This document shows positions 1-33,380 of a stretch of DNA of 33,380 nucleotides, one piece after another (position 1 is the first letter of the stretch; each line of letters begins with the position of its first letter). The notes under the pieces were generated by a model. It was not told the origin of the DNA, did no database searches, and worked only from the letters and a program-made list of their open reading frames with translations. The DNA comes from Devosia equisanguinis. Lineage in GTDB: Bacteria > Pseudomonadota > Alphaproteobacteria > Rhizobiales > Hyphomicrobiaceae. The position numbers and the translations under genes are program-made. The stretch lies in NCBI GenBank assembly GCA_945862355.1, contig CAMAYR010000029.1, forward strand, positions 1 through 33,380, written 5' to 3'.

Positions 1-30
1 CGCCAGCGTCGCAGTGCCAGCCGCCGGGGC

Positions 31-1035
31 GTGTCGCCCCCGCGAAGTGCGAAGCCTGCGCGCTTTCGCCCTTCTGCCACCGGCCACCCCGATCCAGCCA
101 CTTGCAAAGCAGCCAGCCGAACGGTGCGCAAAGTCACCGATTCAGGTTACACGGTTGAGAATTTCGGGCGTTACGAGAAAACGCTACAACCGGGCCTGCA
201 CCTGCTGATGCCTGTGGTGCAACACGTCGGCCATCGCATCAACATGAAGGAGCAGGTGATGGACATCCCCTCGCAGGATGTCATCACGCGCGACAACGCC
301 ATGGTGAAGGTGGACGGAGTTTGCTTCTATCAGGTGCTGAACGCGGCCAAGGCCGCCTACGAAGTCGACAACCTCGACAATTCGATCGTCAATCTCGTGA
401 TGACCAACATCCGCACGGTGATGGGCTCGATGGACCTCGACGAGCTGTTGTCCAACCGCGACAAGATCAACGCCAAGCTGCTCGGCATCATCGATGCGGC
501 GACCGAGGCGTGGGGTGTGAAGGTGACACGCATCGAGATCAAGGACATCGCTCCGCCGCGCGACCTGATCGACAGCATGGCCCGCCAGATGAAGGCCGAG
601 CGCGAAAAACGCGCGCAGATCCTGGAGTCGGAAGGCCTGCGCCAGGCCGCCATCCTCAAGGCAGAAGGCGAGAAGCTGGCGGTCGTGCTGGCGGCCGAGG
701 GCAAGAAGGAAGCCGCGTTCCGCGAGGCCGAGGCGCGCGAGCGGTTCGCCGAGGCCGAAGCGAATGCCACGCGCATGGTGTCCGACGCGATCGCCAACGG
801 CAACGTTCAGGCCATCAACTACTTCGTCGCCAACAACTACGTGAAGGCGCTGGAGGGGCTCGCCAAGGCGCCGAACTCGAAGATAATCATGATGCCGCTC
901 GAGGCGTCCTCGGTGATCGGCTCGCTCGCTGGTCTCGCGCAGATTACAAGCGAGGCGTTTGGTGGCGGCGGGAGCGGGAGTGCAGCCGCAAAAGCCGCCG
1001 TCGGCAATCCACGGGGCAGCGTGCCGCGCTCGTAA
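31..1035 (+). CDS. SPFH/band-7 (paraslipin/QmcA-like) protein, 5' end abnormal or partial
   Basis: Stomatin/prohibitin-family scaffold protein. Such proteins oligomerise on the inner membrane and are usually encoded beside an NfeD partner, as here. The family match begins near residue 31 (VRKV, then TVENFGRY at about 40-47) and runs through the SPFH core (DVITRDNAMVKVDG, YEVDNLDNSI, DIAPPRDLIDSM). It continues into an Ala/Glu/Lys-rich coiled coil at about residues 190-250 and ends in a Gly/Ala tail. Family members normally start with one hydrophobic anchor helix. Here the first 30 or so residues are Pro/Ser/Arg-rich with no membrane segment, and none of the three plus frames before base 130 encodes one. 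The frame is open to the left edge, so the GTG at 31 is only the first candidate start. A rearranged, frameshifted or misassembled 5' end is likely. Family assignment is firm; the start is not. Confidence 0.85.
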   Translation: MSPPRSAKPARFRPSATGHPDPATCKAASRTVRKVTDSGYTVENFGRYEKTLQPGLHLLMPVVQHVGHRINMKEQVMDIPSQDVITRDNAMVKVDGVCFYQVLNAAKAAYEVDNLDNSIVNLVMTNIRTVMGSMDLDELLSNRDKINAKLLGIIDAATEAWGVKVTRIEIKDIAPPRDLIDSMARQMKAEREKRAQILESEGLRQAAILKAEGEKLAVVLAAEGKKEAAFREAEARERFAEAEANATRMVSDAIANGNVQAINYFVANNYVKALEGLAKAPNSKIIMMPLEASSVIGSLAGLAQITSEAFGGGGSGSAAAKAAVGNPRGSVPRS

Positions 1036-1159
1036 GCGATCCTGATCGAGCCGGCCATGGCGGACAGAGCCAGCCGATCGCCAGAGATGGCCAGGAGCGG
1101 CGAGAGCTGCCTTGCGGGCTTCCCTCGTCCAATCCGCGCTGCCGCCTTCGGAGATACCA

Positions 1160-1612
1160 ATGACGCAGATCACCAATTTCGTGTGGAGCCTGGGGGCTTG
1201 GAACTGGTTCATCGTGGCGGCCGTCATGGCTCTGCTCGAGACGATCATTCCGGGTATTCACTTCATGTGGTTCGGCTTGGCCGCCGTCCTGATGGGCGGC
1301 CTCGTTCTCGCCATGCCGATCTCGTTGCCATTGCAGCTCATCATATTCGCGCTGTTGTCCCTGGCCATGATCGTCGTTGCGCGGCTGTTCTGGAGCCCGC
1401 AGGAGATCGTAACCGACGAGCCGGACCTCAACGAGCGCGGACAGCAATATGTCGGTAGAACCGTAACGGTTGTCGAGCCGATCCATCGCGGCCGCGGCAA
1501 GGTCAGCGTCGGCGACACGGTATGGACCGCGGAAGGCCCGGACATGCCCGAAGGAGCTCGCGCCAAGGTGACCGGCGCTAAAGGCACCGTGCTGGTGATC
1601 GCGGCGGACTGA
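1160..1612 (+). CDS. nfeD: NfeD-like membrane protein, partner of the SPFH protein
   Basis: A 150-residue short-form NfeD. Two or three hydrophobic segments occupy about residues 8-75 (including WNWFIVAAVMALLETIIPG). A soluble OB-fold-type domain follows, with the typical GRTVTVVEPI and GRGKVSVGDTVW stretches. Short NfeD proteins are known to pair with stomatin-like proteins in membrane quality control and are normally co-transcribed with them; the upstream SPFH gene ends 124 bases before. The ATG at 1160 is preferred over an upstream TTG at 1112 because it has GGAG seven bases ahead and the extra 16 residues do not resemble the family. Inferred location is the inner membrane, with the OB domain either cytoplasmic or periplasmic. 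Confidence 0.88.
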   Translation: MTQITNFVWSLGAWNWFIVAAVMALLETIIPGIHFMWFGLAAVLMGGLVLAMPISLPLQLIIFALLSLAMIVVARLFWSPQEIVTDEPDLNERGQQYVGRTVTVVEPIHRGRGKVSVGDTVWTAEGPDMPEGARAKVTGAKGTVLVIAAD

Positions 1613-1928
1613 TATTCTTTTAACGTCACGGCGCACAGGCGCCGGGCCGCGATTACTGCCTCGAAAGACTTCTAGGCGGAAGGAACCGATCCTGCCATTT
1701 AGCGCGAATAATCGCGCAAGGCCCCGCCGAAGCGAGCTTCATCTCCAAAGCCTGTGCGCCTAGATGGCGGGGAACACCGCAGACATAGCGGGTTGACCGC
1801 CGCCGCGCCTTGCTCCACCGACGCAAAAACTCAAATGCACAATTCGAGGTCGGACGAGCGTACAGGCCCCTATGGACATTGCGTCGGCTGCAACATTAAC
1901 TGCTGGCCAAACACAAGGGAGGGACGCC
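1613..1928. other. Intergenic region, no gene recognised
   Basis: No coding frame with family character. Visible structures are a 5-bp hairpin GGCGC-ACAG-GCGCC at 1630-1643 and a perfect 6-bp hairpin GCGCGA-ATAA-TCGCGC at 1702-1717. Neither has a T tract, so neither is a convincing terminator. The promoter of the solute-binding-protein gene probably lies in the right half, but no clear -35/-10 pair stands out. Confidence 0.4.
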
Positions 1929-2948
1929 ATGTCAGTGACACTGAAGGCACTGCTGCTAGCTGCGTCGTCGGCGATCGTAGCCCAGCAGGCTGCCGCGCAA
2001 TCGCCGGCCGAGTTCTTCAAGGGCCGTAATATCAACGTCTACATCGGCTTCTCACCCGGCGGCAGCTACGATTTTTTCGGCAGGCTGGTCGCTCGCCATA
2101 TCGGCAAGCACATTCCAGGATCGCCGACAGGCGTGCCCAACTCGATGCCCGGCGCGGGCAGCTTCACCGCAGCCAACTGGCTTTATTCGGCAGCACCCAA
2201 GGACGGAACCGCAATCGGTATCGTTTCCCAGACGATGGCGATCGAGGAGCTGCTGAAGAACCAGGCCGTGAAGTTCAAGGCGGCCGAGTTCAACTGGATC
2301 GGGCGGGCGACGAACATCGTCGAGGTCACCTTCGTCTATGCAAAATCGAAGGCCAAGACGATTGCCGATGCCAAGCTGCACGAGATTCCGGTCGCTGGCA
2401 CGGGACCAGGCTCGCCCTCCGTCGGCTATCCTCTGCTGCTCAATGCGCTGGCGGGAACGAAATTCAAGGTAATCGGCGGCTTCCGGGGCTCGACGGAGGG
2501 AATGCTGGCGGCAGAACGCGGCGAGGTGGATGGCGGATTGACCTCGTGGCAGACGATCAAGGTGACTCGCAAAGCGGCCTACGATTCCGGCCAACTGCGA
2601 GTGCTCGTGCAGTTCGCGCCGCAGCGAGAGAAGGATCTGCCCGTTCCCGCAGTGGTCGAGTTGGCGAGCAACGATGCCGACCGAACACTGCTGACGTTCT
2701 ATGCTTCCGGCGGCGAGGTCGGACGCTCATTCCTGGCACCTCCGGGTGTTCCGGCGGACCGCGTCACCGCCATACGCCGGGCGTTCGACGCCATGATGAA
2801 GGACAAAGAGTTCATTGCCGACGTCGACAAGGCGAAGGCGGAATTCAGTCCGATGACCGGGGAAAAGCTGCAGAAGCTGATCGCGGATACGGCGTCCGTC
2901 TCGCCGGCAGTGGTGGCGAGAATGCGCACCCTGCTGCAGCCCAAGTAG
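1929..2948 (+). CDS. Tripartite tricarboxylate transporter (TctC/Bug-type) solute-binding protein
   Basis: Periplasmic binding protein of 339 residues. A signal peptide covers about residues 1-24 (MSVTLKALLLAASSAIVAQQ, cleavage after AAAQ). The Bug-type ligand loop follows as GFSPGGSYDFFGRLVARHI at about 35-53, and later FLAPPGVPADRV marks the second lobe. These proteins capture carboxylates or similar small anions for TctAB permeases, or act as sensors. No TctA or TctB gene is visible, so it is an orphan as in many Bug expansions. The ATG at 1929 has GGGAGG just upstream; an upstream in-frame ATG at 1872 would put a polar stretch before the signal peptide. The protein is a divergent Bug member, so the ligand cannot be predicted. 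It is convergent with the flavin oxidoreductase gene. Confidence 0.85.
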   Translation: MSVTLKALLLAASSAIVAQQAAAQSPAEFFKGRNINVYIGFSPGGSYDFFGRLVARHIGKHIPGSPTGVPNSMPGAGSFTAANWLYSAAPKDGTAIGIVSQTMAIEELLKNQAVKFKAAEFNWIGRATNIVEVTFVYAKSKAKTIADAKLHEIPVAGTGPGSPSVGYPLLLNALAGTKFKVIGGFRGSTEGMLAAERGEVDGGLTSWQTIKVTRKAAYDSGQLRVLVQFAPQREKDLPVPAVVELASNDADRTLLTFYASGGEVGRSFLAPPGVPADRVTAIRRAFDAMMKDKEFIADVDKAKAEFSPMTGEKLQKLIADTASVSPAVVARMRTLLQPK

Positions 2949-2958
2949 CGGGTTCGCT

Positions 2959-2989
2959 CGGGCGGGAGATCGGCCGCACCACCCGCCCG
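2959..2989. terminator. Hairpin between convergent genes, possible bidirectional terminator
   Basis: Perfect 8-bp inverted repeat CGGGCGGG (2959-2966) / CCCGCCCG (2982-2989) with a 15-nt loop. It sits in the 56-bp gap between the stop codons of the solute-binding-protein and flavin-oxidoreductase genes. No T tract follows on either strand, so the terminator role rests on position and stem stability only. Confidence 0.4.
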
Positions 2990-3004
2990 GCGCCTTCCCT
3001 CCGG

Positions 3005-4024
3005 TCAATCGTCGCGCGGTGAGAGCCCCATCGTCTTGGCGATGAGGCGGTAGCTCTCCTGGCGAACCTCCTCGTCGTAAGCCCAGGTGACGACGGCTAC
3101 CTCCTTCACGCCGAGTTCGCGCACCAGCTTGTCGATGCCGTCGGCGACCTGGGCTGCGTCTCCGACGATGGCGCTGTTGCGAAGCTGGGCGAGGCGTGTG
3201 CGTTCGGCGTCGGTGTAGTCGTAGCCGCCGGCAGCATCGGGCGACTCCAGCGTGGCGAAGATCCCGCGATCACGCAAAAGGCGGGTACGGGCACGCGACT
3301 GGTACTGGCGGAGCGCCTCGGCTTCAGTCTCGGCGGCCAGCGCCCAGACGCAGATCGCCGGATGTGGTTCGGGATGGCGCTCACTCGGTTTGTAGCTGCG
3401 CTTGTAGATCTCGATGGCTTCCCGGCCGCCGCGCCCGTCGGTGAAGAACCACGCGAAGGCATAGGGCAGTCCGAAGAAGGCTGCGACCTGGGCGCCGTAG
3501 TCGGAGCTGCCGAGCATCCACATCTCAGGCACCGTCTCGTCCTGCGGCAGGCACTTCACCTGTGCGAAAGGGTGGCCCTCGGGCAATGGCTTGTCGGCGA
3601 GCCAGGCGAGCACGTCGCGCACGTCGGTGACGAATTGATTGGGCCGCTCGTTGGCGAGAGGGTGTAGCGCGTATGCCGTGCGGCCGTCGGAGCCCGGCGC
3701 GCGGCCGAGCCCCAGGTCGATGCGGCCGGGAGCGAGGGCATCCAGGACACGGAACTGCTCGGCCACGTGGAGGGGCGAATAATGCGGCAGCATCACGCCG
3801 GCACTGCCGACGCGGATCGTGCTCGTCTGGCACGCGATGGCCGCGATCAAAACCTCCGGCGCGGTGCCGACGATGGAGCCGTGGCTGTGGTGCTCGGAGA
3901 CCCAGAAACGGGCATAGCCGAGCTTCTCGCAGACTTTCGCCATCTCGACGGTGTTGCGGATCGCCTGGCCGTGGGGCCGGCCCACGGTGGCGACGGACTG
4001 GTCGAGTACGGAAATGGGGATCAT
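3005..4024 (-). CDS. LLM-class flavin-dependent oxidoreductase (MsnO8-like, luciferase family group 1)
   Basis: A 339-residue single-subunit TIM-barrel flavoprotein of the bacterial luciferase superfamily. It opens with ISVLDQS, has RFWVSEHH near residues 43-50, then TAPEVLIAAI, the GSAGVMLPHYSPLHVAEQF strand/loop and RIDLGLGRAPGSD. This is the pattern of the TIGR03558 group, FMN/F420-type monooxygenase-like proteins whose substrates are largely unknown. The ATG at 4024 is chosen because the family alignment begins at its MIPISVLDQS. A longer in-frame extension to 4123 adds low-complexity Arg/Ser residues only. The gene stands alone, convergent with the upstream binding-protein gene and co-directional with the carboxypeptidase gene, whose stop lies 117 bases upstream of this start. 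Confidence 0.88.
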   Translation of the reverse strand: MIPISVLDQSVATVGRPHGQAIRNTVEMAKVCEKLGYARFWVSEHHSHGSIVGTAPEVLIAAIACQTSTIRVGSAGVMLPHYSPLHVAEQFRVLDALAPGRIDLGLGRAPGSDGRTAYALHPLANERPNQFVTDVRDVLAWLADKPLPEGHPFAQVKCLPQDETVPEMWMLGSSDYGAQVAAFFGLPYAFAWFFTDGRGGREAIEIYKRSYKPSERHPEPHPAICVWALAAETEAEALRQYQSRARTRLLRDRGIFATLESPDAAGGYDYTDAERTRLAQLRNSAIVGDAAQVADGIDKLVRELGVKEVAVVTWAYDEEVRQESYRLIAKTMGLSPRDD

Positions 4025-4141
4025 GTGATGCTCGCGTGATCTTTTCGAGCACCATAGTGCAGAGCGCGACGATCCCAAATGCAATCCGCGACGTGGACTT
4101 CCTGCCGCCGACGCCGGATGCACGCCATCGCGCCTGTCGCG

Positions 4142-5269
4142 TCAGCCGCCGGGGCCGCTGGCGGCGCTGCGCGCCGGCACCGTGCGGACCGGGGATGCGG
4201 CCGATGCCCTGGGCGGAGATGCCACCGCTCCGGCGGTGGCCGGCGCATTCACTCCGGCCGTGGTGGAAGCCGTGCCCGGCTCGCTCGCACCGGTACGATG
4301 GCCTGAAGCGCGGGCGACAGCGGGCCGGGCGCGCCTGACAGGGTTGCCGCACTTGCGGGTACGCGTCAGCCGCGTCATGTCGTGAACGGGCTGGGCCACG
4401 GCAGGATCCAAGGCGAGCCGGGCCATCGTCGGGGCGCCGAGCACGCCCTTCCAGTCGGCTGTCGCGAAAGCGTGCTCTAGCAGGGCCGCGGCGCGCAGCG
4501 AGCGCTCCTCGCGATGCTCCTCGCCGAGCACGACGGCGATCATGCGGCGGCCGTCGCGCGTGGCGGAGGCCACGATGTTGTATCCGGCACCGCAGGTGAA
4601 GCCTGTCTTCATGCCGTCCGCGCCATCCAGCGTGCGCAGCAGGTCGTTCTGCGAGTGAAACGTGCCGCGATGGATGACGAACTGCATGGTTGAGAAGAAC
4701 TCCGCCTTCTCGGGAAAATCACGATGCAGCGCCAGCGCGAGCGTTGCCATATCGCGGGCCGTCGTCTGCTGCTCGGGATCGGGAAGGCCATGCGGGTTCT
4801 TGAAGTGCGAGCGCGTCATGCCGAGGCGCTTGGCCGCGTCGTTCATCATCACGGCAAAGCCTTCCTCGCTCTCGCCGACGAGCTCGGCCAGGGCCATCGC
4901 GAAATCGTTCGCGGAGCGCAGGATCAGCCCGCGCACGGCCTGCTCGACATTGAGCGGTATGCCGGCCTTGAGGCCGATGCGAGTGGCAGGCTGGCCGCGC
5001 GCCTTCTCCGACAGCGGCACGGGTGTATCGAGCTTGATCTTGCCTGATTTGACGGCACCGAACGCGACGTAGGCGGTCATCAGCTTGGTCAGCGATGCGG
5101 GATACCAGCTCTGATCGGGCTCCTCGGCATAAAGCACGCGGCCGGTCGCCTGCTCGATCAGCAGCGCGGGCCCCGCAACGACGGGGGAAGCGAGCGCTGC
5201 CGATGCGAATGTGATCGCCGCAGCCAGGGCAACGGCGCGGTGTCCACGCGAAATCAGAGCGAGCAACAT
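4142..5269 (-). CDS. D-alanyl-D-alanine carboxypeptidase (class C PBP, PBP5/DacA family)
   Basis: Low-molecular-weight penicillin-binding protein of 375 residues. It removes the terminal D-Ala from peptidoglycan pentapeptides in the periplasm. All three active-site motifs are present: S59-L-T-K62 with the nucleophile Ser, S119-A-N121, and K221-T-G223. A signal peptide covers about residues 1-33 (RAVALAAAITFASAALAS). The catalytic domain ends near residue 285. The last 90 or so residues are Ala/Pro/Arg/Thr-rich low complexity rather than a recognisable PBP5 C-terminal beta domain with amphipathic anchor. The ATG at 5269 is chosen because it directly precedes the signal peptide; the frame stays open further upstream without family features. 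It is divergent from yggT. Confidence 0.9.
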   Translation of the reverse strand: MLLALISRGHRAVALAAAITFASAALASPVVAGPALLIEQATGRVLYAEEPDQSWYPASLTKLMTAYVAFGAVKSGKIKLDTPVPLSEKARGQPATRIGLKAGIPLNVEQAVRGLILRSANDFAMALAELVGESEEGFAVMMNDAAKRLGMTRSHFKNPHGLPDPEQQTTARDMATLALALHRDFPEKAEFFSTMQFVIHRGTFHSQNDLLRTLDGADGMKTGFTCGAGYNIVASATRDGRRMIAVVLGEEHREERSLRAAALLEHAFATADWKGVLGAPTMARLALDPAVAQPVHDMTRLTRTRKCGNPVRRARPAVARASGHRTGASEPGTASTTAGVNAPATAGAVASPPRASAASPVRTVPARSAASGPGG

Positions 5270-5590
5270 AGCCTCTGCCCCCGGCAGAACGATCGAAATA
5301 TTCAATCCAACCCCTGCGAGGGCTGTGCCATAGTTTATGCGGTCGCGGCAAGGACCAGAGGCCCCATCCCGTGACCTCCGCAGCGTTCGAGCCACACCCC
5401 ACCGCCCCTTGCCGCAGGACGACAGCACGGCTAAATCAGCGTCATGGTCGGGTGCCGCTCGTGCCGTGCCAACGGGCCCGGGCGGCCTCGAGTGTTCACG
5501 ACTGTGAAAACCGCGCGTGTTCAAACTACCGTGCCTGACAATCGGGTCGAGCCGTCTATGGCCGCGCCCCAAACTAGCTAGGACCTCCGA
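5270..5590. other. Divergent intergenic region between the carboxypeptidase gene and yggT
   Basis: No gene recognised. It must hold the promoters of two divergent units. An AT-rich 11-mer GAAATATTCAA occurs at 5295-5305 and recurs at 10493-10503. A possible plus-strand promoter is listed separately. Confidence 0.4.
5534..5561 (+). promoter_or_regulatory. Possible housekeeping promoter of yggT-yggU-folD
   Basis: CCTGAC (5534-5539), a 16-bp spacer and CTATGG (5556-5561) resemble the rhizobial housekeeping consensus CTTGAC-N17-CTATAT with one mismatch in each box region that matters. The predicted start would be about 20 bases before the yggT ATG. Weak evidence, from pattern and position only. 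Confidence 0.3.
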
Positions 5591-5884
5591 ATGACCGGGA
5601 TTCTGCTGTTCACCGCCAACGTCATTCACCTCTACGAGTACGTGGTGATCGCAGCCGTTATCATGTCCTGGCTGATCGGCTTCAATGTGATCAACACACA
5701 TAACCCGTTCGTGCGCTCCTTGTGGCAGGCCATCACCGCCGTGACCGAGCCGCTGCTGCGGCCTATCCGCAGGATCATGCCGGATCTCGGCGGGCTCGAT
5801 CTGTCGCCGGTCATACTACTGCTCGCACTGCTGTTCGTGCGGTGGATCGTCATCAACGAACGGCTGATCCCGGCAGTGAGTTGA
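5591..5884 (+). CDS. yggT: YggT family integral membrane protein
   Basis: A 97-residue protein with two hydrophobic segments, about residues 4-30 and 70-90. Between them lies the family signature, NPFVRSLWQAITAVTEPLLR followed by PIRRIMP and GGLDLSPVILLL. YggT proteins are small inner-membrane proteins linked in various bacteria to osmotic tolerance and cell-envelope or division functions; the biochemical role is not settled. The ATG at 5591 has AGGA about ten bases upstream. The stop codon overlaps the start of the DUF167 gene by one base (TGATG), so the two are translationally coupled. This pairing is common in proteobacteria. Confidence 0.92.
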   Translation: MTGILLFTANVIHLYEYVVIAAVIMSWLIGFNVINTHNPFVRSLWQAITAVTEPLLRPIRRIMPDLGGLDLSPVILLLALLFVRWIVINERLIPAVS

Positions 5885-6225
5885 TGAGCGGGGCCGGCAG
5901 CCAGCCCTGGCGCACGGAACGTGATCGCGTGCTGGTCCGCGTTCGACTGACACCAAAGGGTGGGCGCGACACCATCGAGGGATTGACCGCGGCGCCCGAA
6001 GGGCCTGCCATCAAGGCTCGGGTTCGGGCCGCACCCGAGGATGGCGAGGCGAACGCTGCCTTGGCCGAGTGCGTGGCGGACTGGCTCGGTCTTCCCAAGC
6101 GCGACGTGTCGATCGCGTCGGGACACAAGTCGCGGACCAAAGTGCTCGCCATCGCGGGCGGCGCTGCGGATATCGAAGCGCGCCTCGTCGGCGCCGTCGC
6201 CGCGCTCGAGAAATCGAAAGCATAG
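5884..6225 (+). CDS. yggU: DUF167 (YggU) family protein
   Basis: A 113-residue small cytoplasmic alpha/beta protein of the YggU/UPF0235 family. It shows the family order [16 protein letters not shown] (about residues 18-33), [19 protein letters not shown] (about 45-63), then a [15 protein letters not shown] stretch (about 74-88). Function is unknown; structures are known for homologues. The ATG overlaps the yggT stop, and folD starts 17 bases after the stop, so yggT-yggU-folD form an apparent operon. Confidence 0.9.
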
Positions 6226-6242
6226 CGGGAGGTTCGATCGCA

Positions 6243-7130
6243 ATGGCAACGGCGCATATCATCGACGGCAAGGCGACCGCTGAGCAATTGCGGGTCGGAA
6301 TTGCCAAGGCCGTCGCCAGCCTCGCTGCGGAACACGGGTTCATGCCGGGGCTCGCCGTCGTGCTGGTGGGCGAGGATCCAGCGAGCCAGGTCTACGTGCG
6401 CAGCAAGGGCAAGCAGACGGCCGAGGCGGGAATGGCCTCGTTCGAGCACAAGCTGCCGGCGTGCACGGGCGAGGCGGAGCTGCTGGCGCTGGTCGACAAG
6501 CTCAACCGCGATCCCGCCGTGGACGGAATTCTCGTACAACTGCCGCTGCCCAAGCATATCGATTGCAAGAAGGTGATCGAGGCGATCGACCCCGCCAAGG
6601 ACGTCGACGGGTTCCATCCGCTCAACGCCGGACGGCTCGCGACCGGCGAGAGGGCGCTGGTGCCGTGCACGCCGGCGGGATGCCTCATACTGGCGAAGTC
6701 TGCAGCGACGAGCCTTGCCGGCATGAATGCCGTCATCGTCGGGCGCTCCAACATCGTCGGCAAGCCGATGGCGCAGCTGCTGTTGGGGCAGGACTGCACG
6801 GTGACGATCGCGCATTCGCGCACGCGAGATCTCCCCGCCGTCGTCGGCGGTGCGGACCTGGTGGTGGCTGCCGTCGGCCGGGCAGAGATGATCAAGGGGG
6901 CGTGGATCAAGCCGGGCGCGATCGTTATCGACGTCGGCATCAATCGCGTGGAGGTGGGCGGCGGCAAGTCGCGCCTCGTGGGCGATGTCGAGTATGCGGC
7001 GGCGGCTGAACGGGCCAGCGCGATCACCCCGGTGCCCGGCGGCGTCGGGCCGATGACCATCGCCTGTCTGCTCCGGAACACGCTCGAGGCTGCGTGCGCG
7101 CGGCGCGGCATCGCGATGCCGGAGGTGTGA
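6243..7130 (+). CDS. folD: Bifunctional methylenetetrahydrofolate dehydrogenase/cyclohydrolase FolD
   Basis: A 295-residue cytoplasmic enzyme. It oxidises 5,10-methylene-THF with NADP and hydrolyses the methenyl product to 10-formyl-THF, feeding purine and formyl-Met synthesis. Visible hallmarks are the catalytic Y51-x3-K55 in [16 protein letters not shown], the [11 protein letters not shown] loop, the Rossmann segment [14 protein letters not shown] and the C-terminal [11 protein letters not shown]. Length matches the family. GGGAGG lies 11 bases before the ATG at 6243. It is the last gene of the yggT-yggU-folD unit; htpG follows with its own promoter. Confidence 0.97.
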
Positions 7131-7161
7131 GCGGGCCTCGACATGCAATGGCCGGTCAAGT

Positions 7162-7189
7162 CTTGTCTCAGGCTACAGCCTCGCTATAT
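7162..7189 (+). promoter_or_regulatory. Sigma-32 (RpoH)-type heat-shock promoter of htpG
   Basis: CTTG at 7162-7165, exactly 17 bases, then GCTATAT at 7183-7189. This fits the alphaproteobacterial RpoH consensus CTTG-N17-CYTATNT with one mismatch. It lies about 57 bases upstream of the htpG ATG and downstream of the folD stop. HtpG is a classical RpoH regulon member, so pattern and gene identity agree. Confidence 0.65.
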
Positions 7190-7245
7190 CCACGCCGATT
7201 TCAGAACGCTCAAGCAGGTTTCACACAGATCGAGCAGGCTTCACC

Positions 7246-9147
7246 ATGAACGACGCGGGCTCTTCCTCGGAAGAAAATCAAACCCAGACGCATCAATTCC
7301 AGGCCGAGGTGGCCGAGTTGCTGCACATGATGGTGCATTCGGTCTACTCCGAGCGGGAGATCTTCCTGCGGGAGCTTGTCTCGAACGCATCCGATGCCTG
7401 CGACAAGCTGCGCTACGAGGCGATCTCCCGGCCGGAGCTTTCCAACGACGACCCGCAGCTATCGCTTCGCATCCGCGGGGATACGTCCCACGGAACGCTT
7501 ACCATAGCCGATAACGGCATCGGCATGGACCGACAGGAGCTGATCGACAACCTCGGGACCATAGCGCGCTCGGGCACAAAGGCGTTCGTGCAACGGCTGT
7601 CAGAGGCGAAAGACGGTGCGGGTCTGATCGGGCAGTTCGGTGTCGGCTTCTACTCCGCGTTCATGGTTGCGGACCGCATACAGGTGACGAGCCGGAAGGC
7701 TGGCACGGCCGAGGCCTGGACCTGGACTTCGGTAGGCGGGGCGGGCTTCGAGGTAGCGCCGGCGAGCGAGGATGCTGCGGGGCGCGTGCCGCGCGGCACT
7801 GAGGTCGTGCTGCACCTGAAGGATGACGCGAAGAAGTACGCCGAGACCTTCGAGATCGAGCGGCTGGTCCGCACCTACTCGGACCATATCCAGTTCCCGA
7901 TCATGCTGGCCGCCGACAAGGGCGAGCTTCGGCAGATCAATGCGGCGAGCGCCATCTGGCAGCGCGCGAAGACCGAGCTCAAGCCGGAGGACTATACTCA
8001 GGCCTACCAGACGATCGCTGGCGCATTCGACGAGCCGGCGATGGTGCTGCACTACAAGGCGGAGGGGCGACAGTCCTATGCCGTGATGCTGTTCGCGCCG
8101 ACGAGCCGGCCGTTCGACCTTTACGATCCGAGCCGCAAGGGCCGGGTGAAGCTCTACGTGCGCCGCGTCTACATCGGCGATGACGCCGAGCTGCTGCCGC
8201 CCTATCTCCGCTTCATCCGCGGCGTGATCGACAGCGAGGACCTACCGCTCAATATCTCCCGCGAGATGCTGCAGAACAACGCGCAAGTGGTGCAGATCCG
8301 CAAGGCCGTCACGAGCCGTGTGCTGGCGGAGCTGGAGAGCCTGGCCACGAAGGAGCCGGAGAAGCTCGCGAGCCTTTGGGAGGCTTTTGGCGGCGTTCTC
8401 AAGGAAGGCATCTACGAGGACGACGAGCGGCGCGCGCAACTTCTGGGCCTTGCACGCTTCCACACGACGAAGGGCGGCGAGCCGCGCTCGCTGAAAGACT
8501 ACCTCTCCGATATGCGGCCCGGCCAGAGCGCGATCTACTATCTGATCGGCGACAGCATCGAGCGGCTGGCATCGAGCCCTAAACTCGAGGCGGCGAGGGC
8601 ACGCGGCGTGGAGGTGCTGCTGCTCGGCGAGCACATCGATGTGTTCTGGACGGCTGTGCCGCATACCTTCGAGGACAAGCCGCTGAAATCGCTCAGCCAC
8701 GGCGACGTAGATTTCGGCGAGGTGGCGCTGCTCGACGAAAAGAAAGACGAGCAATCGGCGCTGCCGAGCGTCGATGATGCGCTGATCACGGCGGCGGTAA
8801 AAGCTGTTCTGGGCGAGCGGGTGGCGAGCGTGCGCGCGTCGCAGCGGCTGACGGACAGTGCGGCATGTCTCGTCGCGGACGGCAAGGGGCTAGACCGCGA
8901 GCTCGAGCGGCTGCTCGCGATGCAGGATCGCGCGACCGGGGCGAAGCCGGTGCTCGAGATCAATACGCACCATGCGCTGGCGAAGGCGATAGCCGACGCG
9001 AAGCTGGCAAGCCGCGAAGCCGATGTCGCGGATCTGTCGGAGCTGCTTTACGATCAGGCTTGCATTCTCGACGGCGAGGTTCCGCCGGACCCGGCCGCGT
9101 TCGCCGCGCGCATAAACCGGCTGGTGGTGCGCGGGCTGCCGGGTTGA
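7246..9147 (+). CDS. htpG: Molecular chaperone HtpG (Hsp90)
   Basis: Cytosolic ATP-dependent chaperone, 633 residues, full length for bacterial Hsp90. The N-terminal GHKL ATPase domain shows [20 protein letters not shown] (catalytic E43, Mg-binding N47, about residues 37-56), the DNGIGM motif at 89-94 and the lid [15 protein letters not shown] at 129-143. The middle domain contains [21 protein letters not shown] and [14 protein letters not shown]. The C-terminal dimerisation region closes the protein. The ATG at 7246 is preceded by GAGCAGG. A sigma-32-like promoter stands upstream, and the gene converges on aroC with only 9 bases between stop codons. Confidence 0.97.
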
Positions 9148-9156
9148 ACGGGCGCG

Positions 9157-10248
9157 TCAGCGCCCGCCGCATTGGGCGCGATGGCGCAGCAGGTGATCGG
9201 CCAGGACAATCGCCGCCATCGCCTCGCCGACCGGGACGGCGCGAATGCCGACGCAGGGATCGTGACGACCCTTGGTCATGATCTCGGTCTCGTTGCCATG
9301 GCGGTCGATGGAGCGGCGCGGGATCAGGAGCGACGACGTCGGCTTGACGGCAAAGCGCACCACCACCGGCTGTCCCGTCGAGATGCCGCCGAGAATGCCG
9401 CCGGCGTGGTTCGACAGGAACAGCGGCTTGCCGTCGTTGCCCATGCGCATTTCGTCGGCGTTGTCCTCGCCGCGCAGGCGGGCGGCCTCGAAGCCGTCGC
9501 CGATCTCCACGCCCTTGACGGCGTTGATGCTCATCATGGCGCTCGCGAGGTCCTGGTCGAGCTTGCCGTAGATCGGTGCACCCCAGCCGACGGGGACCCC
9601 TTCTGCGACCACCTCGATCACGGCGCCGAGCGAGGAGCCGGCCTTGCGCGCGGCATCGAGCCGATCGGTCCATTCCTGCACCATGCCGGCATCGGGGCAG
9701 AAGAACGGGTTGTTGTCGACCTCGGCCCAATTCCAGCGCGAGCGATCGACGGGCACGCCGCCCATCTCGACGAGAGCGCCCCGGATCGAGACGCCGGCGA
9801 GCACCTTGCGCGCCACGCCGCCCGCTGCGACACGCATCGCCGTCTCGCGTGCGGACGAGCGGCCACCTCCGCGATAGTCGCGGATGCCATACTTCTCCCA
9901 GTAGGTGAGGTCGGCGTGGCCGGGGCGGAACTTGTCCTTGATGTCGCCGTAGTCCTTGGAGCGCTGGTCGACATTCTCGATGTGCAGTGCGATCGAGGTG
10001 CCGGTGGTCACCTGGCGGCCATCGTCGTCGGTGAACACGCCCGACAGGATACGCACTTGGTCGGGCTCCTGACGCTGCGTGGTGAAGCGCGAGGTGCCGG
10101 GGCGGCGCTTGTCGAGGTAGCGCTGCAGGTCGGTCTCTGCGAGGGGAATGCCCGGCGGGCAGCCGTCCACCACGCACCCGATGGATGGCCCGTGGCTCTC
10201 GCCCCAGGTGGTGACACGGAAAAGATGGCCGAATGTGTTGTGGGACAT
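9157..10248 (-). CDS. aroC: Chorismate synthase
   Basis: A 363-residue enzyme making chorismate from 5-enolpyruvylshikimate-3-phosphate, the last step of the shikimate pathway; it needs reduced FMN. Signature stretches are [19 protein letters not shown] near residues 15-33, [19 protein letters not shown], the [20 protein letters not shown] motif near 126-145, and [16 protein letters not shown]. The ATG at 10248 matches the conserved [10 protein letters not shown] start; an upstream ATG at 10299 would add 17 unrelated residues. In related Hyphomicrobiales aroC often lies close downstream of fabI. Here fabI is on the same strand but about 1.2 kb away, with unrelated plus-strand sequence between. 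Confidence 0.97.
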
Positions 10249-10489
10249 TGAAGACTCTTTGCTTTTCCCCCTCATGCCAGGGATGAAGCCAATGGACAAC
10301 CTGCTGATGCGGCGCTGACGTCCGCCTCGCCGTGGGGATATCGTATCCCACGCGCCACCATACCACCGTTAAAATGTCCGAACTCTGATCCGCGCGGGCG
10401 GCAAGCCGATGTCAAGGGCTGGCAATCGGATGACGCATTGATTATCACTTGATTGCCGCTGCCTGATTCTAGGCGTGGTGCGCGTTCGG

Positions 10490-10504
10490 CTTGAAATATT
10501 CAAG
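10490..10504. promoter_or_regulatory. Perfect AT-rich palindrome, possible operator
   Basis: CTTGAA-ATA-TTCAAG, a 6-bp inverted repeat with a 3-base spacer. It is unusual in this GC-rich context and stands immediately upstream of the structured interval ending at the terminator. It could be a repressor site or part of a promoter; nothing in the window identifies the binder. Confidence 0.3.
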
Positions 10505-10520
10505 GGAGCCGGCGCGGTGT

Positions 10521-10832
10521 CCACAACCTCGTAGGTTGGTGGCGTCAGGTCATGCGGTGCACCGGCAGTAATGCCGGGGACTGGGCATAGACCAATCGAG
10601 TCATGGTTCAAGAACGGCAGGTTTCTGCCGTTCGGATGCGTGAAATCCAAGAGATCCGATGTGAGTTCTCTATGGAGGCGAGGCGGGCGCAAGCCGTGCC
10701 GAACCTGCCATCGAGATCTGTTTCGCGATCGATACGGTCGAGCGCGGCATGGTCTGAGCAACCTTGCGGCGTAGCTACCGGCACTTTTTGAAACTTGGAG
10801 GAGCCTGGGGCCGCTACCCAGGCTCCTCTTTT
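10521..10832 (+). ncRNA. Candidate structured small RNA
   Basis: The plus strand shows a run of hairpins: 10521-10542 (CCACAACCT paired with AGGTTGGTGG, one bulge), 10562-10577 (CCGGCA-GTAA-TGCCGG, a GNRA-type loop) and 10612-10633 (GAACGGCAG-GTTT-CTGCCGTTC, 9 bp perfect). The series closes with an intrinsic terminator at 10798-10832. A strong plus-strand terminator with no plus-strand protein gene upstream suggests a transcribed RNA. It does not match what I can recall of 4.5S, 6S, tmRNA or RNase P RNA, nor a known riboswitch core. The 5' boundary is a guess, and the terminator could also end a short unrecognised peptide gene. Confidence 0.35.
10798..10832 (+). terminator. Strong Rho-independent terminator
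   Basis: Perfect 12-bp stem GAGGAGCCTGGG (10798-10809) / CCCAGGCTCCTC (10817-10828) with a 7-base loop, followed at once by TTTTC and then ATTTTC. On the minus strand no T tract follows the stem, so it acts for plus-strand transcription. Confidence 0.8.
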
Positions 10833-11045
10833 CATTTTCAGATCGGTTCACGAACCCAACCCGGGCCAGGTTGAGCTAAGGGGTGCAAAAATCAGCGTGT
10901 TGCCGATTCGCATCGGTCCAGGGCAGTCTTGTATGGCGAGGTCCACTGTGCGATTTCCGCTCGTGACAACCCGAGTACGTCCCCTTACCAATCTCACCCG
11001 GGTCAGGTGCCCGAGCGTTTTGGTCGACCATCCAGGGAGCAGGTC

Positions 11046-11201
11046 ATGAAGAAGATTGTCCTCGCCGTCATCATGTCAGCCTTCGCGGCAACTGCGATTA
11101 GCGCGCCCGTAATGGCAAAGAAGAAGAAAGACGCGCCCGGCAAGTGCGGCGTCATGAAGTTTTATGACACGAAGACGAAGAAGTGCAAAAGCAAGGGCTG
11201 A
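11046..11201 (+). CDS. Small secreted Lys- and Cys-rich protein
   Basis: A 51-residue protein. A Lys-Lys start and hydrophobic core form a signal peptide (MKKIVLAVIMSAFAATAISA, probable cleavage around residues 20-24, PVMA). The mature part is about 27 residues, very basic (KKKKDAPGKCGVMKFYDTK, then KKCKSKG), with two Cys that could form one disulfide. The ATG at 11046 has GGAG/AGG within 12 bases. Similar short exported proteins with a CG-x-MK-(Y/F) core are common hypotheticals in Hyphomicrobiales; function unknown. It lies alone on the plus strand between aroC and fabI. Coding status is supported by the good ribosome site and clean signal peptide. Confidence 0.7.
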   Translation: MKKIVLAVIMSAFAATAISAPVMAKKKKDAPGKCGVMKFYDTKTKKCKSKG

Positions 11202-11229
11202 TTCAGCTCTAAGCTCATGACTTCTTGGC

Positions 11230-11256
11230 GGATCGGGGTCGGACTGACCTCGATCC
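11230..11256. terminator. Hairpin downstream of the small secreted-protein gene
   Basis: An 11-bp stem with one G-T pair, GGATCGGGGTC (11230-11240) / GACCTCGATCC (11246-11256), and a 5-base loop. It lies 28 bases after the stop codon. No T tract follows, so the terminator role is tentative. A direct 10-mer repeat GGAGCGCGTC at 11267-11276 and 11281-11290 comes just after. Confidence 0.35.
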
Positions 11257-11415
11257 GTCGTCGTCTGGAGCGCGTCATTTGGAGCGCGTCGAGTGGCCAA
11301 GCCAACGATCGGCACCGAAGCATGTCGCTGCTCAAACTCAGGTCGCTGCCGAGCTTATCGCCGCAAAGTCCACGCCGGCAAATTGAGCCGGCATTTGCGA
11401 AGCGAGCGCGAATGC

Positions 11416-12270
11416 CTAAGCGGCGTCGTCGGACTTCATAACCGAGATGTCCGGCGCGTCCTCGTTCTTCATGCCCTGGACGTGATAGCCGGCATCGACA
11501 TGATGAATTTCGCCGGTCACGCCACGACCGAGGTCTGACAGAAGGTAAAGCGCCGAAGCGCCAACCTCTTCGATCGTAACCGTGCGCCGCAGGGCCGAGT
11601 TGTACTCGTTCCACTTCAGGATATAGCGGAAGTCTGCGATGCCTGAGGCAGCCAATGTCTTGATCGGCCCAGCGGAAATCGCATTCACGCGAATTGCGCC
11701 ACGGCCGAGGTCGGCGGCGAGGTAGCGCACACTCGCTTCCAAGGCAGCTTTTGCGACGCCCATCACGTTATAGTGCGGCATGACCTTCTCGGCGCCGTAA
11801 TAGGTCAGCGTCAGGATCGAGCCGCCGCCCTTCATGAGGGGCTCGGCGCGCTTGGCGAGCGCAGTGAGCGAGTAACATGAGATCAGCATCGTCTGCGTGA
11901 AGTTCTTTTCCGACGTGTCGACATAACGGCCGTCCAGCTCGTTCTTGTCGGAGAAGGCGATCGCATGGACCAGAAAATCGAGGCGGCCCCACTCACGCTC
12001 GAGCGTGGCGAAAACTTCATCCATCGAGGCGTTGTCGCTGACGTCGCAGGGGAGAACGATCTTAGAGCCGAGTTCGGCGGCCAACGGCACGACACGCTTC
12101 TTGAGCGCATCGCCCTGGTAGGTAAGGGCGATTTCGGCGCCATGATCGGCCAGCGCCTTGGCGATACCCCAAGCGATCGAGCGGTTGTTGGCGACGCCCA
12201 TCACAAGCCCGCGCTTGCCCGCCATCAGCGTTCCGCCCGGAATCCTGGCGCCAACGTCATTACCGCTCAT
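11416..12270 (-). CDS. fabI: Enoyl-[acyl-carrier-protein] reductase (NADH) FabI
   Basis: A 284-residue SDR-fold enzyme that reduces trans-2-enoyl-ACP in each round of type II fatty-acid synthesis. FabI features are GKRGLVMGVANNRSIAWGIA (about 18-37), LPCDVSDN, HAIAFSDKNELDGRYVDTS, and the catalytic Y157...Y167-x6-K174 arrangement in the TYYGAEKVMPHYNVMGVAK region. ISAGPIKTLAASGI then identifies FabI rather than an ordinary SDR. ATG at 12270. About 15 N-terminal residues precede the usual FabI start and a C-terminal tail of some 15 residues (DAPDISVMKSDDAA) follows; both are modest. aroC lies downstream on the same strand. Confidence 0.96.
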   Translation of the reverse strand: MSGNDVGARIPGGTLMAGKRGLVMGVANNRSIAWGIAKALADHGAEIALTYQGDALKKRVVPLAAELGSKIVLPCDVSDNASMDEVFATLEREWGRLDFLVHAIAFSDKNELDGRYVDTSEKNFTQTMLISCYSLTALAKRAEPLMKGGGSILTLTYYGAEKVMPHYNVMGVAKAALEASVRYLAADLGRGAIRVNAISAGPIKTLAASGIADFRYILKWNEYNSALRRTVTIEEVGASALYLLSDLGRGVTGEIHHVDAGYHVQGMKNEDAPDISVMKSDDAA

Positions 12271-12461
12271 CGAGCATTATCCCCAAAATTCCGGCCTGAA
12301 TGGCGTTCCCGCATCCTACACAAACAGTCCGCCCGGTCCAGTCCGGCCGGCCGACGCTCCGCGCCTGTAATAACCATCTAGAAGCGCACGCGGAAGGCTT
12401 CGTCAAGGTTTACTGTGACGCCTGCCGGGGACCGACAAGGGGCCATCTGGACCGAAAACCA

Positions 12462-12542
12462 TCTAGTGTAGCGCATCTGACGTTTGGTACCCGCTTGCGG
12501 CTGGGCTCTCAACCAAACGTCAGATGAAGAAGCTACACTAGA
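12462..12542. repeat. Long palindromic element, copy 1
   Basis: The outer stem TCTAGTGTAGC (12462-12472) pairs perfectly with GCTACACTAGA (12532-12542). The inner stem CATCTGACGTTTGGT (12474-12488) pairs perfectly with ACCAAACGTCAGATG (12512-12526). The internal loop is 1 base against 5; the apical loop is 23 bases and includes CCGC-TT-GCGG. Architecture and arm sequences match copy 2. It has no open reading frame and no T tract, so it looks like an intergenic repeat (REP- or MITE-like) rather than a terminator. Confidence 0.85.
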
Positions 12543-12550
12543 ATCATAGA

Positions 12551-12635
12551 CTTGCTAGTGTTCCTTATGGTTCTGACATTTGCACCGAGCCTCGCCGCAA
12601 CGGGAAGCAAATGTCAGAACCGGAACACTAGCGAG
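12551..12635. repeat. Long palindromic element, copy 2
   Basis: The outer stem GCTAGTGTTCC (12554-12564) pairs perfectly with GGAACACTAGC (12622-12632) and extends three more pairs, one of them T-G, to 12551/12635. The inner stem GGTTCTGACATTTGC (12569-12583) pairs perfectly with GCAAATGTCAGAACC (12607-12621). The 23-base apical loop equals that of copy 1. The arms share CTAGTGT and TCTGAC-R-TTTG with copy 1, but differences occur as compensated pairs. Confidence 0.85.
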
Positions 12636-12703
12636 CGGATCTGTTGCGACCATCCCCGGAAGGCTGCCATAAGGGCCGGGATCGAGCGCCGAGGTCAACG
12701 TGC

Positions 12704-13663
12704 ATGAAGAAGCGACTGCTTGTAACCCGCCGTCTGCCGGAAGAGACGCACGCGCGTGCGATGCGCGACTACGACGCGGTGCTCAATGCCGAGGACCGGC
12801 CCTACTCGACGGATGATCTGGTAGCGCTCTCCTCTCAGTTCGACGCCTACCTCGTCTGCCTGACGGAGAAGTTGCCCACCACGGCGATAGAGAGGTTGTC
12901 GCCCCGGCTTCGTGTCATCTCGACGTTCTCGGTCGGCTACGAGCATGTCGACGTCGGTGCGGCCCGCGCGAAAGGAATTCCCGTCGGCAATGCACCCAAC
13001 GGCGTCACCATCGCCACCGCCGAGATCGCGATGCTGTTGATCCTCGGTGCGGCACGGCGCGCGCCTGAGGGCGAACGGCTGATCGCGCAGCGGCAGTGGA
13101 GCGGGTGGGCGCCGATGGCGCTGCTCGGCCGGCGGCTCAACGGCAAGCGGCTCGGCATCTACGGCTATGGCAAAATCGGCCAGGCGGTGGCGCGGCGCGC
13201 GCGCGCGTTCGACATGGAGATCCACTACCACAGCCGGACGCGGCGACCGCCCGCAGAAGAGCAGGGCGCGATCTATCACGCCACACTCGAAAGCCTGATG
13301 GCGTCGTCGGACGTACTGTCGATCCACGCGCCATCGTCACCGCAGACGCGGCACTCGATCAATGCACGGACGCTTGCGCACCTGCCGCGCGGTGCGCTCG
13401 TCGTCAACACCGCGCGCGGTGATCTGGTAGCCGACGACGATCTCATTGCCGCACTCGGGTCGGGCCAAGTGGGCTATGCCGGTCTCGACGTTTTCGAGGG
13501 CGAGCCCAATCACCATCCGGGGTATCTCGGGCTCGACAACGCGATGCTGCTGCCGCACATGGGCACCAGCGCGATCGAGGCTCGCATCGAGATGGGCAAC
13601 GAGGCGCTCGACAACATCGATGCGCACTTCGCCGGAAAGCCGCTGCCGCACGGCGTGAACTGA
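12704..13663 (+). CDS. D-2-hydroxyacid dehydrogenase (glyoxylate/hydroxypyruvate reductase-like)
   Basis: A 319-residue enzyme of the D-isomer-specific 2-hydroxyacid dehydrogenase family, reducing a 2-oxoacid such as glyoxylate or hydroxypyruvate. The nucleotide fold is G154-Y-G156-K-I-G159 and the catalytic residues are R238 (NTARGD), E267 (FEGEP) and H285 (LLPHMGT). The substrate-loop segment FSVGYEHVDVGAA is typical. SRTRR after the second beta strand (about 177-181) lacks the acidic residue that marks NAD users, which suggests NADPH. The ATG at 12704 has GAGG 13 bases upstream; an earlier frame start at 12644 lies inside repeat-proximal sequence and adds no family residues. It is first in a three-gene plus-strand cluster, 44 bases from the next gene. 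Confidence 0.9.
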   Translation: MKKRLLVTRRLPEETHARAMRDYDAVLNAEDRPYSTDDLVALSSQFDAYLVCLTEKLPTTAIERLSPRLRVISTFSVGYEHVDVGAARAKGIPVGNAPNGVTIATAEIAMLLILGAARRAPEGERLIAQRQWSGWAPMALLGRRLNGKRLGIYGYGKIGQAVARRARAFDMEIHYHSRTRRPPAEEQGAIYHATLESLMASSDVLSIHAPSSPQTRHSINARTLAHLPRGALVVNTARGDLVADDDLIAALGSGQVGYAGLDVFEGEPNHHPGYLGLDNAMLLPHMGTSAIEARIEMGNEALDNIDAHFAGKPLPHGVN

Positions 13664-13707
13664 ACGGGCAGTGGGCGATCGGCGAACTGAAAGGTATTGA
13701 AGGACAG

Positions 13708-14328
13708 ATGGCGCGCGTCGAGCAGATTTTCGCAACGTCGATCTACAGCGCGCCGCTCGGCGGTCCGCGCGTCAAGGCGCTCATCGACGAGCTCAGGACG
13801 GCCTGCAGGTCAATCGCGCAGGAGGACATCGCCGGGCAGCGCTGGTCGGCCGATGCCGGCTACAAGGGCTACACCTCCTATGCCTCGCTCGACGACCTGC
13901 CGATGCGCAATCCGAGCTTTGCCGAGCTTGCCGAGCGGCTGAAGCCGCATCTCGTCGAGTTTGCAGCGGCGGTCGATTTCGAGATGCGGGGCCTCAGGCC
14001 CGAGATCGATTCCATCTGGATCAACGTGCTGGAAAACGGCGGCACGCATACCGGGCACATCCATACCAACAGCGTGATTTCCGGCACCGTCTACGTGGAC
14101 GTGCCCGATGGGGCGAGCGCGATCCGGTTCGAGGATCCGCGACTGGCGATGATGATGGCCGCTCCACCGCGGAAAGCACGAGCGGCGGCGCACAATCGAA
14201 ATTTCGCGTATTTCAAGCCGACGCCCGGCACGGTGCTGCTATGGGAGAGCTGGCTGCGCCACGAGGTGCCCACCAACTTGGCAGCCGAGGACCGGATCTC
14301 GGTGAGCTTCAACGCGGTGATGGTGTGA
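13708..14328 (+). CDS. TIGR02466-family putative 2OG-Fe(II) oxygenase
   Basis: A 206-residue protein with the double-stranded beta-helix pattern of the 2OG-FeII_Oxy_5/TIGR02466 group. The stretch IWINVLENGGTHTGHIHTNS (about 103-122) carries H117 and H119. SGTVYVDVP, IRFEDPR (140-145) and a late W-L-R-H185-E-V-P segment follow, then R196 in RISVSFN, a likely 2-oxoglutarate contact. Members are predicted hydroxylases or dioxygenases of unknown substrate. AAGGA stands 5-9 bases before the ATG. It sits between a hydroxyacid dehydrogenase and a dehalogenase-like hydrolase on the same strand with short gaps, so co-transcription is likely. Exact iron ligands are inferred. Confidence 0.82.
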   Translation: MARVEQIFATSIYSAPLGGPRVKALIDELRTACRSIAQEDIAGQRWSADAGYKGYTSYASLDDLPMRNPSFAELAERLKPHLVEFAAAVDFEMRGLRPEIDSIWINVLENGGTHTGHIHTNSVISGTVYVDVPDGASAIRFEDPRLAMMMAAPPRKARAAAHNRNFAYFKPTPGTVLLWESWLRHEVPTNLAAEDRISVSFNAVMV

Positions 14329-14412
14329 CGCAATCTCGCGCGATTCTGTGACCCGATGTCGACCTCACCGACGAACGACATGCCGCCGCTCATCCCTCAC
14401 GGCAAGGAGCTG

Positions 14413-15312
14413 ATGGCAGGCTTCGAGCGCCGACGGATTGCGACGAGCGGGGCGGAGATCGAGGTGGCTATCGCGGGTAGCGGGCCGCCGCTGCTGCTCA
14501 TCCACGGCAATCCGCTGACGCTCGTGTCCTGGCACAAGGTGGCGCCGTCGCTGGCGCAGAGCTTCACTGTGGTGGCGACCGACCTGCGCGGATACGGCGA
14601 CAGCTCGAAGCCCGCGGGCGGCGGCGATCACTCGGACTACTCGTTCCGGGTGATGGCGCTCGACAACGTTGAGGTGATGGCGCAGCTTGGCTATCCCCGC
14701 TTCTCGATTGCCGGCCACGACCGCGGTGCGCGCGTGGCGTTCCGGATGTGTCTTGATCATCCCGACAATATCGAGCGCATGGCCTCGCTCGACATCGTGC
14801 CGACGCTGCACGTGCTGACCAACATGAGCGTGGCGTGGGGGATCAACTCGTATCACTGGTTCTTCCTTGCGCAGAAAGCGCCGTACCCCGAGCGGCTGAT
14901 CTCGAACGACCTCGACTATTACATCGCCACGAAGCTCGACAAGCCCGGCGTCGGCCTCGACATCTTCACGCCGGAGGCGCTGGCCGAGTACAAGCGCTGC
15001 ACGACGCCTGCGCAGATCCACGCCGTCTGCGAGGATTATCGCGCGACGCTCGGTGTGGATCTCGAGATGGACAAGGCGGATTTCGGGCGCCGGCAGATAG
15101 GTTGTCCGGTGCTGCACCTGTGGGGTGCGAAAAGTCACGTCGGCAAATACTACGACCCCGCCGCGGCATGGGCGCCGTGGTGCCGCGACGTTCGCGGCTG
15201 GGCGCTGCCGACGGGGCACTATCCCGCGGAGCACCGACCGGACCTCGTCTACGCCGCGTTCTGGCAGTTCTTCGGCGGACAAGAACCCATGCGGTACGGC
15301 GGACCGCTATAG
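14413..15312 (+). CDS. Alpha/beta hydrolase, fluoroacetate (haloacetate) dehalogenase-like
   Basis: A 299-residue hydrolase closely patterned on fluoroacetate dehalogenases (H-1 type), which convert haloacetates to glycolate and halide. The nucleophile motif is GH-D103-R104-GA-R107, with the two Arg that hold the carboxylate. D127 sits in LDIVPT and the halide-pocket pair H148-W149 in SYHWFF. A probable Y209 (DYRA) and the base H269 (GHYPAE) complete the set. The oxyanion segment reads HGNP (31-34) where the family has HGFP, so activity on fluoroacetate is not certain. The start at 14413 gives the family start MAGFERR and has AAGGAG three bases before it; an upstream ATG at 14356 would add 19 residues with no clear ribosome site. 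It is convergent with ilvA, 9 bases apart. Confidence 0.87.
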   Translation: MAGFERRRIATSGAEIEVAIAGSGPPLLLIHGNPLTLVSWHKVAPSLAQSFTVVATDLRGYGDSSKPAGGGDHSDYSFRVMALDNVEVMAQLGYPRFSIAGHDRGARVAFRMCLDHPDNIERMASLDIVPTLHVLTNMSVAWGINSYHWFFLAQKAPYPERLISNDLDYYIATKLDKPGVGLDIFTPEALAEYKRCTTPAQIHAVCEDYRATLGVDLEMDKADFGRRQIGCPVLHLWGAKSHVGKYYDPAAAWAPWCRDVRGWALPTGHYPAEHRPDLVYAAFWQFFGGQEPMRYGGPL

Positions 15313-15321
15313 AGCAGAGGC

Positions 15322-16569
15322 TCAGCGAGGTTTGCGCCGCACGGGGATGTCGACGGCGAAGCCTGCATTTCTCAGGCGCCCGATCGTTTCGTCCAGGTGG
15401 GCGCGGTCTCGCGTTTCAACGACGAGGCGCGCGGAGGCCGCCTTGGCCGGCGTATCGGTGAAGACACGCTGGTGCACGACCTCGATGACATTGGCGCCGG
15501 CGTCGGCCAGCACGGCGGTCAAGCGTGCGAGCTGGCCAGGGCGGTCGGGTAGATCGACCTCCAACTCCGACAGGCGGCCTTCGCGCGCCAGCTCACGTGT
15601 CAGAACGCTGGCGAGCAAGCGCGTGTCTATGTTGCCACCGCAGAGCACGAGGCCGACGTTCTTGCCGCGAAAGCGCGCGGGATGCTGGAACATGGCGGCA
15701 AGACCGGCAGCGCCTGCGCCTTCCACAACGGTTTTCTCGATCTCGATCAGAAGCGTTATGGCGTTCTCGAGCTCGACCTCGCTGACGAGAAGGATCTCGG
15801 ACACCAGCGCGCGAACGACAGGCTCGGTCAAAGTACCCGGCGCCTTCACGGCGATGCCTTCGGCGAGCGTATCGCCGCGGCAGGGGCGATGGCCGCCGTC
15901 GATCCTGTTGAGCATCGAGGGAAATAGCTCGGCCTCCACGCCCACGATCTCGATGTCGGGCTTGATCGCCTTGGCCGCCACGGCCATGCCAGAAACGATG
16001 CCGCCGCCGCCGATCGGCACGACGAGAACGTCGAGCTGCGGCACGGCGCGGAGCATTTCCAGCGCGATCGTGCCCTGGCCCGCCATGATCAACGGATCGT
16101 CGTAGGGATGGATGAAGGTGTGGCCTTTGTCCGTCGCGCGCTGACGGGCGAAGGCTGCCGAATCCTCCAGCGTGGCACCGGTGACGATCACTTCAGCGCC
16201 GTGCGCGCGCGTGTTCTCGACTTTCACCGTCGGGGTGCCTTCGGGCATTACGATGGTGGCTGCAATCCCAAGGCGACGCGCATGGTAGGCAACGCCCTGC
16301 GCATGATTGCCGGCGGACATGGCGATCACGCCGGCGGCTCGCTCCCGCGGCGTGAGCGAGGACAGCTTGTTCAACGCACCACGCTCTTTGAAAGAGGCGG
16401 TGAACTGGAGGTTCTCGAACTTCAACCAAACCTCTGCGCCAAGCATCGACGACAGCGTGCGGCTATGGTCGCAGTCGGTGTCGAGAACGGCACCGGCGAT
16501 GACGTCGGCGGCTCGCTCGACGTCGGCAATCGTGATCGGCAGAGCCGTTGCGGTAGCCTCATCGGGCAA
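15322..16569 (-). CDS. ilvA: Threonine ammonia-lyase with C-terminal ACT domain
   Basis: A 415-residue PLP enzyme that deaminates L-threonine (and serine) to 2-oxobutyrate. The Schiff-base lysine is K61 in SFKERGALNKL. The substrate-binding loop MSAGNHAQGVA, the phosphate-binding GGGGIVSGMA near 190 and CGGNID are present. A single ACT-like domain follows from about residue 335 (LEVDLPDRPGQLARLTAVLA). This matches the shorter TIGR01127-type enzyme rather than the long biosynthetic IlvA. The start is TTG at 16569: it has GGGAG eight bases upstream, and the next in-frame Met is residue 42, inside the fold. Downstream of the maleylacetate reductase on the same strand, with a gap of about 170 bases. 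Confidence 0.93.
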   Translation of the reverse strand: MPDEATATALPITIADVERAADVIAGAVLDTDCDHSRTLSSMLGAEVWLKFENLQFTASFKERGALNKLSSLTPRERAAGVIAMSAGNHAQGVAYHARRLGIAATIVMPEGTPTVKVENTRAHGAEVIVTGATLEDSAAFARQRATDKGHTFIHPYDDPLIMAGQGTIALEMLRAVPQLDVLVVPIGGGGIVSGMAVAAKAIKPDIEIVGVEAELFPSMLNRIDGGHRPCRGDTLAEGIAVKAPGTLTEPVVRALVSEILLVSEVELENAITLLIEIEKTVVEGAGAAGLAAMFQHPARFRGKNVGLVLCGGNIDTRLLASVLTRELAREGRLSELEVDLPDRPGQLARLTAVLADAGANVIEVVHQRVFTDTPAKAASARLVVETRDRAHLDETIGRLRNAGFAVDIPVRRKPR

Positions 16570-16738
16570 GACACGTCTCCCAGGCCGGCGATCCGCTGCC
16601 GGCCGATCAGTGTGGATAGCTCACGGCCGCCGCGGCCTCAATTACAGATTCCCCGAGATACCGCAGTTGCGCCTTTGCTCGACCGACAGCAAGCGCCAAC
16701 CCAGCGCTGAGGAAACCAGCCCTGCGTGGCTGCCCGGC

Positions 16739-17800
16739 TCACGCGCCGGGCCGGCGTCCGTGAAAAGCGTTGCCAATCAGATGCCGGATGCTTTCGCGAT
16801 CGATCGGGCGCGGGTTCCAGTAGGGGCTCTTCACGGCAAGGTCGGCTGCCTTGTCGATCGCCTCCGCCTTCATGCCGAGTTGGCTGAGCGATGTCGGGGC
16901 GCCGAGCCGCTGCGACAGCTCGAACAATCCCTGGGCGGCGTCGCTCGCGCCAAGCGCGGCTGCGATCCTGCGCATGGCCTCTGGTGCAGCCGCAGCGTTG
17001 AACTCGGTCGCGTGCGGGATGACGACTGTGTGGACCTCGGCGTGGGGAAGGTCGAAGGAGCCACCCAGCGTGTGGCAGAGCTTGTGATGCAGCGCCATGC
17101 CGACTGCGTTGAGGCAGGTGCCGCACAGCCACGCGCCGTAGAGCGCATCGGTGCGCGCATCGACATTCTGCGGATCGGCGACGATCACCGGCAATGCGCG
17201 GGCGAGCGCGCGAATGCCTTCGTCGGCCATCAAGGATGTCACCGGGTTCTGGTCCTGGGCATAGAGCGCCTCGACCGCGTGTGCGATGGCGTTCATGCCG
17301 GAGGTCGCGGTGAGCATGGGGGGCAGCGTCATGTTGAGGTCGACGTCGTAGACGATGACCTCGGGCAGCACCTTCAGCGTCCGTTGCGTGACCTTCACGC
17401 CGTCCTTCGTCTCACCGATGATGGCGGTCGCCTCGGAGCCGGCGTAGGTGGTCGGGATGACGATCTGGGGCAAGTCGGTGCGCAACGCGATAGCTTTGCC
17501 CAGCCCGGTCGTGGAGCCGCCACCGAGGGCAACCGTGCAGTCGGCCTGCACTTCGCGCGCCAGCGCCACGGCGCGCTCCGTCACATCTGTCGGCGTGTGC
17601 ATGGTGGCGTCGTGGAAGGTGCCGGCTGCGAGCGCGCCTAGACGCCGGGCGAGATCGGTCGCTTCCGACTTCTGTTGCGGCGTCGACAGCACGAGCGCTC
17701 TACCGCAGCCGAGCCGGCGCACCTCTCCGGCGACGTGGTCGATGGTGCCGCGGCCGAAGATCACGCGAACGGGATCGGAGGTATAGGCAAAGGGCTTCAT
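16739..17800 (-). CDS. Maleylacetate reductase
   Basis: A 353-residue member of the iron-alcohol-dehydrogenase superfamily. It reduces maleylacetate to 3-oxoadipate with NAD(P)H, a late step in breakdown of chlorocatechol, hydroxyquinol or resorcinol-type aromatics. The sequence shows VIFGRGT, the cofactor loop GGGSTTGLGKAIA (93-105), IPTTYAGSEAT, SGMNAIAHAVEALYA (167-181) and HHKLCHTLGGSFDLPHAEVH. Asn at 170 stands where metal-dependent relatives have Asp, as is usual in maleylacetate reductases. The ATG at 17800 has GAGG nearby and fits the MKPF start. No ring-cleavage dioxygenase or other 3-oxoadipate gene is in view. The EamA transporter gene ends 80 bases upstream. Confidence 0.9.
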   Translation of the reverse strand: MKPFAYTSDPVRVIFGRGTIDHVAGEVRRLGCGRALVLSTPQQKSEATDLARRLGALAAGTFHDATMHTPTDVTERAVALAREVQADCTVALGGGSTTGLGKAIALRTDLPQIVIPTTYAGSEATAIIGETKDGVKVTQRTLKVLPEVIVYDVDLNMTLPPMLTATSGMNAIAHAVEALYAQDQNPVTSLMADEGIRALARALPVIVADPQNVDARTDALYGAWLCGTCLNAVGMALHHKLCHTLGGSFDLPHAEVHTVVIPHATEFNAAAAPEAMRRIAAALGASDAAQGLFELSQRLGAPTSLSQLGMKAEAIDKAADLAVKSPYWNPRPIDRESIRHLIGNAFHGRRPGA

Positions 17801-17880
17801 CCTCGATCGTCTCCCTCGATGTGCCGCGCGCATTCTTCGGTGTCGGCCGCCCCACCAGATTGACCACTGGCAACCTCGGG

Positions 17881-18831
17881 TCAACCGGGTGGACGGGGTG
17901 CATCCGCGACCCGGCGGCGCTCGGCGGTCTCGCTCTGGGTAATGTAGAAGGCGGCGGCGAAGATGATGATCGAACCGACCCAGGTCCAGATGTCGGTCGG
18001 CTCGTTGAAGAAGTAGAGCCCGATCAGAACCGCGAACGGCAGTCGCGCGAAGTCGAAGGTCGCCACCAGCGAGGCGTCGGCGTAGTTGAAGGCGCGCGTC
18101 ATCGCGACGTGGCCAAGGCAGGCGCAAGCTCCCATGCCCGCCAGGTAAGGCCAGATATGGGGCGGCGGCCAAGCCCACACGAACAGCGCCGGAACGAGAG
18201 AGGCGGGGATCAACAGCCCGTTGGTGATGAAGACGATTTTGTCGGCATCGTCGGTTGCTGTGAGCCGCTTGATCAGCGGACCGCCGATGCCGATCGCCAT
18301 CGCCGCGACGAGCGCCAGGATCTGGCCGAGACCGAACGTCGGCGCCAGTGGCCGCAGAATGATGAATGCGCCGATCATGCCGACCGCCAGCGCCACCCAG
18401 CGCTGCAGCGGCACGCGCTCGCGCAAATAGAAAATCGCGAATCCCGTTGCGAACAGTGGAGCGAGAAAGCTCGTCGCCTGGAGTTCCGACAGCGGGATCA
18501 TGGTCATCGCCGGGAACCAGCACAACATAGAGACGAGCATTACCGCGACGCGAATGCCGTACAGCGACAGATTGGCCGAGCGCATGTGCGCGGGCCCTCG
18601 AATATAGAGCAAGGGGGTCAGGCACAGGAAGCAGAACACGTTGCGGTAGAAGGCGATGAGGAGCGGATCGACGCCCTGCTGGGCAACGTACTTTGCAACG
18701 CCCGAGAGGCCGGACAGTCCAGCGACGCCGAGCGTCATCCACAGAAGGGCCGCGATCGGATCGTTGCGCGTGCCGGGGATGCCACTGACGCGGAACAGCT
18801 CCTTGATGCGTGACACGTTAAGGCGCGACAT
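17881..18831 (-). CDS. DMT-superfamily (EamA) transporter
   Basis: A 316-residue inner-membrane protein with about ten hydrophobic helices in two EamA repeats. The first repeat includes AALLWMTLGVAGLSGLSGVA and LIAFYRNVFCFLCLTPLL. The second includes GHVAMTRAFNYADASLVATF and the typical ending LIGLYFFNEPTDIWTWVGS. Members export or import metabolites such as amino acids and nucleosides; the substrate cannot be told. The ATG at 18831 (MSRLNVSR) is chosen; a GTG at 18855 would add eight residues. It is co-directional with the maleylacetate reductase gene and may share its transcript. The C-terminal 20 residues are polar (QSETAERRRVADAPRPPG). Confidence 0.88.
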   Translation of the reverse strand: MSRLNVSRIKELFRVSGIPGTRNDPIAALLWMTLGVAGLSGLSGVAKYVAQQGVDPLLIAFYRNVFCFLCLTPLLYIRGPAHMRSANLSLYGIRVAVMLVSMLCWFPAMTMIPLSELQATSFLAPLFATGFAIFYLRERVPLQRWVALAVGMIGAFIILRPLAPTFGLGQILALVAAMAIGIGGPLIKRLTATDDADKIVFITNGLLIPASLVPALFVWAWPPPHIWPYLAGMGACACLGHVAMTRAFNYADASLVATFDFARLPFAVLIGLYFFNEPTDIWTWVGSIIIFAAAFYITQSETAERRRVADAPRPPG

Positions 18832-19114
18832 GCCGCCATTTCCGGGTGCTTCCACGCGTTGATCCCCTGCAAATGCGCGGCTAGTCGAGCCTCGCGTAAG
18901 GTGCGGCGCAGCCCCGATCTGACCTGTCTAGACCAGAACGCGCGCGGACAGAAGGCGGGTGAGAAGCCGCCTTGCGCGTTGCCGATGCCACCACTTAACG
19001 CCACCGATCGGAAACCAAGCAGTGGCGTCGCTCTGTCACCGCGGTCGCCGATCGGTTAAAGTACCTTCGATTTCCGGAGCATTGCCGCGGCGCGTGGCCA
19101 TGGGATCGACCGCC

Positions 19115-20047
19115 ATGAGAAAATTCAGTGCGATCTACTCGGTGATCGGCGCAGTCGGTATGCTCGGGGCCAACTCGGCGGCTCCCGTCAGCGCGCAGGC
19201 ACCAACCCTCACCCAGAAAATGAACGCCTACGTCGGTTGCATCAACCGACTTTCGGCGCGCTCCTATGACTCGCGCGCCCGCTACTTCAGCTGGGTCGGC
19301 AAGAACGGGCCGACCGGCAAGGAGCGGATCATCTACGGTACATACACGACCTACGACACTTCCGATTGTCGGCGGAACGTGGAGAAGGCCAATGCGCTCG
19401 AGCCGCGCGAGGCGGCGCTCGAAGGCGCAGCATCCGCCTATGTCGAGGCCGTCACAACGCTAGAGCCGCTGCTGAAAGAAGCCGACGACTACTACAAGCA
19501 GCAAGACTACAAGGACGACAAGATGGCCAAGGGTCGGGCGCTTCACCCCCGACTGGTGGCGGCATGGGATGCGTTCGCCAGCGCGGACAAGATGCTTCGC
19601 GCGGGCATCGACGTTATCCAGGACAAGCGTGCGGTGGAGCGGCTGGCCGAGATCGAGCGCAGCGAAGGCCGCCAGGCGCGCTTTCACGTCGAGGCGCTGA
19701 TGATCGGCGCGAAGCAGGTGTTCCGTGCGCAAAGCGCCGATCCTCCCGATGCCGCCCGGATCACCGCAGCGCTTGCCGAGTACGAGGGCATGGTCAAGGC
19801 GACGGAGGCCTATGCGGAAACCAACAAGGGCTCGAAGATCTCATCGGGCTTAGTGAGCTCTGCCAAGTCTTTCCTCGTCACCGCGAAGCTCCTTATGCGG
19901 CGCGTCAGGGACAAGGTGCCCTACAGCCAAGGTGATCGCATGATGCTCAACTCCGGCGGCGGGTGGATGGTCGAGGGTTCGCCGCCGCGCCTGACTCGCG
20001 ACTACAATCAGCTCGTCGACGCCTACAATCGCGGTTCACGTCTCTGA
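19115..20047 (+). CDS. DUF3829-family exported protein
   Basis: A 310-residue protein with an N-terminal signal peptide (MRKFSAIYSVIGAVGMLGAN, cleavage near SAQA at about 26-29). It is then mostly helical, with KMNAYVGCINRLSARSYDSR, a Glu/Ala/Lys-rich middle, and an end LTRDYNQLVDAYNRGSRL typical of DUF3829 (YiiG-like) proteins. No lipobox Cys is present, so it is probably soluble periplasmic rather than lipid-anchored. Function is unknown. The start at 19115 gives the cleanest signal peptide; an ATG at 19100 in the same frame adds five residues. No strong ribosome site is seen for either. It is convergent with the ABC transporter gene, 16 bases apart. Confidence 0.8.
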   Translation: MRKFSAIYSVIGAVGMLGANSAAPVSAQAPTLTQKMNAYVGCINRLSARSYDSRARYFSWVGKNGPTGKERIIYGTYTTYDTSDCRRNVEKANALEPREAALEGAASAYVEAVTTLEPLLKEADDYYKQQDYKDDKMAKGRALHPRLVAAWDAFASADKMLRAGIDVIQDKRAVERLAEIERSEGRQARFHVEALMIGAKQVFRAQSADPPDAARITAALAEYEGMVKATEAYAETNKGSKISSGLVSSAKSFLVTAKLLMRRVRDKVPYSQGDRMMLNSGGGWMVEGSPPRLTRDYNQLVDAYNRGSRL

Positions 20048-20063
20048 GTACGACGGACGAGGC

Positions 20064-21917
20064 CTACTCGGCCGCCTCCGCTACCAGGAAGCCGCCGGAC
20101 TGGCGCTGCCAGAGGTCGGCATAGACGCCGCCGAGCGCCAGAAGCTCGGCATGGCTGCCCTGCTCGACGATCGCCCCCTTGTCCATGATGACGAGGCGGT
20201 CCATCGCCGCGATGGTAGAGAGGCGATGGGCGATGGCGATCACCGTCTTGCCCTGCATCAGATTGACGAGTTGCTCCTGGATCGCGGCCTCGACCTCGCT
20301 GTCGAGCGCGCTCGTCGCCTCGTCGAGCAGCAGGATCGGCGCATCCTTCAAGAGCACGCGGGCAATCGCGATGCGCTGGCGCTGGCCGCCCGACAGCTTC
20401 ACGCCACGCTCGCCGACATGGGCGTCGTAGCCCTTGCGGCCGCGAAGGTCCTCGAGGTCGGCGATGAACTCGTCGGCCTGCGCGCGCTTGGCCATCGCGA
20501 GCATCGTCGTCTCCGGCGCGTCCGGCTTGCCATAGAGAATGTTGTCGCGGATGGAGCGATGCAGCAGGGAAGTATCCTGCGTGACCATGCCGATCTCGGC
20601 CCTGAGGCTCTCCTGCGTGACCTTCGAGATGTCTTGTCCGTCGATCAGGATGCGGCCCTTCTCGAGGTCGTAGAAGCGCAACAGCAGGCTCACGAGCGTC
20701 GACTTGCCAGCACCGGAGCGACCGACCACACCGACCTTCTCGCCGGGCTTTATGTCGAGCGACAGGTTCTCGATGATGCCGCCTGCGGCCTTGCCGTAAT
20801 GGAAGCCGACGCCCTCGAAGCGAATTTCGCCGTGCGTCACGGCAAGCGGCTTGGCCTCGGGCGCATCGAGCACGGCGTTTGGCCTGGCGATCGTCTCCAT
20901 GCCCTCCTGCACCGTGCCGATGTTCTCGAAGATGCCGGCGACCGTCCACAGGATCCAGCCCGACATCGCCATCAGGCGAATGACGATCGTGGTCGTCAGC
21001 GCCACGGCGCCGATCGTCACCGAACCCACGGACCAAAGGTGAATCGCAAGCCCCGTCCCCACCACGAGAAGCAGACCGTTGATGGTGTAGAGCGCAAGCT
21101 CCATCTGCGTGAGATTGCGCTGGCTGCGCTGATACTTGACGAGGTGGTCGTCCATCACCGCGCGGGCAGCGGCATCCTCTCGCGATGCGTGGGCGAAGAG
21201 TTTCACCGTCTGGATATTCGTGTAGCTGTCGATGATCCGGCCGTTCAGCACCGAGCGCGCCTCGGAGGACTGATATGAGAACTCCTTTATGCGGGGCACG
21301 AAGTGCCACAGCACATAGCCATAGAGGAGCAGCCAGCCGATGAGCGGCAGCGTCAGCCGCCAGTCGGCATCGGCGAACAGCAGCAATGCGCCGATCCATT
21401 GCACGGCGGCAAACCACAGCGCCTCGGTGACCTGCACGACGGACTCGCGCAGCGCCGTGCCGGTCTGCATGACCTTCGAGCCGATGCGGCCGGCGAAATC
21501 GTTCTGGAAGAAGCCCAAGCTCTGGCGCAGCACATAGCGATGCGTCTGCCAGCGGATGCGCGTGGTGAAGGTGCCGGCAATGGTCTGCTGCTTCAGAAGA
21601 TCGTGCGCCACAGAGATGACCGGGCGAAGGACGAGCGCGATGAAGCCCCAGAACAGCAGCATACCGGCGTTGTCTGAGACGAATGTCTCTGGCGAGCCGG
21701 CGTCCTTCATCATGTCGACGACACGGCCGACGAACGCATAAAGCGCCAGCTCGATCAGCGAGCCGACGAGACCAACCGCCATCAGCACGGCGAACCAGGG
21801 CCAGACAGGCTTTACGAAGTGCCAGTAGAACGCCCACAGCGTCTCAGGAGGGCGCGGCGGCTCCTCGGAAGTGAACGCGTCGATGCGCGTCTCGAACCAA
21901 TGGAAGATGCGGTTCAC
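20064..21917 (-). CDS. ABC transporter, fused permease and ATPase (exporter half-transporter)
   Basis: A 617-residue half-transporter. The N-terminal ABC-exporter membrane domain has about six helices (roughly residues 40-320). The nucleotide-binding domain has Walker A GRSGAGKST near 396-404, the Q-loop in MVTQDTSLLHRSIRDNI, the signature LSGGQRQR near 505-512, Walker B ILLLDEATSALD and the switch His in AIAHRLST. It would work as a homodimer exporting lipid, peptide or drug-like substrates; the substrate is not predictable. A GTG start at 21917 (VNRIFHWF) is chosen because AGAGGGG lies about five bases upstream; a further GTG at 21938 adds seven residues. The hydroxyacid dehydrogenase gene lies upstream on the same strand, 163 bases away. 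Confidence 0.93.
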   Translation of the reverse strand: MNRIFHWFETRIDAFTSEEPPRPPETLWAFYWHFVKPVWPWFAVLMAVGLVGSLIELALYAFVGRVVDMMKDAGSPETFVSDNAGMLLFWGFIALVLRPVISVAHDLLKQQTIAGTFTTRIRWQTHRYVLRQSLGFFQNDFAGRIGSKVMQTGTALRESVVQVTEALWFAAVQWIGALLLFADADWRLTLPLIGWLLLYGYVLWHFVPRIKEFSYQSSEARSVLNGRIIDSYTNIQTVKLFAHASREDAAARAVMDDHLVKYQRSQRNLTQMELALYTINGLLLVVGTGLAIHLWSVGSVTIGAVALTTTIVIRLMAMSGWILWTVAGIFENIGTVQEGMETIARPNAVLDAPEAKPLAVTHGEIRFEGVGFHYGKAAGGIIENLSLDIKPGEKVGVVGRSGAGKSTLVSLLLRFYDLEKGRILIDGQDISKVTQESLRAEIGMVTQDTSLLHRSIRDNILYGKPDAPETTMLAMAKRAQADEFIADLEDLRGRKGYDAHVGERGVKLSGGQRQRIAIARVLLKDAPILLLDEATSALDSEVEAAIQEQLVNLMQGKTVIAIAHRLSTIAAMDRLVIMDKGAIVEQGSHAELLALGGVYADLWQRQSGGFLVAEAAE

Positions 21918-22008
21918 TCGGGCCCCTCTCGTCCCCACTCCCCGTTCCTACGGCGTGGGTTAGGGTGAGGGGCGGCCGCTTACAGCGACCTGGAGCTTGT
22001 TGCCGCCC

Positions 22009-22044
22009 ATCACCCTGGCAATCACCTTGGCAATCACCCTGGCC
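22009..22044. repeat. Three tandem 12-bp repeats
   Basis: Three near-identical units ATCACCCTGGCA, ATCACCTTGGCA and ATCACCCTGGCC in direct array. They lie in the gap between the ABC transporter start and the dehydrogenase stop, just before the hairpin at 22043-22076. Confidence 0.75.
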
Positions 22045-22076
22045 CTCTCCCCGCGCGGATGTGCGCCAGGAGAGGG
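22043..22076. terminator. Intergenic hairpin, terminator-like or dispersed repeat
   Basis: An 8-bp outer stem CCCTCTCC (22043-22050) / GGAGAGGG (22069-22076) encloses a 5-bp inner stem CGCGC / GTGCG with loop GGAT. It lies five bases past the dehydrogenase stop codon (minus strand). CCCTCTCC...GGAGAGGG hairpins are frequent dispersed intergenic elements in alphaproteobacterial genomes; this may be one of them. Confidence 0.45.
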
Positions 22077-22080
22077 AGAT

Positions 22081-22965
22081 TTACTTCTTGTCTGCGTTGC
22101 TCAAGCGCGCGATCAGGCTCGATGTATCCCAGCGCTCGCCGCCCATGCGCTGGACCTCCGAATAGAACTGGTCGACGAGCGCGGTGAGCGGCAGGCTGGC
22201 GCCGGCGCGCCGTGCCTCGTCGAGGCAGATGCCGAGATCCTTGCGCATCCAGTCGACCGCGAAGCCGAAGTCGAACTTGCCATCCGCCATCGTCTGCCAG
22301 CGGTTCTCCATCTGCCAGGACTGCGCCGCGCCCTTGGAAATCGTCTCCATCACCTTGGGAATATCGAGACCCGATTTCTGCGCGAGGTGAAGTCCTTCCG
22401 CCAGTCCTTGCACTACGCCTGCGATGCAAATCTGGTTCACCATCTTGGCGAGCTGGCCGGCGCCGGGCGGGCCGATCAGGTTCATCATTCGGGCGTAGTT
22501 AGCGATGACGGGTTCCGCCTTCTCGAATGCCGCCGCATCGCCGCCGATCATGACCGTCAACACGCCGTTCTCGGCTCCGGCCTGGCCGCCAGAGACAGGC
22601 GCGTCGAGGAAATCGAAGCCCTTGGCCTTCGCGCTCGCGTGGAGCTCGCGGGCAACGTTGGCGGAGGCGGTCGTGTTGTCGATGAAAACCGCCCCCTTCC
22701 TGACGGTCGAAAACGCGCCGTTCGGGCCGGTCGTCACCTGGCGGAGGTCGTCGTCGTTGCCGACGCAGCAGAACACGAAGTCCGCGCCATCGGCTGCCTC
22801 GGCGGGCGTCGCGACCGCGCGGCCCTTGCCGTGCTTGGCCACCCAGTCGTGCGCCTTAGCCGCGGTTCGGTTGTAGACCACGAGGTCGTGCCCGCCCTTC
22901 TTCAGGATGTGCCCGGCCATGGGGTGGCCCATGACGCCAAGCCCGATCCACGCAACGCTCGCCAT
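22081..22965 (-). CDS. NAD(P)-dependent beta-hydroxyacid dehydrogenase (3-hydroxyisobutyrate dehydrogenase/GarR-like)
   Basis: A 294-residue oxidoreductase of the 3-hydroxyisobutyrate dehydrogenase family. The N-terminal Rossmann motif is IGLGVMGHPMA (7-17), with YNRT at 31-34 after the second strand. The substrate-binding DAPVSGG is at 121-127 and the catalytic K174 lies in GAGQLAKMVNQI, with N177. The C-terminal all-helical dimer domain follows (DFGFAVDWMRKDLGI). Likely substrates are tartronate semialdehyde or 3-hydroxyisobutyrate; sequence alone does not choose. The ATG at 22965 has GGAG six bases upstream, which places the upstream ATG at 22977 inside the ribosome site. It may be co-transcribed with the downstream ABC gene. 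Confidence 0.9.
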   Translation of the reverse strand: MASVAWIGLGVMGHPMAGHILKKGGHDLVVYNRTAAKAHDWVAKHGKGRAVATPAEAADGADFVFCCVGNDDDLRQVTTGPNGAFSTVRKGAVFIDNTTASANVARELHASAKAKGFDFLDAPVSGGQAGAENGVLTVMIGGDAAAFEKAEPVIANYARMMNLIGPPGAGQLAKMVNQICIAGVVQGLAEGLHLAQKSGLDIPKVMETISKGAAQSWQMENRWQTMADGKFDFGFAVDWMRKDLGICLDEARRAGASLPLTALVDQFYSEVQRMGGERWDTSSLIARLSNADKK

Positions 22966-23092
22966 TGTGGTCTCCATTCGTCGAGTGCGAAGGAGCCGCT
23001 ATAGCGCGGCCACGCCGGGCAGGCCAGCCTCGCGGGCGTCGTCCAGGAAGCATGGCGGGCCGAGGACGTGGCCTGCCACGCGCGAAAACGGA

Positions 23093-25867
23093 TCAGGCGT
23101 TGCCGCTTTCCTTGCGCCGCCGCTCCTCCATCGCGGCGAACACGGCCTGCCGGATCGGCTCCAAGTCGGTCAGCCGGACGTTGTGGCGGTGAGAGGGGCT
23201 CTCGATGCCGGCTGCGCGCATGGCGGCATGGATCGCGAACGCGAGCTCGGTCCGCGTCGCTTCGGCAGTCGCACCGCTGGTGGCGTGGACGAGCAACGTC
23301 AGCTTGAGGCCATCCGCGTCGAACGCATCGAAATTGACCATCGGCGCCGGGTCGGCCTCCAGACCGCTCGTCTTGCCGGCGACATCGAGAAGCAGCTCAC
23401 GAATCAGACGAGGATCGCCGTCGTGGGCCACCGAAAGCGTCACCGTTAGCGGCACGGAGCCTGCGACGACAGGCGCGCCCGACGGCGGCGGGATCGCCGT
23501 CGGCATGAGCCCGATGCCGGCCTCCGGTAGCGCCTTGAGGATACTGAACGAGAGCTGCGACTTGGCACCTGCGCGAGCCAGGATGTCGCCGACAAAGAAG
23601 TTCAGCGTCAGCTGCGCACTGTCGCCGGCAAACGAGTCGAACGTCACGAACGGGCCGGGGCTCTTGAGAACGTCGGGATGTTTGCGCGCCAGATCCAAGG
23701 CGATATCGCGTGCCTTGGCGGGGTCCATGTCGTAGCGGACGTTGAAGGTGATCTTGTTGCGCCCGACCGCGTCGCGCAGCGTCCAGTTCTTGACCCGGCC
23801 CATGATGAGCTCGGAGTTCGGCAGGACCACGCTCGAGCGGTCGAAGGTCTCGATCTCGGTGGAGCGAACCGAGATGCGCCGCACGATGCCCTCGTCGCCT
23901 CCGACCACGATCCAGTCGCCCACTTTCACCGGTCGCTCGAACAGCAAGATCAGGCCAGAGACGAAGTTGTTGACGATCGACTGCAGGCCGAAGCCGATCC
24001 CGACCGAAAGCGCGCCGGCGAGAATGGCGAGGTTGGTGATGTCGAAACCGGCATAGGAGATCGCCAGCAAGCCTGCGATGGCGGTGCCGATGTAGCCGGC
24101 AACGGTGTCGATCGAGTTGGCAATGCCGGCATCCATGCGGCCAGGCGTCAACATCGCGTCGCGCAGCCAGCGCTGGAACAATCGGGTGAGCAGGACAAGC
24201 CCGATGAAGAGACCAATCCCGAGGAGAATTCTCGCCAACGAAATGCGGAACTGGCCGACGTCGAAACCGAAGAACATCGCGCTGAACCAGTCGCGGATGT
24301 CGGCGCCGGCGAAGCCCCACTGGAGCAGCACGAAGGGCACAGCCAGCGTGATCAGCAGCAGGCTCAACGCCAGCTCGGTCAGGCGCGCGAGTGTCTGACG
24401 ACGAGGCGCGTCGAGCCCGAACCTCGTCTCGAGGATTTCGGAGACGGGAAGTCCGACCTCCTGCGGCTCACGGGTCAGCGCGCGGATCGCCAGATAGAGC
24501 AGTCCCGTCACCACGACGACGACGACGGTGAGCACAAGCTGATGGGCGATGAACCGGCCGAGGGCGACATAGCCCGTGAAGGTGCTGGCCACGATGGCGA
24601 CCACCGCGGTCCAAACCGGCAGCTTCAGCCAGAATGGATAGAGCCGCGAGCTGCGATGGCCATTGGACTCGCGCAGCGTGAACGGGGTCAGCAGCACGCA
24701 CGTGAACAAACTCGCCAGCACCATGTTGGCGATGATCGTCTGCACCACGGTGACGGAGACGGTGAGGGTAAGCCAACGGCTGATCTCGGCGAGGGCGAGA
24801 TCGGCGGCGTAGACACCAGCAATTCCCTGCAACACGCCAGAGATCTGAATCGAGCTGCGGTCGTTGAGCGGCACGAGGCGCCAGTCGGATTCGTCGGGCG
24901 CCATGACGGCAACGACGATGGCGGCGATCGCGCTGAAAATCAGCACTGCCTTCACCGCGGCCCAGAGCACGCGGTCGGCCCAGTAGTGAAGGATGTCGAG
25001 ACTATCCAGGCCGACGAACAGAAGTAGCGAGGCGAAGATCGGCGCGATGGCCCGCATCGGGGCATACCACGTCACGGCGGTGGCGCGCTCGAAGAACGCC
25101 GGCGGCTTCTCGCGATGTCGCTTTCGGACGGCCGTCACGCTTTTGAAGGTCCAGCGCAAGCCCAGGTACAATGCGCCCGATACGATGAAGATCGCCAGGA
25201 CGGTCGCGCTTTTGGGCGCGGCCTCGTCGATCCAGCTCGCGCCGATGTATTGCAGAGTGTTGACGACCGAAGGCACGTCGTTCCAGACATCCCGCCAGAG
25301 GGCGACGGACAACGGGCTTGGACGACGCTGCGTGATGCTCTGGGCAAAAAGCGAATGACGCAGGTCCGTTATGCGTTCAATGAGTTGACGCGAACGGACC
25401 CAGGAAAGCTCGGCGGTCTTGATGGCCCCATCCAGGGAGCCTGCCAGCGCATTGAGGCGAGCGCGCTCCGCGGCGACCGGAGGCGCCTCGGCTGATGCTT
25501 CGGGCTTAGGCGGCGGGCCGAGCTTGTCGATCTGGCCGCGCACCTCGTTCAATCGCGGGCGCAGCTTCTCGGCGATCTGCGTACTTTCGTACATGATACC
25601 CTCGACCAGGGCGCGCAGATTGCCGAGGGCACTCTCATTGTCCTTGGAGTTCGCGATGTCTTTTTCCGCGCGATCAATGCTCTCGACCTGACGCTTCAGG
25701 GCGTCTTCGACATCGAGCTTCGCCGGTACCGGCGGTACCGTCGGCGCGGTGGGAGTGGCCTTCTCCGCCGAAGGTGGAGATGGCGGGGCTGGCGGGGACT
25801 GTGCCATCGCCTGCTGCAAGCAAGCAAACAGGCCCGCGACGATCACGAGTACGCGCACGATACGCAT
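23093..25867 (-). CDS. DUF3772 domain/MscS mechanosensitive ion channel protein
   Basis: A large membrane protein of 924 residues. It has a signal peptide (about 1-22, ending AMAQ), a Pro-rich linker, then a periplasmic helical DUF3772-type domain to about residue 200 (DALKRQVESIDRAEKDIANS). About ten transmembrane helices follow. The pore-lining MscS helix and beta domain start near 610, with GALSVGIGFGLQSIVNN, FVSGLILLFERPVKVGDWI, RSTEIETFDRSSVVLPNSEL and GRVKNWTLRD. The C-terminal alpha/beta cap follows. Such proteins release solutes on hypo-osmotic shock or sense envelope tension. The start fits the signal peptide. The FliO-like gene lies 57 bases upstream on the same strand, so the two likely form an operon. 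Confidence 0.92.
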   Translation of the reverse strand: MRIVRVLVIVAGLFACLQQAMAQSPPAPPSPPSAEKATPTAPTVPPVPAKLDVEDALKRQVESIDRAEKDIANSKDNESALGNLRALVEGIMYESTQIAEKLRPRLNEVRGQIDKLGPPPKPEASAEAPPVAAERARLNALAGSLDGAIKTAELSWVRSRQLIERITDLRHSLFAQSITQRRPSPLSVALWRDVWNDVPSVVNTLQYIGASWIDEAAPKSATVLAIFIVSGALYLGLRWTFKSVTAVRKRHREKPPAFFERATAVTWYAPMRAIAPIFASLLLFVGLDSLDILHYWADRVLWAAVKAVLIFSAIAAIVVAVMAPDESDWRLVPLNDRSSIQISGVLQGIAGVYAADLALAEISRWLTLTVSVTVVQTIIANMVLASLFTCVLLTPFTLRESNGHRSSRLYPFWLKLPVWTAVVAIVASTFTGYVALGRFIAHQLVLTVVVVVVTGLLYLAIRALTREPQEVGLPVSEILETRFGLDAPRRQTLARLTELALSLLLITLAVPFVLLQWGFAGADIRDWFSAMFFGFDVGQFRISLARILLGIGLFIGLVLLTRLFQRWLRDAMLTPGRMDAGIANSIDTVAGYIGTAIAGLLAISYAGFDITNLAILAGALSVGIGFGLQSIVNNFVSGLILLFERPVKVGDWIVVGGDEGIVRRISVRSTEIETFDRSSVVLPNSELIMGRVKNWTLRDAVGRNKITFNVRYDMDPAKARDIALDLARKHPDVLKSPGPFVTFDSFAGDSAQLTLNFFVGDILARAGAKSQLSFSILKALPEAGIGLMPTAIPPPSGAPVVAGSVPLTVTLSVAHDGDPRLIRELLLDVAGKTSGLEADPAPMVNFDAFDADGLKLTLLVHATSGATAEATRTELAFAIHAAMRAAGIESPSHRHNVRLTDLEPIRQAVFAAMEERRRKESGNA

Positions 25868-25924
25868 GGCTATTTCATGCCTGTACGCCAGGGTTTCAAC
25901 TATATCGGCCGAGAACGGCCGGTC

Positions 25925-26302
25925 TCACTTCTCGCCGACGGCCTGACCCAAGGTGCGCGGCGCGCGCGAGAAGACTGGCGCCTCTACGACCTCGCCTGGC
26001 GGTTTGGCCGAGCCCGCACGGCCCACGTCGATCCCGGTCTCGACCACGACATCGACAGGCCCGCCGATCATAATTAGGTGTTCCACATTGTCGCGGCGCA
26101 CCAGGATCAGACGACGCCGACCGTCGACACTGGCGTGATCCGTAACCTCCAAGCGCTTCAGGGGCCGGGGGCCGAAAAAAGTGTTGGTGATCGTGCCCGT
26201 AACCGAGCCGGTCGTCAGGTAGCCGCGCAGCAACAGGCCGCCGACCACGATCAGCGCGGCGATGAAAACGAAGAAGAACAACCAGGAAAGCAGTTCCCAC
26301 AT
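25925..26302 (-). CDS. FliO-like single-pass membrane protein
   Basis: A 125-residue protein with one N-terminal membrane helix (LLSWLFFFVFIAALIVVGGL, about residues 4-23). A short basic/polar link follows, then a small beta domain KRLEVTDHASVDGRRRLILV with VEHLIMIGGPVDVVVETGI. That beta pattern resembles the cytoplasmic domain of FliO, the flagellar export assembly factor, and homologues in Hyphomicrobiales are often labelled FliO. No flagellar gene is in view, and the partner is a mechanosensitive channel, so a flagellar role is doubtful. The C-terminal 35 residues are Pro/Ala/Gly-rich. ATG at 26302. Confidence 0.75.
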   Translation of the reverse strand: MWELLSWLFFFVFIAALIVVGGLLLRGYLTTGSVTGTITNTFFGPRPLKRLEVTDHASVDGRRRLILVRRDNVEHLIMIGGPVDVVVETGIDVGRAGSAKPPGEVVEAPVFSRAPRTLGQAVGEK

Positions 26303-26733
26303 GCGATCTCAACGCGGCCCGTGCCGCGCCCCTCGTTGTCCCCACCGTTCGGTCCCGATTCCGAAGACTTGCGGCACTGCCGCGACCGCAAGGCGGCGCG
26401 CCGGGCCGAATCGCTGACGATCCCACGGACACGGTCGACTTACCCTCAATTCGCTGGCGCGTACAGGGCGCAAATTCAACTCCATCTTAACCTGAGTAAT
26501 CGAAAAGTTGCGCTGGGGCCCAGAACGAGTCGTCTCGAGCGATGTGCAAGTCGAACGAGCATGGAGCGGAGCAGGCCCCCTCAAGGGTGTGGAACGATCC
26601 GCAACCTTCCCAGACCTGAAACACGTCGAATTACAAGTGTATGCGTGATTTTCTTCCCACAGTCGAAGCACTCCGGCGCGCGACGAATCAGGTACACCTG
26701 TGGCTCATCAGCGAAGCCAAGGCGCGCCATATC
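26303..26733. other. Divergent intergenic region between the FliO-like gene and cckA
   Basis: No further gene recognised. The frame of cckA remains open back to an ATG at 26641, but those 31 codons have no ribosome site and do not look like the family. A CtrA-like box at 26476-26492 is listed separately. The promoters of the minus-strand channel operon and of cckA must lie here. Confidence 0.5.
26476..26492. promoter_or_regulatory. Candidate CtrA-binding box
   Basis: TCAA (26476-26479), exactly 7 bases, then TTAACC (26487-26492). The CtrA consensus of alphaproteobacteria is TTAA-N7-TTAA(C), so this is one mismatch away. It lies upstream of cckA, whose product controls CtrA phosphorylation, which would suit feedback control. 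A single near-match can arise by chance. Confidence 0.4.
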
Positions 26734-29262
26734 ATGGCATTACAACCAGCCACAGGGAGCAGTGCCGCACCGGGCACACCTGTTGCAGAACCGACACGCG
26801 CACTACTGCCGATCGGCCTCGTGCTGGTTGGATTGTGCGGCGCTGCGCTACTCGCCACGCTCGCCTCGCGTGGCTCGGAGCCGCTCGTCCTGACCATCCT
26901 GTCAGCGCTGGCGACCGTCGGCGTGTTCTTCCTGTGCGCACTCGCTGCCAAGCATATCCGTTTCGGGCAGCCTGCGGTCGAGATCGAGATGTTCCGCAAC
27001 GTGTTCGACGCGGACGAGACGGGCGTGGTGGTGACCGACGTGCGCGGTGGCATAGTCGCCAGCAATCGAGCCTACGCCGCGATGGCGGGTTTCAACGCGC
27101 TCGGCGAAGTGACGCCGATCGAGACGCTGCTCGCGGGTGACAATGCGGCCAGCGAGGCAATGTTCCGCCTGACGCGCACCACCGAGAAGGGCATCGTCGC
27201 GCGGGAGGACGTGAAGGTTACTGGTCCGGGTGGGGTGGACCGCTGGCTGCGGCTTTCCGCGCGCCGGCTCGGCCCTGACGCGCATGGCGTCGACCACGGC
27301 ATGAGGCTGTGGCGCGTGGAGGACGTGACCAACGAGCGCCTGCGGCTCGGCGAGACACTCGGCGCGCTGGAGAGCAAGCTCGACCAATTCATGAGCGCGC
27401 CGGTGGGCCTGCTCGCCACCGATGGCGAAGGGCTCGTCGTCTCGGCAAACAAGCGCCTAGCGGTCTGGCTCGGCTATGCCGATCCCGCGCGCGTGCTGGG
27501 CATGAAACTAGCCGAGCTGGTAGCGGACGGCGGCGCGCATCTCGTCTCGTCGCTGGCGGCGGACCCGAAGCGGCTCTCGCATCGCGTCGACATCGATCTC
27601 ATCTGCGAGGACGAGCGCCGCTGGCCCGCGACGCTGCTCGTCGTACCAGGCGCCCAGCGCACCTCGATCGCCGTCATCGAGCGCGTCGAGGAGGACGAGG
27701 CGGAAGACGGCAAGCTGGCACTCGCACCGGCGCAGCCACGCTTCTCGCGATTCTTCCAGTCCGCGCCATTCGGCATCGCCGCCGTCGGCGAGGAGGGCCG
27801 CATCATCAGCGCCAATGCGGCGTTCGCCCGCCTTCTGCTCGACGGCTCCGCCCAGCGCGGGGGCAGCCTGATGGAGTTGATCGGCAAGGCTGACGAGGAA
27901 ACCCGCCGCAAGTTCGCCGCCGCGCTCGAGGCCGCCCAGCAGGGCAAGGCCAACATCGCGCCGTTCGACGTGACGCTCGGCGCGAAGGGCAAGGAGCTTA
28001 CGCGCAAGGTCTACATCTCATCCCTCGGCCGCGGCGCCAACGCCAAGGGCGGGGCCATCCTATACGTCATCGACGTGACCGAGGCGAAGGCGCTCGAGGA
28101 GCGCATGAGCCAGGCGCAGAAGATGGAGGCTGTGGGCACACTCGCCGGCGGCATCGCGCACGACTTCAACAACGTGCTGACCGCGATCATCGGTTTCTCG
28201 GACCTGCTGCTGCAAAAGCACAGACCCGGCAACGACAGCCACGGGCAGATCATGTCGATCAAGTCGAGCGCCAACCGCGCGGCCGGCCTCGTGCGCCAAC
28301 TGCTCGCCTTCTCGCGGCGGCAGACGATGCAGCCCAAAGTGCTGAAGATCGGCGACCTGCTCACTGACTGGTCGATGCTGATGAACCGCCTGCTCGGCGA
28401 GAAGATCGAGCTCAAGATCCCCTCGGTGCGCGACCTGTGGCTGGTCAAGGCCGATCCCAGCGAGCTCGAGCGGATCTTCATCAATCTCACCGTCAACGCG
28501 CGCGACGCGATGCTGCCAAAGGGTGGACGTCTCACCATCCGCACGCGCAACGTAACCGAGCGCGACAGCCAGAAGCTCAGCCAGCAGGGTGTGGCGCGCG
28601 GCGAGTACGTGATGATCGAGGTCGAGGACAGCGGCTGCGGCATGTCGCCGGAGGTCATGGCCAAGATCTTCGATCCGTTCTTCACGACGAAGGCCGTCGG
28701 CAAGGGAACGGGCCTCGGGCTCGCCAGCGTTTACGGCATCGTGCAGCAGACGGGCGGCTACATCTTCCCGGACAGCACGCCGGGCGAGGGCACGACATTC
28801 CGCATCTATCTGCCGCGCCACGTGCCGGAGGCCGACGAGGAGGTCGAGCCCGCGCCGTCCGCGGTGAAGAAGCCCCGGACGCGGGATCTGACGGGCACGG
28901 GCTGCGTGCTGCTGGTCGAGGACGAGGACGCTGTGCGCCAGTTCGCGGTCGCCGCGCTCAGGAGCAAAGGCTACGAGGTGCTGCAGGCAGGCGACGGCGT
29001 GGAGGCCGTCGAGTTGATGGAGCAGCACGGCGCGAAGGTCGACATCGTAGTCTCCGACGTGATCATGCCGGAGATGGACGGGCCGACGCTGATGAAGGAG
29101 CTCAGGAAAACCGATCCGAAGCTGAAGTTCATCTTCGTGTCCGGCTATCCCGACGACGCCTTCAAGCACAACCTCGATCCGGAAGCCGACTTCACGTTCC
29201 TGCCGAAGCCCTACAACCTCGCCCAGCTCGCTGCGAAGGTGAAGGAGCAGATCGAGGCGTGA
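26734..29262 (+). CDS. cckA: CckA-type hybrid histidine kinase/receiver protein
   Basis: An 842-residue cell-cycle hybrid kinase. Two membrane helices lie near residues 22-75 ([20 protein letters not shown] and [21 protein letters not shown]). PAS-like sensor domains follow ([57 protein letters not shown]). The HisKA H-box has H476 in [20 protein letters not shown], followed by the N-box [25 protein letters not shown] and [13 protein letters not shown]-terminal receiver has D775 ([12 protein letters not shown]) and LPKPY. In Caulobacter and relatives CckA feeds ChpT, CtrA and CpdR. The start at 26734 gives the usual length and short polar N-terminus; AAGG lies 11 bases or more upstream. Transcribed away from the channel operon. 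Confidence 0.93.
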
Positions 29263-29280
29263 TGGGGCTGGCACCGGGGT

Positions 29281-29335
29281 CTTTCCGGCGGAAACGGAAC
29301 CGCCGGAAAGCCGCAAGGCTCTGATTTTTCTGCCC
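29281..29335 (+). terminator. Hairpin after cckA, possible terminator
   Basis: Perfect 11-bp stem CTTTCCGGCGG (29281-29291) / CCGCCGGAAAG (29300-29310) with an 8-base loop, 18 bases after the cckA stop. A TTTTT run comes only about 14 bases further on, so this is not a canonical intrinsic terminator. The position fits the end of cckA. Confidence 0.45.
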
Positions 29336-29411
29336 GACACGCCCTGGACAGCTCCATCCCGGACGGTCGCACTCCAGCAACCGGACCGTGCCCTCGAGCC
29401 TCGCGGAGCGA

Positions 29412-30371
29412 CTACTTCAGCTTGCCGATCGCCTTCAGCGCCTGCCGCCAGCGAGCGCGGTCCTCGTCGAGGAATTTTCCGAAGGCGGGTGCATCGAGGA
29501 AGTTCGGCACCAGCGCCACGGTCTGCATCAGCTTGCCGAACTGCGGGCCCGTTACGATGGCGCGAACGTGCGTGTTGATCCGCTCGAGCACGGCGGCGGG
29601 CGTGCCTTTCGGCGCGAACAACCCGAGGAACGCCTGCGCCTCGTAGCCGGGATAGCCAAGCTCGCCCAGGCTCGGGACCTCCGGCGCGAACGCGATCCGC
29701 TTGCCGGAGATCATGGCGAGCCCCGTAACCTTGCCGGCCTTGATCTGGGGCAGCGCCGAGGTCAGGTCGACGGCAACGAACGGCACTTGCCCCGCAACCG
29801 CATCCATTATGGCTGGCGCACTGCCCCGGTAGGGCACATGCACGAGCCGGGCCTTGGTCTTGTAGCTGAGGTACTCGACGGCCAGATGCATGCCCGAGTT
29901 CGTACCCGTGGAGCCGTAGGTGAGGCCGTCTGGGCTCGCTTTAGCCTTGGCGATGGCGTCGGCGAGCGACTTGAGCCCAGAGCCCGGGTTGGCGACGATT
30001 ACGAGCGGCACATCCACGAGCCGGGCGACGGGCTGCACGTCCTTGGCCGGGTCCCAGTTGGCCGGGGCGCTCGGCAGCAGCGGGATGATGACAATGCCAC
30101 CGGCTGCACCGATGGCCAGCGTATGCCCGTCGGGCTCCGCGCGCGTCATCGCCTGCACGCCGGTGACGCCGCCGCCGCCACCCATGTTCTCGACGACGAC
30201 ACTCTGGCCGAGCCGGGCGCCCAGCTCCTGGCCAAGGCCGCGCGCGGTGGCGTCTGCCGAGGCTCCCGGCGCGAAGGGCACGATGATCTTGATGGGCCGC
30301 GAGGGGAAGTTCTGTGCGACGGCCGGCAGCGTCAGCAGCCATGCGAGGCAGGCAAGGATCAGGCGGGGCAT
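29412..30371 (-). CDS. Tripartite tricarboxylate transporter (Bug-type) solute-binding protein
   Basis: Periplasmic binding protein of 319 residues, a more canonical Bug/TctC member than the one near 2 kb. The signal peptide is MPRLILACLAWLLTLPAVAQ. It shows FPSRPIKIIVPFAPGASADA with the PxAPGxxxD ligand loop (about 22-41), GQSVVVENMGGGGGVTG, then DGLTYGSTGTNSGMHLAVEY, VPYRGSAPAIMDAVAGQVPF and GLFAPKGTPAAVLERIN. It binds carboxylates or related anions for a TctAB permease that is not encoded nearby. The ATG at 30371 begins the signal peptide. Divergent from surE. Confidence 0.93.
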   Translation of the reverse strand: MPRLILACLAWLLTLPAVAQNFPSRPIKIIVPFAPGASADATARGLGQELGARLGQSVVVENMGGGGGVTGVQAMTRAEPDGHTLAIGAAGGIVIIPLLPSAPANWDPAKDVQPVARLVDVPLVIVANPGSGLKSLADAIAKAKASPDGLTYGSTGTNSGMHLAVEYLSYKTKARLVHVPYRGSAPAIMDAVAGQVPFVAVDLTSALPQIKAGKVTGLAMISGKRIAFAPEVPSLGELGYPGYEAQAFLGLFAPKGTPAAVLERINTHVRAIVTGPQFGKLMQTVALVPNFLDAPAFGKFLDEDRARWRQALKAIGKLK

Positions 30372-30547
30372 GCGTTGGCCCTCCGTTCTGTCGTTTCCTC
30401 GAGCGAAGGTTAGCGCGGCGGGACGTCGCAGGGCAATCGCAAAGTGGCTACCGGTCGGTCACGGCGCCGAGTGCGTACATTGCGACATCGCCCCGTCGCA
30501 TGCGATCTGCTAAGCCGCACCTGCAAACCCGGATCGCTGGAGACCCC

Positions 30548-31324
30548 ATGCTCATCCTCATCAGCAACGACGACGGTATCGACTCGCCCGGGCTGCACGC
30601 GCTGCGCCAGATCGGTATGGATCTGGCCGGGCCCGACGGCGAGGTCTGGGTGTCGGCACCCGAGCAGAACCATTCCGGCGCTGGCCACTCCCTGTCGCTC
30701 AACGAGCCCGTCCGTATCCGAAAGGTTGACGACCAGGCCTTTGCCGTGCGCGGAACCCCGACCGACAGCGTCATCATGGGTGTTCATCACGTGCTGAAGG
30801 GGCGGCGGCCGGACCTGATCCTGTCGGGCATCAACCGCGGCTCCAACCTCGCCGAGGACGTGACCTATTCCGGCACCATCGCTGCCTGCCTGGAGGGCAC
30901 ACTGCTAGGCATCCGCTCGATTGCGCTGTCGCAGGCGTTCGGGCCCGAGAGCAAGCCGGCGCCGAAGTGGCAGACGCCGCTCGCCCACGCTCCGCGCATC
31001 ATCCGCGGCCTGCTCGAGCTGCAATGGACGCCGGGCATGCTCTACAGCATCAACTTTCCCGATCTGGAGCCGGACGAGATCACCGGCGTGGAGGCCACAG
31101 TGCAGGGGCGCCGCGACATGGGCCTCCTAAGCCTCGACGAGCGGCGCGATACTTGGGGCAATCCTTACTTCTGGCTCGCCTACCGCCGCAGCCGCTCCGA
31201 GGCGCCGGCCGGGACCGACCTCAACGCGATCGCCTCAGGCCGGATCTCCGTCACGCCGCTGTGCATGGACCTCAGCCACCGCCCACTGCTCGAGGCGACG
31301 AAGGCGGCGTTGGCGAAACAATGA
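30548..31324 (+). CDS. surE: 5'-nucleotidase SurE
   Basis: A 258-residue metal-dependent nucleotidase/polyphosphatase of stationary-phase survival. The metal site N7-D8-D9 lies in ISNDDGIDSPG. PEQNHSGAGHSLSL (38-51) supplies the Ser ligand and LSGINRGSN (92-100) the Asn N96. YSGTIAACLEG follows. Length matches the family. The ATG at 30548 begins the conserved MLILISNDDG; the frame is open upstream without family character. A weak GGAG lies 6-10 bases upstream. In many proteobacteria surE is next to pcm; here it is followed instead by a VWA/J-protein pair, 78 bases downstream. Confidence 0.96.
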   Translation: MLILISNDDGIDSPGLHALRQIGMDLAGPDGEVWVSAPEQNHSGAGHSLSLNEPVRIRKVDDQAFAVRGTPTDSVIMGVHHVLKGRRPDLILSGINRGSNLAEDVTYSGTIAACLEGTLLGIRSIALSQAFGPESKPAPKWQTPLAHAPRIIRGLLELQWTPGMLYSINFPDLEPDEITGVEATVQGRRDMGLLSLDERRDTWGNPYFWLAYRRSRSEAPAGTDLNAIASGRISVTPLCMDLSHRPLLEATKAALAKQ

Positions 31325-31402
31325 CCACTCGTCGTGATCGACGGCTCCAGCCTGTGCTATAGTCCGACGTCGAGGGGGCCAAAGGAACCCGGAACGACGC
31401 CA

Positions 31403-32206
31403 ATGCCCGACGAGCGCGAAAAATCGACAAAGCTCCGCGACGAGCAGCAGCCGGGCGGGATGCCGCTTCCCGGCCGGCATCCCGATGCCGGTCCGCTCGA
31501 ACAGCCCGGCGGCCAGATGCCGGCGCGTGCCGCCACCGATGCCGAGGTAGCCCAGTTCGTCGAGCGCCTGAAATCGATGAAGCCCGCCGCCACCAACGCC
31601 CGCGGTCGCCTCGTCTTCGCGATGGACGCTACCATGAGCCGCGAGCCGACGTGGGATCTGGCGCTGAGCCTGCAGGCGGATATGTTCAAAGCCGTGAAGG
31701 ATGTCGGCGGGCTCGACGTGCAGCTGGTCTATTTCCGCGGTGCAGGGGAGTGCCGCGCCTCCAAGTGGGTGTCCGATCCCGACGCCCTCGCCCGCCTGAT
31801 GACGACGGTGCGCTGCATGGGCGGCCACACCCAGATCGGGCGCGTGTTGGGCCACGTCCGTGCCGAGACCGAGGCTACCCGCGTCTCAGCTGTCGTCTAC
31901 GTCGGCGATGCGATGGAGGAGGCCATCGACGACATCTGCGCGAAGGCTGGGCAGGTCGGCCTCATGGGCGTGCCGGTGTTCGCGTTCCAGGAGGGCCATG
32001 ACCCCACGGCCGAGCGCGCGTTCCGCGAGGTCGCCCGGCTGACGAAGGGGGCATGGTGCCGCTTCGACCATGGCTCCGCGCGGCAATTGCGCGAGCTGCT
32101 ATCCGCCGTGGCGGTGTATGCAGCTGGCGGACGGCAGGCGCTCCTAAGGCTGTCGCAATCGAAGGACGGGGCGGGCGCGCGCTTCCTGCTGGAGCAGATG
32201 AAGTAG
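31403..32206 (+). CDS. VWA-like domain protein
   Basis: A 267-residue cytoplasmic protein with a polar, Pro/Gly-rich N-terminus (about 1-45). A von Willebrand factor A-like fold follows: VFAMDATMS gives a MIDAS-type D75-x-T-x-S79, T143 lies in [11 protein letters not shown] and D169 in [10 protein letters not shown]. No signal peptide or membrane helix. VWA proteins use MIDAS metal to contact partners, often alongside ATPases or chaperones. The ATG at 31403 fits the start of the polar region; an in-frame start at 31334 would precede it without a clear ribosome site. The stop codon is 2 bases before the ATG of the J-domain gene, indicating translational coupling. Biological role unknown. Confidence 0.78.
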
Positions 32207-32208
32207 CG

Positions 32209-32907
32209 ATGCTCTATCTCATCGCCGGTCTCGGCGCGCTTCTTCTAGGGTGGTGGGGGCTTTCGCGCCTCAAGACGGCAAATGTCGCAGTGCTCGCCCG
32301 GCAAATGCGCACAGGGTTCGGCGTGATCGCGCTGGCTGTCGCGGTGGGCTTCGCCGTAAGGGGCATGATGGGCTACGCGATGCCGGCCGCGATGCTCGGC
32401 ATCTGGCTCATGACGGGCAGTACGGGCCTGCCGTGGGGCTCGTTTCCCGGCCGCGGCGTGCCCTCCAGCGGCAACACCTCGCGGATCGTGACTGACCATC
32501 TCGAGATGGAGCTCGACCACGACACCGGCGCGATGCGCGGGCGCGTGCTGAAAGGCGTGTTCGCCGGCCGGCCTATCGAGCGACTGGCGCCGGCCGAACT
32601 CGCGCTGCTGTGGCGCGACTGCCAATTCGCCGATCCGAAATCAGCACAGCTCATCCAGACCTGGCTCGACCGCACGCATCCAACGTGGCGCGAGGACATG
32701 GCGCGCGCGGAGGCCGAGCCGGGCGCGGGGGGAATCATGACCCGCGAAGAGGCGTTCGAGATACTGGGCCTCAAGCCCGGCGCGAGCCCCGACAACATCC
32801 GCCGTGCTCACCGCGATCTCATGAAACGCATGCACCCCGATGCCGGCGGCTCAGGCTACCTCGCTGCCAAGATCAACGAGGCCAAGGACGTGCTGCTCGG
32901 GAAGTGA
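32209..32907 (+). CDS. Membrane-anchored J-domain protein, Tim14/Pam18-like
   Basis: A 232-residue protein. N-terminal hydrophobic segments at about 1-17 and 36-68 anchor it in the inner membrane. A middle domain of about 90 residues follows, and the C-terminal J domain starts near 178 ([17 protein letters not shown]) with H209-P210-D211. The ending [20 protein letters not shown] is strikingly like the Tim14/Pam18 signature of the mitochondrial import motor, where the J domain is C-terminal behind a membrane anchor. It should stimulate a DnaK-type Hsp70 at the membrane. ATG two bases after the VWA gene stop. The substrate is unknown, and helices III/IV are short as in Tim14. Confidence 0.87.
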
Positions 32908-33106
32908 CGGGGCAGTCTGGCACCAGTCGCCGCGGCGCCCGCAAGACCATCCTTGTTTGCGCGTTCAACTCGCGATCTCATACCCTCGAGCGCAAGTTTC
33001 GACCCACTACATGGGTCTTCACTTTCGCTGCGGCGCTTGCGCCGGGCCGCAGTCGCGGCCTCGCCGAGCGGACAGAGCAACAAGTCACGACTTCCGCTCG
33101 GCGGTA
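32908..33106. other. Intergenic region with hairpins between convergent J-protein and dut genes
   Basis: No gene seen. GACCCA-CTACA-TGGGTC at 33001-33017 is a perfect 6-bp hairpin followed by a T-rich stretch (TTCACTTT). A GC-rich hairpin CTGCGG/CCGCAG lies at 33028-33052 with an inner GGCGC-TT-GCGCC. Either might end transcription from the two converging genes. Confidence 0.3.
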
Positions 33107-33380
33107 TCACATTCGCTTGCGGCCCGGTGCGCGCTTCAGGCTCGCTGCGCGTTTGCCGGTCGCACCGACGCCCCCCACGCCCGTCGAGCCGAAGCCGCCT
33201 GCGCCGCGCGCGGTTGGGGTAAGCTTCCCCGACGTCACAGCCACTATCCGCGCCTGCTCGACGCGCGCGACGACAAGCTGGGCGATACGCTCGCCGCGCG
33301 CGATCTCGAACGCTTTCGTGCCGAGGTTCACGAGGATCACGCCGACCTCGCCGCGATAATCGCTGTCGACGGTGCCGGGA
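33107..33380 (-). CDS. dut: dUTP diphosphatase (dUTPase), C-terminal part, cut by the window edge
   Basis: The 5' part of the gene lies beyond the right edge. The visible 90 codons contain dUTPase motif 3 ([12 protein letters not shown]), VILVNLG-like [13 protein letters not shown], motif 4 [13 protein letters not shown] and the Gly-rich motif 5 [10 protein letters not shown] that closes over the active site. The enzyme is a trimeric hydrolase making dUMP and keeping uracil out of DNA. Past motif 5 there is an unusual tail of about 24 residues, Gly/Ala then strongly basic ([16 protein letters not shown]), where most bacterial dUTPases end within a few residues. Convergent with the J-protein gene. 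Confidence 0.92.

Follow-up and report, generated by a model that had tools for sequence, protein, structure and literature searches.

Several kinds of short palindromic repeat that lie dispersed between bacterial genes have been described. RUP of Streptococcus pneumoniae is a 107-bp MITE that is related to IS630-Spn1 and inserts at TA (PMC2229807). The CIR elements of Caulobacter and other Alphaproteobacteria (Chen and Shapiro 2003) are approximately 110 bp long and have no mobiliser assigned to them (PMC2229807). Bru-RS1 and Bru-RS2 of Brucella, which measure 103 to 106 bp, are palindromic dispersed repeats that also serve as a landing place for insertion sequences (PMC2266754). The REPINs and BIMEs consist of inverted pairs of palindromic REP units, often with a conserved spacer, and the units themselves are 20 to 40 bp long and tagged with GTAG or CGTC (PMC3733652).

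In the window, i.e., the whole stretch of 33,380 nucleotides of Devosia equisanguinis DNA that was analysed, two long, near-perfect palindromes are present between fabI and a D-2-hydroxyacid dehydrogenase gene, where a preliminary description had placed them. That description took them for two tandem copies with unrelated loops. They are instead the two halves of a single 169-bp element, which consists of hairpin A, a linker, and hairpin B (Table 1) and whose limits were set by the boundaries common to the other copies in an alignment of copies from the same genome. Hairpin B is inverted relative to hairpin A; i.e., A aligns end to end, through the loops, with the reverse complement of B (score = 88) and less well with B in the direct orientation (score = 58), which makes the element as a whole an inverted dimer. 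In both hairpins, the 15-bp inner stem was confirmed as perfect and the loop as 23 nt long, whereas the outer stem, which had been given as 11 bp, holds as 10 bp in the family consensus, the 11th pair being made with neighbouring bases. Nor are the outer and inner stems stacked on both sides, because each linker-side arm carries 3 to 5 extra nucleotides. The last base of hairpin A and the start of the linker together form GAATC (12541-12545), a GANTC site. The two neighbouring genes lie on opposite strands, so that the element sits between divergent genes. Just to its right and upstream of the dehydrogenase gene, a promoter-like stretch, TTGCGA-N18-CATAAG (12644-12673), which is a putative promoter, can be aligned in the host and in three congeners, and the insertion thus seems to have spared it.

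Table 1. Element between fabI and the dehydrogenase gene: parts, positions in the window, and basis of assignment.
Feature	Position	Strand	Basis
fabI	11416-12270	-	
D-2-hydroxyacid dehydrogenase gene, other neighbour of the element		+	
Whole element, CTAG to CTAG, 169 bp	12463-12631	.	Own-genome copy boundaries; equal length in most other-species copies
Left terminal CTAG, target-like; putative TA duplication 12464-12465	12463-12466	.	Empty sites of homologous copies hold a single CTAG-like tetranucleotide
Hairpin A, 79 nt	12463-12541	+	Both stems perfect: outer, 10 bp; inner, 15 bp
Outer terminal inverted repeat, A end, CTAGTGTAGCGCATCTGACGTTTGGTACCC	12463-12492	+	Likeness to IS630-family ends
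Loop of hairpin A, 23 nt	12489-12511	+	
Linker-side extra bases of hairpin A, AAGAA	12527-12531	+	Extra 3-5 nt in 39/39 copies measured
Linker, 13 nt	12542-12554	+	Conserved across species
Hairpin B, 77 nt, inverted homologue of A	12555-12631	-	A and reverse complement of B align end to end
Linker-side extra bases of hairpin B, TTAT	12565-12568	+	
Loop of hairpin B, 23 nt	12584-12606	+	
Outer terminal inverted repeat, B end; minus strand reads CTAGTGTTCCGGTTCTGACATTTGCTTCCC	12602-12631	-	Likeness to IS630-family ends
Right terminal CTAG; putative TA duplication 12629-12630	12628-12631	.	Empty sites, as for the left CTAG

The element resembles RUP in being a short non-coding repeat with IS630-like ends and a putative insertion at TA, but it differs in length, sequence, and host phylum, and PMC2229807 does not describe RUP as two arms with a linker. 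With the CIR elements, it shares a pair of long inverted-repeat arms with a linker between them, a terminal TA, GANTC, an intergenic position, and an alphaproteobacterial host; on the other hand, its greater length and the location of GANTC in the linker and not at the terminal loop set it apart by description. Bru-RS1 and Bru-RS2 are likewise palindromic dispersed repeats of Alphaproteobacteria and are distinguished from it by length; a double hairpin related to the element occurs in Brucella rhizosphaerae. Since the element is separated from both the CIR and the Bru-RS repeats by their descriptions only, a sequence match to either would make it an already known element. Like the REPINs and BIMEs, it pairs palindromes in inverted orientation; however, its hairpins are much longer than REP units and carry CTAG at both ends in place of a GTAG or CGTC tag, and it is not accompanied by a RAYT gene flanked by the repeat.

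We interpret the element as a non-autonomous MITE that is mobilised in trans by a transposase of the IS630 family (Tc1/mariner superfamily) at TA within CTAG, and we put the probability of this reading at roughly 0.8. What appeared to be a regulatory structure is a mobile genomic parasite and not a gene switch. A mobiliser can be proposed for it, and its empty sites are precise. Having landed between two divergent genes in the window, it probably does nothing for either.

The host assembly comprises 5.05 Mb in 353 contigs. It gave 22 forward matches to the exact arm-loop-arm pattern, whereas the reversed control did not match at all, a result well beyond what chance would give. By DNA similarity, approximately 40 places were found in the same genome, mostly full dimers in unrelated flanks, many of which are more than 90% and up to 99% identical. 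As a short, non-coding, multicopy, dispersed sequence, the element thus has the attributes of a MITE. The preliminary description had made its case for a dispersed element depend on further copies or on structural conservation in relatives, and both exist: the same design is present in many Alphaproteobacteria, with at least 104 pattern-matching stretches in named genomes, including Hyphomicrobium, Phyllobacterium, Mesorhizobium, Devosia, Roseibium, B. rhizosphaerae, Sphingomonas, and Novosphingobium. The dimer, the linker, and the length (169 bp in most) are alike across copies from different orders. Of 289 evenly sampled alphaproteobacterial genomes, the host alone matched the exact hairpin pattern, which means either that the element is unevenly distributed or that the pattern was too strict; a plasmid collection gave only four weak matches to the window element. 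A contig labelled Candidatus Obscuribacter (L059:195-363) carries a typical alphaproteobacterial copy and is probably misbinned.

GANTC is found in the centre or linker of 11 of the 31 own copies and 56 of the 103 copies from elsewhere. These counts bear on whether the element, whatever its origin, is of the CIR type and is retained because it serves regulation linked to methylation or the organisation of the nucleoid. The Caulobacter and Brucella CIRs are described as two inverted-repeat arms and a linker, with GANTC, which agrees with the linker site in about half of the other-species copies. Nevertheless, such a role is very unlikely, given the low retention of the site among the own copies, its position outside the loop, the lack of gene-orientation bias among copies, and the absence of the element from the fabI locus in all three congeners compared. 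The fixed layout of the double hairpin may supply the mobility mechanism noted as missing for CIR-type repeats (PMC2229807).

The intergenic DNA of the congeners at the fabI locus is too diverged for the exact insertion junction to be placed. Precise insertion is observed in Phyllobacterium, where the two flanks of copies were joined and searched in relatives: the empty sites hold one tetranucleotide, mostly CTAG (also CTAA, TTAG, CTGG, and ATGG), whereas the filled sites hold one per end. IS630 favours CTAG and duplicates TA. One Phyllobacterium copy has CTAA at its right end, and the empty site of a relative is likewise CTAA, consistent with duplication of TA and an outer base that came from the target. 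TA as the exact duplication would nevertheless leave two observations to be accommodated, namely, the ATGG empty sites at two loci, which fall outside a strict TA target unless mutated later, and an asymmetry in the own genome, where the A-end tetranucleotide departs from CTAG in 10/31 copies and the B-end one in 5/31, a difference not expected from a symmetric TA duplication. Half-elements were also seen to abut full copies with one CTAG in common (L017 and L029; e.g., G000:C149:9634-9710 beside 9707-9875), which suggests that the terminal CTAG of an earlier copy served as the insertion site.

The ends of the element are homologous to those of IS630-family elements. Sphingomonas 37zxx contains near-identical copies of the element, and an ORF at a contig end in this genome is the C-terminus of an IS630-family transposase, as annotated in its close homologues; the stop codon of this ORF is located within the terminal CTAG of the end CTAGTGGATTGATTCCAACGTTTGGTGCCC. 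Complete relatives of approximately 1.15 kb, annotated as IS630 family, are located between CTAG sites on plasmids of Polymorphobacter, Rhizobium, and Bradyrhizobium. Inside CTAG, the A end of the window element is identical to five of six IS630-family ends at 18 to 19 of 26 positions and the B end at 15 to 18, with 12/26 for both to the sixth; when six MITE ends were each compared with the six IS ends, CTAG excluded, identities ranged from 12 to 21 of 26 overall. The highest figure over 30 positions, 25/30, was that between the left end of the Bradyrhizobium elkanii IS630 and a Phyllobacterium MITE end. In a shuffle test with six hand-picked IS ends in a fixed register, p was ≤0.004 in 32 of the 36 comparisons and 0.008 to 0.015 in the other four, all of which involve the left IS end from Rhizobium brockwellii. 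The terminal inverted repeats therefore match those of an autonomous IS630-family element, which makes a transposase of this family the putative mobiliser. Neither PF13358 nor a C-terminal probe matched an IS630 in the host assembly, which is weak evidence since the host assemblies are fragmented; the probe matched in 8/34 host genomes and 10/289 genomes of the class sample at the stricter threshold, two groups that are not matched and hence not comparable as a test. For a MITE, an autonomous partner within its own genome is desirable but not a requirement, and Sphingomonas 37zxx does have such an IS630. A Novosphingobium MAG (G309; L285, L286, L287, and L288) contains four IS630 C-terminal remnants of 40 to 48 aa with an intact right end, which may have arisen by internal deletion and represent a step on the way to MITEs, or may be cut by contig ends.

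The MITE part of the earlier suggestion of a REP/MITE-like palindrome was thus upheld, while the REP/RAYT part was not. A REPIN-like repeat would be moved through single-stranded DNA by a Y1 (HUH, RAYT/IS200-type) transposase, with CTAG as the cleavage tetranucleotide and no true duplication. The inverted pairing of the palindromes is that of REPINs, and the greater variability of the A-end tetranucleotide is as if it were target-derived; however, the untagged CTAG termini and the match to IS630 ends both speak against this origin, and no Y1_Tnp match was found in 8 of the 11 host genomes searched, including ones with many near-identical copies. The RAYT-type transposase that had been proposed as a partner did not emerge in the host genome either: its only Y1_Tnp (PF01797) match, L046:1501-1857, has an in-frame TAG and adjoins no such hairpin. 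A RAYT/Y1 mobiliser fares worse than IS630 and was rejected after the search of the 11 hosts; we regard it as highly improbable.

In agreement with the earlier remark that pairing is kept while the sequence drifts, RNAalifold on 42 copies predicted 43 pairs, 23 of which show double-sided changes in at least one copy. Such changes, together with the very stable predicted folds of the hairpins, would be expected if the hairpins acted as RNA (a terminator, attenuator, or small RNA) and the covariation were the result of selection on it. RNA-level selection should favour G-U, but G-U and A-C mismatches are equally frequent in the stems (58 and 54 cells, respectively, in the larger set, and 17 and 18 in the own copies), although this is a weak test because the cells are not independent and the automatic alignment kept 24 pairs only. 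The absence of a G-U excess over A-C points to symmetry at the DNA level, maintained by binding of the transposase or by template switching that corrects the arms, as the source of the covariation. The neighbouring genes of the copies were tandem in 43 cases, divergent in 26, and convergent in 23, as assigned by a rough longest-ORF gene caller whose 15 'inside ORF' cases are unreliable, and no orientation is preferred. The Rfam scan of the window gave no match above the gathering score, and the position between divergent genes is also at odds with an RNA role, which we consider the least probable of the alternatives. With neither a bias in neighbour orientation nor a wobble excess, a terminator or attenuator role was rejected; the same two observations give no support to the twin binding site and paired attenuators of the preliminary description.

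In all 39 copies in which the four arms are measurable, the distance to the start of the core TGAC is 15 nt on the two outer arms, counted from the outer end, and 18 to 20 nt on the two linker-side arms, counted from CTAG. In several IS630 ends, the corresponding core is likewise 15 nt away; owing to the extra bases, this spacing occurs only at the outer ends of the element, which are presumably the only competent ones. With this shift of 3 to 5 bp, the two parts of a putative bipartite binding site would be turned against each other by as much as about half a helical turn. We envisage that the transposase would recognise the two outer 30-nt ends, cut at the TA inside CTAG, and insert the element at another CTAG-like site, which would leave TA (within CTAG) on either side. 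One imperfect palindrome, present in both orientations, makes up the two halves of the element. The end sequence recurs in the linker-side arms, where the extra bases separate its two parts; these arms would therefore be poor substrates, and the 169-bp dimer would move as a unit.

A second family, of the CTAGTGGCCC GTCGCGCCTAAATCG type, was found beside some copies and is present at least 40 times in the host genome. It is 168 bp long in 14 of the 16 copies read and has equal stems, extra bases, and linker layout, and its likeness to the first family is visible by eye only in CTAGTG and a few following bases. The fixed double-hairpin layout in two families of one genome provides a testable rule on active IS630-type ends. 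Tentatively, the two may represent an alphaproteobacterial class of mini-transposons defined by architecture and not by sequence, i.e., two inverted palindromes with 10- and 15-bp stems, 168 to 169 bp in total, in which the extra linker-side bases leave only the outer ends competent. Families that are dissimilar beyond their ends would have kept or converged on this design, and the double hairpin itself would be needed for transposition, e.g., for transpososome assembly or to block half-element excision. Copies of the first family abut copies of the second with the terminal CTAG-like site in common. This second family, with its 168-bp double hairpins of the CTAGTGGCCCGTCGCGCC type, is represented at L028:1341-1508, L032, and L289-L304, and related copies are present on contigs L132, L136, and L144 of Alphaproteobacteria BRH_c36.
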